Positions 1 to 64,000 are shown, counted from the stretch's first letter. The stretch is 64,000 nucleotides of DNA from Tenggerimyces flavus (GCF_016907715.1 NZ_JAFBCM010000001.1:1798001-1862000), one strand, 5' to 3'. Numbers and translations: made by a program. Notes: generated by a model not told the origin, from the letters alone.

Positions 1-131
1 ACGATCCGGTGGAGAGCATCGCGCGGCACTACGGCTTCGGAACGGCCGAGACCTTGCGGCGCGCGTTCCATCGGCTGGTCGGGATCGCGCCGTCGGACTA
101 CCGGGACCGGTTCCGTACCGCCCACGCCTGA
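1..131 (+). CDS. AraC-family (GlxA-like) regulator, C-terminal end only
   Basis: The window opens inside this gene. The frame starts at base 3 and runs about 42 codons to TGA at 129-131. The visible peptide contains FGTAETLRRAFHR followed by a G-x-x-P-S-D-Y-R-x-R-F ending. This is the last helix-turn-helix of AraC/XylS DNA-binding domains, closest to the GlxA/FtrA type in which an N-terminal DJ-1/PfpI-like domain precedes the HTH. The N-terminal part lies outside the window, so the ligand domain cannot be checked. Its last 34 bases overlap the convergent PQ-loop gene. Confidence 0.8.
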   Translation, partial: DPVESIARHYGFGTAETLRRAFHRLVGIAPSDYRDRFRTAHA

Positions 132-691
132 GTGCGCACGAGCATGGCCACGCTGGCGGCAATGCCCGTGACGCCGAGGACGAGGAGCCGCGGGTCGGAC
201 TCGTGCAGGCCGAAGATCGTCCAGCAGCTGAGCTCGCCGCCGATGAGGAGCCAGGTGCCGCGGGCGATGCCGCTGGGGTTGGGCGTCCGGTAGGCGGTCC
301 AGATCGAGGGTGCGACCTGGACGAAGGACGCGATGGTGAGCAGCGTGCCGAGGCCGATCCGGCCGCCGATGCCGTACGCCGTGGCGAGTGCCGCTGCCCA
401 CGCGGCGACCACGAGGGCGGCGCGCGCGGAGAGGCAGCCGCGGATCGCGAGCATGACCGAGACCGTTCCGGCGAGCAGCATCGCGGCCGACGACGGGACC
501 GTCGCGGTCCAGTACTCGAAGAGGACGAAGTAGCCGAGCCAGGCGGCGTTGTTCAGGCTGGTCAGCGTCGCCCACGCCCACGAGACCCCGGCGGTGTCGC
601 CGGTGACGCGCAGCTTGACGATCTGCGGGAGGTACTGCGGGATGCCGAACGCTGCCGCGGCGAGGGGAAGATAGTCGAGCGGATGAGCCAC
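98..691 (-). CDS. PQ-loop (SWEET/SemiSWEET-like) membrane transporter
   Basis: A protein of about 197 residues, almost entirely hydrophobic, with around seven predicted membrane helices. Near the N-terminus it has FGIPQYLPQIVKL, the PQ-loop signature. A degenerate second copy (FVQVAPSIWTAY) occurs after residue 130, giving the two-repeat layout of SWEET-like carriers. I chose GTG at 691 (start M-A-H-P-L-D) because a longer version starting at GTG 745 nearly meets the divergent AsnC gene. Neither start has a good ribosome binding site. Divergent pairing with an Lrp/AsnC regulator suggests export or uptake of an amino acid or other small metabolite, but the substrate is not visible. Confidence 0.75.
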   Translation of the reverse strand: MAHPLDYLPLAAAAFGIPQYLPQIVKLRVTGDTAGVSWAWATLTSLNNAAWLGYFVLFEYWTATVPSSAAMLLAGTVSVMLAIRGCLSARAALVVAAWAAALATAYGIGGRIGLGTLLTIASFVQVAPSIWTAYRTPNPSGIARGTWLLIGGELSCWTIFGLHESDPRLLVLGVTGIAASVAMLVRTQAWAVRNRSR

Positions 692-761
692 GTTCGGCAA
701 TGATATTTCAATCCGCGCGAGAGATAGTTGCGATTGTGTGCTCACCTGAGTGCGTCAGCGA

Positions 762-767
762 TAGGAT
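762..767 (+). promoter_or_regulatory. -10 element (TAGGAT) of a leaderless AsnC-type gene
   Basis: TAGGAT ends 7 bases before the GTG start at 775 and there is no Shine-Dalgarno sequence between them. This is the geometry expected for transcription starting at the start codon itself. Confidence 0.45.
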
Positions 768-774
768 TCTGGGC

Positions 775-1230
775 GTGGACGCGATCGACCGCAAGATCCT
801 TGCGCTGCTGCAGGACGAAGGCCGGCTGACGGTCACCGAGCTGGCCCAGCGAGTGGGGCTGAGCGTGGCGCCCTGCCACCGGCGGCTGCGCGAGCTGGAG
901 CGGTCCGGCGTGATCCGCGGCTACCGCGCGGTGATCGACCAGGCGGCTGTCGGGCTCGGCTTCGAGGTGCTGGCGATGGTGACGATGGACCGCGAGGACG
1001 CGGGCACGATCGCCGATTTCGAACGCAGCCTCGCCGCGATCCCCGAGGTCCGCCACGCCGAACGCCTCTTCGGCGACCCCGACTACCTCGTCCGCATCGC
1101 CACCGCCGACATCGCCGCGTACCAACGCCTCCGCGACGAGCAGCTCGCCACCCTCCCCGGCGTCCGCCGCCTCACCTCGACCATCGTCATGAAGAGCGTC
1201 GTCGACGAACGCCCCCTCGCCACGTCCTAA
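775..1230 (+). CDS. Lrp/AsnC-family transcriptional regulator
   Basis: A protein of 151 residues, typical of the family. The N-terminal winged HTH reads D-A-I-D-R-K-I-L-x-L-L-Q and L-A-Q-R-V-G-L-S-V-A-P-C-H-R-R. A C-terminal RAM/ligand domain follows, with G-F-E-V-L-A-M-V and the F-G-x-x-D-Y-L-V-R-I motif near residue 110. GTG 775 is preferred because the HTH starts two residues later. It is divergent from the PQ-loop transporter, the common arrangement in which an Lrp-type sensor controls an exporter of its ligand. Its stop overlaps the convergent helicase stop by four bases. Confidence 0.9.
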   Translation: MDAIDRKILALLQDEGRLTVTELAQRVGLSVAPCHRRLRELERSGVIRGYRAVIDQAAVGLGFEVLAMVTMDREDAGTIADFERSLAAIPEVRHAERLFGDPDYLVRIATADIAAYQRLRDEQLATLPGVRRLTSTIVMKSVVDERPLATS

Positions 1231-3710
1231 CGGTCGTCGGCGACGATCGCGCCGCGGCGGAGGGCGAGGACGGCTTGCTCGGCGGTGGCTTGGTGCTTGC
1301 CCGGCACTGTCAGCACCTGTTCGAGCAGCTCGGCGACCTGGCGGACCTCGCGGACGACGTCGCCGACGAGGACGCCGCTGCCGGCCAGCGCGACGTCGAG
1401 CGCGGCGCCGCTGGCCCAGCGGTGGAGGGGGACGCCGAGGGCGGGTTCGGGGTGTTGGGTGGGCGGCAGGCCGCAGGCCAGCTCGTCCGCCTGGACCGAC
1501 CGGGTCACGTCGCGTACGAGCGTCCAACGGCTCGCGAGCTCCGGTGTGGCGATGCCGGTCGAGGGCGGGGCGCCGAGGCGGCTTCGTACGGTGAACCACG
1601 AGGCCGCGGACGCCAACGACGGCGCGTCGAGGTCGTCCATCACGCCGGCGGCGATGCACTCGGCGAGCAGCAGCCCGGACGGATGGAAGAGCCGTCGCAC
1701 GGCCTGGCCCGACTCTGTCAACGTCCAGTTGACAACGTGGCCGCGACGCTCGAGCAGCCGGATCATCCGGTCCAGCTCGTCGCGTACGCCCGTCGTGTTC
1801 TCCGTCAGCAACGCCGACAGGCTGGCGATCGACTCGACCAGCCGCCGCCGTTGCCCGTTCGCCTTCGGCGGGCGGCCGTTCGCCGGCGGGGCCTCGACCG
1901 GCACGTCCGGAACCTCGAACTGGGCCAGGGCATCCGCCGCCCTCTGGGCATGCCCACGGCGCGTCGGCTCCCACTCCGGGAGGTCGAGCCGCCCGACGAC
2001 GGTGGGCCGGCCGCGCAGCGACGACGTGGTGAGCTGGACCCGCCGGCCGTTGCTGCCGATCGCCTCGACGTACGCCGCGCCGCGCTTGCGACCCACCGCC
2101 AGCACGACGACCGGCCCGCGCGCGGGAGCGCCGGAGTCGACCACCACGTCCCCGGCCGAGACCGCGGCGAGAACGTCGTCCCGCTTCGGCGCGGCCGGCG
2201 CGACCGGCGCCGAAGCGACAGCGACCTCCGGCCCCAGTGCCTCGAGCTCGGCGCGCCGCAGAGCCAGATCCGTCCGCAGCACCGCGGTGTGATCCAGCGC
2301 CCGGTGCTGCCGCAACGACGACTCGACAGCAGCAACCGCCGAAGCAGGAGTACAGATCCGCACCAGGTTCGCCGCCATCGCCGGCGTCACCCGGAACGCC
2401 GACCGGATCGCCGCCAGATGCCCACCGGCCAAGGCGGCAACGCGATGGAACGGAACGTGCGAGGACCACGGCACGACCACGTGGCCCACCTCGTCGATGC
2501 CCCGCCGCCCCGCCCGACCGGCCAGCTGGGCGAACTCCCCAGCCGTCAGCAGCTCCCCCGAAGCCCGCACCACCCGGTCGATCACGACGGTCCGCGCCGG
2601 CAGGTTGACCCCCAGCGCCAACGTCTCGGTGGCGAACGCGACCTTCACCAGCCCCTCGGCGAACGCCGCCTCCACGACCTCCCGCTGCACCGGCGCCAGG
2701 CCTCCGTGGTGAGCGGCGACGCCCGCCTCGAGCGCCTGCTGCCACCGCCCCGCGTCGATCGCCCGCAGCTCCCCCGCGGACAGCGGCGCCAGCGCCTGGC
2801 TGACGAGCGCACGGATCCGTACCCGCTCCGCCTCGTCGGTGAGCTGCAGACCACTCTCGACGCACTCGACCACCGCCGAGTCGCAGCCGGCGCGAGACAG
2901 GACGAACCAGATGATCGGCGCCAGGTCGTTCGCCCGCAGGTGGGCGATCAGGTCGCCGCGCTCCGGCGGCACCGGACGGTCCCGGTCTCGGGCCCGGAGC
3001 CCGTCGCCACGGGTGTCCCGGCGAGCGCCGTCGAGCAGCTCGGCCGCGGAGTTCATCTGTTCGTCCAGAAAGACCGGAAGCAGCAGCGGTGTCGCGTGGT
3101 GCAGATTTCCAATGGCGTAAAGATGATTGAGCTTCACCGGCCGTTCCGCGGCGACCACCAGCTCGGTCGGCCCGTGCACCTGCACGAGCCAGGAGTGCAC
3201 GGCCTCGACATCGGGGATCGTCGCCGACAGACACACGAGCGGTACGTGGGCGGGCGTGTGGATCACGACCTCTTCCCACGCCGCGCCCCGCTCGACGTCC
3301 TGCAGGTAGTGGAACTCGTCGAGGATCACCGCGCCCAGCGTCGAGAGCGCGGCGGCACCGTCGTACAACATCGCGCGGAGCACCTCGGTCGTCACCACCA
3401 GCACCGGCGCGCCCGGGTTGACGACCCGGTCGCCGGTGATCAGGCCGACCGTCGAGGCGCCGAGGCGTGCCGACAGGTCGCGGTGCTTCTGGTTGCTGAG
3501 CGCCTTCAGCGGCGTGGTGTAGATGGCTCGCGTACCGGCGTCGACGGCCCGCGCGACCGCATAGTCGGCGACGAACGTCTTTCCGGAGCCGGTGGGCGCC
3601 ATGACGAGGACCGAACGCCCCTCGTCGAGGGCGGCCATGGCCTGGAGTTGGAACGGGTCGGGCTGAACGTCGAGCGCGTCGAGAAACGCGCTACGAACCG
3701 AGCGGGGCAA
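1227..3710 (-). CDS. SKI2/Mtr4-like DExH-box RNA helicase
   Basis: An 827-residue superfamily 2 helicase. Motif I APTGSGKT lies at residues 38-45, motif Ic TTPLKALSNQ just after residue 64, motif II DEFH at 131-134, and motif VI reads LAGRAGRRG near residue 396. The order and the long C-terminal region with a winged-helix-like part match the SKI2/Mtr4 group (HelY in mycobacteria), RNA helicases linked to RNA turnover. The start is TTG 3710, preceded by GGAGG at a spacing of five. It is slightly shorter than mycobacterial HelY. It stands alone, convergent with the AsnC gene. The role in this organism is inferred from the family. Confidence 0.88.
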   Translation of the reverse strand: MPRSVRSAFLDALDVQPDPFQLQAMAALDEGRSVLVMAPTGSGKTFVADYAVARAVDAGTRAIYTTPLKALSNQKHRDLSARLGASTVGLITGDRVVNPGAPVLVVTTEVLRAMLYDGAAALSTLGAVILDEFHYLQDVERGAAWEEVVIHTPAHVPLVCLSATIPDVEAVHSWLVQVHGPTELVVAAERPVKLNHLYAIGNLHHATPLLLPVFLDEQMNSAAELLDGARRDTRGDGLRARDRDRPVPPERGDLIAHLRANDLAPIIWFVLSRAGCDSAVVECVESGLQLTDEAERVRIRALVSQALAPLSAGELRAIDAGRWQQALEAGVAAHHGGLAPVQREVVEAAFAEGLVKVAFATETLALGVNLPARTVVIDRVVRASGELLTAGEFAQLAGRAGRRGIDEVGHVVVPWSSHVPFHRVAALAGGHLAAIRSAFRVTPAMAANLVRICTPASAVAAVESSLRQHRALDHTAVLRTDLALRRAELEALGPEVAVASAPVAPAAPKRDDVLAAVSAGDVVVDSGAPARGPVVVLAVGRKRGAAYVEAIGSNGRRVQLTTSSLRGRPTVVGRLDLPEWEPTRRGHAQRAADALAQFEVPDVPVEAPPANGRPPKANGQRRRLVESIASLSALLTENTTGVRDELDRMIRLLERRGHVVNWTLTESGQAVRRLFHPSGLLLAECIAAGVMDDLDAPSLASAASWFTVRSRLGAPPSTGIATPELASRWTLVRDVTRSVQADELACGLPPTQHPEPALGVPLHRWASGAALDVALAGSGVLVGDVVREVRQVAELLEQVLTVPGKHQATAEQAVLALRRGAIVADDR

Positions 3711-3961
3711 GCGGACCTCCGCGGAGCTGGGCGGACACGAGCTTCCTCAGCAGCTTCAACGCGGCACCCCCTTCCCCTGCGTGCATAGATCGGTCTCAGA
3801 CGCTCACAGCGTGCCCGCCACCGTTCCGCCCGTCAAGCCGATTGCGCGCCACGGGGTCATGGCTCACCCGTGCGATCCGCCTGGAAACGTCGTGACACTT
3901 CGCTCTCTCAGCCGAACGTCCGGCCCGCCGAGCATGAACGGGAGAGAGGGAGGTGGCTGAG

Positions 3962-4660
3962 ATGACAACCGACGTACTGCCGGCCAAGTCCTCGCGGTGG
4001 GTGCCGTGGGAGGGAACGCCGGGGCGCAAGGACCTGGTCGCGTGGACGGCGCTCGGGCTGATGGCGCTCTTCTACACGGCGATGTGGCCGCTGCGGCCGA
4101 TCCTGCTCGGCACCAACCCGGTGCTGCTGGAGCTGCTCACCGGCTCCAAGGAGGCGATCATCGCCGCCGGGGCGTTCGCGAACGTCGGGCAGGTGCCGCT
4201 CGCGGTCGTCGTGGTGGTGGGCATCGCGGGCATGATGAAGTTCGACGCGCTCGTCTGGTGGGCCGGCAAGCTGTGGGGTCCGGGGCTGGTGCGCAAGTTC
4301 GCCGGCAAAGGCAGGGCGGCGGCTTGGTTCGCCCGCAAGCTCGAGCGGCCGAGCCGGTGGCTGCTGTGGCCGGCGGTCGCGCTGGCGCCGTGGACGCCGG
4401 TGCCGTCGTCGCTGGTCTACGCCGCCGCCGGGTGGACCGGCATGCGGCTGCGGACGTTCCTCGTCCTCGACGGCATCGGCACCGCACTCCGGGTCGGTGT
4501 CTATGCGGGCTTGGGCTTCGCGATCGGGCAACCCGCGGTTGACGTTGCCGAACGGATCTCCGAGTACGGCCTGTGGCTCTCGCTCGGGATCATCCTGGTG
4601 ATCATCGCGGGCCAGGTGTGGCGGAGACGAGGTCGTCGCCCAAAGGTGTCCGCTGGTTGA
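3962..4660 (+). CDS. DedA/VTT-like integral membrane protein
   Basis: A protein of 232 residues with about five hydrophobic segments. The central and C-terminal part (A-P-W-T-P-V-P-S-S-L-V-Y-A-A-A-G-W-T-G-M, residues about 140-160, then a G-x-x-x-R-V-G-V-Y-A-G-L-G helix) resembles the VTT/DedA fold, membrane proteins thought to move lipids or ions. ATG 3962 was chosen over an in-frame GTG at 3953 because GGGAGG ends at 3953, giving normal spacing only to the ATG. The last 59 bases overlap the convergent regulator gene. Family membership is by pattern and moderately sure. Confidence 0.6.
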   Translation: MTTDVLPAKSSRWVPWEGTPGRKDLVAWTALGLMALFYTAMWPLRPILLGTNPVLLELLTGSKEAIIAAGAFANVGQVPLAVVVVVGIAGMMKFDALVWWAGKLWGPGLVRKFAGKGRAAAWFARKLERPSRWLLWPAVALAPWTPVPSSLVYAAAGWTGMRLRTFLVLDGIGTALRVGVYAGLGFAIGQPAVDVAERISEYGLWLSLGIILVIIAGQVWRRRGRRPKVSAG

Positions 4661-5609
4661 GCACGAGGCGGCCGCTGCGCTGGGACTGGACCAGCCCCGC
4701 GGCGCGGAGGACGGCGAGCTGTTCGGCGACGTGGCCGGCCGCGACGTCCAGGTCCGCGGCGACCTGGGTCGTCGGGGTCGGCTGGTGCAGCCGCGCGAGG
4801 ATGCGCGCGCGAGTTCGGCCGAGGGCGCGGACCAGGCCGTCGGGCACGGGCGCGGACGTACGCCAGACCTGGTGGACGTCGTACGCGCGGTACCAGACCG
4901 TCGGCGGGTTCGGCGGATCCGTCGCGCCGCCGAGCCGGTTGCCCGCGAACACCGACGGCATCAGCACCAGGCCCTCGTCGTTGAGCTCCACCTCGACGGG
5001 GAACGGCCGCCGGACCTCGAGCGTGTCGCGCCGCCAGCGGATGCCGTCGTTCAACGCGCCGAACGCGTGCGCGACACCGCGCAGGGCGAGGTCCAGCGCG
5101 CGGCGGTCCAGATCCGCTTGCAGGCAAGCACGAATCCGCGGCCAGTCGGGCAGCAGCACGAGCTCCCAGAACGCGAGCAGCTCGGCCGCGGCCCGGTCCC
5201 GCACGAGCCCCGGCCGCTGGCGCAGGGCCCGTACCTCGGCGACACGGCGCCGGTCGGTGCCGGGCGCGAGCCAGTGCTCGATCAGGCCGAGCTCGGTGCG
5301 GACCCGCGTCAACGGCGTCGCGCGAACCGACGCCAGCTCGTCCTCGATCGCGAGCGGCTCCGGCGCGGCGGGCGGGGCGAGGAAGTCGGGAACGTAGTTC
5401 GCCGGGGGCACGAGCGCGTAGAGGAACCGCAGGTCGAGCCCCGCGCCGTCGACGAGCCCCTGTGCGGTACGCCGCCAGGTGTCGTACGCAGGGAAGAACG
5501 CGCGGCTCAACGGATGCAGCACGCGCAGCGCGTTGCGCACCTCGAGCAGCGGCGAGTAGCCGAACCGCGAATTGGCCATCGAGACGGCCGTGAAGTGGTA
5601 CTGGATCAC
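4602..5609 (-). CDS. ArsR/DUF5937-type winged-helix regulator
   Basis: 335 residues. A long N-terminal region of the DUF5937 kind (starts I-Q-Y-H-F-T, with F-G-Y-S-P-L-L-E-V near residue 20) precedes a C-terminal ArsR-like HTH around residues 275-320 (T-T-Q-V-A-A-D-L-D-V-A-A-G-H-V-A-E-Q-L-x-V-L). GTG 5609 fits the family start; longer frames run into the promoter of the divergent MFS gene. A -10-like CAGAAT, part of a perfect inverted repeat, lies eight bases upstream. It is probably the repressor of the adjacent MFS exporter and of itself. Confidence 0.75.
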   Translation of the reverse strand: MIQYHFTAVSMANSRFGYSPLLEVRNALRVLHPLSRAFFPAYDTWRRTAQGLVDGAGLDLRFLYALVPPANYVPDFLAPPAAPEPLAIEDELASVRATPLTRVRTELGLIEHWLAPGTDRRRVAEVRALRQRPGLVRDRAAAELLAFWELVLLPDWPRIRACLQADLDRRALDLALRGVAHAFGALNDGIRWRRDTLEVRRPFPVEVELNDEGLVLMPSVFAGNRLGGATDPPNPPTVWYRAYDVHQVWRTSAPVPDGLVRALGRTRARILARLHQPTPTTQVAADLDVAAGHVAEQLAVLRAAGLVQSQRSGRLVLNQRTPLGDDLVSATPGPR

Positions 5610-5617
5610 AGTCCACG

Positions 5618-5635
5618 ATTCTGGCTGAACAGAAT
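5618..5635. promoter_or_regulatory. Perfect inverted repeat, likely operator between regulator and MFS gene
   Basis: ATTCTG-N6-CAGAAT is a perfect dyad in the 95-base divergent gap. It overlaps the -10-like region of the leftward regulator gene, a good position for autorepression and for control of the exporter. Confidence 0.55.
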
Positions 5636-5704
5636 GATTGGCGCACCCCCTGCCGGTGAATCCACGATGGCGAACGACTTCTGCTGCTCCCGAAGGGGTT
5701 CTCC

Positions 5705-6937
5705 ATGTCGTCCACACCGACACCTGGCTGGCTGCGCGTCCTGATCGCGGTCCTGCTCGTGGACATGCTCGGCGCGGGCCTGTACCTGCCGGTCTCCCTG
5801 CTCTACTTCACGAAAGTCGCGGACCTGCCGCTGTCGACGGTGGGCTGGTGCCTGTCGTTCGCGCAGCTCGCGACGCTCCCGTTGCCGCTGCTGATCGGCC
5901 GGCTGGTCGACCGGGTCGGCGCGCGGACCGTCGTGCTCGGCGGCCTGGTCCTGCAGGGCGTCGGGTTCCTCGGCTACCTGTGGGTCGGATCGCCGGGGTC
6001 GCTGGTGGTGTTCGCGCTGCTCGCGGCGCTCGGGCAGCGCGCGTACTGGTCGTCGATCTTCACGCTGATCGCGGAGCTGGCGAGCGGGCCGGAGCGCGAC
6101 CGTGCGTACGGTATTGCCGGCGCCGCGCAGAACACCGGCGTCGGGCTCGGCGCGGTGCTCGCGGCGCTGTTGCTCGCGGTCGGCGACGAGTCCGCCTACC
6201 AGGTCGCGGTGGTCGTGAACGCGGCGACGTTCCTGCTGTCCGCGCTGGTGCTGTGGCGCGGTCTGCCGAAGACGAAGGCAGCGCCGGCGCCGAAGGCGCA
6301 GGGGCTGGGCGTCGGGCCGCTGCGGGACAAGCCGTTCGTCGCGCTCGTCGGCGCCAACACGGTTTTCGCCTTGTGCAGTGGGATGTTGGCGCTCGGGCTG
6401 CCGGTGTTCATGGCCGACGCGCTGGCGGGGCCGGGCTGGCTGGTCGCGGTCCTCCTCGGCGCGAACACCGCGGCGCTCGCGCTGTGCCAGGTGTGGGTGG
6501 TCAAGCGGACGGAGGGGCGGCGGCGTACGCGGGTGCTGTTCGTCGCGGCGGTGCTGTGGACCGGGTGGGGCGTGCTGATGGCCTCGACGCTCGGGCTGCC
6601 GACGGTGGCGGTGCTGCCGTTCCTGCTGCTGGTGACCGCCCCGTACACGCTGGCCGAGCTCCTGCACGCGCCGACGTCGAACGCGCTCGCCGCCGCGGCG
6701 GCGCCGGCCGAGCAGCGCGGCAGCTACCTGGCGACGTTCCAGTTCTCGTTCGCGCTCGCCGGCGCGATCGGCCCGGCCCTGTTCACGCAGCTGTTCGGCT
6801 GGCACCCCGCCGCGCCCTGGCTCGTGATCGCGGCGGCGTCGCTGCTCGCCGGGCTGGCGATGATCGCGCTGGAACGGCGGCTGCCCGCGCTCGCCGTGCG
6901 AACGCGGGCAGCCGAGGAGGAACTAGCGTCAGCGTGA
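5705..6937 (+). CDS. Major facilitator superfamily transporter
   Basis: 410 residues with about twelve hydrophobic helices in two halves, split by a basic loop near residues 190-205 (K-T-K-A-A-P-A-P-K). The loop after helix 2 reads L-I-G-R-L-V-D-R-V-G-A-R, the MFS motif A (G-x-L-x-D-R-x-G-R/A-R). It is probably a drug or sugar efflux carrier of the 12-helix type. GAAGGGG lies before the ATG. It is divergent from the ArsR-like regulator with a shared inverted repeat. The 3' end overlaps the convergent PfpI-like gene by nine bases. The substrate cannot be read from sequence. Confidence 0.9.
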   Translation: MSSTPTPGWLRVLIAVLLVDMLGAGLYLPVSLLYFTKVADLPLSTVGWCLSFAQLATLPLPLLIGRLVDRVGARTVVLGGLVLQGVGFLGYLWVGSPGSLVVFALLAALGQRAYWSSIFTLIAELASGPERDRAYGIAGAAQNTGVGLGAVLAALLLAVGDESAYQVAVVVNAATFLLSALVLWRGLPKTKAAPAPKAQGLGVGPLRDKPFVALVGANTVFALCSGMLALGLPVFMADALAGPGWLVAVLLGANTAALALCQVWVVKRTEGRRRTRVLFVAAVLWTGWGVLMASTLGLPTVAVLPFLLLVTAPYTLAELLHAPTSNALAAAAAPAEQRGSYLATFQFSFALAGAIGPALFTQLFGWHPAAPWLVIAAASLLAGLAMIALERRLPALAVRTRAAEEELASA

Positions 6938-8737
6938 GCCGACGCTCTCTAGCACCTCCTGCCGGACGGGCTGTTCCGCTGGCTGGCGCCTGCGCGACCA
7001 GCGGAACGGTCCGCCGCCGCGCTTGGCGCTGTAGTGGTGCCGCCGCGCCAGCATCGGGATCAGCATCGTGACGAACATCGCCACATGACCGATCATCATC
7101 AGCTCGTTCCCGGTGAGCAGTCCGAGCAGCGTGGGGACCAGCAGCAGGACGAACGGGGCCACCATCGCCACGCTCATCTCGCCGATCATCCGCCACCCGT
7201 GCCCGCGGAGCCACATCCACAGGCCCATGCCGATCGTCATGTTCGCCGCCATCACCAGCGTGGACGCGACCACGTTCTCCGACAGCCCACGGAAGACCGC
7301 CGTCCAGACCGGGTCGAGCAGCATCATTCCGGCCAGCATCGAGACGACCATCTCCAGGTAGTGCCCGGTGAAGCGCCGGAACCCGGGCCAGCGGCGCAGC
7401 ACCCAGACGATCCCCGCCGCGATCAGCGCGCCGGCCAGCGCGACGAGCAGCAGCCGCAGCGTCGGCATCCACGGCCAAGCAGGTCCGCTCAGGTCGGCCG
7501 GTGCCGCGTACTCCAGCACCTTCGCCGTCCACCTCGCACTCGCCAGGTCGGAGTGCGCCGCCAGGTCGCGCAGGCCGTCGTCGAACGGGAAGCCGCCACG
7601 GGTGTGGACGTACTCCGCCGTCAGCCCGGCGGCGCTGGCCGCCTGGGCGATCGCCGGGTCGGCAGCCGCTGCCGCCGCTTCGCCGGGCACGATCAGCCGG
7701 TCCAGCTGGCCGGCGGCCGCGAGGGTCGAGCGCGGGACGAACGTCAGCCCGTGTCGCGACCGGATCGGCTGCCCGTCCAGCGTGAGGGGGAGCGGACGGG
7801 CGATGAACGACCGCTCGGTGTACGGCCGCAGGATCGAGGACAGCTCGATCTCGCCCACGCCCTCGGTGAGCAGGACTCCGAGCTGCGTCGGCGTACGGAA
7901 CGCCAGGTTGATCGGCGTCGCGAGGTCCGTCAGCGCCAGCGTGGACTCCGGCGCGGGGCCCGGCTTGCCGGGCGAGTAGTTCGGCCAGCGCACGGCGTCG
8001 GCTGCCTGCCGCGCGGTCGCCTCGCCGGCGTACCGCTCGATCACGCGCAGGGCGCCGTCGATTCCGGACAGGACTCCGGCGGTGGTGATGATGTCGCCGT
8101 CGTCGACGTACCGCGGGCCGCGGATCCACTCGATCTGCTTGTAGTCGTGCGTCAACGGCGTCAGGCCGAACCAGTGCGAGGTCGCGGGGCGGCCGTCGAG
8201 CAGGCCGATGTCGGCGATGAGCTCGGTGCCGACACAGACTCCGACGAGCGTCGCGCCGGCGGTGGCCTGCTCGTGCAGCCAGTTCTTCAGCGGCTCCGAG
8301 ACCGGCTTCTTCGGGTCCGGCACGGCGGGGACGACGATGACGTCGGCGCCGAGCGGGACCTTCTGCTTCAGGTCCTCGAAGCTGAGGTCGGGGACGAGGT
8401 CGAGGCCGCCGTTCAGCGGGACCGGGCGCCGCGTCGGGGCGACCGTGTAGACGTTGAACGCCTTGGACTCCTTGAGCGTCGCGTACGGCGCCATCGCGTC
8501 GACGACGTTCGCGCCCTGGTTGCCCAGCAGGATCACCGCGGTGGGTCGCGTCGGGTCGTGCGTCGGGATCGGGGCCTGCTCGACGGCCGTCTCGACCTGG
8601 TCCGTCAGTGCCACGGGGGCCGGGTAGACCGCGCCGATCGCGTCGGCGGCTGTCGTCCAGCCCGCGCCCGTGATCGCGGCGAGTGCCGCGACTCCTATCG
8701 AAAGTCCGGTCGCTGCCCGGACCAGCCACCGCTTCAT
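6929..8737 (-). CDS. DJ-1/PfpI-domain protein fused to a polytopic membrane domain
   Basis: 602 residues. A signal/anchor helix (residues 5-25) is followed by a DJ-1/PfpI (GlxA N-terminal type) domain, with T-A-V-I-L-L near residue 65 and the nucleophile elbow V-G-V-C-V-G-T-E-L-I-A near 170. A second, less conserved segment follows at about 270-420 and may be another PfpI-like half. Residues about 435-580 hold a TM helix, then four or five more helices rich in Met and Trp (N-M-T-I-G-M-G-L-W-M-W-L). The N-terminal part is therefore probably extracytoplasmic. AGGGAGA precedes the ATG. It is divergent from a TetR gene with overlapping promoters. The function is unknown. Confidence 0.7.
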   Translation of the reverse strand: MKRWLVRAATGLSIGVAALAAITGAGWTTAADAIGAVYPAPVALTDQVETAVEQAPIPTHDPTRPTAVILLGNQGANVVDAMAPYATLKESKAFNVYTVAPTRRPVPLNGGLDLVPDLSFEDLKQKVPLGADVIVVPAVPDPKKPVSEPLKNWLHEQATAGATLVGVCVGTELIADIGLLDGRPATSHWFGLTPLTHDYKQIEWIRGPRYVDDGDIITTAGVLSGIDGALRVIERYAGEATARQAADAVRWPNYSPGKPGPAPESTLALTDLATPINLAFRTPTQLGVLLTEGVGEIELSSILRPYTERSFIARPLPLTLDGQPIRSRHGLTFVPRSTLAAAGQLDRLIVPGEAAAAAADPAIAQAASAAGLTAEYVHTRGGFPFDDGLRDLAAHSDLASARWTAKVLEYAAPADLSGPAWPWMPTLRLLLVALAGALIAAGIVWVLRRWPGFRRFTGHYLEMVVSMLAGMMLLDPVWTAVFRGLSENVVASTLVMAANMTIGMGLWMWLRGHGWRMIGEMSVAMVAPFVLLLVPTLLGLLTGNELMMIGHVAMFVTMLIPMLARRHHYSAKRGGGPFRWSRRRQPAEQPVRQEVLESVGSR

Positions 8738-8760
8738 CTGCGTCTCCCTGGTGTCTTAAA

Positions 8761-8774
8761 GCGAGGATCCTCGC
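8761..8774. promoter_or_regulatory. 14-bp perfect palindrome, candidate TetR operator
   Basis: GCGAGGATCCTCGC is a perfect palindrome. It lies just downstream of the predicted -10 of the leftward PfpI-membrane gene, where a bound repressor would block transcription. An eight-base half site (CCTCGCAT) recurs at 8830-8837, overlapping the TetR start. Confidence 0.6.
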
Positions 8775-8782
8775 ATCAGTGA

Positions 8783-8828
8783 CTGTAGGTCGAGGGGTTG
8801 CTTAATGCAAGAGATTTCGCGTTATGAT
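8783..8828. promoter_or_regulatory. Back-to-back promoters sharing a palindromic -35 region
   Basis: Leftward: TTGCAT (8810-8805), 17-base spacer, TACAGT (8788-8783). Rightward: TTGCTT (8798-8803), 19-base spacer, TATGAT (8823-8828). Both -35 hexamers fall in the dyad TTGC-N5-GCAA (8798-8810), so polymerase can occupy only one direction at a time and one repressor dimer could block both. Confidence 0.6.
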
Positions 8829-8835
8829 TCCTCGC

Positions 8836-9420
8836 ATGGGGAACGGACGAACCATGCAACGGCCCGGCGGACGGACCGCGCGGGTACGGACGGCGGTCCA
8901 CGACGCGGTCGTGTCGCTGCTCGACGAGCTGCCGTTCGAGGCGATCACGGTGCCGCTGATCGCGGAGCGGTCCGGCGTCCATCAGGCGACGCTGTACCGG
9001 CGCTGGGGGACGACGTCGGAGATCCTGAACGACGCGATCAGCGCCCGCTTCGCCTCGTCCGCGCCGGTGCCGGACACGGGCACACTGCGGTCCGACCTGT
9101 TGTCGTACGCGTCGATGGTGGCGTCGGACCTGGAGAAGGTGCTGGTCCCGCTGGTGCTGCGCGCGGCGTTGCTGGAGGTGCGCGCTGGCTCGCCGCGGCA
9201 GCCCTCACCGGCGTTCGTCGAACGGACCCGCGAGCTGCAGGCCATGCTGTCGCGCGCGTCCGCCCGAGGCGAGGCGGCGCCGACGCTGGACGAGCTGCTG
9301 GAGGTGGTGGTGGCGCCGATCTACTTCCGCGCGCTGTTCACCGCGCCGATGCCCGCGCAGGACGCCGAGCACCTGGTCGACCGGCTGCTCGACATCGTCA
9401 TGTGCCGGGCGCCGGCCTGA
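8836..9420 (+). CDS. TetR-family transcriptional regulator
   Basis: 194 residues. The N-terminal HTH is clear (F-E-A-I-T-V-P-L-I-A-E-R-S-G-V-H-Q-A-T-L-Y-R-R-W, residues about 32-55) and is followed by a helical ligand domain. The start is placed at ATG 8836: an upstream in-frame ATG at 8824 lies inside the TATGAT -10 element, while 8836 is 7 bases after it, suggesting a leaderless message. It is divergent from the PfpI-membrane gene and is its likely repressor; palindromes in the gap support this. The inducer is unknown. Confidence 0.88.
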   Translation: MGNGRTMQRPGGRTARVRTAVHDAVVSLLDELPFEAITVPLIAERSGVHQATLYRRWGTTSEILNDAISARFASSAPVPDTGTLRSDLLSYASMVASDLEKVLVPLVLRAALLEVRAGSPRQPSPAFVERTRELQAMLSRASARGEAAPTLDELLEVVVAPIYFRALFTAPMPAQDAEHLVDRLLDIVMCRAPA

Positions 9421-9474
9421 GCGTCAGGGCGTCCGAGTCAACTGCCAGCCTTGAATCGCCGGCATGATGGGCTC

Positions 9475-9828
9475 GTGACTCGCGACGAGCTGTTCGCCCT
9501 GTGCGCGAGCCTGGTCGGCGCCGTCGAGGACTATCCGTTCGGCGACGGGGTCGCGGTGTTCAAGGTGTGCGGCAAGATGTTCGCCCTGGTCCCTGTGGAC
9601 GACTCGGCGCCGAGCGTGACGCTGAAGTGCGATCCCGACCTTGCCCTCGAGCTGCGTGCCCGCCACGCGGCCGTACGTCCCGGTTACCACACCAACAAGC
9701 GGCACTGGAACACCGTCGACCTCGACGGCACGATCCCCGACGACGAGGTCGAGGACATGGTCACCCACTCGCACGCGCTCGTCGTCAGCCGGCTCCCGAA
9801 GGCTGAACGGGCCCTCCTGCAAGGCTGA
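9475..9828 (+). CDS. MmcQ/YjbR-family protein
   Basis: 117 residues, the normal size of this small double-wing protein family. Recognisable motifs are V-E-D-Y-P-F-G near the start, V-F-K-V-C-G-K-M-F-A in the centre, and P-G-Y-H-T-N-K-R-H-W-N-T-V-D-L-D-G near residue 75. Function is not established; members resemble CyaY-like folds and are often called DNA-binding without proof. GTG 9475 is six bases after CATGAT (9463-9468), so translation is probably leaderless. The 3' end overlaps the convergent SRPBCC gene by 44 bases. Confidence 0.85.
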   Translation: MTRDELFALCASLVGAVEDYPFGDGVAVFKVCGKMFALVPVDDSAPSVTLKCDPDLALELRARHAAVRPGYHTNKRHWNTVDLDGTIPDDEVEDMVTHSHALVVSRLPKAERALLQG

Positions 9829-10549
9829 GCCACTGCTGCCAGCGCTCGGCGACGCCGGCCTCGGCACCGTCGTAGAGGTGACCGACGACGTTCAGTGAGA
9901 CGGTTGGCGTCGCCATCGGGAAGGCGGAGATCGCGTACAGGGCGGGGTGCGGGTCGTCGACGCGCAGCAGGACGTAGCCCGGGCTGGCGTACTCCACCGT
10001 TCCCGCGAGTGGTGGCGCGGACGGAGACGTACGGAACGCGTCACCTGCCGCGAGTCCGGCGAGGCCGAGCTCGCCGAACAGCGCGGCAGCGACGGCGGTG
10101 CGGTCGCTCCGGCCGGTGTCGACCGTTGCTTCGACCGTCGTCGAGGAACGCCCGGCGAAGTGCGTCAGGTACGCCCGCAGGATCAGCAACGACATCCGCC
10201 AGCCCTCGGTGACGCCGTCCAGCAGCTCCTCCCACTCCTCGCCGGCGTCGGCGAACGCGGTCACCACGCGTACGACGCAGGTGCCGTGGTCGCGCGCCTC
10301 GACGAGGAACTCGACCGCCAGCACGGGCACGTCCGAAGAGCCAGGCTCCTCGTACGCGAAGCGCCGCGGCCGCTCCGAAGCGGTCACCGGACCCGTCACG
10401 TCAGGACCGAACGGCGACCGGTGAATCGACACCTCGTGCTCGCCGATCTCCGCCGGGAAGGCCCAAGCCGACTGTCCCTCGGTGGTGGCGATCGCGTCCC
10501 AGACCTCCTCCGGCGTACCCGGAACGGTGAGCTCGAGCCGCCGCTTCAC
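9785..10549 (-). CDS. SRPBCC (START/AHSA1-like) domain protein
   Basis: 254 residues. It starts V-K-R-R-L-E-L-T-V-P-G-T-P-E-E-V-W-D-A-I, the usual opening strand and helix of AHSA1/SRPBCC ligand-binding proteins; the rest contains a second, related half. GGAGGAA lies eight bases before GTG 10549, and the GTG overlaps the stop of the upstream winged-helix regulator (GTGA), so the two are translationally coupled. Pairs of an ArsR-like regulator and an SRPBCC protein are common in actinobacteria; the ligand is not known. Confidence 0.82.
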   Translation of the reverse strand: MKRRLELTVPGTPEEVWDAIATTEGQSAWAFPAEIGEHEVSIHRSPFGPDVTGPVTASERPRRFAYEEPGSSDVPVLAVEFLVEARDHGTCVVRVVTAFADAGEEWEELLDGVTEGWRMSLLILRAYLTHFAGRSSTTVEATVDTGRSDRTAVAAALFGELGLAGLAAGDAFRTSPSAPPLAGTVEYASPGYVLLRVDDPHPALYAISAFPMATPTVSLNVVGHLYDGAEAGVAERWQQWLSLAGGPVQPSGAG

Positions 10550-11160
10550 GCGGATTCCTCCTTCTGTGCTGAGGGATCGACGCCCTGCGGCACGGGATGG
10601 ACGGCCGCGACGACGCGCTGCCAACGCCCATCCGGCGCGGTCTCGTCGTGGTACTTGGCGGCAAGCGACGTCACCGCCGACGTGAGCTCGTCCGCGAACG
10701 CGGCCCGGTCCGCCGGGGAGGCGAACCGGATCGCGGTGTCGATCCCCAATGCGGGAAGGCGTTTCGACTGCTTGGAAGCGAGCCGCAGCATCGAGCCGAG
10801 CTCGGTGACCACGCGCGCGGCGAGCGCGACGACGTACTCCGCGGCCAGCCGGTCCCGCGAACGCGACGGCTCCGACCGGGCCGAGCCGAGCGCCGACGGC
10901 GAGACCACGTACCCGGCCGCGGTCGCGACCAGCAGCCGTTCGGTGAGCCCGCCCCACGCCTTCGTGCTCGCGACCTCGACGAGCCCGTGTGCCTCGAGCT
11001 GCCGCAGGTGGTAGTTGACCTTCTGCCGCGGCACGCCCACCCGCTGCGCCAGCGTCGCCGCCGACGCGGGCTCCCGCAGCTCGGCCAGCAACCGCGACCG
11101 GACCGGGTCCAGCGCCACCGCCGCTGCCGCGGGTGACTCGATCACCTCGATGTCTCGCAT
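10546..11160 (-). CDS. ArsR-like winged-helix transcriptional regulator
   Basis: 204 residues. The N-terminal wHTH spans residues about 15-75: L-D-P-V-R-S-R-L-L-A-E-L-R-E-P-A-S-A-A-T-L, then V-P-R-Q-K-V-N-Y-H-L-R-Q-L-E as recognition helix. There are no paired Cys residues of the metal-sensing kind. The C-terminal half is helical and similar to regulators paired with SRPBCC proteins. GTGAGG precedes the ATG. It is the first gene of a two-gene operon. The TTGACA-N8-TGTCAA dyad about 15-35 bases upstream is a likely operator. Confidence 0.85.
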   Translation of the reverse strand: MRDIEVIESPAAAAVALDPVRSRLLAELREPASAATLAQRVGVPRQKVNYHLRQLEAHGLVEVASTKAWGGLTERLLVATAAGYVVSPSALGSARSEPSRSRDRLAAEYVVALAARVVTELGSMLRLASKQSKRLPALGIDTAIRFASPADRAAFADELTSAVTSLAAKYHDETAPDGRWQRVVAAVHPVPQGVDPSAQKEESA

Positions 11161-11175
11161 GCCCTCACCGAATCA

Positions 11176-11195
11176 TTGACAACAATCCCTGTCAA
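11176..11195. promoter_or_regulatory. Inverted repeat TTGACA-N8-TGTCAA
   Basis: Perfect six-base arms on either side of eight bases, in the 111-base divergent gap between the winged-helix operon and the LacI gene. Each arm equals a -35 consensus. It is closer to the leftward gene, so it is probably its operator/promoter. Confidence 0.5.
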
Positions 11196-11208
11196 GCGAC
11201 ACAGGGGC

Positions 11209-11271
11209 TTGACGCAAGCCCAGGTGAACGCGTAGTTTCTCGATTCACCAACGGAAGGTTGATCGATTCAC
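11209..11271 (+). promoter_or_regulatory. LacI/aldo-keto reductase promoter with two direct repeats
   Basis: TTGACG (11209-11214) and TAGTTT (11233-11238), 18 bases apart, form a sigma-70-like promoter. TCGATTCAC occurs at 11240-11248 and again at 11263-11271, exactly 23 bases apart (about two helical turns) and right up to the start codon. LacI autoregulation is the natural reading. Confidence 0.5.
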
Positions 11272-12315
11272 ATGGACCGCCCCACGATGCTGCGGCTGGC
11301 ACAGCGGCTGGGTGTGTCCAGAACGACCATCTCCAACGCGTACTCCCGCCCGGAGAAGCTCTCGGCCGACCTGCGGGAGCGGATCTTCGCGACCGCGCGA
11401 GAGCTCGGGTACGAGGGGCCGAGCCCGTTGGCGGCGTCGCTGCGTACCGGGCGGACGGACACGCTCGGGGTGCTGTTCACCGACGACCTCGGGTACGCGT
11501 TCACCGATCCGGTGTCGTCGCAGTTCCTCGCCGGCCTGGCCGAGCATGCCCAGGATGCCGGCTACGCGATCACCGTGGTCTCGGTCCCGCGCGGCAGCGA
11601 CTCCAACCCGATGGCGAAGGCGATGGTCGACGGGCTCGTCATCTACTCCGTCGACGAGGACTCGCCTGGCCTGTCGGCCGCCCGCAAGCGCGGCATCCCG
11701 GCGGTCCTCGTGGACCAGGAGCCGCAAGAAGGCGTGCCCAGCGTCAACATCGACGACCGTGCCGGCGCGGTCGCCGCGATCAGCCATCTCGCCGAGCTCG
11801 GTCACCAGCGGATCGGCGCGATCACGGTCGCCGCCGGCCCGACCGAGTGCGCGCTGGTGTCGCCGTACGCGGAGAGTGCGAGCTACGTCGTACGGGAACG
11901 CATGGCCGGCTGGCGTGCGGGCGCCGAACGAGCCGCAATCCCCATGCCCACAACGATCTCCTGTCCAGCGAACGAGCGCGTCCACGCCGGCCAGGCCGTC
12001 CGGTTGCTCCTCGAAGCGGCGCCAGAGACGACCGGAATCGTCTGCCTGACCGACGAGTTGGCGCTCGGCGCGATCGCCGCGCTCGAGGCCCAAGGCCGCG
12101 ACGTACCCCGCGACCTGTCGGTCGTTGGCTTCGACGACTCCTCGGCCGTCGCGGTGAGCAAGCCCGCCTTGACAACCATCCGGCAGCCCGCGCGTGCCAA
12201 AGGCGCACACGCCGCGACGCTACTGATCGACCAGCTGCGTACGGGAGTCACTGGTCCGAGCCGCGTGCTCGAGACCGAGCTCGTCGTACGCGACAGCACG
12301 GAGGAACCACGATGA
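11272..12315 (+). CDS. LacI-family transcriptional regulator
   Basis: 347 residues. The N-terminal HTH (L-A-Q-R-L-G-V-S-R-T-T-I-S-N-A-Y-S-R-P) and hinge (R-I-F-A-T-A-R-E-L-G-Y) are followed by a periplasmic-binding-protein-like effector domain ending in the family motif L-S-V-V-G-F-D-D-S. It differs slightly from classic LacI in having L-A-Q-R where most have D-V-A. The following aldo-keto reductase starts inside its stop codon (ATGA), so both are one transcript and the regulator probably controls its own operon in response to a sugar or sugar-like ligand. Confidence 0.92.
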   Translation: MDRPTMLRLAQRLGVSRTTISNAYSRPEKLSADLRERIFATARELGYEGPSPLAASLRTGRTDTLGVLFTDDLGYAFTDPVSSQFLAGLAEHAQDAGYAITVVSVPRGSDSNPMAKAMVDGLVIYSVDEDSPGLSAARKRGIPAVLVDQEPQEGVPSVNIDDRAGAVAAISHLAELGHQRIGAITVAAGPTECALVSPYAESASYVVRERMAGWRAGAERAAIPMPTTISCPANERVHAGQAVRLLLEAAPETTGIVCLTDELALGAIAALEAQGRDVPRDLSVVGFDDSSAVAVSKPALTTIRQPARAKGAHAATLLIDQLRTGVTGPSRVLETELVVRDSTEEPR

Positions 12316-13334
12316 CCACCTACCGACCCCTGGGCCGAACGGGGATCTCGCTGACCCCGTTCACACTTGGCACCATGCTGTTCGGCAACGACGTCGACGC
12401 CGACAATGCCGCACGACAGCTGGACCTCGCGCTCGACGCGGGCATCAACTCGATCGACACCGCGGACGTCTACGGACGCGGCGCGAGCGAGGAGCTGCTC
12501 GGCGAGCTGCTCGGCAAGTCCGGCCGCCGCGATCGCATTGTCCTTGCCAGCAAGGCGTTCGTCCCGATGGACGATAGCGATCCGAACTCGGGCGGCAGCT
12601 CGCGGCGCCATCTCATCCAGGCTTGCGAGGACTCGCTGCGGCGCCTGAACGTCGACCATCTCGACCTCTTCTACGTGCACCGCCCGACCACGCAGGTGCC
12701 GATCGACGAGACCCTGCGCGCGCTCGATGACCTCGTCCGCGCCGGCAAGATCCGCTACGTCGGCACGAGCAGCTTCGCGGCCTGGCAGCTGCTCGAGTCG
12801 CTGTGGGCGGCGAAGGAGCACCATCTCAACCGGCCGGTCGTCGAGCAGTCGCCGTACTCGCTGCTCGACCGCAGGGTCGAACGCGAGCTGCTCCCGATGG
12901 CCGCGACGTACGGCATCGGCTTCACCGTCTGGTCGCCACTCGCCGGCGGCGTGCTCACCGGCAAGTACCGCGCCGGCGCCTCGCCGACCGGCGCGAGACT
13001 CGCGCGCGGCAGCGAGAACGAATGGGACGTCAAGCACTTCAACCCCAGCGCGGACGCGGTGGTCGACGCGGTCGTCGCGCTGGCCGCCGACAAGGGTTGC
13101 ACCCCCGCACAGCTCAGCCTGGCTTGGGTGTTGGAGCAGGAGGCGGTGTCGAGCGTGGTCCTCGGCGCGCGGACGCCGGAGCAGCTGACCGAGCAGCTCG
13201 GCGCCCTCGAGGTCAAGCTGTCCGACGACGAGCTGACGCTGCTCGACCGGATCGCACCGCCCGGCCGGGCGACCGTTCCGTACTACCTCGACGACAGCTG
13301 GGCGGACTTCCGGCCCCACCGGCACCGCTGGTAG
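12312..13334 (+). CDS. Aldo/keto reductase
   Basis: 340 residues. It starts T-Y-R-P-L-G-R-T-G-I-S-L-T-P, typical of the AKR fold. The catalytic region has D-T-A-D-V-Y-G-R-G (Asp and Tyr near residues 50-56), a Lys in L-A-S-K (near 80) and a His in F-Y-V-H-R-P. The C-terminal NADP-binding part includes V-V-L-G-A-R-T-P-E-Q. GGAGGAA precedes ATG 12312, which overlaps the LacI stop. It probably reduces a carbonyl on a sugar or sugar-derived compound; the substrate is unknown. A second, different AKR is at 55014. Confidence 0.93.
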   Translation: MTTYRPLGRTGISLTPFTLGTMLFGNDVDADNAARQLDLALDAGINSIDTADVYGRGASEELLGELLGKSGRRDRIVLASKAFVPMDDSDPNSGGSSRRHLIQACEDSLRRLNVDHLDLFYVHRPTTQVPIDETLRALDDLVRAGKIRYVGTSSFAAWQLLESLWAAKEHHLNRPVVEQSPYSLLDRRVERELLPMAATYGIGFTVWSPLAGGVLTGKYRAGASPTGARLARGSENEWDVKHFNPSADAVVDAVVALAADKGCTPAQLSLAWVLEQEAVSSVVLGARTPEQLTEQLGALEVKLSDDELTLLDRIAPPGRATVPYYLDDSWADFRPHRHRW

Positions 13335-13369
13335 GCACCGGTGCGTGACGGAGGTCGCCGCGTAAGGGC

Positions 13370-13390
13370 TTGACCTTGACCCTGGGGCAA
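13370..13390 (+). promoter_or_regulatory. MerR-type promoter/operator
   Basis: A -35 TTGACC (13370-13375) is followed directly by the near-palindrome TTGACCC-T-GGGGCAA (13376-13390, one mismatch). This is the typical MerR arrangement, in which the dimer binds in an over-long spacer. A convincing -10 hexamer is not obvious; ATG follows at 13409. A MerR gene lies downstream at 14822. Confidence 0.55.
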
Positions 13391-13408
13391 CCTTGGAGCA
13401 TCGTCGGC

Positions 13409-14734
13409 ATGACCCCTACACAGACCCTCACCGAGTTCGTCTCCGCCACCGCGAAGCGGTTCGAGATCCCCGGCGTGGCCGTCGGCATCTGGGCCGACGG
13501 CCAGGCGTCGTACGCATCCCACGGCGTCACCAGCCTCGAGAACCCGCTGCCGGTCGACCAGGACACACTGTTCCTGATCGGCTCCGTCTCCAAGACGTTC
13601 ACCTCGACCGTGATCATGCGCCTCGCCGCCGAGGGCAAGGTCGACCTGGAGGCGCCGGTCCGCCAGTACGTGCCCGACGCGAAGCTGCCCGACGACAGCA
13701 TCACGATCGCCCAGCTGCTCAACCACACCTCCGGCCTCGACTGGGGCGTCCTCGTCGACACCGGCGAGGGCGACGACGCGCTGGCCCGCTACGTCGAAGC
13801 CATGGGCGACCTCGGCCAGATCGCGCCGCCCGGCACGCGCGCCTCGTACAGCCAGGGCGGCTACAACCTGCTCGGCCGCGTGATCGAGAACGTCACCGGC
13901 CTGACGTACGAGAAGGCCGTCGCCACGATCGCGACCGAACCGCTCGGGCTGCGCAACACGCACTTCCTGCGCGATGACGTGATGACGCGGCGGTTCTCGG
14001 TCGGCCACAACCCCGCCGACGACGGCTCGCCGGCGGTCGCGCGGCCATGGCGGTTCGGGCGCGGCGACAACCCGGGCGGCGGGCTCGCGTCGTCGGTCGC
14101 CGACCTGCTGACCTGGGCGCGGTCGCACCTCGACGGCGACGAGCAGCTGCGCCGGATGCGGCAGCCGACCGTGGAGCTGCGCGCGAGTGCGCTCGGCGAC
14201 GCGCTCGGGCTCTGCTGGTTCCTGCGTACCGTCGACGGGGTCGGCTTGGCCGGCCACGGCGGGTCGTCGAACGGGCAGTTCGCCGAGCTGCTGCTCGTTC
14301 CCGAGCGGAACATCGCGATCGTCACGGTGTCGAACGCCGCGCCGAACGGCATCCCGTTCAACCAGGCGGTCGTGCGCTGGGCACTCGAGACGTACGTTGG
14401 CGTGATCGAGCGCGACCCCGAGCCGCTGGCGTACGACGACGCGCGAGCGCGGGAGATCGCGGGCACGTACGCGAACGACGCCATGCAGGTCGTCCTCGCC
14501 ACCGACGGCGCGCAGCTCACGCTGGCCGTCGACATCCTCCCGGAGATCCGCGCGGCCGCCGACCAGGAGCTGCCGCCGGGGTACGACGCGGAGCCCGTCG
14601 GCCTGCTGCCCGACGACGAGTTCCTGATCCTCGGCGGCGCTATGCAGGGACAGCGCGGCTACTTCACCCGCGACGACAGCGGCGCGATCGTCGGTGGCGA
14701 CCTCGCCGGCCGGATCTTCCGCCGCGTCGGATGA
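13409..14734 (+). CDS. Serine hydrolase, class C beta-lactamase family
   Basis: 441 residues. The Ser-x-x-Lys nucleophile motif is S-V-S-K (near residue 60, in L-F-L-I-G-S-V-S-K-T-F-T-S). The second motif is Y-S-Q-G-G-Y-N near 150 (Tyr-x-Asn type). A G-H-G-G-S motif near 285 stands for the usual H/K-T-G. These mark the penicillin-binding-protein-like serine hydrolases (peptidases or esterases rather than true lactamases). There is no signal peptide, so it is probably cytoplasmic. A MerR-type operator precedes it and a MerR gene follows. Confidence 0.9.
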   Translation: MTPTQTLTEFVSATAKRFEIPGVAVGIWADGQASYASHGVTSLENPLPVDQDTLFLIGSVSKTFTSTVIMRLAAEGKVDLEAPVRQYVPDAKLPDDSITIAQLLNHTSGLDWGVLVDTGEGDDALARYVEAMGDLGQIAPPGTRASYSQGGYNLLGRVIENVTGLTYEKAVATIATEPLGLRNTHFLRDDVMTRRFSVGHNPADDGSPAVARPWRFGRGDNPGGGLASSVADLLTWARSHLDGDEQLRRMRQPTVELRASALGDALGLCWFLRTVDGVGLAGHGGSSNGQFAELLLVPERNIAIVTVSNAAPNGIPFNQAVVRWALETYVGVIERDPEPLAYDDARAREIAGTYANDAMQVVLATDGAQLTLAVDILPEIRAAADQELPPGYDAEPVGLLPDDEFLILGGAMQGQRGYFTRDDSGAIVGGDLAGRIFRRVG

Positions 14735-14755
14735 CAGGATGACCCGCCGCCGTTT

Positions 14756-14806
14756 GAATGAAGGGCACCTTCATTCGAACCTATTGAATGAAGGTGCCCT
14801 TCATTC
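14756..14806. repeat. Perfect 21-bp inverted repeat, each arm also near-palindromic
   Basis: Arms at 14756-14776 and 14786-14806 are exact reverse complements, separated by nine bases (gaacctatt). Each arm itself reads GAATGAAGG-GCA/TGC-CCTTCATTC, so it can also fold alone. It sits 22 bases after the serine hydrolase stop and just before the MerR ribosome binding site. It could act as a terminator/attenuator or as a mobile intergenic palindrome. No second copy was noticed in the window. Confidence 0.85.
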
Positions 14807-14821
14807 ACACCGGAGGTGGTG

Positions 14822-15538
14822 ATGATCACCATCGGTCAGGTCGCCGACTACGCGGGCGTCACGATCAAGGCCGTCCGGCACTACCACCGGCGCGGGCTGC
14901 TCGCCGAGCCGCCGCGGGACTCCTCCGGCTACCGGCGGTACACCGCCGAGGACGCGATCCAGCTGGTCAAGATCAGGACGCTCGCGCAGGCCGGCGTGCC
15001 GCTCGCGCGGATCAAGGAACTGCTCGCCGCAGGCCCTGAACGGTTCGCCGCGGCCATCACCGAGATCGACCAGTCGCTGCGGGAACGGGCCGCCGAGATC
15101 CGTCGTACGCGGCAACGGATCGCCCAGCTCAGCGCCGGCGACCAGCTGTTCGTGTCGGCCGAGGTCAACGCCTTCCTCGACGACCTGCGTGCCCTCGGGG
15201 TCAGCGAGCGGATGATCCGGATGGAGCGCGACGGCTGGATCCTGATGCAGTCGGTCTCGCCGAAGGACGCGGCAGTGTGGATCGCGGACAAGCGGGACAT
15301 CTTCGGCAACCCGGAGTTCCGGGAGGTCTACCTCGAGTACGACGCCGCGTTCTCCTGGTCGCCGGACGACCCGCGGCTTCGGCCGCTGGCCGAACGGACG
15401 GTGCGGGTGCTGGGGGAGCAGGGGACGAGTACTCCGATCGACGACCTCACCGTCGCCCGGCTCGTCGCGTCGACCGCGCTGCCGTCCCCGGCGTGGGACC
15501 GGCTCGACGAGCTCGCCAAGGAGCTCCACCTGTCGTGA
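14822..15538 (+). CDS. MerR-family transcriptional regulator
   Basis: 238 residues. The N-terminal wHTH has I-G-Q-V-A-D-Y-A-G-V-T-I-K-A-V-R-H-Y-H-R-R-G-L and S-G-Y-R-R-Y, the standard MerR motifs. A coiled dimerisation helix (residues about 75-110) and an effector-binding C-terminal domain follow. There are no Cys clusters, so it does not look like a metal sensor. ATG 14822 is five bases after GGAGG; GTGs at 14816 and 14819 sit too close. It likely activates the upstream serine hydrolase through the operator at 13370-13390. Confidence 0.9.
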   Translation: MITIGQVADYAGVTIKAVRHYHRRGLLAEPPRDSSGYRRYTAEDAIQLVKIRTLAQAGVPLARIKELLAAGPERFAAAITEIDQSLRERAAEIRRTRQRIAQLSAGDQLFVSAEVNAFLDDLRALGVSERMIRMERDGWILMQSVSPKDAAVWIADKRDIFGNPEFREVYLEYDAAFSWSPDDPRLRPLAERTVRVLGEQGTSTPIDDLTVARLVASTALPSPAWDRLDELAKELHLS

Positions 15539-15548
15539 CCTCGCCGTT

Positions 15549-15575
15549 TGTCGGTGCGAGGCTCTACAGTCGGGC
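15549..15575 (+). promoter_or_regulatory. Candidate promoter of the DGPF-ECF42 operon
   Basis: TGTCGG (15549-15554) followed after 16 bases by CGGGC (15571-15575) roughly resembles the TGTCGA / CGA(T)C pattern reported for ECF42 target promoters, which would allow autoregulation. A sigma-70-like TACAGT at 15565-15570, eight bases before the GTG start, is an alternative. Confidence 0.3.
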
Positions 15576-15578
15576 CTC

Positions 15579-15911
15579 GTGAAGTATCAACTGACGATTT
15601 GGCACGGCGACGACCACTGGGAGTCGCCGCAGGAGATCGGCGAGTGGCCGGAGCACAAGGTCTGGTACGACGACCTGGTGGCGCGTGGCATCACCCGAGG
15701 CGGCGCGCGGCTGCGCCCCGAGGCGACGACGAAGGTGCAGGTCCGCAACGGCGAGACGCTGGTCTCTGACGGGCCGTACGCCGAGACCAAGGATTTCGTC
15801 GGCGGGTTCATGGTGATCGAGGTCGAGCACCTGGACGAGGCGATCGAGGTCGCGGCGGGACACCCGTTCGCGAAGTGGGGCACGGTCGAGGTCCGACCGG
15901 TCTGGGAATGA
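15579..15911 (+). CDS. DGPF (YCII-like) family protein
   Basis: 110 residues, a dimeric alpha/beta-barrel-type small protein. The family mark appears as S-D-G-P-Y-A-E-T-K-D-F-V-G-G-F near residue 70 (D-G-P-F/Y). DGPF proteins are the conserved partners of ECF42 sigma factors, and the sigma gene follows with an ATGA overlap, so both are made from one message. The molecular role of DGPF proteins is not settled. The GTG start has no ribosome binding site and is probably leaderless. Confidence 0.9.
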   Translation: MKYQLTIWHGDDHWESPQEIGEWPEHKVWYDDLVARGITRGGARLRPEATTKVQVRNGETLVSDGPYAETKDFVGGFMVIEVEHLDEAIEVAAGHPFAKWGTVEVRPVWE

Positions 15912-17149
15912 GCCTCGACACCTCCGACACGTCCGATGCCTCCGACGTCGAGGCGGCGGTCGCGGCGGCGTTCCAGAGCGAGTGGGGTCAGGTCGTCGCG
16001 ACGCTCATCCGCGTCACCGGCGACTGGGACCTGGCCGAGGACAGCGCGGCCGACGCGTTCACGACCGCTTTGGAACGCTGGAAGCGCGACGGCATCCCGC
16101 GCAACCCCGGTGCCTGGCTGACGACGACCGCGCGCAATCGCGCGACGGACCGGATCCGGCACGCGGCCAGGGGTACGGAGAAGCTGCGCGACCTCGCTCT
16201 GCTCGAGCGCGACGCGTCCGGCGAGGTCGCCGAGCCGGACGAGGTGCACGACGACCGGCTCCGGCTGATCTTCACGTGCTGCCACCCGGCGTTGCCGTTC
16301 GACGCGCGGATCGCGTTGACGCTGCGGACGTTGACCGGTCTGACGACCGCGGAGATCGCACGCGCGTTCCTCGTCCCCGAGCCGACGATGTACCAGCGGC
16401 TCACCCGCGCGAAGCGGAAGATCCGCGAGGCGAACATCCCGTACCGCGTGCCGCCTCCGCACCTGTTGCAGGAGCGGCTGTCGTCGGTGCTCGCCGTGGT
16501 GTATCTGCTGTTCAACGAGGGATACTCGGCGACGACGGGTGCGGACCTGATCCGGCAGAACCTCAGTGGTGAAGCGATTCGCCTTGCCCGCTTGCTCGTT
16601 CAGCTGCTTCCCGAGCCGGAGTCGTTGGGGCTGCTGGCGTTGATGCTGCTGCACGACGCCCGCCGTTCGACGCGGGTCGACGACGACGGCGCGTTGGTGA
16701 CGTTGGAACGGCAGGACCGCTCGCGCTGGGACCGGGCGCGGATCGCGGAGGGGCTGTCGCACCTGCGCGCGACGCCCGGCCCGTACCAGCTGCAGGCCGC
16801 GATCGCCGCGGTGCACGCGATCGCACCGACCGTCGAGGCGACGGACTGGGCGCAGATCGTGGCGCTGTACGACGACCTGCTGCACTACACGCCGTCGCCG
16901 GTCGTGCGGCTCAACCGGGCGGTGGCCGTCGCGATGGCGGACGGTCCCGCAGCGGGGTTGAAGCTGGTCGACGAACTCGTCGCGTCGGGTGAGCTCGACG
17001 GCTACCACCTGCTGCCGGCGACGCGCGCCGACCTGCTGCGCCGGCAGGGCGCTTCGGCCGCCGCGGCGGAGGCCTACCGCGAGGCGATCGCGCTCGCTGC
17101 CACCGATGCGGAACGCGCCTACCTGACGGCTCGCCTCGACGAGCTCTGA
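15908..17149 (+). CDS. ECF42-type RNA polymerase sigma factor with C-terminal TPR-like extension
   Basis: 413 residues, far longer than a plain ECF sigma factor. Sigma region 2 (D-W-D-L-A-E-D-S-A-A-D-A-F and R-N-R-A-T-D-R-I-R) spans residues 20-80. Region 4 (L-T-G-L-T-T-A-E-I-A-R-A-F-L-V-P-E-P-T-M) is near 140-165. A long helical SnoaL/TPR-like C-terminal domain carries F-N-E-G-Y-S-A-T and R-L-N-R-A-V-A-V. This is the ECF42 (SigJ/DUF6596-like) layout. No anti-sigma gene is nearby, as expected; the C-terminal extension is thought to regulate activity. Confidence 0.92.
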   Translation: MSLDTSDTSDASDVEAAVAAAFQSEWGQVVATLIRVTGDWDLAEDSAADAFTTALERWKRDGIPRNPGAWLTTTARNRATDRIRHAARGTEKLRDLALLERDASGEVAEPDEVHDDRLRLIFTCCHPALPFDARIALTLRTLTGLTTAEIARAFLVPEPTMYQRLTRAKRKIREANIPYRVPPPHLLQERLSSVLAVVYLLFNEGYSATTGADLIRQNLSGEAIRLARLLVQLLPEPESLGLLALMLLHDARRSTRVDDDGALVTLERQDRSRWDRARIAEGLSHLRATPGPYQLQAAIAAVHAIAPTVEATDWAQIVALYDDLLHYTPSPVVRLNRAVAVAMADGPAAGLKLVDELVASGELDGYHLLPATRADLLRRQGASAAAAEAYREAIALAATDAERAYLTARLDEL

Positions 17150-17156
17150 GCTCCCG

Positions 17157-18791
17157 CTACATGCGTTCGGGAGCCGTGACGCCGAGCAGACCGAGACCGT
17201 TCGCGAGGACCTGCCGTGCCGCGTGGCAGAGGGCGAGGCGGGCGCGGTGCAGGTCGGTGGTCTCCTCGTCGCCCATCGGGAGGACGCGGCAGGTGTCGTA
17301 GAACCGGTGGTACGCGCCGGCGAGCTGCTCGAGGAAGCGCGCCACCCGGTGCGGTTCCCGGAGCTCGGCGGCGGCCGCGACGGTCTCGGGGAAGGCGCCG
17401 ATCGTACGGATCAGCTCGCTCTCGCGCGGGTGCTCGAGGAGGTCGTACCGGTCGCCCGGCGCGATGCCGAGGTCGTCGGCGGCGCGCGCGATCGCGGCGA
17501 GTCTGGCGTGGGCGTACTGGACGTAGAAGACGGGATTGTCGTTGGCCCTCTTCCCGAGCAGGTCGAGGTCGATGTTCAGCGTCGCGTCGACCGAGGAACG
17601 GATCAGCGCGTACCGTGCCGCATCGACGCCGACCGCTTCGACGAGGTCGTCCATCGTGACGATGTTGCCAGCCCGCTTGCTCATTCGGACCGGCAAGCCG
17701 TTCTTGACAAGGTTGACCATTTGGCCGATCAGCACCTCGACTGTGGTGGGATCGTTGCCAGTCGCGGCCGCTGCCGCGCGGAGCCGGGCGATGTAGCCGT
17801 GGTGATCGGCACCGAGCAGGTAGATGCAGAGGTCGAACCCGCGCTCGCGCTTGTCGAGGTAGTACGCGATGTCGCCGGCGATGTAGGCGGGCTGGCCGTC
17901 GGACTTGATGACCGGGCGGTCCTTGTCGTCGCCGTAGTCGGTCGATCTCAGCCACCACGCGCCGTCGTGCTCGTAGAGAGCGTTGGTCTGCCGGAGACGT
18001 TCGACGGCCTTGGCGACGGCGCCGTTGTCGTGCAGCGTACGTTCGTGGAACCAGACGTCGAAGTCGGTGCCGAACTCGTGCAGTGAGCGCTTGATCTCGT
18101 CGAACATGAGGCCGACGCCGCGATGGTGGAGGACTTCGTCGTTGTCGCGTGCGGTGGGGTCTTGGGCCAGGACCTGTTGGGCGATCTCGTCGATGTAGGC
18201 GCCGACGTAGCCGTCCTCGGGTGCCGGCTCGTGATGGGCGGCGGCCTTGAGGGAGGCGACGAACCGGTCGATCTGCGCGCCGGCGTCGTTGAAGTAGTAC
18301 TCCCTGGTGACGTTGGCGCCGCGGGCTTGCAGGACACGGCCGAGCGCGTCGCCGACCGCGGCCCACCTGGTGGCGCCGAGGTGCAGTGGGCCGGTGGGGT
18401 TGGCGGAGACGAACTCGAGGTTGACGGCCTTGCCTTCGAGCTCTGTGCCGGTGCCGTAGTTCTCCTGCTGGTGAAGGACGTCGGCGACGATGCCGCCGAG
18501 CGCCTGGGTGGCGAGCCGTACGTTCACGAACCCCGGCCCGGCGATCTCTGCGCCTTGGATGCCGTCCTGAGTGCCGAGCTCGTCGGCGATCCACTGCGCC
18601 AGCTCGCGCGGCGAAACCCCTACCTGCTTGGCGATCCGCATGGCGACGTTCGTGGAGTAGTCGCCGTGCTCGGGGTTCTTCGGCCGCTCGACGGCCAGCT
18701 CATGCGGGAGCGCTTCGATGGCCAGCCCGCGTCGGACCAGCACGTCGGTGGTCACCGTGCGGATCAGTTCGGCAAGCAGCGCGGGAGTCAT
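17157..18791 (-). CDS. argS: Arginyl-tRNA synthetase
   Basis: 544 residues, a normal bacterial length. The class I HIGH signature appears as [12 protein letters not shown] (HLGA at 137-140) and the KMSKS loop as R-M-S-K-R-A-G-N near 355-361. The DALR anticodon-binding domain ([17 protein letters not shown]) closes the protein. It charges tRNA-Arg with arginine using ATP. ATG 18791 is the standard start. A strong hairpin just upstream (18815-18846) insulates it from the preceding gene. Confidence 0.97.
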
Positions 18792-18814
18792 CGCGCGAGC
18801 ATAGGCCCACCCTC

Positions 18815-18846
18815 CCTTCCCGGCGGACTGCTTTTCGCCGGCAAGG
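18815..18846 (-). terminator. Hairpin terminator between the DUF4832 gene and argS
   Basis: CCTTCCCGGCG pairs with CGCCGGCAAGG (one mismatch) around a ten-base loop, starting 11 bases after the leftward stop at 18857. There is no long U tract, as is usual in high-GC actinobacteria. Confidence 0.65.
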
Positions 18847-18856
18847 GGTGACGGGT

Positions 18857-20359
18857 CTAGTCCACGCGGTGCGGGCGGCGGGCGTCGTCGCAGTCGCCCG
18901 TCCGGGGTTGGTTGCGGCTCACGGTCAGCGTGTGGTGGAGGTCGTTGTAGCCGGTCGCCGCCTCCCACACGTCGGCGTTCGCCAGCCGTACGGCGTAGTC
19001 GCTGTTGCGCTCCGGTGTGGCGAGGGAGTGCTCGGCCGCGGGGAGGTTCAGCAGCAGGTCGTAGCGACCGGGCGGGATGGTGGCGCAGATCTCGGCTTCC
19101 ACTTCGACCGTCCTGCCGGCGGACCAGCGGCGCGGGTCTTCGCGCAGGTTGACCGCGTACGTACGCGACGCGCTCCGCAGGATCAGCTCGACGTCGCGCT
19201 CGTTGTAGGGCGAGGCCCATCCGTCGTTCCGCAACGACAGCTCGACGTCCAAGGCGCGATCGGGCCGTACGCCATCGGTGAACTCCCCATCACGCAAGGA
19301 GATTCGGTAACCCAGGCGGCGTTTCGCCTCGTCGATGTTCGCACCCCAGCTCCCCAACACGTCCCTGTTGTAGTCGGAGTTCAGGTAGCTGTAGTGGTAA
19401 CGCGCCATCTCGGCGGACGCCGACGCCCACTCCGAGCGCGGCGGGTTGACGGTGCAGGTCTCGCCGCCGATCGGCACGTAGCGGGAGTCCTGGGCGAGGT
19501 ACTCCTGGTCGAGCGTGATCGGGTCGGACAGGAACGTGCCGAAGTCGTCCGGGCTGGCGAGGAAGCAATCGTTGTGGTGACCGACGCGCGCCACGTTCCG
19601 TTCGGAGAACGCCTCCCGCGACGTCAGCGCTCCCTCGACACCCGTGGGACGGTTGAAGATGCGCTGCTTCATCATCATCGTGCGCACCTGCACCATGCGC
19701 GAGTCCGGCAGCGCGTCGAGCAGCGCCAACACGACCTCGCGGCGCGCGGCCCAGTCGGCGTCGGTGACCTCGCCGGGGTTGGCCGGGTCGGCGACGAAGT
19801 GGTCGGTGTAGTACCACTCGCCCCACAGCCCAATGAACCCCGCCTGCACCGCAGCGATCACGTCCGCGTTCTGCCGGAGGACGGGCGCGAGCTGGTCGAT
19901 GTGGCGGAGGACCCGCTCCTTGGGCGCGTCGCCGTACGGCGGCTGGTAGGGCCAGGCGTCCTTCGGCTGCGCGTACGCGAACCGCACGACCACCTTCACC
20001 CCGTTGTCGCGTGCGGTCCGGAAGTCCGCGCGGACCTGGTCGAGGTAGGCCTTGTCGAGATCGGCGCCGACGAAGCGCTCCAGGTAGAACACGCGCAGAA
20101 TCTGGGTGATCTGCTCGTTCTGCCGCCACTCTTGGAGCTTCACCGGATCCAGCGGCGCGTACCCCGTCCCGTCGACGCGCGCGTGCGTCTCGGTGTGGTG
20201 GTAGAAACCGCGGTCGGGATTGGCGATGATCTCGTCCGTCCCGACGTAGGTGTGCCGGGTCTCGTTGTGGTCGCCGCCCGACCCGTACTCCGGAGCGTAG
20301 GTGGCTCCGGTCCCGAGAACGAGGACGGCCGCTGCGGCTACGAAGAGTCGACGCCTCAC
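18857..20359 (-). CDS. Secreted DUF4874/DUF4832 protein, putative glycan-active
   Basis: 500 residues with an N-terminal signal peptide ([15 protein letters not shown]). The first half resembles DUF4874, a TIM-barrel-like domain: [21 protein letters not shown] and [12 protein letters not shown], with a Glu in a family-like catalytic position near residue 185. The second half resembles DUF4832, a beta-sandwich. These are found beside polysaccharide-degrading genes and are presumed glycoside hydrolases. GTG 20359 follows GGAGGGG. The exact activity is unknown. Confidence 0.8.
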
Positions 20360-20589
20360 GATGTACCCCTCCAGAATCGTGACGGTTCGAGCCATCCCCG
20401 TGATCGCGAAGCTAGCGACGCGGCCGAACCGGTGTCAACGGCATCTCATAGGACGAGGGGTCGGCCCACCCGATGAACGGGGCAATCAGGGGCATCTCGC
20501 CGCCGCCACCAGAGGCCGCCTGTCCAAGTCTGGCCGTCCGGGGATTCCACCGTGACAGTTGGCGATTTGGCCACGCGCAGCACTCGCCG

Positions 20590-20616
20590 CCCCGGCCGCC
20601 GCTTAGGCGGCCGGGG
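20590..20616 (-). terminator. Perfect 11-bp GC hairpin overlapping the DUF222-HNH stop codon
   Basis: CCCCGGCCGCC pairs with GGCGGCCGGGG around a five-base loop (20601-20605) that contains the stop codon of the leftward gene. A strong GC hairpin in this place is a probable intrinsic terminator. Confidence 0.6.
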
Positions 20617-21856
20617 TGAGGCGGTGGTTGCGGAGTGGTCGACGCTGGGGGTCGATCCAGTCCGGGGGTAAGAACTCGGGTAATCCGTCGAGTGCGATGC
20701 GGACTTGCCAGGCGCCTTGGTGGATGAGGCGGTGGTGATACCCGCAGAGCAGGACCCCGTTGTCCCGGGTGGTGGATCCACCCTTGCTCCACGGAGTGAC
20801 GTGGTGGGCGTGACACCAACCGGGGGGCCGATCACAGCCAGGGAACGCACACCCACCGTCGCGAAGCTCGAGCAAGCGGCGCAGCTTGCCTTGGAACAGC
20901 CGCTGCTGGGCATCGGTCAGAAGACTGACCCGACCGGGCTGGTCCTCGGGCTTCACCAAGTAGGTGCGGTCCGCTTCGCACATGAGCTGGTCGACGAGTT
21001 TGCGGGACAGTTCGATCCCGGTGTGCAGGGTCCGCCCGCCAGTCTGGGTGAGGGTGACGACGAGTTGGGTGGGGTTCCCACCGTGGGACGGAACCAGTTT
21101 CTCGGCCAACAACCGGCGGCAGGCCTCGTCGAGGGCGTCGACGTTGCGCTGTTCGGGGAGGCGGGTATCGCGGCCGTCGGATCCGGGCTGGGGTGCGGCG
21201 AGCGGGTCGAGGACGAGTTTGAGGCGTTCTCCGACGAGTTTGGGGAGTCGGGCGGTGACCCGCCATGTCCCTGACGTGGTGTCGAAGGTCATGCGGAGGA
21301 ACCGGTCCCGTTCGGCGCTGGCTTCTTCTTGTTTGAGCTTCAGTTCCAGGACCTGGTCGGCAAGATCCGGGGCGACGACCGTCAACAGATGGTTCCCGAC
21401 CTTGCCCAAGACCTTGGGGTCGAAGGTGGCGGCATTCTTCAGCAGAGTGGCTTCAACTTGGGACCGCAGCTCGGGTGTCGAAATGTGGGAGGGCAGCATC
21501 TGCACCACGCGGGAGATCACCCGGGCATGGCCCACCGATAGGTGGCCGTCAGCTAACGCTTGCGCGGTGGCGGGCAGCTCGGTGTCGAGGTGGCTGGCCA
21601 GCTTCACCATCGCACCGGCCTCAGCAGTCGGGACCCGAAGGACGCCGGCAACCCACTGCGCGGTGTTCGCCGCACCCGCCGACACGGCGAGGTTCCGGGA
21701 GTCGGCCTCGCGGATGAGCTCGAGCTGGCGGCCTTGAAGCTGGTTCAGCTGGGTGGCGTTGTCGAGGAGTGCGGTGGTGAGTTGGTCATCGGTCATCGAC
21801 CACGCCGATACACCATCGGCGGTGCCGGTGGTGTTCGAGCAGGTGGTCGATTCCAT
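20603..21856 (-). CDS. DUF222-HNH endonuclease (13E12-repeat family)
   Basis: 417 residues. A DUF222 domain covers residues about 20-300. A C-terminal HNH nuclease follows near 330-375: C-A-F-P-G-C-D-R-P-P-G-W-C-H-A-H-H-V-T, then G-G-S-T-T-R-D-N-G, then L-C-G-Y-H-H-R-L-I-H. The metal-binding and catalytic residues are all present. The family includes the REP13E12 proteins of mycobacteria and occurs in many scattered copies in actinobacteria, often by mobile repeats. TAGAAT lies six bases before the ATG, so the start may be leaderless. The biological role is unknown. Confidence 0.9.
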   Translation of the reverse strand: MESTTCSNTTGTADGVSAWSMTDDQLTTALLDNATQLNQLQGRQLELIREADSRNLAVSAGAANTAQWVAGVLRVPTAEAGAMVKLASHLDTELPATAQALADGHLSVGHARVISRVVQMLPSHISTPELRSQVEATLLKNAATFDPKVLGKVGNHLLTVVAPDLADQVLELKLKQEEASAERDRFLRMTFDTTSGTWRVTARLPKLVGERLKLVLDPLAAPQPGSDGRDTRLPEQRNVDALDEACRRLLAEKLVPSHGGNPTQLVVTLTQTGGRTLHTGIELSRKLVDQLMCEADRTYLVKPEDQPGRVSLLTDAQQRLFQGKLRRLLELRDGGCAFPGCDRPPGWCHAHHVTPWSKGGSTTRDNGVLLCGYHHRLIHQGAWQVRIALDGLPEFLPPDWIDPQRRPLRNHRLTPAA

Positions 21857-22485
21857 AGCAGAATTCTACCAGCCGAATCTGGCTAATGCCCAACCCGGCA
21901 AGGGCAATCCCCGACATCATCGCCACCGCAAGCGACGGCGGGCCCCACAAGAAGCCGCAACACGGCAACAAACCCAAGGCGCAGGCAGGCCTGTCCCGGG
22001 GAACTGTTCCGGGGGCGGGGGCGGCGCGTATGAAACAGGTGGCCGGGCCGGGGCGAGTCAAGGGCCGCAAAGCGGTCGCGAAGCGACGCCTCTCTCCTCC
22101 GCGAAGCGCCCCAGAGAGGCGCCCTTGACGCGCCCCGGACCGGCCACCACACTCGACCGCCGCCACAGCCCGACCAGCTGATTGCCCAAGCACAGTTGAG
22201 CAAAGCAACAGAGGACAGTACGCCCCCAAAGGGCGATGGTCGAGAGGTGGAAGGGACGGAAGGGTGACGGCGACCGGGATGGAACGCAGGAGTGGCGGCG
22301 CGCGACGTGGCAACCTGCAGCCGGAGGTGAGGTGGCGACGGGCTGGTGGGTGAAGCGACAGCGTCATGGCTGTAGTGGTTGGGGGGTACGGGAGAGGTCG
22401 CGGGAGCAGCCGGGAGCCGGAGCAAGCAATGGCCGCGAAACGGCACAGCATCGCGCGCCCATGCGGGAGCAGCAGCGAGCCGTGG
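21857..22485. other. 629-base non-coding stretch beside the DUF222-HNH gene
   Basis: No ORF here has a recognisable product or good start. The stretch is rich in direct and inverted repeats (see 22041-22145). Its right half (22240-22480) is unusually purine-rich on the + strand. It may belong to a mobile unit together with the endonuclease gene. Confidence 0.5.
22041..22145. repeat. Nested palindrome with 25-bp outer arms
   Basis: Outer arms 22041-22065 and 22121-22145 match in 23 of 25 positions. Just inside the right arm, an inner pair GCCTCTCT (22088-22095) and AGAGAGGC (22113-22120) is perfect. The left side has a 22-base unpaired insert with CGAAGCG repeats. Folded, this gives a long stem with a side branch, as in a structured RNA or a single-stranded DNA recombination site. 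Confidence 0.75.
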
Positions 22486-23454
22486 CTAAGCCCGGCGGGA
22501 GTGGCGTTCGAAGCCGCCACACCCAATAACCTCCAGCGCTCCGAGCTCAGCCTCGACGTCGTCCAGCAACAGGTTCAGCCCGATGTTGTCCCCCGCCGCA
22601 TGTGGCACCCGCACGATCGCCACCCCCGCGGCCGCGGCCGCTTCGGCGTAGACCGGCTCGCAGTGGATCTGGAAGACCGTACGTACGCCCGCCGCGCCCA
22701 GCAACGCGTACGCCGACGGCGGGAAGATGTAGCCGCCGCCGAACTTGTGGAACACCCGGCCGACCTCGCGCTCCGGCGACGCGCCGAAGATCCGCGGCAG
22801 CGCGCCGAGCTGGGTGGCGGCGGACGCGATCTCGGGGATCGTCAGCAGCGCGGGGATCGTGTCGGCGAGCGTCGCCGGCTTCGCCTCGTCGAGCGCGGCC
22901 TGCACGCCCACGCTGATGTAGAAGTCGGCTGGCGTATGGATGCACGCGAACGGGAGATCCAACAGCTCCGCCACCGCCGGCCCGCGGCTGTGGTTGTCCT
23001 CCATGCCGGCGAGCTTGGCCTCGATGTACGGCAGGATCAGCGCCTCGGCCGCCGACCGGTTCACGCCCTCGGCGACGAGCGAGTCGATGTCGTACGTCAT
23101 GAAGTCGTGCGGCAGGAACGCCGACCGCCCGACCCCGTGCACGTGGTGCGCGATGACCGCGTCGATGCGCCGCCCCTTCTCACGCAGGCGGTCGGCGAGG
23201 AGGAGCTCGGGGATGTGGATGTCGACGCCGAGCAGCACAGTGGTGAGCTCGGTGTCGTCCGGTCCGCGCGCGATGCGGACGTCGCCGTACGGGTTGCGGA
23301 ACCGCTCCTGGTCGTAGAAGGGCTGCTGCCACTCCGGCAGAAGCTCGTACTCCTCCCGCCGGCGCTCCAACTGCGCGAGCAGCGCGGCCTCGCCGCGGAG
23401 GTCGTGCTTCATGCCGAGACGGATGGACAGCTCGTACAGCTCGCGCAGCGTCAC
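22486..23454 (-). CDS. NIF3-like (NGG1p-interacting factor 3 / DUF34 type) protein
   Basis: 322 residues. It starts T-L-R-E-L-Y-E-L-S-I-R-L-G-M and contains L-L-G-V-D-I-H-I-P-E-L-L-L-A-D-R-L, then I-D-A-V-I-A-H-H-V-H-G and a later C-I-H-T-P-A-D-F. These match a subgroup of NIF3 proteins, where clustered His residues bind two metal ions. The group is annotated as hydrolase-like, but the reaction is unproven. GTG 23454 follows GAAGGAA. It lies 53 bases downstream of the GH2 gene, same strand, probably the same operon. Confidence 0.7.
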   Translation of the reverse strand: MTLRELYELSIRLGMKHDLRGEAALLAQLERRREEYELLPEWQQPFYDQERFRNPYGDVRIARGPDDTELTTVLLGVDIHIPELLLADRLREKGRRIDAVIAHHVHGVGRSAFLPHDFMTYDIDSLVAEGVNRSAAEALILPYIEAKLAGMEDNHSRGPAVAELLDLPFACIHTPADFYISVGVQAALDEAKPATLADTIPALLTIPEIASAATQLGALPRIFGASPEREVGRVFHKFGGGYIFPPSAYALLGAAGVRTVFQIHCEPVYAEAAAAAGVAIVRVPHAAGDNIGLNLLLDDVEAELGALEVIGCGGFERHSRRA

Positions 23455-23507
23455 GTGGGTTCCTTCATACGAAATACGAGAGACATCTGGCGTATTCGAG
23501 AGAAACG

Positions 23508-25664
23508 CTACGACGTCGTAACCGCGAGCGTCAAGGAGCCGACACCAAGCCTCGGGTGCCGGGCGGTCACGGCCACCGGACCGGTCGCGCCAGGGAGCGA
23601 GCGGACCCACACCGCGAACGCGCCGCCGTTGGCTTCCAGAGCGAACGTGGGGTCGCCGACCAGCACGGCAGGACCGCGAAGCTCCACCGACACCTCGCCG
23701 GTCGTGGTCGTGCGTACGTTGCCGTAACGGTCGACCGCCCGGATCACGACGCGGGTGGCGTCGGCGCCGTCGGCGACGAGCTCGGCGGACGAGGCCGCCA
23801 CCGACAAGACGTCGGCCCCAACGTCGGCCGAGAAGTGCCGCGTGAGCACGAGACGGTCGCCGACGTACCCGTCGATGCGCAGCACCTCCAACGAGGGCGA
23901 GAGATCCACGAACGACGGCGCGTACGCGATCGAAGGGAAGCGCTCCCGGTCAGGAAGCGCCGACGTGACGTGCGCGGAGCCGACGTACAGCTCGAGGCGG
24001 TCGCAGTTCGAGCAGACCAGCTCGCCGCGGCCGAGCGGCAACGCGGGGTCCCAGTGGAACGCCGGCGCGATCACCGGACGGACGGCTGGCGAGACCTGCG
24101 CGGCATAGATTGCCGCACCCAGCTTGGGGATCCGGAACGTGTCGCCGACGCCGTTGCACTTCAGTCGATGGTCGACCCAGCCGTTCATCGAGTCGTAGTC
24201 GAACGCCTGCCACGCGAGCACGCCGGCGTAGCGCGGATCGCGGGCGGCCTGGTCGTGCACCTGCGCGTGCAGGAACGCCTGCCGCGCCTGCACCGACGGC
24301 GGGTCCGTCCGCCGGTAGAAGTGCGGACCGGCGAGCGACCCGATCGCCTCGGTGACGAGGAACGGGATTCCGTCGAGCGGCGGCTTCAGCGTCGCGCCGG
24401 ACTCGTCGTGGGCGTAACAGTTGTACGCGAACACGTCCTGCGCGAACCCCTCCGCCGAGTGGAACTTGGCGAGCATCGCGCCGCTCGTCTGCCGATCGGG
24501 ATCGAGCCGTTTCGCCAACGCCTGCGTGCGATCGTAGAGCTCGGGCCAGAGCTCGGACTCGTTCACGCGGACGCCCCACACGACAACGGACGGCCGGTTG
24601 CGGTCCCGCCGGATCATGTCCTCGACGTCGCCCAGCGCCAGGTCCTGCCACGCGGCGTCGCCGACATGCTGCCACCCGGGGATCTCCTCGAACACGAGCA
24701 GGCCGAGCTCGTCGCAGGCGTCGAGGAACGCGGGCGACTGCGGGTAGTGCGCGCACCGCACCATCGTGCAGTTCAGTTCCTCGCGGAGGATGCGGGCGTC
24801 CTCGCGCTGCACTCGGTCGGGCATCGCCATGCCGGCGTACGGATAGAGCTGGTGGCGGTTCAGGCCGAACAGTTGGACCCGTCGACCGTTGAGGTAAAAG
24901 CCGTCGTTCTCGAAGCTGGCTTGGCGAAACCCGATCCGCGTACGTACCTCGTGCTCGCCGAGCAGGGTGCGGACCTCGTACAGCCGAGGCCGGTCGAGGT
25001 CCCACAGCTCGACGTCCGTGAGCCCGTCGAGCGTCACCCGCGCGACGTTCGACCCGGCGGTGAGCGAGAGGTCGACCTCGGCGCGGGACACGACTCCGGA
25101 GGGTCCGTGCAGCTCGACGACGAGCCGCGCCGGACCGGCGGACGTGGCGTCGAGCGTCGCCTCGACCTCGACGCGCCGCCGTTCGGCGTCCAGGACGTCG
25201 AGCGGTCGTGCCCAGACGTCGCTGACGAACGTGGGCGGCACCGCGCGCAGCGCGACGGAACGATAGAGCCCGCCCGGTTGGAAGTAGTCCACTCCGGCGG
25301 CCCCGAGCTCGTGCCCGTTCGGCGGAACCGGCTGCCAGGTCGCGTCGACCTCGATCGTCAGCGCGTTGCCCCGCGGGCGCAGGTACGGCGTCAGCTCGTG
25401 GCTGAACGGCAGATAGCCGCCGCGATGCGTGCCCACCTCGGTCCCGTTCAGGAACGTCCGCGTCGACGTCATGGCGCCGGCCACGTCGAGGAACACCCGC
25501 CGCCCGGCGAAGTCGGCGGGCAGGTCGAACGACCGCTCGTACGTGAACACGCCCTCCCACGAGGACGGCTCCCAGTCGCGCCACGACAGCGGCGCCACCG
25601 TGTGCGGCAGGGTCACCGGCGCACCCTCGAACAGCCAGCCAGATGTCAGCTCCACCCGTGACAT
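23508..25664 (-). CDS. Glycoside hydrolase family 2 (beta-galactosidase/glucuronidase-like)
   Basis: 718 residues. A jelly-roll sugar-binding domain (W-E-G-V-F-T-Y-E-R-S-F-D-L-P and G-T-H-R-G-G-Y-L-P-F) is followed by an immunoglobulin-like domain and a TIM barrel. N-R-H-Q-L-Y-P-Y starts near residue 270. The acid/base Asn-Glu occurs in V-V-V-W-G-V-R-V-N-E-S-E near 370 and the probable nucleophile Glu in F-L-V-T-E-A near 455. C-terminal beta domains finish it. There is no signal peptide, so it acts on imported sugars. It is divergent from a sugar ABC operon that probably supplies its substrate. Confidence 0.88.
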   Translation of the reverse strand: MSRVELTSGWLFEGAPVTLPHTVAPLSWRDWEPSSWEGVFTYERSFDLPADFAGRRVFLDVAGAMTSTRTFLNGTEVGTHRGGYLPFSHELTPYLRPRGNALTIEVDATWQPVPPNGHELGAAGVDYFQPGGLYRSVALRAVPPTFVSDVWARPLDVLDAERRRVEVEATLDATSAGPARLVVELHGPSGVVSRAEVDLSLTAGSNVARVTLDGLTDVELWDLDRPRLYEVRTLLGEHEVRTRIGFRQASFENDGFYLNGRRVQLFGLNRHQLYPYAGMAMPDRVQREDARILREELNCTMVRCAHYPQSPAFLDACDELGLLVFEEIPGWQHVGDAAWQDLALGDVEDMIRRDRNRPSVVVWGVRVNESELWPELYDRTQALAKRLDPDRQTSGAMLAKFHSAEGFAQDVFAYNCYAHDESGATLKPPLDGIPFLVTEAIGSLAGPHFYRRTDPPSVQARQAFLHAQVHDQAARDPRYAGVLAWQAFDYDSMNGWVDHRLKCNGVGDTFRIPKLGAAIYAAQVSPAVRPVIAPAFHWDPALPLGRGELVCSNCDRLELYVGSAHVTSALPDRERFPSIAYAPSFVDLSPSLEVLRIDGYVGDRLVLTRHFSADVGADVLSVAASSAELVADGADATRVVIRAVDRYGNVRTTTTGEVSVELRGPAVLVGDPTFALEANGGAFAVWVRSLPGATGPVAVTARHPRLGVGSLTLAVTTS

Positions 25665-25696
25665 CCTGCCGCGCGGCTGTCGATAGCGTCACCACG

Positions 25697-25795
25697 GTGA
25701 GCGAGAACGGGGAAGTCGCGCGAGGTCCGCTGCCCGCCAAGCTGGAGGCGCACGGGGTGCTGGCGGTTGGGCGCCGATGCCGCTCTACCTGGTGA
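25697..25795 (+). pseudogene. Possible 5' remnant of a gene truncated at a hairpin element
   Basis: GTG at 25697 opens a well-biased frame (start S-E-N-G-E-V-A-R-G-P-L-P-A-K-L-E-A-H-G-V) that then runs into the repeat element and stops after 32 codons. The L-P-A-K-L-E-A-H-G-V-L-A-V piece faintly recalls the start of KDPG-type aldolases, but it is too short to assign. Confidence 0.3.
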
Positions 25796-25800
25796 GTGGG

Positions 25801-25863
25801 CGCTCTACGTGGCGTACATCCCACGTAAAGCGGCGAATGATCATGTAGACATGATCATTTGCC
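25801..25863. repeat. Two-hairpin intergenic repeat element, copy 1
   Basis: Hairpin 1 pairs CGCTCTACGTGG (25801-25812) with CCACGTAAAGCG (25821-25832), one mismatch. Hairpin 2 pairs 25832-25846 with 25849-25863 (core AATGATCATGT/ACATGATCATT, two-base loop). The same layout recurs at 39750-39814. A duplicated CGCTCTACCTGG at 25781-25792 suggests a partial tandem copy. Confidence 0.8.
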
Positions 25864-25993
25864 GTCACTGGGGAGCCACACGGGCAGCGTGCTCGTCGGC
25901 CCATGCCGAGACGCCGCTCCACCGCTCCAGCCACTTTCGTCACAGGCGCGAGGCGTCCGCGGCAAGCCGCCTTTGGCCAAGACCGGTGGAAGC

Positions 25994-26036
25994 TTGACGT
26001 CCCCGCGCTGTGCTGGCTAGCGTGAGAAAACGATTG
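25994..26036 (+). promoter_or_regulatory. Sugar ABC operon promoter with LacI-like half operator
   Basis: TTGACG (25994-25999), 18-base spacer, TAGCGT (26018-26023). Just downstream, GAGAAAACGATTGC resembles one half of the AAACG-centred operators used by LacI-family sugar repressors. The dyad is incomplete. Confidence 0.5.
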
Positions 26037-26091
26037 CTGATCAAGCTTCACCGGGGTCAAGGCGCTGCTGGCGAAACGCGAGGAGAGTGCC

Positions 26092-27429
26092 ATGACGAGT
26101 GGCGGCAACACATCCGGCGCCCGGTACGTGCGGAGCCGGCGGCAGTTCCTGCGCGACACCGCGGCGCTCGGCGTCGGGCTCGCCGGGCTCACCGGAGTCG
26201 GCGGGCTCGCGAGCGCGTGTGGCAACGGCGACTCGGGCTCGTCGGACGGGATCACGTTCATCAGGTACGGCGACGCCGGTGCCGCGAAGATCTGGGCCAA
26301 GATGGTCGAGCTCTTCAACAAGGACCATCCCGACATCAAGGTCACCGTGCGCAACATCGCCGCGGACAGCTGGGCGGCCTTCTTCGACTCGGTCTCGGTG
26401 CAGATCGCCGGCGGCCAGGTGCCGGACGTGGTCCACGTCGCGACCGAAGGGCAACGGCTGTTCATCAGCCGCAACCTGGTCGAGCCGATCGACACCTACA
26501 TCGAACGCGACAAGGCCGAGCTCGAGCCGTACTTCAAGGACGTCCACCCCAACCTGATCAAGTGGACGAACGAGCTCACCTCCCCGGGCGAGGAGACGTT
26601 CTACCTGCCGCACGGCTTCAACACGATGTGCATCCACTACAGCACCGAGATCTTCCAGAAGGCCGGCGTCGACGAGCCCGGCGACGACTGGACCTGGGAC
26701 GACTTCCTCACGATCTCCCGGCAGATCAAAACCAAGCTCCCGCAGACGTTCGCGATGGCCGTCGGCGCGACCCACTTCGCCGGCGCCGCGCCGTGGCTGT
26801 TCACGAACGGTGCCAACCTGCTGAACGACGACTGGACCCAGGCCACGGCCGACACCCCGGAGGCCATGGAGGCCGCGGAGTTCATGCGCCAGCTCGTCGC
26901 CGAGGGCTTGAGTCCCAAGCCTGGTGGAGAGTTCGACGCGTTCACCGCGATGACGCAGGGCAAGCTGGCGATGTTCGGCGGCGGGCGCTGGCCGACCGTC
27001 ACGCTGCGCAGCCTCAACTACGTCGACAAGGTCAAGATCGTTCCCTGGCCGCAGAAGACCAAGCAGGGCTCGCCGGTCGGGTGGGACGCGTACCCGATCC
27101 TGAAGGGGTCCAAGAACAAGGACGCCGCGTGGGAGTTCGTGAAGTTCATGTGCTCGGCCGAGGCGACCAAGCTCTACGCCGAGCAGACCGGCACGATCGT
27201 GCCGCCGTTGAAGTCGATCGCACAGAGCGAAGCGTTCCTGAAGAACGCCCCAGCGGGCAGCGAGAAACTCTATGAGGCCTTGACGTACGCGACGCCGATC
27301 CCGTCGCCGGACGAGGGGAGCGCGATCGAGCACTCGATCATCGACTCGTTCACCCAGGTCCTTACCGGCAACGTGAAACCCGACGCCGCGCTGAAGCAGC
27401 TGAACCAGCAGATCCAGGCGAAGCTGTAG
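26092..27429 (+). CDS. Sugar ABC transporter substrate-binding lipoprotein
   Basis: 445 residues. The N-terminus carries a twin-arginine signal (S-R-R-Q-F-L-R-D, residues 15-22) and a lipobox L-A-S-A-C near residue 43, so it is probably exported folded and lipid-anchored. The mature part is a family 1 extracellular binding protein (D-V-V-H-V-A-T-E-G, then W-T-W-D-D-F near 200, M-T-Q-G-K-L-A-M-F near 290). AGGAGAG precedes the ATG. It is the first gene of a four-gene operon and captures an unidentified sugar or oligosaccharide. Confidence 0.93.
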   Translation: MTSGGNTSGARYVRSRRQFLRDTAALGVGLAGLTGVGGLASACGNGDSGSSDGITFIRYGDAGAAKIWAKMVELFNKDHPDIKVTVRNIAADSWAAFFDSVSVQIAGGQVPDVVHVATEGQRLFISRNLVEPIDTYIERDKAELEPYFKDVHPNLIKWTNELTSPGEETFYLPHGFNTMCIHYSTEIFQKAGVDEPGDDWTWDDFLTISRQIKTKLPQTFAMAVGATHFAGAAPWLFTNGANLLNDDWTQATADTPEAMEAAEFMRQLVAEGLSPKPGGEFDAFTAMTQGKLAMFGGGRWPTVTLRSLNYVDKVKIVPWPQKTKQGSPVGWDAYPILKGSKNKDAAWEFVKFMCSAEATKLYAEQTGTIVPPLKSIAQSEAFLKNAPAGSEKLYEALTYATPIPSPDEGSAIEHSIIDSFTQVLTGNVKPDAALKQLNQQIQAKL

Positions 27430-27435
27430 CGCGTC

Positions 27436-28329
27436 ATGCCTGGACGGTTCGCCCGCTGGCGCAGCGAGGCCGCGTACGCCTACTACTTCCTCAGCCCGGC
27501 GTACGTGTTGTTCCTGGTCTTCCTCGCCGGGCCGCTGCTCGCCGCGATCGTGCTCAGCCTGTTCCACTGGGAGCTGCTGGGCTCGGCGGAGTTCGCCGGG
27601 CTCGCCAACTTCGCCCGGATGGCAACGGATCCGGTCGTCGGCGCGGCGATCGGGAACACGTTCCTGTTCACGTTCTGGTCGGTGGTGCTGCACATCGGGC
27701 TCGCGCTGCCGCTGGCGCTCGCGGTCAACCGCGCGATGCCCACGGTGCTGACCTACTTCCTGCGGACGACGATCTTCTTTCCCATGCTGGTGTCCTGGGC
27801 CGCGGTCGCGCTGATCTGGAAGTACATCCTCGACCCCAACTACGGCTTCATCACGCACTACCTGCAGCGGCTGTCGCTGCCCGCGCCGAACTTCCTCATC
27901 GACAACGCGTGGGCGATGCCGGCGATCATCGCGGTCGACCTGTGGAAGACGATCGGCTTCACGTTCATCATCATGCTCGCCGGGCTGCAGGGGATCCCGG
28001 CCCATCTGCGCGAGGCGGCGCTCGTCGACGGTGCCGGTCCGTTGCAGCGGTTCTGGAACGTGACGCTGCCGCTGCTCTCGCCGACACTGTTCTTCGCGAC
28101 GATCATCACGTTCATCGGCGCGTTCCAGATCTTCGAACCGATGTTCATCATGACCGACGGCGGCCCGGGCAACCGGACCGTGAGCATGGTCATGCACATC
28201 TACGAGACCGGGTTCCGCTCGTTCGACATGGGCTACGCCTCGGCGCTCGCGCTCGTGGTCTTCGTGGTGATCATGGCCGTGACGCTGTTGCAGCTCCGCC
28301 TCGGCAGACGCTGGGTCCACTATGACTAG
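27436..28329 (+). CDS. Sugar ABC transporter permease (MalF/UgpA type)
   Basis: 297 residues with six hydrophobic helices. The cytoplasmic EAA loop reads E-A-A-L-V-D-G-A-G-P-L-Q-R-F-W-N-V-T-L-P near residue 195, which docks onto the ATPase. No ATPase gene is in the operon; carbohydrate systems of this kind usually share an MsiK-type ATPase encoded elsewhere. It starts six bases after the binding protein and overlaps the next permease by eight bases. Confidence 0.93.
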   Translation: MPGRFARWRSEAAYAYYFLSPAYVLFLVFLAGPLLAAIVLSLFHWELLGSAEFAGLANFARMATDPVVGAAIGNTFLFTFWSVVLHIGLALPLALAVNRAMPTVLTYFLRTTIFFPMLVSWAAVALIWKYILDPNYGFITHYLQRLSLPAPNFLIDNAWAMPAIIAVDLWKTIGFTFIIMLAGLQGIPAHLREAALVDGAGPLQRFWNVTLPLLSPTLFFATIITFIGAFQIFEPMFIMTDGGPGNRTVSMVMHIYETGFRSFDMGYASALALVVFVVIMAVTLLQLRLGRRWVHYD

Positions 28330-29137
28330 GCGCTGGGTGCTGAACGTCGCGCTGATCGTGCTCGGCTTGGTGATGATGGCGCCGTTCTACTGGATGCTGC
28401 TCACCTCGTTCCTGCCGCCGGAGCTGGCGTTCCGGCTGCCGCCGGTGTGGTTCTCCGCGACGTTGACGATCGAGCACTTCGCGTCGGTGTTCGAGCTGAT
28501 CCCGTTCGGCCTGTTCGCCCTGAACAGCTTGAAGATCACGCTGATCGTGACGACCGGCTCGTTGGTCGTCAGCGTGTTGGCGGCGTACGCGTTCGCCCGG
28601 CTGCGCTTCCGCGGCCGCGACGTGCTGTTCGTGATCCTGCTCGCCTCGTTGATGGTTCCGAGTCAGGTGACGGTCGTGCCGACGTTCATGGTGCTGCGTT
28701 CGCTCGGCCTGGTCGACACGCACGAGGCCGTCTACCTGCCGCAGCTCATCAACGTGCTCGCGATCTTCCTGCTCCGGCAGTGGTTCCTCACGATCCCGCG
28801 CGATCTCGAGGATGCCGCCCGCATCGACGGCGCCGGGCACTTCCGGATCCTCCGGCACGTGATCGTGCCGCTGTCCGGGCCGCCGCTCGCCGCGCTGGCG
28901 ATCTTCATCTCGCTCGCGGCCTGGAACGACTTCTTCTGGCCGAACATCATGCTGTCGACACCCGAGAAGCTCACGATCCCGGTCGGACTGGTCTACCTGC
29001 AGGGCGAGTACAGCACCGGCTCGCCCGTCGTGATCTTCGCCGCGATCTCGCTGGTCGTGGTGCCGATCCTCGTCCTGTTCGTGCTCGCGCAACGGCCGAT
29101 CACGCAGAGCCTGGCGATGACGGGCCTGCGCGGATGA
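28322..29137 (+). CDS. Sugar ABC transporter permease (MalG/UgpE type)
   Basis: 271 residues with six membrane helices. The EAA loop is E-D-A-A-R-I-D-G-A-G-H-F-R-I-L-R near residue 165. The start W-V-L-N-V-A-L-I-V-L and P-F-Y-W-M-L-L-T-S-F are typical of the MalG subgroup. It forms the channel with the preceding permease. The next gene starts inside its stop codon (ATGA). Confidence 0.93.
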   Translation: MTRRWVLNVALIVLGLVMMAPFYWMLLTSFLPPELAFRLPPVWFSATLTIEHFASVFELIPFGLFALNSLKITLIVTTGSLVVSVLAAYAFARLRFRGRDVLFVILLASLMVPSQVTVVPTFMVLRSLGLVDTHEAVYLPQLINVLAIFLLRQWFLTIPRDLEDAARIDGAGHFRILRHVIVPLSGPPLAALAIFISLAAWNDFFWPNIMLSTPEKLTIPVGLVYLQGEYSTGSPVVIFAAISLVVVPILVLFVLAQRPITQSLAMTGLRG

Positions 29138-29829
29138 CGATCGTGAACGCGCTGCGTGCGGTGGCCGGGGAGTTGCCGGTCATCGTCGGTCGGACCGTGT
29201 GGACGCAGCTGCCGCTGCTGTTGGTGGTCGATCTGGTCGTGGTGGTGGCGTGCGTTCCCGGTGTGCTGGTGGCTCTGGTCTGGCCGATGCTGGCGCCTCT
29301 CGTCTTCGGCGCTGTCCTCGGCCCGGTCTGGGCCGGCGCACTGTCCGTCGCGGGTGCCCTGGTGCGCGACGAGCCATGGTCGGTGCGGAACGGCCTTGCG
29401 GGATTGAAGATCGGCCTCGTTCTCGGCGCCGTCGGCGCGGCCGCCGTGGGCACGTTGACGTTGTGGAACGCCAACCCGGAGCGGACTTGGCTGCTGGTGC
29501 CGCTGTTCGTCGACGGGACCGTGCTCGCCCTGCTGGCCGTCGCGAGCCTCTCCGCCTTCACCCTCGCCGAGAGCGGCCTGCGCGGCTGGAACCTCTGGCT
29601 GTCCGCGCTGCGGCTCGCGGCCCGTCGCCCCGTCCTCACGGCCGGAACGTTGGCGCTGGCGATCCTGGCCGGGCTCGCGGTGAGCTGGCTGCCCGCCATC
29701 GCGCTCGTCCTGCCCGGCCCGTTCGCCGTCTTCCTGGCCGCCTCAGTGCCCCGGGCTGGCGTAGTGCCTGAGCTGGCGGTGGAAGAACGCGACGGCGGCC
29801 GCGTACAGCAGCACTCCGACCGCGGGTGA
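29134..29829 (+). CDS. YesL/DUF624-like membrane protein
   Basis: 231 residues with about five to six hydrophobic helices (two near residues 25-65, others near 95, 125, 165-195). Proteins of this length and topology following MalF/MalG permeases are usually DUF624 (YesL), with no defined function. Here the ATGA coupling makes it part of the sugar-uptake operon. The last 87 bases overlap the convergent ABC-2 gene, an unusually long overlap. Assignment rests on context and hydrophobicity more than motifs. Confidence 0.65.
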   Translation: MTIVNALRAVAGELPVIVGRTVWTQLPLLLVVDLVVVVACVPGVLVALVWPMLAPLVFGAVLGPVWAGALSVAGALVRDEPWSVRNGLAGLKIGLVLGAVGAAAVGTLTLWNANPERTWLLVPLFVDGTVLALLAVASLSAFTLAESGLRGWNLWLSALRLAARRPVLTAGTLALAILAGLAVSWLPAIALVLPGPFAVFLAASVPRAGVVPELAVEERDGGRVQQHSDRG

Positions 29830-30555
29830 CGCGTACGCCAGCCAGACCGGGACGAACAGGTCGGCCTCCCGTCCGAGCAGCACGGCAGCGGGGAAGAACC
29901 CGGCGTACGCCAACGGCAGCACGAACGTGAGCAGCTGCGCGACAGTCCGTGGCAGAACGCTCAACGGGTACGGGCCGAACGTCACGAACACCAGGTCCGC
30001 CACCCGGAGCGCCGGGATGCTGACGAGCAGCCGGAACGACAGTGACGCGAACGCCAGCATCACCGCGGACTCCACGAGCGCGCTGCCGACGACCGCCACG
30101 ATCAGGAACGCGACCGAACCGACCGTCCACACGATCGGCGCGGCGACCGCCGTGATCGTGAGCACGACGAGTCCGAACACGATGTCGCCGACCGCGGTGA
30201 CCTGGAAGCGCCGGGCCAGCAGCTGGACGAGCGGGTTCACCGGCCGGAGCAGGAAGCGGTCGAACTCGCCACGCCGGACGACCTCGTCGGTCCCCCAGAG
30301 CTGGCCGGACAGGACGCCGTGCAGGGCGTGGCCCATCGCGCGGATCCCGTACACGAACGCGACCTCGACGAAGCTCCAGCCGCCGATGCTGCCGAACGCG
30401 AAGACGATCACACCGACGAAAGCCAGCGACACCGCCTCGTACGCGATCGCGCCGATGGCGGTCATCACGAAGTCCGCGCGGTACTGCAGGGCGGACTGCA
30501 GGCCGATGCGCAGCAGCACGCCGTACTGGCGCAGGGTCGACGGCGCCTCAACCAC
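29743..30555 (-). CDS. ABC-2 family exporter, membrane subunit B
   Basis: 270 residues with six hydrophobic segments. It matches the ABC-2 (DUF990-like) permeases in the D-F-V-M-T-A-I-G-A-I and E-F-D-R-F-L-L-R-P-V-N-P-L regions; the latter loop (residues about 95-110) is the family mark. It is third in a three-gene operon with another permease and an ATPase, and its start overlaps the preceding gene by eight bases. Substrate unknown. Confidence 0.88.
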   Translation of the reverse strand: MVEAPSTLRQYGVLLRIGLQSALQYRADFVMTAIGAIAYEAVSLAFVGVIVFAFGSIGGWSFVEVAFVYGIRAMGHALHGVLSGQLWGTDEVVRRGEFDRFLLRPVNPLVQLLARRFQVTAVGDIVFGLVVLTITAVAAPIVWTVGSVAFLIVAVVGSALVESAVMLAFASLSFRLLVSIPALRVADLVFVTFGPYPLSVLPRTVAQLLTFVLPLAYAGFFPAAVLLGREADLFVPVWLAYASPAVGVLLYAAAVAFFHRQLRHYASPGH

Positions 30556-31336
30556 CCTGCACCACCACCCGGTGCTTCGCGCGCGACCACACCAGCGCGC
30601 AGAGGCCGGTGAGCACGACGACCCACAGCAGTTGCACGCCGAGCGCCGCGACGAGGCCGCCGGTGGGGCGGCCGAAGTAGACCGAGAGCGGGGTGTACGT
30701 CGCCGCCTGGAACGGCAGCGCGCGAGCGATGGCCTGCAGCCAGTCGGGCATGAACCACAGCGGAAGGACGGCGCCGGACAGGAACGTCCGGACCACGGCG
30801 AAGGCCATCTCGAACCCGCCGACCTCGACCGTCCAGAACGACGTCAGCGCCATCAGCAGCGTGATCAACTGAGAGACCGCGAACGCGAGCACGAGGCTCA
30901 GCGCGAAGCCGACGGCCGCTTCGGCGTTCTCCGGTGGCGCGAGGCCCTGGACGGCGAGCCCGGTGGCGAGCCCGACCGCGACCGCGGGGAGCGCGGCGAG
31001 GACGTACCCGGTCTGCACGGCGAAGTTCTGCGTGAGCAGGCCGATCGGTCGGGTCAGGTCGACGCCGATCAGGCCGTCGCCGACGCGCGCGGCGATCGAC
31101 CAGTACGGCGAGGTGTCGAGGATGCTGGCGATCGTGAGGCCGAGCACGGCGTACCCGACCGCGGTCCGGACGTCCGCGCCGGCGACCGTGCCGCCCTGGT
31201 CGGCGTAGATCGCGCGCCAGACGACGCTGTAGAGCGCGACCTGGATCGCGAGGATGCCGAACGTGAGCAGGGTGGAGGTCCGGTACGACCAGGGCGTGAG
31301 GTAGCCGATGCGGATCTGGCTCCAGACGCGCCTCAT
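30548..31336 (-). CDS. ABC-2 family exporter, membrane subunit A
   Basis: 262 residues with six membrane segments. The loop G-L-I-G-V-D-L-T-R-P-I-G-L-L near residue 90 matches the equivalent D-x-x-L-x-R-P loop of the partner subunit. Both belong to the ABC-2 families that occur as a heterodimer with a NatA/DrrA-like ATPase. ATG 31336 overlaps the ATPase stop (ATGA), so the genes are translationally coupled. Confidence 0.88.
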   Translation of the reverse strand: MRRVWSQIRIGYLTPWSYRTSTLLTFGILAIQVALYSVVWRAIYADQGGTVAGADVRTAVGYAVLGLTIASILDTSPYWSIAARVGDGLIGVDLTRPIGLLTQNFAVQTGYVLAALPAVAVGLATGLAVQGLAPPENAEAAVGFALSLVLAFAVSQLITLLMALTSFWTVEVGGFEMAFAVVRTFLSGAVLPLWFMPDWLQAIARALPFQAATYTPLSVYFGRPTGGLVAALGVQLLWVVVLTGLCALVWSRAKHRVVVQGG

Positions 31337-32322
31337 GCCGGCAGGCCGCGCTGGGTGTAGATGCGGGAGACGACGTCCTCGAGCCGCGGCTCGACGACCG
31401 CGAGGTCGACGACCTCGGCGGCCGCGGTGGTCGCGGCGATGATCGCCGGCGCCTTCACCTGGTCGGAGCGGAACCGCAGCGTCACGACCGGTCCGTCGCG
31501 GGCGACCTGTTCGGCGCCCTCGACGGTGACGTCGTGCGGACTCGCCAACGTGACAACGAGATCGCGGTACGGCGCGTAGCGGGACATCAGCTCCGACAGC
31601 GCGCCGTCGTACAGCACGCGCCCGTGGTCGATGAGCACGATGCGGCGGCAGAGGCGTTCGACGTCCTCCAGATCGTGCGTAGTGAGGACGACGGTGGTGC
31701 CGCGTGCTTGGTTCGCGTGCGCCACGAACTCGCGGATCCGATGCTTGGCGACGACGTCGAGGCCGACGGTCGGCTCGTCGAGAAAGAGCAACCTGGGTTG
31801 GTAGATCATGGCTGCGGCGAGGTCGCCGCGCATGCGTTGTCCCAACGACAGTTGACGAACGGGTGCGTCAAGGAACTCTTGCATGTCGAGGAGCTCGACC
31901 AGCTCGTGCTGCCTCTTGTCGCCTTCTGCTGCCGGGACGCCGTACAGGTCGCGGATCGCGCGGAACGACTCGCGGAGCGGCAGGTCCCACCACAGTTGGC
32001 TGCGTTGGCCGAAGACCACGCCGATGTTGAGCGCGTTCGCCTTGCGGCGCCGGGACGGGTCGTTGCCGGCGACGTCGACCGTGCCCTCGGTGGGAGTGAG
32101 GATGCCGGTGAGCATCTTGATCGTCGTGGACTTGCCGGCACCGTTCGGTCCGAGGTAGCCGACGAGCTCGCCTTCGTGGATGTCGAACGAGACGTCGTCG
32201 ACGGCGCGGATGACGTCGTACTCGCGGCTGAGGAACGTGCGCAGCACGCTCATCCGGCCGGGGACGCGCTTGGCGCGGCGGAACTCTTTGACCAGCCCTG
32301 CGGCGCGCACGAGGAGGGACAC
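31333..32322 (-). CDS. ABC-2 exporter ATP-binding protein
   Basis: 329 residues. Walker A is G-P-N-G-A-G-K-S-T (residues 58-66), the signature is L-S-L-G-Q-R-M-R, Walker B is L-L-F-L-D-E-P, and the switch His is in L-T-T-H-D. The long N-terminal part before Walker A and a C-terminal domain of about 90 residues fit the NatA-like ATPases that pair with two DUF990-type membrane subunits. It is the first gene of the exporter operon. Confidence 0.93.
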   Translation of the reverse strand: MSLLVRAAGLVKEFRRAKRVPGRMSVLRTFLSREYDVIRAVDDVSFDIHEGELVGYLGPNGAGKSTTIKMLTGILTPTEGTVDVAGNDPSRRRKANALNIGVVFGQRSQLWWDLPLRESFRAIRDLYGVPAAEGDKRQHELVELLDMQEFLDAPVRQLSLGQRMRGDLAAAMIYQPRLLFLDEPTVGLDVVAKHRIREFVAHANQARGTTVVLTTHDLEDVERLCRRIVLIDHGRVLYDGALSELMSRYAPYRDLVVTLASPHDVTVEGAEQVARDGPVVTLRFRSDQVKAPAIIAATTAAAEVVDLAVVEPRLEDVVSRIYTQRGLPA

Positions 32323-32409
32323 GCGTCACACTCGCAGCCGACCTCTGCGCCTCGCAAGGGAATTAACGCGTACTGTTTCTGATTCCACCGAATGCTGGAG
32401 GAAGAGCGC

Positions 32410-33042
32410 GTGAACGACCTGCAGGGTTACTACCGTGAACTGACCGCGCGGCTGAAGGCGTTGGCTGACTCCGAGCCTGTACGCAAGGTCGAGGAAGCTC
32501 GGCAGAAGGCGCTGGGCGAGCTGCTCGAGCGCATCCAGAGCTCCGATCTCCGTGAGCGCGTGGAGGAGGCGTTCCAGCAGCAACAGCGTTCGCTGGTCGA
32601 CTTCGCACACGCCGTGCAGGGCGTGCTGAGCGCTCAGCAGCAGGCGATGGCGGAGCTCATCGCGCAGGTGGAGCGGAACATCTCCGATCGGCTGCCCGGG
32701 CGCGGATTGCAGGACGAGGACGAGCTCGCGCCGTTCCCGCCGCCCCCGGCCGCGGTGTCGGCCGCGCCGGAGCCCGCTGCTGCGCCTGTGGCGAAGAAGG
32801 CCGCCGCGAAGAAGTCTTCGGCCAAGAAGGCCGCGGCCAAGAAGGCGCCCGCTGCCAAGAAGACCGCCGCCAAGAAGACGGCGGCGAAGAAGACCGCGAC
32901 GAAGGCGGTCGACGGCTCCGAGCCGGCCGCGAAGAAGGCCGTGGCGAAGAAGTCGACCGTGAAGAAGGCGGCTGCGAAGAAGACCGCCGCCAAGAAGACC
33001 GCTGCGAAGAAGGCCAGCCCGAACGGTTCGGCTCAGTCGTAG
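32410..33042 (+). CDS. Histone H1-like Lys/Ala-rich protein with coiled-coil N-terminus
   Basis: 210 residues. The first 100 are charged and helical (R-K-V-E-E-A-R-Q-K-A-L-G-E-L-L and Q-Q-Q-R-S-L-V-D-F), probably a coiled coil. After a Pro/Ala linker, the last 75 residues are tandem A-A-K-K and K-K-T-A repeats like the tail of HupB or eukaryotic H1, expected to bind DNA without sequence preference. GGAGG at 32396-32400 fits GTG 32410, not the upstream ATG at 32392. Related proteins are nucleoid-associated; the role is inferred. The 3' end overlaps the next gene by ten bases. Confidence 0.8.
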   Translation: MNDLQGYYRELTARLKALADSEPVRKVEEARQKALGELLERIQSSDLRERVEEAFQQQQRSLVDFAHAVQGVLSAQQQAMAELIAQVERNISDRLPGRGLQDEDELAPFPPPPAAVSAAPEPAAAPVAKKAAAKKSSAKKAAAKKAPAAKKTAAKKTAAKKTATKAVDGSEPAAKKAVAKKSTVKKAAAKKTAAKKTAAKKASPNGSAQS

Positions 33043-33383
33043 CCGAGCTCGTGCAGGCGGGCGTCGTCGATGCCGAAGTGGTGGGCGATCTCGTGCACGA
33101 CCGTGATGTGCACCTCGTCCACCACGTCCTCGACGGACTCGCAGATCCGCAACGTCGGGTTCATGTAGATCGTGATGCGGTCCGGTAGCACCCCGGCGTA
33201 CCAGTCACCGCGTTCGGTGAGCGCCACGCCGTCGTACAGGCCGAGCAGGTCCGGCTCGCCCGGCGGCGGATCGTCCTCCACGAACAGCGCGACGTTGTCC
33301 ATCAGCGACGCCAGCTCCGCCGGGATCGTGTCCAACGCTTCGGTCACAAGCTCCTCGAACCGTTCCCGACTCATCTCCAGCAC
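33033..33383 (-). CDS. Zincin-like metallopeptidase family protein (DUF1025 type)
   Basis: 116 residues. The zinc motif H-E-I-A-H-H-F-G near residue 100 (HExxH) is preceded by I-T-I-Y-M-N-P and L-x-G-L-Y-D-G-V-A-L, the usual small metallopeptidase family common in actinobacteria. Activity is not shown for the family. GTG 33383 is six bases after CACAAT, suggesting a leaderless start; an in-frame ATG at 33374 is possible. The gene is convergent with the histone-like gene. Confidence 0.9.
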   Translation of the reverse strand: MLEMSRERFEELVTEALDTIPAELASLMDNVALFVEDDPPPGEPDLLGLYDGVALTERGDWYAGVLPDRITIYMNPTLRICESVEDVVDEVHITVVHEIAHHFGIDDARLHELGYD

Positions 33384-33419
33384 GCACATATTGTGGGTGA
33401 CGGGGGTAGAAGGGAACCA

Positions 33420-35060
33420 ATGGCCGACGTAACCGAGCGAACCCATCGCGGTCGCGACGCCGTACGAAGGTGGCGCGCCCGCTTCCGGATCGCCGGCCGG
33501 TTCCTGGACAAACCGGTGAAAATCCTGGCACTGATCGTGCTCGCAGGCGTGGGCGCGACGCTCGGGATGGTGTTCGGCGGGGTCACGCATCCGTCCATCG
33601 GGCCGGTCGAGACCACGATGCGGATCGCTCCGAGCTGGAACGGTGAGTCGGTCGTCGAGCTGCCGCCGCTGGGCACCATCAGCATCGACAGCCACGACGG
33701 GCCGCTGCGGCTCGAGGCGCGCGTCGACCGGATCAACCAGGCCGACGCGGAGGCGCTGTTCAAGGATCCGGCGGTGATCTCGAACCTGCCGGACACGATC
33801 GGCGCCGACCTGCGTACGGGCGTCGTTCAGACCGCCGTACGCGGTGGCGTGGCGGCGGTGCTGGGTGCGGCGGTGATGGTGCTCATCGTCGTCCGGCGCT
33901 GGCGCCTGTCCCTGGTCGCGGGCGGTGTGGCGCTGGTGCTGGTCGCGGGCTCAGGCATCGCGGCGGGGACGACGTACGACCCGCGTGCGATCACCGAGCC
34001 GAAGTACACCGGTCTGCTCACCTCGGCCCCGTCGCTGATCGGCAACGCGTCCGACATCGCCGAGAACCTGGACGAGTACCAGGAGGAGCTGACCCGGCTC
34101 GTCACGAACGTGACCCGGCTGTACGACGTGACCTCGACGCTGCCGGCGTACCGGCCGCGCTCGGACGTGATCCGGCTGCTGCACGTGTCGGACCTGCACA
34201 TCATGCCGTACTCGTGGCAGCTGATCGCCTCGGTCGTGAAGCAGTACCAAGTCGACCTGGTCGTCGACTCCGGCGACATCTCCGACCACGGGCTCGCGGC
34301 GGAGAACGCCTACCTCGACCCGATCAAGAAGCTGGGCGTGCCGTACGTCTGGGTGCGCGGCAACCACGACTCGCTGATCACCGAGCAGGCGATGCGGAAG
34401 ATCAAGAACGCGGTGGTGCTGGACGGTCACGTACGCGAGGTCTCCGGGATCCGCTTCCTGGGCGCCGGGGATCCGCGGTTCACGCCGGACCGCTCGCACC
34501 GCGACACCGCGGAGGAGACCGAGGCGGTGGCGCGGCAGGCGCTGTCGATCGCGAAGGTGGCTTCGCGGGAACGTACGCCTCCGGACATGATCGTCTACCA
34601 CGACAGCGCCGGCGCGCAGTTCTTCGACGGGTCCGCGCCGCTGCTGCTGACGGGGCACGGGCACAAGCGGCTCGTGCAGTTGCTGCCCGGCGGTTCGCGC
34701 CTGATGCAGGAGGGCTCGACGGGCGGCTCCGGGCTGCGCGCGATCGAGGCGGGGCCGGACAAGCCGCTGCCGATCGAGATGTCGGTGCTGTACCTGGACC
34801 GTTCGACGCGGGCGCTGGAGGCGTGGGACGAGATCACGATCGGCGGCCTGGGCCTGCGATCGGTCCAGATCGAGCGGCACCAGGTCTTTCCGGACGATCT
34901 CGAGAAGCCCGTGACGCCCACGCCGATCCCGACGCCGTCCGGCCCGGTGCCGGAGACCCCCTTGCCCGCACCGACGATCACCCTCACGCCGCTGCCGTCG
35001 GTGACACCGTCGGTGACGCCAGGCGCAACCAGTTTGGCCCCCGACAGGTCCAACCCCTAG
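33420..35060 (+). CDS. Membrane-anchored metallophosphoesterase
   Basis: 546 residues. TM helices lie at about 37-57, 140-160 and 165-185, with a domain between helices 1 and 2 and the catalytic domain after helix 3. Calcineurin-like metal motifs are in order: V-S-D-L-H-I-M (D-x-H), D-S-G-D-I-S-D-H-G (G-D), R-G-N-H-D-S (G-N-H-D), H-D-S-A-G, and T-G-H-G-H-K (G-H-x-H). The C-terminus is a Pro/Thr-rich tail. The catalytic domain probably faces outside. GAAGGGAA precedes the ATG. The substrate is unknown. Confidence 0.9.
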   Translation: MADVTERTHRGRDAVRRWRARFRIAGRFLDKPVKILALIVLAGVGATLGMVFGGVTHPSIGPVETTMRIAPSWNGESVVELPPLGTISIDSHDGPLRLEARVDRINQADAEALFKDPAVISNLPDTIGADLRTGVVQTAVRGGVAAVLGAAVMVLIVVRRWRLSLVAGGVALVLVAGSGIAAGTTYDPRAITEPKYTGLLTSAPSLIGNASDIAENLDEYQEELTRLVTNVTRLYDVTSTLPAYRPRSDVIRLLHVSDLHIMPYSWQLIASVVKQYQVDLVVDSGDISDHGLAAENAYLDPIKKLGVPYVWVRGNHDSLITEQAMRKIKNAVVLDGHVREVSGIRFLGAGDPRFTPDRSHRDTAEETEAVARQALSIAKVASRERTPPDMIVYHDSAGAQFFDGSAPLLLTGHGHKRLVQLLPGGSRLMQEGSTGGSGLRAIEAGPDKPLPIEMSVLYLDRSTRALEAWDEITIGGLGLRSVQIERHQVFPDDLEKPVTPTPIPTPSGPVPETPLPAPTITLTPLPSVTPSVTPGATSLAPDRSNP

Positions 35061-35095
35061 ACTCAGCCCCGCGCCACGCGGCGGACATTCCGCGC

Positions 35096-35168
35096 GCCCT
35101 CATCGTCTAGAGGCCTAGGACGCCGCCCTTTCAAGGCGGTAGCACGGGTTCGAATCCCGTTGGGGGCA
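35096..35168 (+). tRNA. tRNA-Glu (anticodon UUC)
   Basis: 73 bases. The acceptor stem pairs GCCCTCA with TGGGGGC. The anticodon stem is CCGCC/GGCGG around loop CTTTCAA (anticodon TTC). The T arm is CGGGTTCGAATCCCG. The discriminator is A and CCA is not encoded. Confidence 0.96.
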
Positions 35169-35188
35169 CGGGGTCGCCGACCCTGCTC

Positions 35189-35205
35189 GCTGACCTTCGG
35201 TCAGC
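35189..35205 (+). terminator. tRNA-Glu terminator hairpin
   Basis: GCTGACC-TTC-GGTCAGC, a perfect seven-base stem starting 20 bases after the tRNA. Confidence 0.6.
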
Positions 35206-35227
35206 TTCGGCGTGCCCGCATTCCTCA

Positions 35228-35248
35228 CTGGGGGGCAGAGCCCCCCAG
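35228..35248 (+). terminator. Second strong hairpin after tRNA-Glu
   Basis: CTGGGGGGC-AGA-GCCCCCCAG, a perfect nine-base G/C stem with a three-base loop. It is likely a backup terminator. Confidence 0.6.
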
Positions 35249-35473
35249 ACCCCCGCGATTCGTGGCGGGCCTGGGCGGGACGGTTCCGTCCGGCCGTGGT
35301 GCACGGTCTTTGCTCTTCTTGTCTGAGCGGTCTTCGGTCAGCTTCGGCGTGGCACGGTGTGCTTCTATGTGGCTGCGGGGAGTAACCGTTGGGCGCGGTT
35401 GGGGCATCGTATGGCGGTTTGGGTGGCCGACGGCTGTCGGTACCGAGGGTGGAGTGGGCATACTGGAACTCTG

Positions 35474-35701
35474 ATGGAGTCCTCTCGCGCGACGACGCGT
35501 CGTCACCTGCCCACGAGTCCCTTCAAGCCCCGCGAGCCCGATCCGATCAAGGTGTTCGAGGTCGGCGACCGCGTGTCTCACGACAAGGAAGGACTGGGAC
35601 GGATCAGCTCCGTTGACGGCGAAGTTGCCGTCGTCGTCGATTTCGGCGGCGGGAGACTGATGCGCGTCGCAGCCCCCTTCTACAAGCTGGACACGCTCTG
35701 A
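35474..35701 (+). CDS. Small conserved protein with CarD-like V-G-D-R-V-S-H motif
   Basis: 75 residues. After a polar N-terminus it reads I-K-V-F-E-V-G-D-R-V-S-H-D-K-E-G-L-G-R-I, then V-V-V-D-F-G-G-G-R-L-M-R-V and P-x-x-K-L. This Tudor-like small beta-barrel pattern is shared with CarD/RNA-polymerase-interacting N-domains and is widespread in actinobacteria as a hypothetical protein. It stands alone. A TACTGG -10-like element ends seven bases before the ATG. Function unknown; interaction with polymerase or nucleic acid is a guess. Confidence 0.75.
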   Translation: MESSRATTRRHLPTSPFKPREPDPIKVFEVGDRVSHDKEGLGRISSVDGEVAVVVDFGGGRLMRVAAPFYKLDTL

Positions 35702-35717
35702 CCTTGACCTGAGTCGG

Positions 35718-35746
35718 ATGAAACTCAGGTGAAGCGGATGTGAAGC
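35718..35746 (+). promoter_or_regulatory. Three heptamer direct repeats at 11-bp spacing
   Basis: ATGAAAC (35718-35724), GTGAAGC (35729-35735) and GTGAAGC (35740-35746), each exactly 11 bases apart. This is the binding pattern of OmpR-fold regulators such as SARPs. The operon downstream encodes a SARP, so autoregulation is plausible; a PhoP-type box read on the other strand (TTCAC cores) is an alternative. Confidence 0.5.
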
Positions 35747-35764
35747 CGGTGCCCGGTGGCATGA

Positions 35765-35789
35765 GTCCGTACGAGTTCCACGTACGGAC
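35765..35789 (+). promoter_or_regulatory. Leader inverted repeat before the 51-codon ORF
   Basis: GTCCGTAC (35765-35772) and GTACGGAC (35782-35789) are perfect complements around nine bases, ending directly at the GGAGGAG ribosome binding site. It could be an operator or an RNA hairpin near the start. Confidence 0.55.
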
Positions 35790-35800
35790 GGAGGAGTGCC

Positions 35801-35956
35801 ATGCGCGACAAGGGCAACGGCGCAACCACGCTGTCGGTCCACCGCACCTCGCAGGGGTTGGTCCGCTACCGCAGGTGGCCCGACGGCGGGGTGAGCGTCG
35901 AGCTGGTTGACGAGCCAGCCACGCTCCTGGCCTGGGTGTCGACGGCGAACGCATGA
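35801..35956 (+). CDS. 51-residue protein, first gene of the SARP operon
   Basis: A short ORF with GGAGGAG at 35790-35796, ATG at 35801 and stop TGA at 35954-35956 that overlaps the next start (ATGA). The peptide is basic at first (R-D-K-G-N-G-A-T-T-L-S-V-H-R-T), then V-R-Y-R-R-W-P-D-G-G-V-S-V-E-L, ending in a hydrophobic L-L-A-W-V. It has no Cys and no signal peptide. I do not recognise the family. Ribosome binding site, coupling and codon bias make it a probable real gene. Confidence 0.65.
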   Translation: MRDKGNGATTLSVHRTSQGLVRYRRWPDGGVSVELVDEPATLLAWVSTANA

Positions 35957-36660
35957 GCCCAGGACTACAGGTCATCGGTGTCGGCCTGCACCGGACCGGA
36001 TCGATGTCGGTGAAGGCGGCGCTGGAACGGTTGGGGTTCGGGCCGTGCTACCACGGTATGGAGGCCCTGCGTCGGAGCCGCGACGGCGACCACTGGCACG
36101 CCGCGTACGAGGCGTACGAGGCTGGCGGCGAGTACGACTGGGCGCGGATCTTCGACGGCTACCGAGCGACCATGGACTGGCCGACGGTCTACTTCTGGGA
36201 GCAGTTGGCCGCCGCCTACCCGGACGCGAAGCTCCTGCTTACCGACCGCGATCCCGAGAGCTGGTGGGAGAGCCACGCGGAGATGTTCCGGCGTGGCCTC
36301 GCGTTCGGCGAGTCGCTCACCGACGAGCAACAGCAGTGGGCGGAACGGTCCGGCTTCGCGCGCATGCAGGCGGCGCTGGGGAGGGGCGCGGCGGGGACGT
36401 TCGACGGGCGGGTGTTCGACAAGGAGCACTGCCTGCAGGTGTTCGCAGAGCACTACGAACGGGTCCGAAGCACGGTGCCCGCCGAGCGGCTGCTGGTCTA
36501 CCGCGTCCAGGAGGGCTGGGAGCCGTTGTGCCGGTTCCTCGGCGTCGACGTTCCGGACGAGCCGTTCCCGAAGGTGAACGTCGGCGACCGCTTGGTGGAC
36601 AACATCAAGACGGCGATGCGACTGGCCAGAACGCGGACGGGTGAGCCGGCCTGGCGCTGA
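35953..36660 (+). CDS. Sulfotransferase-like P-loop protein
   Basis: 235 residues. The N-terminal V-G-L-H-R-T-G-S-M-S-V-K-A-A-L-E-R-L-G is the PAPS 5'-phosphosulfate loop of the Sulfotransfer_4 family (related to plant and bacterial sulfotransferase-fold proteins). L-L-T-D-R-D-P-E-S-W-W (near 100) is the 3'-phosphate region. F-P-x-V-N-V-G-D near the C-terminus completes the family pattern. Whether it truly transfers sulfate is unproven. It is coupled to the 51-residue ORF and lies 41 bases before the SARP gene, so all three probably form an operon. Confidence 0.82.
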   Translation: MSPGLQVIGVGLHRTGSMSVKAALERLGFGPCYHGMEALRRSRDGDHWHAAYEAYEAGGEYDWARIFDGYRATMDWPTVYFWEQLAAAYPDAKLLLTDRDPESWWESHAEMFRRGLAFGESLTDEQQQWAERSGFARMQAALGRGAAGTFDGRVFDKEHCLQVFAEHYERVRSTVPAERLLVYRVQEGWEPLCRFLGVDVPDEPFPKVNVGDRLVDNIKTAMRLARTRTGEPAWR

Positions 36661-36701
36661 CACCCTAGGGTGATGGGAGTCGTCAGCGCAGCGAGGGAAC
36701 C

Positions 36702-39700
36702 TTGCCCAGATTGACGGTCGGCGTACTCGGCCAGCTCGAGGTCTCCGTGGACGGCCGCCCGGTGCGGCTCACCACTGGCCGGTTGCGCGCGCTGCTGGCC
36801 GTCCTCGCGATGTCGGCCGGCCAGACCGTGTCGATGCAACGCCTGACCGCCGCCGTGTGGGGTGACGACCCACCGCACAATCCCAAGCGCAGCCTGCAGA
36901 CGTACGCGACGCGGCTGCGCGCCGAGCTCGGCGCGCAGCTGATCAGCGGCCACTCCGGCGGGCTCGTCCTGGACGCCGCTGCCGACCAGGTGGACGCGCT
37001 GCGGTTCGAGCAGCTCCTCGACGACGCGTCACCCCGGGCCACCCCCGCCGAGGAACGCCAGCGACTCGACGAGGCCCTCGGGCTCTGGCGCGGCGAACCG
37101 TTCGAAGGAGTCGAGTCCCGCTGGCTCGACGAGACGCTGGCGCCACGGCTGTCCGAGCTGCGGCTCTCGGCGTTGGAACGCCGGATCGACCTCGATCTCG
37201 CGGCTGGACGCCATGGCGAGCTCGTCGGCGAGCTGAACGAGTGGACCGTACGGTGCCCGCTGCGGGAGTCGCTCTGGGCCCGGCTGCTCGTCGTCCTCGA
37301 CCGCTGCGGGCGGCGCGCCGACGCCTTGGAGCGCTACCACCACATCCGGCTCCGCATCGCCGACGAGCTCGGCGTCGACCCCAGCCAAGAGCTCCAGCAG
37401 GTCTACGCCGACCTCCTCGCCGACCAACCCGCCGTCGCCGAACCGGTGCCGGCGTCCCTCGGGGTCCCGCAGCAACTGCCCGCGCCGCCACCGGTGTTCG
37501 TCGGCCGCACCGCCGAACTGACCCAGCTCGATGCCGACGACGACAGCCCGACGGTGGTCATCACCGCCATCGACGGCATGGCGGGGGTGGGCAAGACGAC
37601 CCTCGCCGTCCACCTCGCGCATCAGCTGGCCGAGCGCTATCCGGACGGCCAGCTCTTCCTCGACCTGCACGGTTTCACCGAGGGCATCGAGCCGGTCGAC
37701 CCGAGCGACGCGTTGGACCGACTGCTGCGCTCCCTCGGCGTACCCGGCGAGCAGATCCCGCCGCAGCTCGACGCTCGCGCCGCGCTCTTCCGCAGCCACC
37801 TCGCCGACCAGCGGGTCCTCCTCCTGCTCGACAACGCGGCGACCGAGGCACAGGTCGCGCCGCTGATTCCGGGAAGTGCGCACTGCCTGGTGCTGATCAC
37901 GAGCCGCCGCCGCCTGGCCGCCCTCGACCAGACCCGTACGGTGTCGCTCGACGTGCTGCCCCCGGCCGACGCGCTCGGGCTCTTCACGACCACCGCCGGC
38001 CCCGAACGCCTCGCCGGCGAGCCACCCGAGCTGCTGAGGGAGCTCGTCGAGCTGTGCGGACGGCTACCGCTCGCGCTGCGCATCGCCGCGGCCAGGCTGC
38101 GCATGCACCGTACGTGGACGGCGCGACATCTCCTGGATCTGCTCGCCGATCGTCAACGCCGGCTGGACGAACTCGACCTCGGCCGGCGAAGCGTCATCGG
38201 TGCCCTCGACCTGTCGTACCACCAACTCACCCCTCGCCACCAGCATGCGTACCGGCTCATCGGTCTCCATCCCGGACCAGACCTCGACCTGCACGCTGCC
38301 ACGGCGCTCCTCGACGAAGGCGACACGCAGAGCACGCGGCGGCTGCTCGAGGAACTGCTCAGCGCGCACCTGATGCAGGAGCCGACCCCCGATCGCTACC
38401 GGTTCCACGACCTCACCCGCCAACACGCCGCGGCCATCGCCGGCGCGGACGAGCCCGCGGCCACCCGCCGGTCGGCGCTCGAGGGGTTGTTCGCGTCCTA
38501 CCTGCACACGGCGGCCGTGGCGATGGACGTCGGCTATCCGTTCGAGTACGAACGCCGCCCGCACCCCGCTCCGGGCGACCACCCGGTGCCGTCGTTCCAG
38601 ACCGCCGAACAGGCGACGACCTGGCTGGACCTCGAACTCCCCAACCTGCTGGCCGTCGCGCGGTACACGGCCGAGAACGGCTGGCTGGACCATCCGCCGC
38701 GACTGGCCGCTCTCCTCGAACGGCACCTGATGAGCCGCGGCCGTACGACCGACGCCGAGCGGCTCGACCAGCTGGCTCTGGACACGGCTCGCGCCGCCGG
38801 TGACGCCGTAGCCGAGGTCGACGCGGTGGTACGCCTCGCCCACCTGCATCGACTCGCCGGCCAGTACCCCCAGGCAGAACCGCTCTACCAGCGGGCGCTG
38901 ACGTCGGCACGGGAGAGCGCCTACCGGCGGGGCGAGGCGGACGCGCTGCACGGGCTCGGGCAGATGCAACGGCTGCAGGGCCAGTTCGCCGAGGCTTCCG
39001 ACTCGTTCGGCCGTGCTCTGGATCTCGCGGAGCTGGCCGAGTACCCCACCGGAGCGTTGGAGGCGCAACTCGGACTCGGCCACCTGTACAACGGGCGCGG
39101 CCAGCACGAGCTGGCAGCGAAGCACCTCACGCGGAGCCTGGCATTGGCCCGGGACACCGGCCACCGGTTCGGCGAGCTGGACGCCTTGTTCGGCCTGGGC
39201 TGGACGCACCTCGCCCAAGACGACGCGCGGGCAGCCGACGACTTCGCCGGCGCGTTGAAGATCGCGCGCGCCGACGGGTACCGGATCGCCGAGCTGGCGT
39301 CGTTGACCGGTCTCGGCGGCGTACATCTGAAGCACGGCAGGTTCGAGGAGGCCGCCGGCTGCTACGAGGACGTCCTGTCCAGCGCTCGCCAACTCGGCAA
39401 GCCCAACTGGACGTTCGAGGCGTTGCAGGGACTCGGCCGGGCACGGCTGAGTCAGGACCGGCCGGACGACGCCCTCGCCTGCCACCAGGAAGCGCTCGAC
39501 ATCGCGAACCAGATCGGCCAACAGGTCGACGCCGCCCGTGCGCACGACGGCATCGCTCACGCGCACCGCGCTCGCCAGGAGCACGACCAAGCTCGGCGGC
39601 ATTGGCAGCTGGCTCTGCGGACCTTCGCCGAGCTCGGGATCGAGAGCACCTCGGAGGACTGGATGGCCAGCGTGACCGCGATCCGCGGCCACCTGGCGAC

Positions 39701-39713
39701 GTACGAGGACTAG
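36702..39713 (+). CDS. SARP-family regulator with BTAD, NB-ARC and TPR domains (AfsR-like)
   Basis: 1003 residues. An OmpR-type wHTH (G-V-L-G-Q-L-E-V-S-V-D-G and L-R-A-L-L-A-V-L, residues 5-95) is followed by the bacterial transcriptional activation domain (about 100-245). An NB-ARC ATPase has P-loop D-G-M-A-G-V-G-K-T-T near 290-300 and V-L-L-L-L-D-N-A near 370. The last 350 residues are TPR repeats. This is the AfsR layout, a molecular switch that activates secondary metabolism or developmental genes when TPRs sense a signal. TTG 36702 follows GAGGGA. No biosynthetic cluster is visible nearby. Confidence 0.92.
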   Translation: MPRLTVGVLGQLEVSVDGRPVRLTTGRLRALLAVLAMSAGQTVSMQRLTAAVWGDDPPHNPKRSLQTYATRLRAELGAQLISGHSGGLVLDAAADQVDALRFEQLLDDASPRATPAEERQRLDEALGLWRGEPFEGVESRWLDETLAPRLSELRLSALERRIDLDLAAGRHGELVGELNEWTVRCPLRESLWARLLVVLDRCGRRADALERYHHIRLRIADELGVDPSQELQQVYADLLADQPAVAEPVPASLGVPQQLPAPPPVFVGRTAELTQLDADDDSPTVVITAIDGMAGVGKTTLAVHLAHQLAERYPDGQLFLDLHGFTEGIEPVDPSDALDRLLRSLGVPGEQIPPQLDARAALFRSHLADQRVLLLLDNAATEAQVAPLIPGSAHCLVLITSRRRLAALDQTRTVSLDVLPPADALGLFTTTAGPERLAGEPPELLRELVELCGRLPLALRIAAARLRMHRTWTARHLLDLLADRQRRLDELDLGRRSVIGALDLSYHQLTPRHQHAYRLIGLHPGPDLDLHAATALLDEGDTQSTRRLLEELLSAHLMQEPTPDRYRFHDLTRQHAAAIAGADEPAATRRSALEGLFASYLHTAAVAMDVGYPFEYERRPHPAPGDHPVPSFQTAEQATTWLDLELPNLLAVARYTAENGWLDHPPRLAALLERHLMSRGRTTDAERLDQLALDTARAAGDAVAEVDAVVRLAHLHRLAGQYPQAEPLYQRALTSARESAYRRGEADALHGLGQMQRLQGQFAEASDSFGRALDLAELAEYPTGALEAQLGLGHLYNGRGQHELAAKHLTRSLALARDTGHRFGELDALFGLGWTHLAQDDARAADDFAGALKIARADGYRIAELASLTGLGGVHLKHGRFEEAAGCYEDVLSSARQLGKPNWTFEALQGLGRARLSQDRPDDALACHQEALDIANQIGQQVDAARAHDGIAHAHRARQEHDQARRHWQLALRTFAELGIESTSEDWMASVTAIRGHLATYED

Positions 39714-39749
39714 CGTAGTTCGCCTAGGGTTGCCTCACCCGGCCAGTGG

Positions 39750-39814
39750 CCCCTCTACCTGGCGTCTACCCGGCGTAAAGGGGCAAATGATCATGTAAAC
39801 ATGATCATTTGCCC
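39750..39814. repeat. Two-hairpin intergenic repeat element, copy 2
   Basis: Hairpin 1 spans 39750-39783 (CCCCTCTACC against GTAAAGGGG with a bulge). Hairpin 2 pairs 39781-39796 with 39799-39814: sixteen perfect base pairs (GGGCAAATGATCATGT arm) around an AA loop. It has the same order and cores as copy 1, but the basal pairs differ in a compensating way. It lies 19 bases past the micro-peptide stop and may serve as its terminator. Confidence 0.85.
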
Positions 39815-39833
39815 GGGCACCGGGCCGGTTCGC

Positions 39834-39905
39834 CTACCACTCGGCCGGACGCGTACCGAAGAACCCTTCCCAGCCGGTGAACCACTCGCGGTCGAAAGCG
39901 ATCAT
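39834..39905 (-). CDS. 23-residue Trp/Phe-rich micro-peptide
   Basis: AGGAGG lies nine bases before ATG 39905, one of the best ribosome binding sites in the window, and an additional AAGGAG lies further upstream. The peptide (opens M-I-A-F-D-R-E-W-F-T-G-W-E-G, ends T-R-P-A-E-W) has three Trp and three Phe (one an F-F pair) and no Cys. It is convergent with the SARP gene and followed by the hairpin element. No maturase is adjacent. It could be a signalling or RiPP-like peptide or a leader peptide; I do not recognise a family. Confidence 0.5.
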   Translation of the reverse strand: MIAFDREWFTGWEGFFGTRPAEW

Positions 39906-40007
39906 GTCGTCTTCCCTCCTGTCGATTCTCCTTGGTGGACGGCACCAGACGAGCGCTTCATTTCTGCTACGGATCGGCTTCGCCGTACCCCCGCCCGCCA
40001 CCGCGCG

Positions 40008-40025
40008 CTGAGGCCGATGTGAAGC
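40008..40025 (+). promoter_or_regulatory. Two heptamer repeats at 11-bp spacing before the WXG100-like gene
   Basis: CTGAGGC (40008-40014) and GTGAAGC (40019-40025) repeat the pattern seen at 35718-35746, followed by a CATACT -10-like hexamer (40036-40041). The same regulator may act at both sites. Confidence 0.4.
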
Positions 40026-40080
40026 GTCGTCGGTCCATACTCGGCAGCTGTGTCGACTTCCGAGACGCACGGAGGAACTG

Positions 40081-41340
40081 GTGACCGACGGGCACGCTCC
40101 ACCGCTTCCCGTACCTGGCAGGACGCCTGAGTCCGGGTACGAAGGCGGGGCCGACTTCTTCATGGACTTCGCCGCGGTGCCGGGACTGGGCACGATGATG
40201 GAACAGGCGACCGGCTACTGCAGGCAGACCGGGCGATTCGTCCGGGACCGGGAGTACGCGGAGCTCGAGAGCGACGGCGACGACGCGTTCGGCGTGGTCC
40301 GCAGCAACCACGACGCCGTTGTCGAGCATGCCGCGTCCTGGTTCGACAAGGCGGCGGACCCGGTGCTGGCGACGACCGCGAGCAAGATCGACGCGACGAT
40401 CCGGCTCTTCAAGGACACCGAGACAGCCAACACGGCCACGATCGACGCCACCGTGCCGAGTCGGCTCGACACTGTCGACGTGTCGCTGCCGCCATGGGAC
40501 ACGACGCAAACCCCAGCGGAGAACACCTCCCTCGGGGACGCCAAGGTCTTCGGGCCGTTCGAGTTCGTCGAGGATCCGGCAGGTGCACTGCACGAGCCGC
40601 GCGACTACTCAGACGATCCGGGGCTGGCCTATCACCCGAGGATCTGGGACGTTCTCGGCCCGAGCGCGGCCAGCGCCGCCCGTGCCACCGTCATCGAGGT
40701 CACCAACTTCCTTGCAGGGCTTTCCATTCTCGACAAGTCGTACGACCCCTACGAGGTGTTCACCAAGCCGCTCGTCGGTGACTGGGCCGGCCTGCGGAGG
40801 TACGCGGACGTACTGCGCCAAGCCGGCGACGCGGCCGAACGTACCGGCATCGGCATCGATCGCGCCCGCCACCTGCTCGGGCCGGTGTGGCGGGGACGTT
40901 CCGCCGACGCCTGCGTGGTGTGGCTCGGCGCGGTCGCGACGCCGCTGCGTGAGGCGCCCGGCGCGTTGGACGCGATGGCAGACGAGTACGAGCGTGCTGC
41001 CGAAGGCGCCGCGGCCTACCGCGGCTTGATCGAGGAAGCTGCCAACTCGCTCATCGACTACGCGTTCTTCATCGCGGGCACGGTGGCGGTCGGAGCCGGC
41101 GGAGCCGCCGCGACCGGCGGCGTCAGCGCTGGCGTCGCCGCGGTGATCGCCGGAGGGGAGATCGTCCTGCTGGTCCAGGCCATCACCAACCTGTTCGAGC
41201 TGATGAGCAAGTACGAAGCGGTCAAAGCCCTTGTCGCGGCGGCCCAGAACGACTTCGGCGACCTGCAAGCCGGCGGGCAGCTGCCGAACCTGCCCACCGT
41301 CACCGGCGACGCCAGCGCCATCTCCGTACTGCCCTCCTGA
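40081..41340 (+). CDS. WXG100-like helical protein, possible type VII secretion substrate
   Basis: 419 residues, mainly helical and acidic. Near residue 275 a helix-turn reads G-P-V-W-R-G-R-S-A-D-A-C, a W-x-G turn as in WXG100/ESX proteins, flanked by amphipathic helices (R-Q-A-G-D-A-A-E-R-T and A-L-D-A-M-A-D-E-Y-E). A hydrophobic Gly/Ala-rich helix pair (about 330-365) follows. GGAGGAA precedes GTG 40081. No ESX ATPase is nearby, so secretion would depend on a locus elsewhere. A small partner gene follows nine bases later. Confidence 0.55.
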   Translation: MTDGHAPPLPVPGRTPESGYEGGADFFMDFAAVPGLGTMMEQATGYCRQTGRFVRDREYAELESDGDDAFGVVRSNHDAVVEHAASWFDKAADPVLATTASKIDATIRLFKDTETANTATIDATVPSRLDTVDVSLPPWDTTQTPAENTSLGDAKVFGPFEFVEDPAGALHEPRDYSDDPGLAYHPRIWDVLGPSAASAARATVIEVTNFLAGLSILDKSYDPYEVFTKPLVGDWAGLRRYADVLRQAGDAAERTGIGIDRARHLLGPVWRGRSADACVVWLGAVATPLREAPGALDAMADEYERAAEGAAAYRGLIEEAANSLIDYAFFIAGTVAVGAGGAAATGGVSAGVAAVIAGGEIVLLVQAITNLFELMSKYEAVKALVAAAQNDFGDLQAGGQLPNLPTVTGDASAISVLPS

Positions 41341-41349
41341 GGAGGCGAC

Positions 41350-41673
41350 ATGAACGACCAACCCGCTGCTGAGGGCGCGCCGGCCGACCTGGCCGCGATC
41401 ATGCGGCTCGCGCCCGACAGCCCGTACGGCGAGCTGATCGCCGACGACACCAGCCGCCGCCGCACGCTGTACGAACTCCTCGCCGAGTCCGACGACCCGC
41501 TGTGGAAGGAGATCGGTACTCAGCTCCGCGACGGCCAGCTGGGTCCGCGGGGAATCTTCGAGGTCGAGGCGTACCGCACTCACGTCGTCGACACGATCGC
41601 CAAGCTGGGTGGCGATTTCCCTGCCCTGTTGGCGAAAACCCGCGAGGAGCTCGAAGCGGACCATGCTGACTAG
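41350..41673 (+). CDS. Small acidic helical protein, partner of the WXG100-like protein
   Basis: 107 residues with no Cys and no membrane segment. GAGGAGG precedes the ATG, nine bases after the previous stop, so the two genes are co-expressed. The sequence (L-A-A-I-M-R-L-A-P-D-S-P-Y-G-E-L-I-A-D-D and D-P-L-W-K-E-I-G-T-Q-L) matches nothing I know. By position it could be a chaperone, antitoxin or immunity protein for the upstream product. Confidence 0.6.
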   Translation: MNDQPAAEGAPADLAAIMRLAPDSPYGELIADDTSRRRTLYELLAESDDPLWKEIGTQLRDGQLGPRGIFEVEAYRTHVVDTIAKLGGDFPALLAKTREELEADHAD

Positions 41674-41702
41674 GGGTGCACCGAGCTTCCCGACGCACCC
41701 CT
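41672..41702. terminator. Bidirectional hairpin terminator
   Basis: AGGGGTGC (41672-41679) pairs perfectly with GCACCCCT (41695-41702). Further arms GCTGAC (41665-41670) and GTCAGC (41709-41714) extend it. It lies between two convergent stop codons. Confidence 0.65.
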
Positions 41703-41709
41703 CGCCTGG

Positions 41710-42342
41710 TCAGCGGATGCGGTTGATCGTGAAGCTCATCCCGGACACCTTGACCCGGGCCGTGGCGGTCTGACCCGCATCCGCCGCGGCGCTGGCGCCG
41801 ACGTCGCCCTTGACCCAGATCCGCCCCGCTTCGCCACTGGGGACGCTGACGAGCAGCGTGGTGGTCACCGTTGCCGGCGACGAGGGCAGGCCTTCGAACT
41901 CGATCACCGGGGCGGCCTGATGCCCTTCGGAGCCGACGAACTGGGCGACCGAGGTCCGAACGTTGGACGCCCGTCCGCCCTTGCCTTCGTTCTCCTCGCC
42001 TACCGCAGACACGTACCTGATCTTGACCTCGTAGGTGCCCGCGGCGGCGTCGAAATAGCGTTCCGCACTGCCACCCGCGCCGGCGCTGGAGGTGCCGAAG
42101 CCGGGCAGGGGAAGGGGCAACGGGAGCAGGGACCGCCCACCGCGCGCGGTCGCCGTCCCCGTGACCCGCCCGTCGGCATGGGCGGTCGCGTTCGCACTCG
42201 CACTGCCGGCACCGGGGAGCACGTGCTCGTAGCTGCGCGGCGTTCCACCAGACGCCGTGTCCGCGACCGCCACACCAGTGCCGGCGGTGCCGAACGTGAG
42301 TGCCAGGACCGCCACCGCGGTGATGGACATCGCTGTCCGCAT
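41710..42342 (-). CDS. Secreted protein of unknown function
   Basis: 210 residues. A classic signal peptide (residues 1-33, M-R-T-A-M-S-I-T-A-V-A-V-L-A-L, cleavage after V-A-V-A) is followed by a Gly/Ala/Ser-rich region and a beta-rich domain (Y-E-V-K-I-R-Y-V, V-T-T-T-L-L-V-S-V-P, F-T-I-N-R-I-R at the end). AAGGAGAA precedes ATG 42342; a longer frame upstream lacks a ribosome binding site. No catalytic motif is seen. It is a probable extracellular beta-sandwich protein. Confidence 0.75.
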   Translation of the reverse strand: MRTAMSITAVAVLALTFGTAGTGVAVADTASGGTPRSYEHVLPGAGSASANATAHADGRVTGTATARGGRSLLPLPLPLPGFGTSSAGAGGSAERYFDAAAGTYEVKIRYVSAVGEENEGKGGRASNVRTSVAQFVGSEGHQAAPVIEFEGLPSSPATVTTTLLVSVPSGEAGRIWVKGDVGASAAADAGQTATARVKVSGMSFTINRIR

Positions 42343-42431
42343 GAGGATTCTCCTTCGGTTGTGAGCGCTGTCGATGGCCATGTGTACGAACCGCGGGCCT
42401 GCGGCGTTCACGGCTTCACCGGATTCGGTCC

Positions 42432-42885
42432 ATGGGACGACTCAGGTACTTCATCCACATCACAGTGGACGGCTTCATCGAGACCGCGGAAGGCGGCCTG
42501 TGGGAACGGTTCGCCTGGGGCGAGGAGGCGATGGCGTACAACGTCGAGCTGTTCCGGAGCGCCGGCACGTGGGTGTTCGGGCGGAGGTCGCACGACGCGA
42601 TGGTCCCATGGTGGTCCGCGGCCCAGTCGATGGCGAAGGTGGTGCCGTCGAGGACGCTCGCTTGTGACGACTCGATCCGGGTGATCGGCTCGGATCTCGA
42701 ACGAGAGCTGCGGATTCTCAAGGACGCGAGCGACGAGAACGTCATGCTCTCCTGCGGCCCGGACCTGCTCGCCCAGCTCGCCGAGCACCCGGGCGTCATC
42801 GACGACTACCTGCTCATCGTGCATCCGACGAGCATCGGACGCGGCACGCCTCTGTTCGGCAAGCTTCGCCGGCCGCTACCCGGAC
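42432..42885 (+). pseudogene. RibD-type dihydrofolate-reductase-like gene, 3' end lost
   Basis: The frame begins G-R-L-R-Y-F-I-H-I-T-V-D-G-F-I-E and has W-V-F-G-R-R-S-H, then L-S-C-G-P-D-L-L-A-Q-L and L-I-V-H-P-T-S-I-G-R-G-T-P-L-F-G, all typical of RibD C-terminal-domain reductases. Homology stops at about 42880, some 25 residues early, exactly where the convergent paralogue ends. No stop follows for another 1.4 kb, where the frame merely reads the reverse of two other genes. A deletion joining the two 3' ends is the likely cause. Confidence 0.6.
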
Positions 42886-42893
42886 ATTGGCGC

Positions 42894-43451
42894 TCAGCGG
42901 TGGACGCGGTAGCGGAGATGGGTGGCGGCCGGTGTGTCGATCACGCGGAGGAGCTCCAGCTCGATCTCCGCCGGCAGGAGCTCGAACAGGCGGTGGCCAC
43001 GGCCGAGCAGGACCGGGATCTGGTGGATCTGGATCTCGTCCAGCACGCCAGCCTCGAGCGCACGTTGGGCCACGTTCGCGCCCCGTACCTGCACGTCCCT
43101 GCCCTCGGCCGCGGCCTTCGCCTGCGCCATGGCGCTGACGATCCCGTCGGTGACGTAGGTGACCAACGGATAGCCCCACCGAGCGGCGGGGCCGGGCGGG
43201 CGGTGGCTGACCACGAAGATCGGCATGCCACCGTGACTGCCGCCCCAGTGGTCCATCAGCTCCGCGGTGCGCCGTCCCGTGAGGACCGCGCCGGCGGAGT
43301 TCCACTCGGTCACGAACTGCTGGGTCACCTCATCCGACTCCGGTGCGGCCCACTTGTGCAGCCGTTCGCCGTCGTCCCCGCCGAGGAAGTCGTCGGGTGT
43401 GGAGATGTACCCGTCGAGGGACATGGACATGTCGAGCACTGCTGTGGACAC
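42894..43451 (-). CDS. RibD C-terminal-domain (dihydrofolate reductase-like) protein
   Basis: 185 residues, the normal size. M-S-M-S-L-D-G-Y-I-S near the start and G-A-V-L-T-G-R-R-T-A-E near 55 are NADPH-fold motifs; Q-V-R-G-A-N-V-A-Q-R near 120 and I-P-V-L-L-G-R-G-H-R-L-F-E near 145 complete it. These stand-alone reductases have no proven substrate. GGAGGTC precedes GTG 43451. It is convergent with a truncated paralogue and downstream of an AraC gene on the same strand. Confidence 0.9.
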   Translation of the reverse strand: MSTAVLDMSMSLDGYISTPDDFLGGDDGERLHKWAAPESDEVTQQFVTEWNSAGAVLTGRRTAELMDHWGGSHGGMPIFVVSHRPPGPAARWGYPLVTYVTDGIVSAMAQAKAAAEGRDVQVRGANVAQRALEAGVLDEIQIHQIPVLLGRGHRLFELLPAEIELELLRVIDTPAATHLRYRVHR

Positions 43452-43496
43452 ACCGACCTCCGGTCATCGATGCGGTCAGGCGCCGCGCGGCCGAGG

Positions 43497-44273
43497 CTAC
43501 GGAGTGGGTCGGTGGGCGGTCTTGTACAGAAGCGACAGCGGCTCCGCCGGGGTCGGCTGCCGCAGACTTGTCGCCGTCCGGCCGATGAAGCGGGTGAGCG
43601 ATCGCGCCAGGTGCGGCTGGTCGAAGTACCCCAGCCGGTGTGCGACGTTCAGCGGCGCGACGCCTTCACCGAGCAGGACGGCTGCCTGTCGTGCACGGCT
43701 GATCTGGCGGATCGCCCCCTGGGTCAGCCCGGTCGCGGCCACCACCCGGCGCTGCACCGAACGTGCGCCCAGCCGCGGGGCATCGTCGCCGGCGAGGACG
43801 TCGGCGACGAGCGGATCGATGACCAGGACGCCCGTACGCACGAGCCGCGTCACCAGATCCTCGGCGTTGTCGTACGTCGGCCTCTCCCACTCCTCCCCGC
43901 GGAGTACGAACGTGGTCGAGGTCGCGTACGGCGCCGGTACGGCAGAGTCGACCAGGCGATCGACCGGCAGATGTGGCATCGCCGTGCCATGGGCGAAGAC
44001 GATCCCGAACCAGGACCCGTCGGGGTCGACCCGTACCGAGGTCGGCTTCGTCTCCGGCCCCCGGACGGCGACGTGAACGTGTCCGCGGACCTCGGCGAAA
44101 GCCAGCTCCCAGTGTGGGCTTGCGATCGAGTGCATCCGAGTCGGCGCGATGATGCCCTCGCTGCGGTAGACGCGCTCAATGTAGGGCGAGCTCGACGGGC
44201 GATTGTCGTTCTCGATCGACAGTCGATGAGGTGTCGAGGGGCCCTCGTGGTCGCGCGCCATGAGCCTCATCAT
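43497..44273 (-). CDS. AraC-family transcriptional regulator
   Basis: 258 residues. The C-terminal AraC HTH pair spans about 165-245: L-T-Q-G-A-I-R-Q-I-S-R-A-R-Q-A-A-V-L-L then V-A-H-R-L-G-Y-F-D-Q-P-H-L-A-R-S-L. The N-terminal half is a cupin-like sensor domain (W-E-L-A-F-A-E-V-R-G-H-V-H). The start is uncertain (44273, 44270 or 44261). The RibD-like reductase follows 45 bases later on the same strand and is a likely target. Confidence 0.85.
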   Translation of the reverse strand: MMRLMARDHEGPSTPHRLSIENDNRPSSSPYIERVYRSEGIIAPTRMHSIASPHWELAFAEVRGHVHVAVRGPETKPTSVRVDPDGSWFGIVFAHGTAMPHLPVDRLVDSAVPAPYATSTTFVLRGEEWERPTYDNAEDLVTRLVRTGVLVIDPLVADVLAGDDAPRLGARSVQRRVVAATGLTQGAIRQISRARQAAVLLGEGVAPLNVAHRLGYFDQPHLARSLTRFIGRTATSLRQPTPAEPLSLLYKTAHRPTP

Positions 44274-44319
44274 GGCCGACGTTGCTTACGGTGAGCTGAC
44301 CACACTTGGAGGACGTTCT

Positions 44320-44733
44320 ATGCCGACCTGGCTGGGAATCATCGTCGGGATCGTCGCCGGGGTGCTGCTGTGCTGGCTGGTGCTGGTGGCGGTGATGTGG
44401 GTCGCGAAGCCGTCCGGTCCGATGCTGACGGAAGCGCTCCGGCTTCTCCCCGACCTGCTCCGGCTGCTGAAGCGGCTCGCCGGCGACAAGACCCTGCCCC
44501 GCGGTGTCCGCATCCGGCTCGTCCTGCTGATGGTCTACCTGGCCAGCCCCATCGACCTGATCCCGGACTTCGTCCCGATCCTCGGGTACGCCGACGACGC
44601 GGTCATCGTCACCCTGGTCCTGCGCTCCGTCGTCCGCCGTGCCGGCCTCGCCGCGATCGAGCGACACTGGCCTGGCACGTCCGATGGACTCGCCGTCCTC
44701 CTGCGTCTCACCGGACTGAAGGCTGCACCGTGA
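44320..44733 (+). CDS. YkvA (DUF1232) family membrane protein
   Basis: 137 residues. An N-terminal TM helix (residues 5-28) is followed by the DUF1232 signature L-A-S-P-I-D-L-I-P-D-F-V-P-I-L-G-Y-A-D-D near residues 75-95. GGAGG lies seven bases before ATG 44320, favouring it over longer frames. The family is linked loosely to membrane quality or stress; function is unknown. Confidence 0.88.
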   Translation: MPTWLGIIVGIVAGVLLCWLVLVAVMWVAKPSGPMLTEALRLLPDLLRLLKRLAGDKTLPRGVRIRLVLLMVYLASPIDLIPDFVPILGYADDAVIVTLVLRSVVRRAGLAAIERHWPGTSDGLAVLLRLTGLKAAP

Positions 44734-44820
44734 CGGACGACATACGTCGTTCGCCCGATACCGATCGACGGGGTGCGTGCCGAAGGATGGGCGCTCTGAC
44801 TGCCGGAGGGACGAGGGATC

Positions 44821-45108
44821 ATGGCTGTTGCTGTGGAAACGCGCATCCACCACGCCACGCAGGTGGAGCACGACGCCTTGGATGAACGCATCGGCGAGGC
44901 CATCGGGGCCATGGGCTGCCCACCCGCCGGGCTCATGGTCCATTTCACCAAGCCCCACGGCGACGGCTTCGTCATCGTCGACGTCTGGCGCACCGAGGCA
45001 GAGCTGCGGTCGTTCCACGACGACGTCCTTGCCGCCGCCCTCGCGGCGACCGGCCTGGACGCGGATCCACCGGTGGTCTCACCGATCTGGGGCTTCGCCC
45101 GCCCGTGA
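44821..45108 (+). CDS. Small dimeric alpha/beta-barrel (ABM-like) protein
   Basis: 95 residues. The pattern H-D-A-L-D-E-R-I-G-E-A, G-L-M-V-H-F and G-F-V-I-V-D-V-W-R-T-E-A-E-L-R-S-F is that of ferredoxin-like small proteins similar to antibiotic biosynthesis monooxygenases. GGAGGGA precedes ATG 44821. It may follow the YkvA gene in one transcript. No catalytic residues can be assigned. Confidence 0.72.
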   Translation: MAVAVETRIHHATQVEHDALDERIGEAIGAMGCPPAGLMVHFTKPHGDGFVIVDVWRTEAELRSFHDDVLAAALAATGLDADPPVVSPIWGFARP

Positions 45109-45171
45109 TCGGTGAGGAGTGTCGGTGGGCTCGGGCAAGCTGGCGCTCAGGTATCCAACGAAGGAGGGCCT

Positions 45172-45615
45172 GTGACTGTCAGGTATCAGCTCGTGATCGA
45201 CTGCGCGAATGCCGATCTGCTCGCGCGCTTCTGGGCTGCCGCGCTGGGGTATGAGTTCGCGCCGGCGCCGGAGGGGTTTGCGTCGTGGGATGACTACTGG
45301 CGCGAGGTGGGGGTGCCCGAGGAGGAGCTCGGGGCCGGTGAGGACCGCATCGTCGACCCCAGCGGTGGTGGGCCGCGGATCTGGTTCCAGGTCGTTCCGG
45401 AACGCAAGACGATCAAGAACCGGCTCCACCTCGACATCCACGCCGGCGGTGGGCGCGAGGTTCCGCTCGCCACGCGGCGGGAACGGGTCGACGCCGAGGT
45501 GCGGCGGCTGACCGAGCTCGGCGCCACCGCCGTTCGGGTGCTGCAGCAGGAAGGCCTCGACCACTACGCCGTGGCTATGAGAGATCCGGAGGGCAACGAG
45601 TTCGACGTCAACTAA
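45172..45615 (+). CDS. VOC (glyoxalase-like) family protein
   Basis: 147 residues. It has the glyoxalase/bleomycin-resistance fold pattern L-V-I-D-C-A-N-A-D-L-L-A-R-F-W near the start, I-W-F-Q-V-V-P-E and N-R-L-H-L-D-I-H mid-protein, and M-R-D-P-E-G-N-E-F-D-V at the end. AAGGAGG lies before GTG 45172. This is the DUF1801-like or resistance-like group of VOC proteins; substrate unknown. The stop overlaps the convergent lipoprotein gene. Confidence 0.9.
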   Translation: MTVRYQLVIDCANADLLARFWAAALGYEFAPAPEGFASWDDYWREVGVPEEELGAGEDRIVDPSGGGPRIWFQVVPERKTIKNRLHLDIHAGGGREVPLATRRERVDAEVRRLTELGATAVRVLQQEGLDHYAVAMRDPEGNEFDVN

Positions 45616-46460
45616 CGGGCATCTGCCAACACCCGCTTGGCATTGCGGTCCCGCGTCGCGGTCGCGTCGGCCAGCCGACCCAGCTGGCCGGCGAACGTCG
45701 ACATCGCCTCGCGCTGGTAGCCCACCAGCACCGTGTACCAGGTGTCGACCAGCCCCGTGCTGTGCTTGCACCGCACGTCGGCGACCGCAGTACGCTTCTC
45801 CACCGCTGTCGGCTTGCCCGGCTGCCAGCGCGGGTCGTCGTTCGGCTGCCAGGGATCGGCGAACGCGAAGCCCTCCGCCTTCATGCACGCGGACCACTCG
45901 CGAAACTTCGCCTTGACGCGCTCGTCCGCCTCGGCCATGCCACCGGTACGCATGGACAATTCGTCGAGCACACTTGGGTCCACGTTCTCGACGCCACCCG
46001 AGACGGCCTTGGCACTCTCAGAAACGCAACCGGTCAGCGCCTTCTCCACGGTTGCCGAAAGCGGCGGCGAAGCAGGCGGGCGCGACTCCGCCTCCACCCT
46101 CCCGGCATAGCCGTGCGCCCGCGCCTCCTTCTCGTCGATGAGCCCGAACAACCGCTCCCGAGCCGACGCCATGTCGAAATGGAACGGCGCGGGCGGCGCG
46201 TACGAGAATCCCCGCCCGCGCATGCAGCGCGAAGTCAGCAAGCCCTCGGCGCGCTGGATCCGCAGGTCCTGCTGCGCGGTCGGGTAGAGCGCGTCGAGTG
46301 GCAGCTTGATCTCCGACACTCCGCTGACCCTCAACAAGGCGGCGGTGGAGGATCCCCTTGCGGGGTGGGCTGTTTGGGGTGCGCACGCCGACGCACCCGC
46401 AACCAGCACCACACCCGCAAGGAAGCCCGCCCACGACGCTCGCGCGCCGGCGACGTTCAC
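45612..46460 (-). CDS. Putative lipoprotein
   Basis: 282 residues. A signal peptide with lipobox V-A-G-A-S-A-C at about residue 26 indicates lipid anchoring. The mature part is helical with conserved-looking pairs of Cys (S-R-C-M-R-G-R-G-F, T-G-C-V-S-E, S-A-C-M-K-A-E-G-F, V-R-C-K-H). C-M-x-x-x-G-F-x-F repeats are seen in many actinobacterial lipoproteins of unknown role. GTG 46460 overlaps the previous stop (GTGA), suggesting coupling to the I36-like gene; a longer start at 46478 is possible. Confidence 0.8.
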   Translation of the reverse strand: MNVAGARASWAGFLAGVVLVAGASACAPQTAHPARGSSTAALLRVSGVSEIKLPLDALYPTAQQDLRIQRAEGLLTSRCMRGRGFSYAPPAPFHFDMASARERLFGLIDEKEARAHGYAGRVEAESRPPASPPLSATVEKALTGCVSESAKAVSGGVENVDPSVLDELSMRTGGMAEADERVKAKFREWSACMKAEGFAFADPWQPNDDPRWQPGKPTAVEKRTAVADVRCKHSTGLVDTWYTVLVGYQREAMSTFAGQLGRLADATATRDRNAKRVLADAR

Positions 46461-46933
46461 CGCGAGATGCCTCGGCACTGTCGGTGTGGGCTGGTCTCAT
46501 AGACGAAGCAGAACGAGGTGATCTTGTCGTTGACCACCAACCCGTTGTTGAACTTGTCGATCGTGAGGTCCATCGCCGCATCGAGCTCGTCGGGTCCGTT
46601 CGCCCACTTGCGGGTGAACAGGCCGCCGCTGAAGTTCGCGTGCTGCCAGGTCCGGACGTACTTGCCGGCGTCGTAGTTCCGGAGCGAGCTCACGTTGTCG
46701 TCCACACTGCAGTCGGTCCCGCAGTTCCGGATGAACACCTTCGTGGTGAGGTTCGCAATGCTGTAGAAGGAGTCGTAGACACCGGCCGAGTGCCAGGTGT
46801 TCTGCCACATGCACATCTCGCCCGTCTCGCAGTGGCCGTTCTCGTTCGCGGCGTGCGCGGGAACGGAGAACGCGATCAGCCCGGCGATCACCGCGACGAA
46901 CGTGCCGAGGAGAGCCGCAATGCGTTGTCTCAT
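46457..46933 (-). CDS. Secreted peptidase inhibitor I36 / beta-gamma-crystallin-like protein
   Basis: 158 residues. Signal peptide (residues 1-28, cut after A-H-A). The mature protein starts A-N-E-N-G-H-C-E-T-G-E-M-C-M-W-Q-N, then has N-Y-D-A-G-K-Y-V-R-T-W and a second Cys pair near the end. This is the pattern of family I36 inhibitors (SMPI-like crystallin fold), which block metalloproteases; many members are untested. GGAAGG precedes the ATG. It heads a two-gene operon with the lipoprotein. Confidence 0.78.
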   Translation of the reverse strand: MRQRIAALLGTFVAVIAGLIAFSVPAHAANENGHCETGEMCMWQNTWHSAGVYDSFYSIANLTTKVFIRNCGTDCSVDDNVSSLRNYDAGKYVRTWQHANFSGGLFTRKWANGPDELDAAMDLTIDKFNNGLVVNDKITSFCFVYETSPHRQCRGISR

Positions 46934-46957
46934 GGGGAAACCTTCCGCTCATGAACC

Positions 46958-46986
46958 TGGAAAGCTATGCCACGTCGAGCTTTCCA
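46958..46986. promoter_or_regulatory. Inverted repeat upstream of the I36-like gene
   Basis: TGGAAAGCT-N11-AGCTTTCCA, perfect nine-base arms, centred about 40 bases before the start. A second perfect palindrome GGAACGATCGTTCC is at 47007-47020. They are candidate operators. Confidence 0.5.
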
Positions 46987-47100
46987 AGCGGACTCACGGC
47001 GCGATAGGAACGATCGTTCCCCCACCCGACCGATCACCGACACGCATACTGGTGCGTGCCACTACGTCGAGAACTCCCAACGCGGCAAGGGCAAACGCGA

Positions 47101-48141
47101 CTACGGGCGATGTGCGGCCCAGAACGACTCGAGCTCGGCGTCGAGCGGCTTGCCGGCCTGCATGGGCAGGGAGTGCGTCGTGTTCGGCCACACCTTGACC
47201 TGCGCGTCCGGGATCAGCTCAGCCTTCTCGGCCGCGCCGCCGCCGGCCAGCGACTTGTCGCTCGCCAGCGCCACGTACACCGGCATCGGCAGGCCCTTCA
47301 GCTGGGCGTCGGTCAGCGGGCTCGGCGTCGGGAGGCTCCCGGACGAGAAGTGCTCGGTCCCGGCGGCGATCATCCGGGCCATCGGGTCGTTCGGGTCGAC
47401 CTCTTCGTCCTCGACGCCGCCGATCTTGTTCAGTGCGTGGTCGCGCCACGACTTCGGGATGCCCGGCAGGGACGCGAGCGCGGTCCAACCGAAGGCCCAC
47501 AGCGGGATCGTCCCCAGCGTCATGATCGGGTCCAGCATGGTGAGGCTGGCGATCCGCTCGGGGTGGCGTACGGCCACCGCCGCGGCCAGGCCGCCACCCT
47601 GCGAGTGCCCCACCAGGTGCACCTGGTCGAGTTTCAACGCGGCCAGAGCTTCGTCGACCCAGCGAGCGTTGTCGTCCATGTCGCGGAGCGGGAGCGTCTG
47701 CTCCGACAGTCCACTGTCGCCGACGGCGTCGAACGCGTACACGGTGCGGTGGGCGGCGAAGTCCGGCAGGTTGGTGCCCCACATCGGCACGCCGCTGGCC
47801 CGACCGGGCAGCAGGACGACCGGGGTGTCGTCGACGGGCTTGTCGTTGACCCACGCATAGGCGCGCACGGTCCCGAACGTCGTGGTGAGATCGCGCGTGG
47901 CGGTGGGCGCGGGCATGGTCTTCATCGCCGTCTCGTACGCGGAGACGTACGTCGCGCGGCCCTCGGGCGTACGGAAGTAGCCGAGGCTCGGTCCGCCCAT
48001 CGCCAGCATCGCCACCAATCCGGTCGTGGAGAGCACCGCCACGATGGCCAGCAACACGACCGGCCAGCGGCGCCGCTTCGTCCGCTTCTTCGGGTCGGCC
48101 GGCGCTTCCTGGGTCTCGGCCGGCGAAGTGTCCGTGGTCAT
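47101..48141 (-). CDS. Membrane-anchored alpha/beta hydrolase
   Basis: 346 residues. After a basic N-terminus a single TM helix (about 26-48) precedes the hydrolase domain. The oxyanion region is P-V-V-L-L-P-G-R-A, the nucleophile elbow is V-G-H-S-Q-G-G-G (near 180), an Asp lies in Y-V-A-L-A-S-D, and the His in N-T-T-H-S-L-P is near the end. The catalytic domain is probably outside. It is divergent from a TetR gene with an inverted repeat in the gap, so likely regulated by it. Substrate not predictable. Confidence 0.88.
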   Translation of the reverse strand: MTTDTSPAETQEAPADPKKRTKRRRWPVVLLAIVAVLSTTGLVAMLAMGGPSLGYFRTPEGRATYVSAYETAMKTMPAPTATRDLTTTFGTVRAYAWVNDKPVDDTPVVLLPGRASGVPMWGTNLPDFAAHRTVYAFDAVGDSGLSEQTLPLRDMDDNARWVDEALAALKLDQVHLVGHSQGGGLAAAVAVRHPERIASLTMLDPIMTLGTIPLWAFGWTALASLPGIPKSWRDHALNKIGGVEDEEVDPNDPMARMIAAGTEHFSSGSLPTPSPLTDAQLKGLPMPVYVALASDKSLAGGGAAEKAELIPDAQVKVWPNTTHSLPMQAGKPLDAELESFWAAHRP

Positions 48142-48177
48142 GGAAGTCTCCCCGTCGGAATCTTTGCAATACGTTCG

Positions 48178-48197
48178 TACTGCATCAGGTTACAGTA
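48178..48197. promoter_or_regulatory. Inverted repeat TACTG-N10-CAGTA, candidate TetR operator
   Basis: It lies in the 82-base divergent gap, overlapping a TACAGT -10-like hexamer (48191-48196) for the TetR gene, so binding would repress both genes. Confidence 0.45.
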
Positions 48198-48223
48198 TGA
48201 CCGTACCGGATAAGCTCAAACCC

Positions 48224-48787
48224 ATGCCCAAGATCGTCGACCACGAGCAGCGCCACGAGGAGATCGTCCGTGCGCTCTGGCAGGTGATCGCCGAGCACGG
48301 CATCGAAGGGGTCAGCCTGCGCGTGGTGGCGCAGGCCGCGGGCGTGTCGATCGGCCGGATCCAGCACTACTTCGCGAGCCGGGAGGCCCTCGTCCTCGCC
48401 GGGCTCACCCGGCTGATCGACCAGGCCGTCGGCGCCTACCAGGGAACGTCGGACGCTCCGCCGCGCGACCGGCTCTTCCACGTCCTGTCCCAGCAGGTGC
48501 CGCGCACCGAGCCCGGGCGCATGGGCGTGGCGGTCTGGTACGCCTACCTCGCCACCGCGATCACCGACACCCGCATCCGCCAGATCCTCGCCGAGGCGCT
48601 GCGCGTCGGCGAGACCGAATGCGCAGCCCACGTACGAGCCATGCGCGAGGTCGGCGCCGCCGAGGCGCTCGCCGTGTCGCGACGCCTGCTCGCGCTCTCC
48701 GACGGCCTGACCCTGCGCGTGTTGGCAGGCGGGCTCGACGCCGACGAGGCGATCGCCGTTCTGCACGCCGAAGTCGACGCCCTCTGA
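48224..48787 (+). CDS. TetR-family (BetI-like) regulator
   Basis: 187 residues. It starts P-K-I-V-D-H-E-Q-R-H-E-E-I, like BetI-type repressors, with the HTH L-R-V-V-A-Q-A-A-G-V-S-I-G-R-I-Q-H-Y-F near 30-50. ATG 48224 was chosen over ATG 48197, which sits inside the probable operator. The C-terminal domain is helical. The likely target is the divergent alpha/beta hydrolase gene. Confidence 0.87.
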   Translation: MPKIVDHEQRHEEIVRALWQVIAEHGIEGVSLRVVAQAAGVSIGRIQHYFASREALVLAGLTRLIDQAVGAYQGTSDAPPRDRLFHVLSQQVPRTEPGRMGVAVWYAYLATAITDTRIRQILAEALRVGETECAAHVRAMREVGAAEALAVSRRLLALSDGLTLRVLAGGLDADEAIAVLHAEVDAL

Positions 48788-48802
48788 CCTTCCCTATATA
48801 GC

Positions 48803-48820
48803 CGATGGTCGATAGCATCG
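48803..48820. promoter_or_regulatory. Inverted repeat CGATG-N8-CATCG with -10 element
   Basis: The dyad overlaps TAGCAT (48813-48818), which ends six bases before ATG 48825. This is a fitting place for metal-responsive autorepression of a leaderless message. Confidence 0.45.
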
Positions 48821-48824
48821 CCGA

Positions 48825-49160
48825 ATGGCGATGGATCGGACCGTGTCCACCGTGACTCCCGCGGCCGCGTTGTTCCGGTCGTTGGCCGACGAGACCAGGT
48901 TGCGGATCCTGCAGCGGCTCGCCGGCGGGGAGGTACGGGTCGTCGACCTGACCGCGGAGCTGGGGTTGGCGCAGTCGACGGTGTCGAAGCACCTGGCGTG
49001 CCTGCGGGACTGCGGGCTGGTCGACTACCGGACCGAGGGACGCCAGTCGTTCTACGCGCTGACCCAGCCGGAGCTGATGGACCTGCTGGTCGCGGCCGAG
49101 CGGGTGCTGGACGCCACCGGTCACGCCGTCGCGCTGTGTCCCACGTACGGCCGCGCCTGA
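48825..49160 (+). CDS. CmtR-like metal-sensing ArsR repressor
   Basis: 111 residues. The wHTH contains A-D-E-T-R-L-R-I-L-Q-R-L, L-G-L-A-Q-S-T-V-S-K-H-L and then A-C-L-R-D-C-G-L. The Cys pair spaced by three in the recognition helix, plus a C-terminal Cys in A-L-C-P-T-Y-G (near residue 105), match the Cd/Pb site of mycobacterial CmtR. It is probably released from DNA by a soft metal. The transporter gene starts inside its stop codon (TGATG). Confidence 0.9.
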   Translation: MAMDRTVSTVTPAAALFRSLADETRLRILQRLAGGEVRVVDLTAELGLAQSTVSKHLACLRDCGLVDYRTEGRQSFYALTQPELMDLLVAAERVLDATGHAVALCPTYGRA

Positions 49161-49879
49161 TGGCGCTCTGGACGAAGCAGCTGCCCGTCGCCACCACGCT
49201 GGAGCGGCGAACGGTGCTGGCGCGGCGGGTGCGGTGGTTGGTCGCCGCGACGATCTCCTACAACGTGGTCGAGGCCGTGGTGGCCATCAGCGCGGGCACG
49301 ATCGCGTCGTCGACCGCGCTGATCGGGTTCGGGCTCGACTCGGTGGTCGAGGTGTCGTCGGCGGCCGCGGTGGCGTGGCAGTTCTCCGCCCGTGACCACG
49401 CCGTACGGGAGGCCCGCGAGCAACGGGCGTTGAGGATCATCGCGGTCTCGTTCTTCGCGCTCGCCGCGTACGTGACCTTCGAGTCGATCCGGTCGCTGCT
49501 GACCGGCGGCGAGGCCGAGCACTCCACGGTGGGCCTGGTGCTGGCGGCGCTGTCGCTGGCGGTCATGCCCGGACTCTCCTACGCCCAACGTCGCGCCGGG
49601 CGGCAGCTCGGATCCGCCAGCGCGGTGGCCGACTCCAAACAGACGCTGCTGTGCACGTACCTGTCCGTGGTGCTGCTGGTCGGGCTCGGGCTGAACAGCC
49701 TGTTCGGCTGGAGCTGGGCCGACCCGCTGGCCGCCCTGGTGATCGCCGGCGTCGCGGTCAAGGAGGGCATCGAGGCGTGGCGAGGCGACACCTGCTGCGA
49801 TCTCCCCGTCACCGTCTCCACCGAGATCCTCGTCCAAGGGACGAGCACCTGCGGGTGTGTGGACGGCTGCGACTGCTAG
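49160..49879 (+). CDS. Cation diffusion facilitator-type metal exporter with Cys-rich tail
   Basis: 239 residues with five or six TM helices. S-T-A-L-I-G-F-G-L-D-S-V-V-E and A-V-A-D-S-K-Q-T-L-L carry the paired Asp of CDF metal sites (one helix has D-S-V-V-E instead of H-x-x-x-D). It lacks the usual cytoplasmic CDF domain and ends in S-T-C-G-C-V-D-G-C-D-C, a soft-metal-binding tail. Coupled to a CmtR-like sensor, it is a likely Cd/Pb/Zn efflux pump. The stop overlaps the next convergent gene. Confidence 0.85.
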   Translation: MALWTKQLPVATTLERRTVLARRVRWLVAATISYNVVEAVVAISAGTIASSTALIGFGLDSVVEVSSAAAVAWQFSARDHAVREAREQRALRIIAVSFFALAAYVTFESIRSLLTGGEAEHSTVGLVLAALSLAVMPGLSYAQRRAGRQLGSASAVADSKQTLLCTYLSVVLLVGLGLNSLFGWSWADPLAALVIAGVAVKEGIEAWRGDTCCDLPVTVSTEILVQGTSTCGCVDGCDC

Positions 49880-50916
49880 GCGAGCTGGGCCCAGTGGATC
49901 GCGGCGAGCGAGAGGGCTGCCGCGCCGGCGGCCTGGATCGGCTTGGTGCCGTCGAGCAGGGGCTCGAGGATCTTCCGTTCGAACGGAACCAGTGAGCTCG
50001 TGCCCTCGGTGTTGGTCTGGACGAGTCCGCCGAACAGGTCGTCGAAGCAGTCCGGGTCGAACACCGCGACCGTCAGCAGGTCGGTGGCCCAGGTGAGCGG
50101 GTCGACGCCAAGGCCCAGGCAGTACACGCGAATCAGCCCGGCGTCCCTCGCCTCGGTCATCGCCCGATAGAACGGCCACGCGTCGTAGTCGAGCGGCTCG
50201 TCGTCGCCGTAGGACTCCGAACGGCCGAGGAACTCCTCGCTGTACTCGCGCACCATCCCGCGCCACAGGTCGAAGTCGTTCGCGAAGCTCCCCGGCGCCG
50301 CGTTCACCGGCTGGAAGACGCCGACCGGCATGACCTGGTGCAGGCCGCCCCCGTGCGCGACCTTCGCGGCGTCGCGGAAGTGCAGGACGAACGAGGTCAC
50401 CGGGCCCGCGCGCAGCGTCAACGTGCTGATCGCCGGCAGCGCCGGGCGGCGCGCGAAGTCGCGTGGGTCGCCGACCAGCGAACGGAACTCCCGACCGCCG
50501 GCGGCGAGCTCGTGCGCCACGGCCTCGCCAACGTTCACGCCGTCGAAGTACGACCCCGGCCCGAACGTCAGCGCACGCTCGGCGAGGGAGGCGTCGAGCA
50601 GCCGGTACGCCGGCCGGTTCTCGAACACCGCCGGCCGAGCCAGCGCCCCAAGTGCCTCCGCGTACGACCCGAAGCCTGCCCGCAGGTGCGCGGAAGCCGG
50701 CTCCGTCCCGTCGAACGAGGGCGCCGGATGAGCGCTGTCGAACCGCAACGTGAGCGCGCCCAGCGCGATCGGCTCGTCGGGCACCCAGTCCGGCCGGCAC
50801 AGCAGCGCCGTACCCGCCACGCAAGGCAGCGACGAAGAGAGCGAGGCGGCGACCTTCGTCAGGTCGTGCCGCCCCGCATTGAGCCTCTGTCGATCGAGTA
50901 CCCAAGCCTCCCGCAC
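49876..50916 (-). CDS. Conserved hypothetical protein with degenerate Nudix-like box
   Basis: 346 residues, no signal peptide. The C-terminal half has F-V-L-H-F-R-D-A-A-K-V-A-H-G-G-G near 180, P-V-G-V-F-Q-P near 200, D-F-D-L-W-R-G-M-V-R-E-Y-S-E-E-F-L-G near 220-237 and R-V-Y-C-L-G-L-G near 265. R-E-x-x-E-E-x-x-G resembles the Nudix helix, but the Gly is one place late. Similar proteins accompany XRE regulators in streptomycetes. I cannot assign a reaction. Confidence 0.65.
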   Translation of the reverse strand: MREAWVLDRQRLNAGRHDLTKVAASLSSSLPCVAGTALLCRPDWVPDEPIALGALTLRFDSAHPAPSFDGTEPASAHLRAGFGSYAEALGALARPAVFENRPAYRLLDASLAERALTFGPGSYFDGVNVGEAVAHELAAGGREFRSLVGDPRDFARRPALPAISTLTLRAGPVTSFVLHFRDAAKVAHGGGLHQVMPVGVFQPVNAAPGSFANDFDLWRGMVREYSEEFLGRSESYGDDEPLDYDAWPFYRAMTEARDAGLIRVYCLGLGVDPLTWATDLLTVAVFDPDCFDDLFGGLVQTNTEGTSSLVPFERKILEPLLDGTKPIQAAGAAALSLAAIHWAQLA

Positions 50917-51010
50917 GGCCGCAGCGTACGGGAGGCCAGGCCGTGTCGGTCAAAGATCGCCTGGCGCGCGGCGCGCGATGACCGGCGCTATTTGCCCGAC
51001 ACGACCTCAG

Positions 51011-52081
51011 CTAGCTGCTCATGATCACCGGAGTGACCGCTTGGCGAGGGCGGCTCGACACCGCATGGGCAGCGGGTTGGTGCGGCAACGGCCGCGGCGC
51101 GGAGCCGATCCAGCCACGTTCGGCTGCCCGGATCCCCGCCTCGAAGCGACTGCGCGCGCCGAGTCTGGCCATGATCTCGGCCATCATCCGGCGCACCGTA
51201 CGCAACGACACCCCGAGCTGCCGGGCCGCCGAGGCGTCGGTCATGCCCTTGCCCAGCAACCGGAGCAGGCAGCGCTCGGCGTTGCTGAGCCCGGTCGACG
51301 GGTCCGGTGCCGGAGCCGCCTGCACGGGGTACGCGTCCTGCCACGCCACGTCGAACAGCGTGGCCAACGCCCGGGCGAGCGGCCGGTTGTAGACGACGAG
51401 CGCGGTCGGCACCTCGCCGTCAGCCGGCACGATCACGACCCTGCCGTCGATGATGATCATCGTCGGCGGGAGCGCGCCGCCCACCCGTACGACGCCGCCC
51501 GCCGCGAGCAGCCACTTGGCCTGCCCGAGTGCGGCCGGGTCCGAACGTACGGCGTCCGGATACAGCACGCGGACCGCCACACCCCGGTCGATCGCCTGCT
51601 CGACCGGATCGGATCGTACGGTCAGCGCCAGGTCCCACGCGGGGCTCGGCAGCACGGTGACCACGGTGGCCTGTGCGGCGAGCACCAGCGCTTCGATCTG
51701 TTCGCACACCTCCGCGACGCCCGTACAGAACCGGGGCGGCGCCGGCGGGCTGTGCGGTTCACGAGTGGAGAACGCGGCCACCAGGGTGAGCACGGCCTCC
51801 TGGGTCCGGGCCAGTTCCTGCTGTCGGGCGGCTACCTCCGCCTGCCGCCGGGCGAGCAACGGGCCGAAACTGCGTTGCGGGTCTACCGGGACGATCCGGT
51901 GGGGCGCGTCTGGCACGGCCACCGCGAGTCCTGCCGCGGCGAGTCGGTCCAGTGCGTCTTCTGCTTGGTTCCAACTGAGACCCAACCGGTCGGAGACGTC
52001 TGCGGCCGTGCACTCTTGTTCGCGGAGCAGCATCCGGTACGTCTCGCGCATCTGCCGGTCAAGTCCGAGCACTTCCCACAT
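51011..52081 (-). CDS. LuxR-type HTH regulator with TrmB-like N-terminal domain
   Basis: 356 residues. The N-terminus (residues 1-60: Y-R-M-L-L-R-E-Q-E-C-T-A-A-D-V-S-D-R-L-G) is a TrmB/MarR-like winged helix. A middle phospholipase-D-like sensor (V-R-V-L-Y-P-D near 180) follows. The C-terminal LuxR HTH reads L-L-G-K-G-M-T-D-A-S-A-A-R-Q-L-G-V-S-L and R-T-V-R-R-M-M-A. Such regulators often control secondary metabolism. AAGGAG precedes ATG 52081; the frame is open much further upstream but without a start signal. Confidence 0.85.
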   Translation of the reverse strand: MWEVLGLDRQMRETYRMLLREQECTAADVSDRLGLSWNQAEDALDRLAAAGLAVAVPDAPHRIVPVDPQRSFGPLLARRQAEVAARQQELARTQEAVLTLVAAFSTREPHSPPAPPRFCTGVAEVCEQIEALVLAAQATVVTVLPSPAWDLALTVRSDPVEQAIDRGVAVRVLYPDAVRSDPAALGQAKWLLAAGGVVRVGGALPPTMIIIDGRVVIVPADGEVPTALVVYNRPLARALATLFDVAWQDAYPVQAAPAPDPSTGLSNAERCLLRLLGKGMTDASAARQLGVSLRTVRRMMAEIMARLGARSRFEAGIRAAERGWIGSAPRPLPHQPAAHAVSSRPRQAVTPVIMSS

Positions 52082-52247
52082 GCTCAGGCTCCTTCGGGTC
52101 TGGACCCCCATTACCCCTGGTGAATTGTGCCCAGAAACTGACCCCGTTCGGCAATTGTTGACGACGAATTTGTGACAACAGTGTCTGATGTGGCCACGGT
52201 AACGGGACGTATCCGACATCGTCGGTGGCCTGGTGGACACTGAGGCG

Positions 52248-53015
52248 ATGCAGAATCCCCTTGTGGACATGGCCGAATGGCCGGGTCTGGAGCTGCTGGA
52301 CCCCTTGACCGGCGGGCATCGCAACCCGGTCTTCCTCGCGCGGTACCGAGGCCGCTCCGTTGTCGTGCGGCAGTCGGGACGACCGATTCCCACGTTGGAA
52401 TGGGAATTGGACCTCTTGGAGCACCTCGACTCGAACGGCGTTCGGGTGCCGCGGATCGTTCCGGCGGCCGATGGGCGCCGGTTCGTCGGGCCGGTCTTGG
52501 TGCAGGAGTTCCTGCCGGGCGGCCCGCCGCGTACGGAGGCCGACTGGCGGAACGTGCTCGCGGTGCTCCGCGACGTTCACGCGCTCGGGGTCGGCTGGAC
52601 GCAGCGGCCGGGGTTCGCCTCGGCGCGGTCGCTGCTGATCGAGTCGGTGGGCGGCGACGTCGATCTCGGCGCGATGCCCTCCGACGCGGCGGCGCTCGTG
52701 CAGGCGGCGTGGCTCCCGGTCCTCGACGGCGCGCTCGAGACCGTCGTGCACGGCGACCCCGGCGGCGGCAACGTGCTGGTGGCCGAGGACGGCAGCGTCG
52801 GGCTCATCGACTGGGACGAGGCGCGCGTGGACGTGCCGGCGTTCGACCTGGCCGGTCCGTACCTCGAGCTCACCGACCTCGGCGTACGCGACGAAGCCTG
52901 GCGCGACGCGATGGTCGCCGGCCTCGCGTGGGAGGCCGCGACCTGTTGGCGCGCCGAACCTGTGTACGCACGACGACGGCTCGCCGAGCTACGCACCGCG
53001 CTGAAGTCACAGTGA
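52248..53015 (+). CDS. Aminoglycoside phosphotransferase (APH)-family kinase
   Basis: 255 residues. It has a small N-lobe (V-V-R-Q-S-G near 40). The catalytic loop is V-H-G-D-P-G-G-G-N-V-L-V near 170 and the metal-binding motif is G-L-I-D-W-D-E-A near 185. It is shorter than typical resistance enzymes, so it may phosphorylate a sugar or other metabolite. Alternative starts are GTG 52233 and ATG 52269; none has a good ribosome binding site. A terminator follows. Confidence 0.85.
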   Translation: MQNPLVDMAEWPGLELLDPLTGGHRNPVFLARYRGRSVVVRQSGRPIPTLEWELDLLEHLDSNGVRVPRIVPAADGRRFVGPVLVQEFLPGGPPRTEADWRNVLAVLRDVHALGVGWTQRPGFASARSLLIESVGGDVDLGAMPSDAAALVQAAWLPVLDGALETVVHGDPGGGNVLVAEDGSVGLIDWDEARVDVPAFDLAGPYLELTDLGVRDEAWRDAMVAGLAWEAATCWRAEPVYARRRLAELRTALKSQ

Positions 53016-53023
53016 AGACGCCA

Positions 53024-53063
53024 GACGGCGGGCACCGCGCTTTGCCTGGGGTGGCCCGCCGTC
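53024..53063 (+). terminator. Terminator of the APH-family gene
   Basis: GACGGCGGGC pairs perfectly with GCCCGCCGTC around a 20-base loop, beginning nine bases after the stop. Confidence 0.6.
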
Positions 53064-53099
53064 CTGGACGGCTGCGGAGACTCCGCTGACCTACTCCTC

Positions 53100-53119
53100 G
53101 AGGGCGGGGAGGCCCTCGG
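53100..53119 (-). terminator. Terminator of greA
   Basis: CGAGGGC-N6-GCCCTCG, starting eight bases after the greA stop. Confidence 0.55.
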
Positions 53120-53126
53120 TGAGCCT

Positions 53127-53600
53127 TCAGGCCGCGGCGACTCCGACGATCTCGACCGTGAGCTGACCGGCGGGAGCGGCGTACGTGATCTGTCCGCCCT
53201 TCCGCTGGCCGATCAACGCCTGCCCGAGCGGGCTGGTCGGAGTGAGCGCGACGACTTCGTCGTCCTGCTCCTCGATCAAGCCCACTTGGTAGGTCTCTGT
53301 GCTTCCGTCGTCGAAGCGCAGCGTGACCTTCGTACCGAGCCCGACCGTGTCCTTGTCGATCGCCGTAGCGATCGTCGTGGCGGACAGCAGGTCCCGGATG
53401 CGGGAGAGCCTGCGGTCGATCGACTCGATCTCGATCTGCTGTGCTGCGACCCCTGCTTGGTCGACGAGATCGCCGCCTGTCTCGGAGCCCTGCTCGGCGA
53501 GCAGCTCGGCGCGACGCACCAAAAGCTGTTCTTCCTCGCGATGCAGACGCTCACGCGCAGATTCGGAGAGTACGTGGACCTGATGATCGAGGACACTCAC
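53127..53600 (-). CDS. greA: Transcription elongation factor GreA/GreB family
   Basis: 157 residues. An N-terminal coiled coil (E-R-L-H-R-E-E-E-Q-L and I-D-R-R-L-S-R-I-R) is followed by the FKBP-like C-terminal domain with S-P-L-G-Q-A-L-I-G-Q-R-K-G-G near 125. It rescues backtracked RNA polymerase by stimulating transcript cleavage; the acidic coil tip is less obvious than in E. coli GreA, so a Gre-like variant is possible. GTG 53600 follows GTGAGG. Confidence 0.88.
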   Translation of the reverse strand: MSVLDHQVHVLSESARERLHREEEQLLVRRAELLAEQGSETGGDLVDQAGVAAQQIEIESIDRRLSRIRDLLSATTIATAIDKDTVGLGTKVTLRFDDGSTETYQVGLIEEQDDEVVALTPTSPLGQALIGQRKGGQITYAAPAGQLTVEIVGVAAA

Positions 53601-53710
53601 GGCGGCCTCACTTCCCTCGGTTGCCCCCAAGACGCCTCTGAGCACAGTTCCCTACAGCTTCGGAGGGATCCGGTCGTCGACGCCGACGAAGGTGCTTATC
53701 CTCTCACGCA

Positions 53711-53845
53711 ATGGCCCCTACGGAAGGGGTGTATCAACTTTCGGACGCCGAGCGTGAGCTTGCGGTGACACAGTGCTGCTCGGCCAGCAGTTACCTGCCG
53801 GCTTCCTTGCGTTCGCCGGACGTACCGTCTGCTTCGATTCGGTAG
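53711..53845 (+). CDS. Possible 44-residue ORF divergent from greA
   Basis: ATG 53711 follows TATCCT (53698-53703) by seven bases. The peptide begins A-P-T-E-G-V-Y-Q-L-S-D-A-E-R-E-L-A-V and then loses order. The ordered beginning suggests a real small gene or the 5' remnant of a longer one. No family recognised. Confidence 0.25.
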   Translation: MAPTEGVYQLSDAERELAVTQCCSASSYLPASLRSPDVPSASIR

Positions 53846-53889
53846 CGCCCAACGGGGTCGGTTGAGAGAACCAACGCAAGGGAGAGCTC

Positions 53890-54993
53890 ATGAGGTTCCG
53901 CAGGATCGGCCTCGTCGCCCTGATCGCCTTGGCGGTCGCGGTGCCGGGTGTGGGGACGGCTCAGGCTGGCGGACACGGCCACGGGCACGGGCATGGCGAC
54001 GACGCGATCGTGATCGCTCACCGCGGCGCGAGCGGCTACCGGCCCGAGCACACGCTCGGCGCGTACAAGCTGGCGATCCAGCTGGGCGCGGCCTACATCG
54101 AGCCCGACGTCGTCTCGACCAGGGACGGCGTGCTGGTCGCGCGGCACGAGAACGAGATCTCGGGAACGACCGACGTCGCGGCGCACGGTGAGTTCGCTGG
54201 GCGCAAGACCACCAAGACGATCGACGGCGTCGCGGTCACCGGCTGGTTCACCGAGGACTTCACGCTGCGCGAGCTCAAGACGCTTCGCGCGAAGGAGCGG
54301 CTGCCCGATCTGCGGCCCTCGAACACTGCGTACGACGGCCGCTACGAGATCCCGACGTTGCAGGAGGTCATCGACCTCGTGAAGCGCGAGTCGAAGCGGC
54401 AGCACCGCAGGATCGGCATCGCGCCGGAGACCAAGCACCCGACGTACTTCGCCTCGATCGGGCTGCCGCTGGAGAAGCCGCTGATCCGCACGCTGCGCAA
54501 GAACGACCTCGACCACCGCCGGTCGAAGGTCGTGATCCAGTCGTTCGAGGTCTCGAACCTCAAGGCGCTCGCCAAGCAGACCGACGTGGAGCTCGCGCAG
54601 CTCGTCAACGCTTCCGGCGCGCCGTACGACTTCATCGCGAAGGGCGATCCGCGCACGTACGACGACCTCCTCACGCCGGCCGGGCTTCGTGAGCTGAGCC
54701 GGTACGCCGACTGGGTCGCGCCGGAGAAGGGCCGCATCATCCCGCGCGACGCGTCGGGCGGGATGATGCAGCCGACCGCGCTGGTCCGGAACGCCCACCG
54801 CGCCGGGCTGCGCGTGGTGACGTGGACGTTCCGAGCGGAGAACACGTTCCTGCCGGCGGACTTCCGCGACGGCACCGACCCGGCCGCGCACGGCGACCTC
54901 GTCGGGGAGATCCAGACGTACCTGCGGACCGGGCTGGACGCGATCTTCACCGACTTCCCGGACATCGGTGTCGAGGCGGTTTCGGACTTCTAG
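53890..54993 (+). CDS. Secreted glycerophosphodiester phosphodiesterase (GlpQ-like)
   Basis: 367 residues. The signal peptide (1-26) is cut before a G-H-G-H-G-H-G-H metal-binding stretch. The GDPD domain starts V-I-A-H-R-G-A-S-G-Y-R-P-E-H-T (His-Arg-Gly and Glu), then Y-I-E-P-D-V-V-S-T-R-D-G and ends near D-A-I-F-T-D-F-P-D. It hydrolyses glycerophosphodiesters to glycerol-3-phosphate outside the cell, aiding phosphate supply. AGGGAGAG precedes the ATG. Confidence 0.95.
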   Translation: MRFRRIGLVALIALAVAVPGVGTAQAGGHGHGHGHGDDAIVIAHRGASGYRPEHTLGAYKLAIQLGAAYIEPDVVSTRDGVLVARHENEISGTTDVAAHGEFAGRKTTKTIDGVAVTGWFTEDFTLRELKTLRAKERLPDLRPSNTAYDGRYEIPTLQEVIDLVKRESKRQHRRIGIAPETKHPTYFASIGLPLEKPLIRTLRKNDLDHRRSKVVIQSFEVSNLKALAKQTDVELAQLVNASGAPYDFIAKGDPRTYDDLLTPAGLRELSRYADWVAPEKGRIIPRDASGGMMQPTALVRNAHRAGLRVVTWTFRAENTFLPADFRDGTDPAAHGDLVGEIQTYLRTGLDAIFTDFPDIGVEAVSDF

Positions 54994-55013
54994 GTAGCTC
55001 TAGGTTGGTCCGC

Positions 55014-55997
55014 ATGGAGAAGCGGACGCTGGGTCGTACGGGTAGGTCGGTGAGCGCGGTCGGGCTCGGGGCGTGGCAGCTCGGGGCGGACTGGGGCTCG
55101 GTCAGCGAGTCCGACGCGCTCTCGACGTTGAACGCCGCGGTGGATGCGGGCGTGACGTTCATCGACACCGCGGACGTGTACGGCGACGGCCGGAGCGAGC
55201 GGCTGGTGGGGGAGCTGCTGCGGTCGCGTCCGTCCGCCGGCCTGACGGTGGCGACGAAGATGGGGCGGCGACTGCCGCAGTCGCCGTCGATCTACACGCT
55301 GGACAACTTCCGCGGGTGGCTCGATCGGTCGCGGTCGAACCTCGGTGTGGACACTCTCGACCTGGTTCAGTTGCACTGCCCGCCTTCTGCCGTCTACTCG
55401 TCTGGCGCGGTGTATGAAGCGCTGGATCTTTTGGTGGCGGAGAAGGTGATCGCTTCGTACGGGGTGAGCGTCGAGACGTGCGCGGAGGCCCTGGCCGCGG
55501 TGGCGCGGCCGGGGGTCGCTTCGGTGCAGATCATCCTGAACGCGTTCCGGCTGAAGCCGCTCGCCCAGGTCCTGCCGGCGGCTCTGGCCGCGGGCGTCGG
55601 GATCATCGCACGGGTGCCGCTGGCCAGCGGCCTGTTGTCGGGGCGGTACGACACGTCGACGTCGTTCGGGGCGGACGACCACCGGACGTACAACCGGCAG
55701 GGCGAGGCGTTCGACGTGGGGGAGACGTTCTCGGGGGTGTCGTTCGCGACGGGTCTCGAGGCCGTGCAGCGGTTGCGGCCACTGGTGCCGGAGGGCGCGT
55801 CGATGGCCCAGTTCGCGCTGCGCTGGATCCTCGACCAGCCCGGGGTGTCGACGGTGATCCCGGGCGCGCGGAACGCGGAGCAGGCGAACGCCAACGCCGC
55901 GGCCGCCGCCCTCGCGCCGCTGCCTGAGGCTGTGCTGGCCGAGGTGCGGGCGATCTACGACGAGCTGATCCGGCCTGACGTCCACGACCGCTGGTAG
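55014..55997 (+). CDS. Aldo/keto reductase
   Basis: 327 residues. E-K-R-T-L-G-R-T-G-R-S-V-S start, F-I-D-T-A-D-V-Y-G-D-G near 45-55 (Asp, Tyr), V-A-T-K-M-G near 80 (Lys) and V-Q-L-H-C-P near 118 (His) form the AKR active site. V-S-T-V-I-P-G-A-R-N-A near 285 is the cofactor loop. TAGGTT ends seven bases before the ATG, so it is probably leaderless and separately transcribed 20 bases after the GDPD gene. Confidence 0.93.
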   Translation: MEKRTLGRTGRSVSAVGLGAWQLGADWGSVSESDALSTLNAAVDAGVTFIDTADVYGDGRSERLVGELLRSRPSAGLTVATKMGRRLPQSPSIYTLDNFRGWLDRSRSNLGVDTLDLVQLHCPPSAVYSSGAVYEALDLLVAEKVIASYGVSVETCAEALAAVARPGVASVQIILNAFRLKPLAQVLPAALAAGVGIIARVPLASGLLSGRYDTSTSFGADDHRTYNRQGEAFDVGETFSGVSFATGLEAVQRLRPLVPEGASMAQFALRWILDQPGVSTVIPGARNAEQANANAAAAALAPLPEAVLAEVRAIYDELIRPDVHDRW

Positions 55998-56002
55998 CGC
56001 GA

Positions 56003-56070
56003 CTTCCCTTACCGAACTGGGGTTCTGCACCGTGGCAAGGCCCCGTCAAACCCCAGTCTGGTAAGGGAAG
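56003..56070. repeat. Long hairpin element A
   Basis: Arms 56003-56025 and 56048-56070 match in 20 of 23 positions around a 22-base loop, starting six bases after the aldo/keto reductase stop. It has the same layout as elements B and C (arms ending G-G-G-G-T-T) and may double as a terminator. Confidence 0.75.
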
Positions 56071-56149
56071 TGTCGGCGGCTGTGGATGCAGCGAACTGAA
56101 CCGTATAGGCGGGCAGGTGGCGGGTGGCTCTCGCTGGTATGGGTGGGCG

Positions 56150-56335
56150 GGTGGCTTGTGCTCGTGCGGGCGGGGCTAGGGGTTGGGTCGGTGCCCTTCC
56201 TCGGCGCGACGGACCTCGGCGGCGATGGTGGCTGAGCACCGTTTGTCCACAGCTTTCCGCGACTTTGCCCACCGAATCGGGGTTGGGGACCGTGTTGCCA
56301 CGTTGGAGAACCCCGGTTCGGTGGGTGAAGTGCGC
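56150..56335. repeat. Direct repeat unit B containing a hairpin
   Basis: About 185 bases. The hairpin arms 56268-56284 and 56309-56325 match in 16 of 17 positions. Bases 56271-56318 are identical to 56745-56792 in unit C. Confidence 0.8.
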
Positions 56336-56499
56336 ATCGACGGCGACATCAGGGTCCGCTCGCCGCCCACGCGAGCTTTCGCCGCAACGTTCAGGTCCCT
56401 CCAGGTGGCGCACACCAGTGCGGGTGAGGGCGGCTGGCGGTGCTCACCCGTGCGGCGCGCAGGTGGCGGGCGGGCAGGTGGCAGGTGGCAGGTGTGCAG

Positions 56500-56604
56500 G
56501 ACACCAGCCAGAACGAGCAGATCGTGAACGTGCCTTCCTCGCCGCTGAGCCCGTCCTCGGTCTCCTCGACCCGGTAGCGCAGCACGAGGCCGTTCTCGGT
56601 GGCA
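56500..56604 (-). pseudogene. Fragment of a glycoside hydrolase family 15 gene
   Basis: On the - strand about 35 codons read G-L-V-L-R-Y-R-V-E-E-T-E-D-G-L and G-E-E-G-T-F-T-I-C-S-F-W-L-V. This is the conserved stretch of GH15 glucoamylase/trehalase-like enzymes containing the catalytic Glu of E-E-G-T-F. Nothing before or after fits, and both sides are repeats. It is a small remnant of a gene broken up by the repeats. Confidence 0.7.
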
Positions 56605-56619
56605 GGCGTGCAGGCGGCG

Positions 56620-56809
56620 GGTGGCCTGCTCTCGTGTGGGCGGAGTGAGGGGTGGGCCGGTGGCCTGCCCAGCGCGACGGACATCTGCGGTCGGCGGCGA
56701 TGGTCGAGCATCGTGGCTGTCCACAGTTTTCCGCGACTTTGCCGACCGAATCGGGGTTGGGGACCGTGTTGCCACGTTGGAGAACCCCGGTTGGGTGGGT
56801 GAAGTGCGG
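56620..56809. repeat. Direct repeat unit C containing a decayed hairpin
   Basis: It has the same order as unit B, displaced by about 470 bases. Its hairpin arms (56742-56758, 56783-56799) pair in only 14 of 17 positions. Confidence 0.75.
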
Positions 56810-56963
56810 GGTCGGGTTGGTAGCAAGAGCCGGGAGTGGCACATTTCGGGCATAGCGGAATTCGCTGGACCCTCTGGTCGCAGGGTGTCATAACGGGGCT
56901 ACCGTGTGCGTTCACGACACGCACGACACGCGAGACATCCGAAGGCCCACGGAGGTATCGGCG

Positions 56964-57398
56964 ATGAAGTGGTCAGATCTGGTCGGGGTACGCGTCGAGC
57001 TCCCCAGCCTGATAGCCGGCGTCCCGCCCGCAGCGACGAAGGCGCCGCGTGGCGCTAAGGAGAACCCGCTCTTCACGACCACCGAGGAGAACGGCACCAG
57101 CAACGCGACCGAGACGGTGAGCAGCCTCCTCACCGTGCAGTCGCTGGTCAACCTCACCTTCTCCACCACCGTGATCACCCTGCTCTGGAAGCTCATCCAG
57201 CGCCTCTTCGGCACCGGCGCCGGCGAGTGGGTGCCGCTGTTGCTCTGCTTCACGTTCGTCGCCGTCTCGTGGGTCGCCAGCTACGCGACCAAGCCCACGA
57301 CGAACGGCACCAAGGTCGTCTCCGGCTTCGTCGCGATCGTCACCGGCCTCGTCCTCACCGCCACTGTGCTCGGCATCAACGCCGCGATCCTCAGCTAG
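56964..57398 (+). CDS. Small membrane protein of unknown function
   Basis: 144 residues with a polar N-terminus (about 60 residues) and three hydrophobic helices (V-N-L-T-F-S-T-T-V-I-T-L-L-W; W-V-P-L-L-L-C-F-T-F-V-A-V-S-W-V; V-V-S-G-F-V-A-I-V-T-G-L-V-L). GGAGG lies eight bases before ATG 56964. The last eight bases overlap the convergent kinase-like gene. No family recognised. It may belong functionally with the membrane kinase/patatin operon. Confidence 0.65.
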   Translation: MKWSDLVGVRVELPSLIAGVPPAATKAPRGAKENPLFTTTEENGTSNATETVSSLLTVQSLVNLTFSTTVITLLWKLIQRLFGTGAGEWVPLLLCFTFVAVSWVASYATKPTTNGTKVVSGFVAIVTGLVLTATVLGINAAILS

Positions 57399-59652
57399 GC
57401 AAGGCGGAACGGACAAGCCGCAGCCGCTCCGCCGTCACGCTGGCTCGCGCAAGGCCGGCCCGGATCGGCGGTCCCTGGCGGCCGCACTTGACCAGGTACA
57501 GCTGCACGACGTTCAGGAACGTGATCACGACGACGTAGAACATCGCGTCCCGCAGCACTCCCAGATACAGCAGGATGCCGACCGCCCACAGGATCACCGC
57601 GTACAGCAGGTTGCCCGGGATCCAGGACGCGAACAAGGCCAAGCCAGGCACCTGCGCGGGCACCGTCGAGAGGCCGTCCGCACGCGCCTTCGCCAACACC
57701 GTAAGGGCGAACGACGACGTCAGCCAGTTGATCGCCGTCACCACGGTCATCCCGATCGCGGTCAGCAACAGCCACAGCCGCGGCTGGACGAGCAGCCCCG
57801 CGAGCGTCAACAGCGACAGCGCGAACGCCGGCACGCGCATGGCGACCTCGGCCACCATGCCGTACCAGGACAGCGCGCTCGAACCCCATCGCAGCGGCCA
57901 CGGCGTCACGCTCGCGAACAAGCTCTGGTAGTACTTCACGCCCACCAGCGTCATGCTCAGCGCCAGGATGCCGAGCGCGACCGGCGCGATCCCCTCCGGA
58001 ATGGCGTAGCCGGGCGCCCGCAGCTGGTCGATGATCGGGAACACGTCCGGAGCAGCGCCGGACAGCCGCTGCAGCGCGACCACGATCAGGTTGTCCCAGG
58101 ACAGCCCGGCGCTGCGGTACGTCCACATCAGCACCAGCACCGAGCACAGTCCCCAGGTCAGCGTGGCGAGCGTGGACCAGACGAGCAGCCGACGTACGCC
58201 GAAGCTGCGCGTCGGGTCGCGCCAGAGTCCCTGCGAACGGCGCTTGCGCCACAGTCGCAGCTGCCGGCCGAGCGCACCGGACAGCGGCGTGAACAGGTCG
58301 GCCATGCCGCGCCACCAGCTCACGCCGTGCGGGTTCGCGCCCTCGGACTTCGCCGCAGCGACAGCGTCGAGCTCCTCGAGAAAGTCCTGGCGCAGGCTCT
58401 CGTACGTGGAATCCGACGGCCGGAAGATCAGCAGTCGCCGAGCCGGATCGCGGTCGATCAGGTCCTCGATGAACCGGGCCAATAGTGGCGCCTCGGCGTA
58501 GAACACGTCGGGCACGGTGCCGTCGCTCGACAACCGGCCGCAGCCGAGCAGGATCAGCAGCTGGCCGAGCGAGTACAGGTCGCCGGACGGTTTCCCGTGC
58601 GTACGTGAACGTTCCTCCACCGCGGCCCCGGGATCGACTTGCCGGCTGAGCGCCCGGATCTCCGGCGCGACGTACGCCGCGTCGGCGCCGTCCCGCCCGG
58701 GCAGGTTGTGCAGGTAGAGGAAGTTGACGCCGAGGTCGACCAGCCGGAGCCGCCGCGTCCCCTCCACCTCGACGACCAGGATGTTGCTCGGCGAGAGGTC
58801 GCCATGCTCGAGCTCGCAGGCCTCCAGGTCGGCGAGCGCGCTGAACAGCTCGTCGCCGATCGTGCGCAGCCGTGCGAGGTCGAGCCGCGCCTTGCCGACG
58901 TTCGCCGGTCCGTTCGCCTGCGCGGCCAGCAGCTCGGCCAGGGTCTGACCGTCGATGAAGTCCATCAGCAGCCAGCTGTCCGAGCTCGCCCACACGCCGA
59001 CCAGGTGGTCGGCCTCGACGTCGAGCGGCAGCTCGTACGTCGTCGCATAGCCCTTGGTCGCGCGGGCGATCGTCGGGATCCGCAGGAACGGGTAGACGAT
59101 GCACTTCAGCGCGAGCGGCTTCAGCTCGCCCGCCCTGCGCTCGGTGGGCATGCCGCGGAGCAGGAACGACGTCGTGCCATGCCGGTGGAACGTGAGACTG
59201 CGGACCTTGATCGCGTCCCACTCGGCGTTGGGTTCCGCCGGCGCGTACAGCTCCCGCAGCGCGTCCTGGACGTCGGGATCCTTGACGAGCCGCTCGCACA
59301 GGAGAGTGCAGTCGTGATCGGGTCCCTCGTCGGCCCAGGGCGAGCGCTGTCGTTCGGAATGCCGGAGCGCGAGCAACGTCAACAGGAGCAGGCCGGCGAA
59401 CCCGTTCAGCGACCCGAGCTCGCCCCGCTCCCGGTCGGCGAGCCGGGCGCGCCAGCCAGTCAGCGCGGTGATCACGCGGTCCCAGGGCAGCTCGAGCTGG
59501 GCGGTGAACGTGCCGCTGTCCGGCGGGATGCCGAGCAGGACGTCACGCCACCCCTCGACGTTCCACTTGCGGGCCAGCTGGTCGAGCTCGTGGTCGCGTT
59601 CGTCGAGGACGGCGGGTACGACGCCGACGAGCGTGCGCAGGTCGGCCGTCAT
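57391..59652 (-). CDS. Protein-kinase-like protein with a polytopic membrane C-terminus
   Basis: 753 residues. After an N-terminal helical region (about 1-150) a kinase-like domain follows: L-A-L-K-C-I near 190 (possible ATP Lys), L-E-H-G-D-L-S-P-S-N-I-L near 282-293 (catalytic loop H-G-D-x-x-x-x-N) and V-D-L-G-V-N-F near 305 (D-L-G in place of D-F-G). No Gly-rich loop is obvious. About seven TM helices fill residues 480-735. It may be an atypical kinase or pseudokinase that signals at the membrane. ATGA overlap couples it to the upstream patatin gene. Confidence 0.75.
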   Translation of the reverse strand: MTADLRTLVGVVPAVLDERDHELDQLARKWNVEGWRDVLLGIPPDSGTFTAQLELPWDRVITALTGWRARLADRERGELGSLNGFAGLLLLTLLALRHSERQRSPWADEGPDHDCTLLCERLVKDPDVQDALRELYAPAEPNAEWDAIKVRSLTFHRHGTTSFLLRGMPTERRAGELKPLALKCIVYPFLRIPTIARATKGYATTYELPLDVEADHLVGVWASSDSWLLMDFIDGQTLAELLAAQANGPANVGKARLDLARLRTIGDELFSALADLEACELEHGDLSPSNILVVEVEGTRRLRLVDLGVNFLYLHNLPGRDGADAAYVAPEIRALSRQVDPGAAVEERSRTHGKPSGDLYSLGQLLILLGCGRLSSDGTVPDVFYAEAPLLARFIEDLIDRDPARRLLIFRPSDSTYESLRQDFLEELDAVAAAKSEGANPHGVSWWRGMADLFTPLSGALGRQLRLWRKRRSQGLWRDPTRSFGVRRLLVWSTLATLTWGLCSVLVLMWTYRSAGLSWDNLIVVALQRLSGAAPDVFPIIDQLRAPGYAIPEGIAPVALGILALSMTLVGVKYYQSLFASVTPWPLRWGSSALSWYGMVAEVAMRVPAFALSLLTLAGLLVQPRLWLLLTAIGMTVVTAINWLTSSFALTVLAKARADGLSTVPAQVPGLALFASWIPGNLLYAVILWAVGILLYLGVLRDAMFYVVVITFLNVVQLYLVKCGRQGPPIRAGLARASVTAERLRLVRSALPS

Positions 59653-60587
59653 GCGGCACCCCCGATGGCCTGAAGGGTGAGCTCGCGAGCGGCGGTGGCG
59701 GCGGCGATCAGCTTGGGGCGACTCTGCTCGAGCGCGTGAAGAGGTCGTGGCGGTGCCAGGTCGTACACGTACGGCGGTCCGTCCGGCGTGGTCGTCCGAC
59801 GACTCAGCACGGTGCGGTCCGCCACGTACTCCTCCAGTGCGTCGAGGTGCCGGGCGCCGAGGCTGGGACGCAGCCGCTCGAGCCCGCGGTGCTGGACGGA
59901 GCGCAGCAGCCGGCCGGGCAGCTGGTACGGGCCGTGCGGGCGGGTGCTGAGCGAGAGCACGTGCGTGCACCCGTCGAGCAGCGCGAGCCGGTACGGATGC
60001 ACGGTGAGCAGCGCGCCGTCGATCGCGCGCCGGCCGCGGAACGTCGCCGTCCCACGCACGGCGAGCGGCAGCCACGACGACGCCCGCAGCGCCGCGACCA
60101 GGTCGGCCCGGTCCTGGAACGTCGACACTGCTTCGGTCCGGAGCTCGTCGACGAGCGTGACCGCCACGGTGAGCGGCACCTTCGAGTCCAGCACCGCGTC
60201 AGCGTTCAGGGGCACAGCTTGGGAGATGACGTACGAGAACGCGTAGTCCAGCCCAATGAGAGAACCGGTGAGCGCGCGGAACGGGTCGATGAACCGGCGG
60301 TCGGTGAGGTGCTCCCAGTAGATCGCGAGCTGCTTCCAGTTGTCGCCGGCGTAGGAGTACGCGCCGTTGAGCGCGCCGGAGGACGAGCCGTACAAGCCGT
60401 CGAACGCGTGCCCCAGCCCGAGGTCCTCGAGCGCGGCGAGCATGCCGCCGGAGATCACGCCGCGCATGCCGCCGCCCTGGATCGCGAGGCCGAGCCGGTG
60501 CTGGTCGTGCCGGGCGCCGGGCCGGTCCTGCGCCTCGAGTCGGGCGCGCAACAGGGCGAGGACTGGGTGCCCCCGCTGTTCGCCCAT
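59649..60587 (-). CDS. Patatin-like phospholipase
   Basis: 312 residues, no signal peptide or TM helix. The oxyanion loop is I-Q-G-G-G-M-R-G (38-43). The nucleophile elbow is Y-G-S-S-S-G-A (G67-x-S69-x-G71). The catalytic Asp is in A-I-D-G-A near 189 (D-G-A rather than D-G-G). Such enzymes hydrolyse membrane lipids. GGAGACA precedes ATG 60587. It is the first gene of a two-gene operon with the membrane kinase-like protein, which starts inside its stop codon. Confidence 0.9.
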   Translation of the reverse strand: MGEQRGHPVLALLRARLEAQDRPGARHDQHRLGLAIQGGGMRGVISGGMLAALEDLGLGHAFDGLYGSSSGALNGAYSYAGDNWKQLAIYWEHLTDRRFIDPFRALTGSLIGLDYAFSYVISQAVPLNADAVLDSKVPLTVAVTLVDELRTEAVSTFQDRADLVAALRASSWLPLAVRGTATFRGRRAIDGALLTVHPYRLALLDGCTHVLSLSTRPHGPYQLPGRLLRSVQHRGLERLRPSLGARHLDALEEYVADRTVLSRRTTTPDGPPYVYDLAPPRPLHALEQSRPKLIAAATAARELTLQAIGGAA

Positions 60588-60700
60588 GGCCGTGTCTCCT
60601 CCCGTGTACGCACCAGCCTAGTGAGACCTTCGGCGGCTCCAGGGCGGTCGTACACAGGCCTGTGGATGGGGATTCCCCGAACGCCGGGTCCCGCCGCGAG

Positions 60701-62131
60701 CTACGCGGTCGGATCCGTCACGGCCGACGCCGGAGAGAGCCTCAGGCTAAGCGCGTACTGGTCGTTCCTCCTTCCAGGCAAGGAGATCCGCGTACCCTGT
60801 GGCGAGCTCTCCCAGCGCAGCGTGCCGTCGCCGCCGAGCAGCTCGACCTTGGCGTGGTCGGCGAGCTTGACGTCGAGATCGACCGTGTTGCCCTGCGGCG
60901 CACCGAGCACGATCGCGTTCACGGCGTCCTTGCTTCTGGTGTAGCGGACGTCGTGTCCGTCGGTGGTAAGGCCCTTGGCGCGCTTCCAGTACGTGGTGCC
61001 GTAGATCGCCCGGCCGTTGTCCTCCAGCCACGTGCCAAGGTCGCGGAGCCGGCGTTCTTGCTCGCGCGGGAGGTGGCCGGAGCCCGTGGGACCCACGTTC
61101 AGCAGCAGGTTGCCGCCCTGCGAGACGACGTCCACGAGCAGGTGGACGAGCTGCTCGCTGGTGAGGAGCTCGCGTCGGTCTCCAGCCGGTTGTAGCCGAA
61201 CGACGTGCCGATGCGCCGGCTTCCTTCCAGGGTTGGAAGCCGTAGTCGCTCCACAGACTTTGACTGAAACCCTCGAGCCACCTGTCGGCGTCGCCAGGCC
61301 GGTGCCGGACGCTCACCGCGCTCTCCGTCTGGCGTGGCTTCCGCCGGTGATCCTTATTTAGAGGACGCTTGGCTGATAGCGGTCGATCAGCTCCTGCCAA
61401 TGCTTGCCTGTGTAGTCGAGGTCGACGCTGACCAGCGCCGCGGCGAACGACTCGTTGTCGACGATCGGAAGACCGCCGAACGTCCAGTCCATCCCTGTGC
61501 TGTAGTACGTGCCGAACCGCATGCCCTTGCGCCGGACCGCCGTGGCGAACTCGCCGAGGACGTCGCGCTTGGCCTGCCAGTTTCGCTTGTGTGGGTTGGG
61601 GTTCTTGCTCGGCCAGAGCAGGAACCCGTCCTCGGTCTTCGTGGTGACCACGACGTACTTCGCGCCCGACTTGGCGAACAGGTCCGCCCACGGGCGCGGA
61701 TTCCAACCGGCGAGCGAACGGTCGCGGAACTGCGCCACGAAGTCGTCGTAGCTCGTGCCGGGGTAGCGCTCGCGGTGGAAGCGCGCGGTCTCGCTGCCGG
61801 GAACGTTCATCGTGTTCTGGTACATCTCCGCGTACGGCAACAGCCGCCACTGCTGTTCCTGGCGCCACTTCGGCGCGTCGGGGCTGAGCGCGGCGTCGAG
61901 GTCGGCAGTGTGGACCGGCGCGTACGCGGGGATGGCCGCCGCGTTCCAGTGCACGAAGATGCCGAACTTGTCCTGGTCGAACCACGCCGGCGGCGCGTTC
62001 GCGCTCTTCGTGGCGGCATGTGCCTGGCTCTGCCCGGCGAGCGCGAGGCCGACCGTTCCGGCAGCTGTCGCACGCAGGAACGTGCGGCGGCTGGAGCCCT
62101 GACTGGCGGGCTGGTCCTGGGTGTGGAACAT
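60701..62131 (-). pseudogene. Glycoside hydrolase family 29 (alpha-L-fucosidase) pseudogene
   Basis: The 5' part (61358-62131, ATG after GGGGGAGA) has a twin-arginine signal (S-S-R-R-T-F-L-R) and GH29 motifs F-G-I-F-V-H-W, W-A-D-L-F-A-K-S-G-A-K-Y-V-V and T-T-K-T-E-D-G-F. It stops with TAA right after Y-Q-P-S-V-L where W-N-D is expected. Homology goes on in other frames: D-Y-G-F-Q-P-W, then R-I-G-T-S-F-G-Y-N-R after a shift near 61220, then V-V-S-Q-G-G-N-L-L-L-N-V-G-P after a one-base loss near 61172. At least three lesions make it non-functional, unless sequencing errors are present. Confidence 0.8.
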
Positions 62132-62290
62132 GGTCTCCCCCGTTTCATCGCGTCCTTGCTTGCTGATGAGGGACGCTACTGACGGCGAGGGCTGGCGGAC
62201 ATCGGCCAGACGGAGTGGTGCCACCCAACGAACGTCGGGTCCTTCGGTCTTGGGGTACCACCGAAAGTCAGTGGTGGAAGGATGATCGGC

Positions 62291-62794
62291 ATGACGATCC
62301 ACGGCGACCACCCCTTTTTGCCGCCGGAGTCGGAACGATCGGCGGTACGGCGGTTCCGCGGCCGGCTGGCGTCGCCGGTGGCGCTGTGGACGTCGGAGTC
62401 GGCGGGCCTGCCGGTGACCTCGATGCTGGTGGCGGACGGCCAGCCGGCGTTGGCGATCGGCCTGGTGGACGAGGACTCGCTGCTGTGGGCGGCGATCCAG
62501 CGGACGTCCACGTTCGCGATCTCTCTGCTGTCGTGGTCGCATCGCGGCCTGGCGGAGGCGTTCGCGGAGACCATGCCCGCGCCCGGTGGGCCGTTCCGGC
62601 TGACGGAGTGGAACGCGACGGAGTGGGGCCTGGTGCCGTCGGGAGTCACCAGCTGGGCCGGCTGCCGGCTGCTGGACTCGCGCAGCTCAGGCTGGGCGAT
62701 CGAGATCCGCGCGACGCTGGAGCACGTCGAGGTCGGTGACGATCCCGCCCCGTTGCTCCACCAGCGGGGCCGCTACCTCACGCTCCCGGAGTAG
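62291..62794 (+). CDS. Flavin-reductase-like (FMN-binding split-barrel) protein
   Basis: 167 residues. The order F-R-G-R-L-A-S-P-V-A-L-W-T, G-L-P-V-T-S-M-L-V-A-D-G, F-A-I-S-L-L near 80 and L-A-E-A-F-A near 95 match the flavin reductase/PNPOx-like FMN-binding fold. GGAAGG is nine bases before ATG 62291, so this is preferred to ATG 62282. Partner enzyme and substrate are unknown. Confidence 0.8.
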   Translation: MTIHGDHPFLPPESERSAVRRFRGRLASPVALWTSESAGLPVTSMLVADGQPALAIGLVDEDSLLWAAIQRTSTFAISLLSWSHRGLAEAFAETMPAPGGPFRLTEWNATEWGLVPSGVTSWAGCRLLDSRSSGWAIEIRATLEHVEVGDDPAPLLHQRGRYLTLPE

Positions 62795-62929
62795 CAGCCG
62801 AGTCTTTCGGGAGGGGCGTTCTGGCGCGAGAGGTCCTTCCAGAGCGCCCGTCCCGCGAGAGAGCGTAGATCATCTGGGCGTTCGATGAGGCGCCAACGCG
62901 CCCGAGTCGTTGCGGTGGCAACCGGCACG

Positions 62930-62935
62930 TACGGT
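62930..62935 (+). promoter_or_regulatory. -10 element (TACGGT) of a leaderless hydrolase gene
   Basis: TACGGT ends six bases before ATG 62942; no Shine-Dalgarno sequence between. Confidence 0.35.
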
Positions 62936-62941
62936 GATCAC

Positions 62942-64000
62942 ATGGCCGTACGACTCCGCCGCCGGCACGGGTTGATCGCCGCCGGACTGGCGGTGCTGCT
63001 CATCGCTGGCGTCGCGTTCTGGGTCGCGACCCGTCCCGCCGGCTTCCGTACCGAGGACCGGATGTTCACGGTCCAGACCGGTCCTGCCGGCGACGAGCAG
63101 GTACGGCTCGACACGCGGCTGTTCGTCCCCGACGCGGCGACCAGCAGCGCCAAGGCTCCCGCGGTCCTGCTCGCGCACGGCTTCGGCGGCACCAAGGACA
63201 GCGTCCGCGACGACGCCGAGGACCTCGCCGGCCGTGGGTACGTCGTTCTGACCTGGACCGCCCAGGGCTTCGGCCGCTCCACCGGCACCATCCACCTGAA
63301 CAGCCCGGACTACGAGGTCACCGACGCGCGCCGGCTGCTGGACTGGCTCGCGACCCGGCCCGAGGTCCAGCTCGACCAGGCGGACGATCCACGCGTCGGC
63401 GTCGCCGGCGGCTCGTACGGTGGCGGCCTCGCGCTGCTGCTGGCCGGGTACGACCAGCGCGTCGACGCGATCGTCCCGCAGATCACCTGGAACGACCTCG
63501 ACCGTGCGCTCTTCCCCGGCGGCGTGTTCAAGCGCGCCTGGGCCGGCAGCCTGTTCACGGCCGGCCTCGCCCCGGGACCGGGCGCGACGCCGCAGTGTGG
63601 ACGGTTCGCGCCGGACGTCTGCCGTACGTACCTCCAGTCCGCCGCCACCGGTCGCTCGGACGCGCGGACCAAGGCGCTGCTGACCAGGTCCAGCCCGCAG
63701 ACCGTGCTCGACCGGATCAAGGCGCCGACGCTGCTCGTCCAGGGCCTCGCCGACTCGCTGTTCCCGCTCGACGAAGCCGACGCGAACGCCCGCGGCATCG
63801 CCGCGACGGGCACGCCTGTCCAGGTCGCGTGGTTCTCCGGCGGCCACGACGGCGGCCAGGGCTCGACCGCCGACCAGGACCGGCTGAAGTACCTCACGAT
63901 CACCTGGTTCGACCACTACCTCAAGGGCATAGGCAACGCCTCCACTGACTTCACGTTCAGCCGCGTGAACGGCTATGACTACAGGACGAACTCGGTCCGG
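62942..64000 (+). CDS. Alpha/beta hydrolase, X-Pro dipeptidyl-peptidase (S15/CocE)-like, 3' truncated by window
   Basis: At least 353 residues; the end lies beyond the window. An N-terminal TM/signal helix (residues 9-28) is followed by the hydrolase domain: V-L-L-A-H-G-F-G-G (oxyanion, near 80), nucleophile in V-A-G-G-S-Y-G-G-G (near 160), Asp in V-Q-G-L-A-D-S-L-F, His in S-G-G-H-D-G-G. The order and the T-W-T-A-Q-G-F-G motif match S15/CocE-type acyl-peptidases or esterases. It is probably secreted or membrane-tethered. Confidence 0.88.
   Translation, partial: MAVRLRRRHGLIAAGLAVLLIAGVAFWVATRPAGFRTEDRMFTVQTGPAGDEQVRLDTRLFVPDAATSSAKAPAVLLAHGFGGTKDSVRDDAEDLAGRGYVVLTWTAQGFGRSTGTIHLNSPDYEVTDARRLLDWLATRPEVQLDQADDPRVGVAGGSYGGGLALLLAGYDQRVDAIVPQITWNDLDRALFPGGVFKRAWAGSLFTAGLAPGPGATPQCGRFAPDVCRTYLQSAATGRSDARTKALLTRSSPQTVLDRIKAPTLLVQGLADSLFPLDEADANARGIAATGTPVQVAWFSGGHDGGQGSTADQDRLKYLTITWFDHYLKGIGNASTDFTFSRVNGYDYRTNSVR

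Follow-up and report, generated by a model that had tools for sequence, protein, structure and literature searches.

Patatins are serine acyl hydrolases that act on membrane lipids, and Hanks kinases phosphorylate proteins. Orphan protein kinases abound in actinobacteria, as do patatins with no explained mode of control. A minus-strand locus within the 64,000-nucleotide stretch of Tenggerimyces flavus DNA analyzed here (the window) raises the question of whether one protein of each kind can be wired together: a patatin-like phospholipase gene (60587-59649) runs into a gene for a kinase joined to a polytopic membrane region (59652-57391), with the patatin stop and kinase start sharing an ATGA overlap (59649..59652) of the sort expected for translational coupling. 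The span of the gene pair (57391-60587), the 753-residue length of the kinase protein, and the ATGA coupling had been given in a preliminary description of the locus and were confirmed from the sequence. The window is part of a complete 8.5-Mb actinobacterial genome from the family that holds Actinopolymorpha.

The upstream gene encodes a 312 amino acid cytosolic protein that matches the Pfam patatin profile PF01734 with a score of 62.2 bits, above the curated cut-off of 27.7. Its AlphaFold model (pLDDT 90.9, pTM 0.92) has PlpD, CapE, and CapV as its closest solved folds in a PDB comparison. The GGGxRG loop, the GxSxG nucleophile motif, and the dyad aspartate in a D-G/A motif are all present. 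Within the G-G-G-M-R-G oxyanion-hole motif (residues 38–43; 60459..60476, minus strand), G38, G39, G40, R42, and G43 are invariant across an alignment of 33 orthologs, as are the predicted nucleophile Ser69 (60381..60383, minus strand) and the predicted catalytic Asp190 in its D-G motif (60018..60020, minus strand; each 33/33). An earlier claim that this is a soluble patatin with an intact G-S-S-S-G motif and oxyanion loop thus holds at every one of these positions. E. coli YjjU belongs to the same patatin family and shares 24% identity with the window patatin.

The downstream protein was likewise modeled (AlphaFold pLDDT 87.2, pTM 0.89). An all-helical N-terminal domain in the model (residues 1–146; 59215..59652, minus strand) precedes a Hanks-type kinase domain (residues about 147–440; 58333..59214, minus strand). 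The window kinase scores 30.3 bits against the kinase profile PF00069, slightly under the 31.7-bit cut-off, and a divergent ortholog (L112) scores 52.9 bits. Consistent with a kinase assignment, the modeled domain has a bilobal kinase fold that matches PknI, PknA, and PknB in Foldseek searches, with PknI reaching a TMt of up to 0.73 at a probability of 1.00; model and fold matches thus both give a kinase fold.

The catalytic core of this domain is complete. The beta-3 ATP-anchoring Lys183 in an A-L-K motif (59104..59106), H283, D285, and N290 of the catalytic loop H-G-D-L-S-P-S-N (residues 283–290; 58783..58806), D306 and G308 of the metal-binding D-L-G motif (residues 306–308; 58729..58737), and the A-P-E motif (residues 329–331; 58660..58668), all on the minus strand, are unchanged in 42 of 42 orthologs. 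The nucleotide-binding region is less conventional. A GxGxxG loop is absent from the ortholog alignment, and the place of the Gly-rich loop is taken by F-H-R-H-G-T-T-S (residues 155–162; 59167..59190, minus strand), conserved as FHRHG(T/S)TS with F155, H156, R157, G159, T161, and S162 invariant (n = 38). A conserved glutamate in the alpha-C region was likewise not found in that alignment. The preliminary description had called the kinase atypical and without a clear Gly loop; the second point is borne out by the substitute motif, and the first applies to the loop and the alpha-C glutamate but not to the catalytic core. We rejected a pseudokinase reading because the kinase catalytic residues are invariant. 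Since their catalytic residues are invariant in orthologs, both the kinase and the patatin are predicted to be active enzymes.

Hydropathy and model helices place about six membrane helices at the C-terminal end of the kinase protein (residues 486–725; 57478..58197, minus strand), in a region where R606, W627, W677, Y684, D702, Y706, and N714 are invariant among orthologs. A final helix follows at residues 727–750 in the AlphaFold model, and one hydrophobic helix lies within the N-terminal domain. An earlier count of about seven membrane helices is thus lowered to about six at the C-terminal end, with the hydrophobic helix of the N-terminal domain in addition. With this topology and no signal sequence, the kinase would be expected on the cytosolic side, where the patatin is expected too. 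The protein resembles the Hanks-type Ser/Thr kinases PknA, PknB, and PknI in its fold, its K, HxD, N, DxG, and APE motifs, and its membrane anchoring. PknB-type kinases have a single membrane helix, whereas the window kinase has about six C-terminal ones and an N-terminal helical domain; it further differs in its FHRHG(T/S)TS loop, in the lack of a clear alpha-C glutamate, and in the overlapping lipase gene. We class the pair as a membrane Ser/Thr kinase with a dedicated lipase partner.

To what extent is this partnership conserved? We scanned 84,980 species genomes for near relatives using two kinase seed motifs. The scan took no account of whether a patatin was present, which keeps the pairing rate free of that bias, though related species are not independent of one another. 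The scan returned 38 loci in Streptomyces, Glycomyces, Microlunatus, Actinocatenispora, Saccharothrix, Actinophytocola, Actinocrispum, Paractinoplanes, Promicromonospora, and other genera; one locus (L037) belongs to Actinopolymorpha alba. A patatin adjoins the kinase in 32 of the 38, more than chance would give, and lies directly upstream on the same strand in 31; in the remaining case, the Paractinoplanes locus L062, the order is reversed and the patatin is directly downstream. Adding the window, three further Actinopolymorpha loci (G008, G011, and G015), and L112 brings the total to 43 kinase loci, of which 33 have an adjacent patatin (32 directly upstream) – the two genes are thus far from rarely adjacent in relatives. 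In all 31 upstream pairs other than the window's, kinase start codons are available 1–98 nucleotides inside the patatin 3' end.

Searches seeded with the patatin gave a matching picture. The patatin was present in 7 of 249 Streptomycetaceae genomes, with the kinase directly downstream in all seven, and a kinase partner was found in two of two cases within the window's own family; a Streptomycetaceae kinase search with a single protein query covered 121 genomes. Kinase-paired patatins form one clade (SH-aLRT 99, quick tree method), and patatin and kinase pairwise distances are strongly correlated (Mantel r 0.915, with none of 2000 permutations as high), a correlation to which host kinship contributes.

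The pair appears to stand by itself. Its neighbors differ between genera and include IMP dehydrogenase, luciferase-like monooxygenases, and ABC transporters, and comparison of neighborhoods across loci found no third common gene, leading us to reject additional conserved operon partners. In the window, a gene for a small three-helix membrane protein (56964-57398, plus strand, 144 amino acids) converges on the kinase gene with an 8-nucleotide tail-to-tail overlap. The convergence noted earlier is real, but membership in the system is unsupported: because none of the ortholog loci examined carries a homologue and the protein has no Pfam match, we rejected it as a third component.

Loci that encode a kinase but no adjacent patatin bear on how the partners depend on each other. 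On the kinase tree (quick tree method), the kinase-only state requires at least four (4–5) changes, with cases in Promicromonospora/Myceligenerans, Glycomyces (L063 and L070), Actinopolymorpha, the second copy in Streptomyces SBT349 (L049), and the distant L112. Patatin deletion scars are visible in three Actinopolymorpha genomes. What remains in G008 is the patatin start together with some 80 residues from the C-terminal end, 68–70% identical to Streptomyces patatins and still overlapping the kinase start; G011 has the patatin start joined in frame to the kinase; and G015 keeps the patatin ribosome-binding site and start before the kinase. The stretch GGGGAGGTTCGACGGTGGGG is common to all three, and whole-genome searches found no patatin of this family in any of them. 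The lone kinases retain all catalytic residues and have dN/dS values of 0.13–0.25, versus 0.26–0.38 for paired kinases; kinase-only genes remain under purifying selection. The reciprocal state – a patatin of the kinase-paired clade without a kinase – was not found in the 249 Streptomycetaceae genomes, the window's own family, or the trees. The patatin clade is never seen without the kinase and lone kinases are conserved, which suggests that the patatin relies on the kinase and that the kinase does other work as well.

Relatives outside the clade place the patatin beside a different kind of protein. The two closest patatins (loci L095 and L096, from one bacterial family) are transcribed divergently from a neighboring gene for a NACHT ATPase, which matches PF05729 at about 32 bits (cut-off 26.7) and consists, over its C-terminal half, of successive glycine-rich hydrophobic segments. 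These loci resemble the window pair in that a patatin of the same superclade accompanies a protein with a cytosolic nucleotide-binding domain and many hydrophobic segments, but they differ in the identity of the partner, in divergent transcription, and in the lack of overlap, and they amount to two loci from one family. Because this sister clade sits beside a different protein, the lipase is not tied to kinases in general. This one phylogenetic observation hints that patatins of this type work under membrane-linked nucleotide-binding controllers. More remote patatins, among the actinobacterial ones examined, are stand-alone genes in ordinary surroundings, unpaired with this kinase.

We infer, with good support, that the pair is a functional unit and that it serves membrane-lipid signaling, which the preliminary description had offered as one possible reading. 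A conserved lipid-signaling module, in which a membrane kinase controls a co-translated phospholipase and has other targets too, is the explanation we consider probable. The patatin would be a cytosolic phospholipase (an acyl hydrolase), and the kinase would sit in the cell membrane through about six helices, its catalytic domain facing the cytosol. Because the overlapping genes would cause both proteins to be made together, the lipase would be born beside its membrane partner. A membrane or cytosolic signal could be sensed through the helical and membrane domains of the kinase, which would then control the lipase, either by phosphorylation or by holding on to it, and thereby set the timing of membrane-lipid cutting. 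The lipase would depend on the kinase, and the kinase, being kept intact where the lipase is lost, probably has additional substrates. Physical contact, phosphorylation, a signal, and a lipid substrate are parts of this module that we infer, together with kinase control of the patatin at the membrane and its direction. One-way lipase loss is compatible with activation as well as with restraint; we slightly favor a kinase that activates the patatin on a signal over one that restrains it, because loss takes the form of lipase deletion alone and the kinase stays useful.

Two other relationships between the genes would account for part of this pattern. Since lone kinases point to another kinase role, the patatin might be no more than a co-expressed accessory: a lipid-remodeling enzyme and a kinase could belong to one envelope-stress or developmental program and use a common promoter without acting on each other. 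Persistence of the kinase without the patatin, the housekeeping surroundings, and the reversed order at L062 – which breaks start-site coupling there – are all compatible with such an arrangement, but near-obligate dependence of the patatin across many genera, together with overlapping starts, exceeds what shared expression usually needs, and we regard mere co-expression as quite unlikely. A toxin-antitoxin-like pair, with a patatin toxic by default and a kinase that is merely its antidote, would explain the toxin-first overlapping genes, the kinase that persists alone while the clade's patatin is never found without it, and the deletion scars. A mere antidote should decay once its toxin is gone, however, and the lone kinases have done the opposite; one-way loss combined with their conservation argues against a simple toxin-antidote pair. 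Large polytopic kinases are also unlike known antitoxins, and the pair was not found on plasmids, making this relationship very unlikely.

Defense by abortive infection, in which the kinase senses phage and unleashes the patatin so that the membrane is degraded and the cell dies before phage release, had also been raised for this locus. It draws on the fold proximity of the patatin to PlpD and the CBASS effectors CapE and CapV, the NACHT ATPase with membrane segments adjoining the sister patatin, the sparse distribution in Streptomycetaceae (7/249), repeated deletion of the lipase, and weak matches of the kinase to PADLOC defense kinases. Each kinase match is confined to the catalytic core, however, with the PD-T4-6 profile reaching up to 29.5 bits over about 90–150 core residues, short of a full-length match. 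PD-T4-6 and other single-gene defense kinases share a Ser/Thr kinase core with the window protein, whereas the window system is a two-gene unit with an extra membrane domain that lies outside defense islands. Neighborhoods likewise speak against defense: among 148 neighbor proteins scanned, defense-model matches are few and scattered and housekeeping genes prevail, so we rejected a defense-island reading. A search of viral contigs confirmed no kinase or patatin relatives, no kinase relatives were found on plasmids, and the patatin matches on phages and plasmids are all distant; on the first two of these grounds a mobile or phage-borne module was rejected. CapV and CapE share with the window patatin its fold, a Ser-Asp dyad, and a cytosolic lipase of about 300 amino acids, but sequence matches are short and weak and the window patatin is partnered by a kinase, with no nucleotidyltransferase at the loci. 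No CD-NTase model was matched among the 148 neighbors at E 1e-15, and no neighbor besides the kinase is common; we rejected CBASS membership for want of a CD-NTase gene beside the effector. Two further assignments, class IV lanthionine synthetase (34.7 bits against an equivalog cut-off of 650, over the kinase stretch only) and BREX PglW (24.4 against 990), were rejected too. Neighborhoods, phages, plasmids, and viral contigs thus give the defensive reading no positive support, the NACHT-adjacent sister patatin being its one indirect hint, and abortive infection seems unlikely. NACHT ATPases with membrane segments are a protein type used in bacterial immunity. A broader reading is an undescribed bacterial signaling or immunity module: membrane-anchored nucleotide-using receptors (the polytopic Hanks kinase at this locus and, beside the sister patatins, a NACHT-membrane protein) would be interchangeable controllers of one patatin clade, with phosphorylation, not a cyclic nucleotide, gating membrane destruction or remodeling. 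We hold this generalization to be doubtful.

The preliminary description knew of no pathway with this pair, and we found no published description in the open literature, although subscription journals could hold one. Patatin goes unmentioned in the main text of a 2020 eLife paper surveying NTP-dependent conflict systems (PMC7159879), which does note active kinases joined to membrane helices in systems of other kinds. Both protein families are known, and the pair, conserved across actinomycetes, is apparently undescribed. With its overlapping genes and intact active sites, it offers a direct, testable link from kinase to lipase. If lipid signaling by the controlled phospholipase is correct, the pair would represent a phosphorylation-gated phospholipase in bacteria – and a new wiring of bacterial signaling to membrane lipids – and the NACHT-adjacent sister patatin would allow the pair to serve as a test of how lipase effectors switch controllers. 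The natural patatin deletions are ready controls for the kinase acting alone. Among the other lone kinases, the second copy in Streptomyces SBT349 is a single case with adjoining WD40 genes.

The two closest patatins outside the kinase-paired clade, from loci of a single bacterial family (L095 and L096), adjoin NACHT ATPases and are sister to the window patatin clade. Both ATPase genes are divergent from the patatin (L095:2674-4875, minus strand; L096:10031-12250, plus strand), and the C-terminal halves of their products are long, glycine-rich and hydrophobic.

At a Streptomyces sp. SBT349 locus (L049:163-3739, plus strand), two WD40 beta-propeller genes are followed by a second kinase copy without a patatin – possibly making the WD40 proteins another partner type for the kinase. 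In Glycomyces algeriensis, the surroundings of the lone kinase copy include a gene (L070:6745-7107, minus strand) for an Imm51 polymorphic-toxin immunity protein (66 bits).

Within the window, a glycerophosphodiester phosphodiesterase gene (53890-54993, plus strand; PF03009, 141 bits) lies ~5 kb from the patatin-kinase pair on the opposite strand, and its predicted product could catalyze a downstream step in phospholipid breakdown. Directly upstream of the patatin, an alpha-L-fucosidase (GH29) gene (60701-62542, minus strand) is broken across two frames, with fragments at 62542-61358 and 61135-60701 (both minus strand) that match different parts of PF01120; either the gene is a pseudogene with a frameshift, or the split is an error of sequencing.

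Two copies of a 91-nt repeat (56244-56334 and 56718-56808; 97% mutual identity) closely precede the small membrane gene. The repeat is dispersed, with 54 matches around the genome (70–100% identity), and both strands match simultaneously at several places, which implies that the unit is roughly palindromic. We classify it as a REP/BIME-like element.
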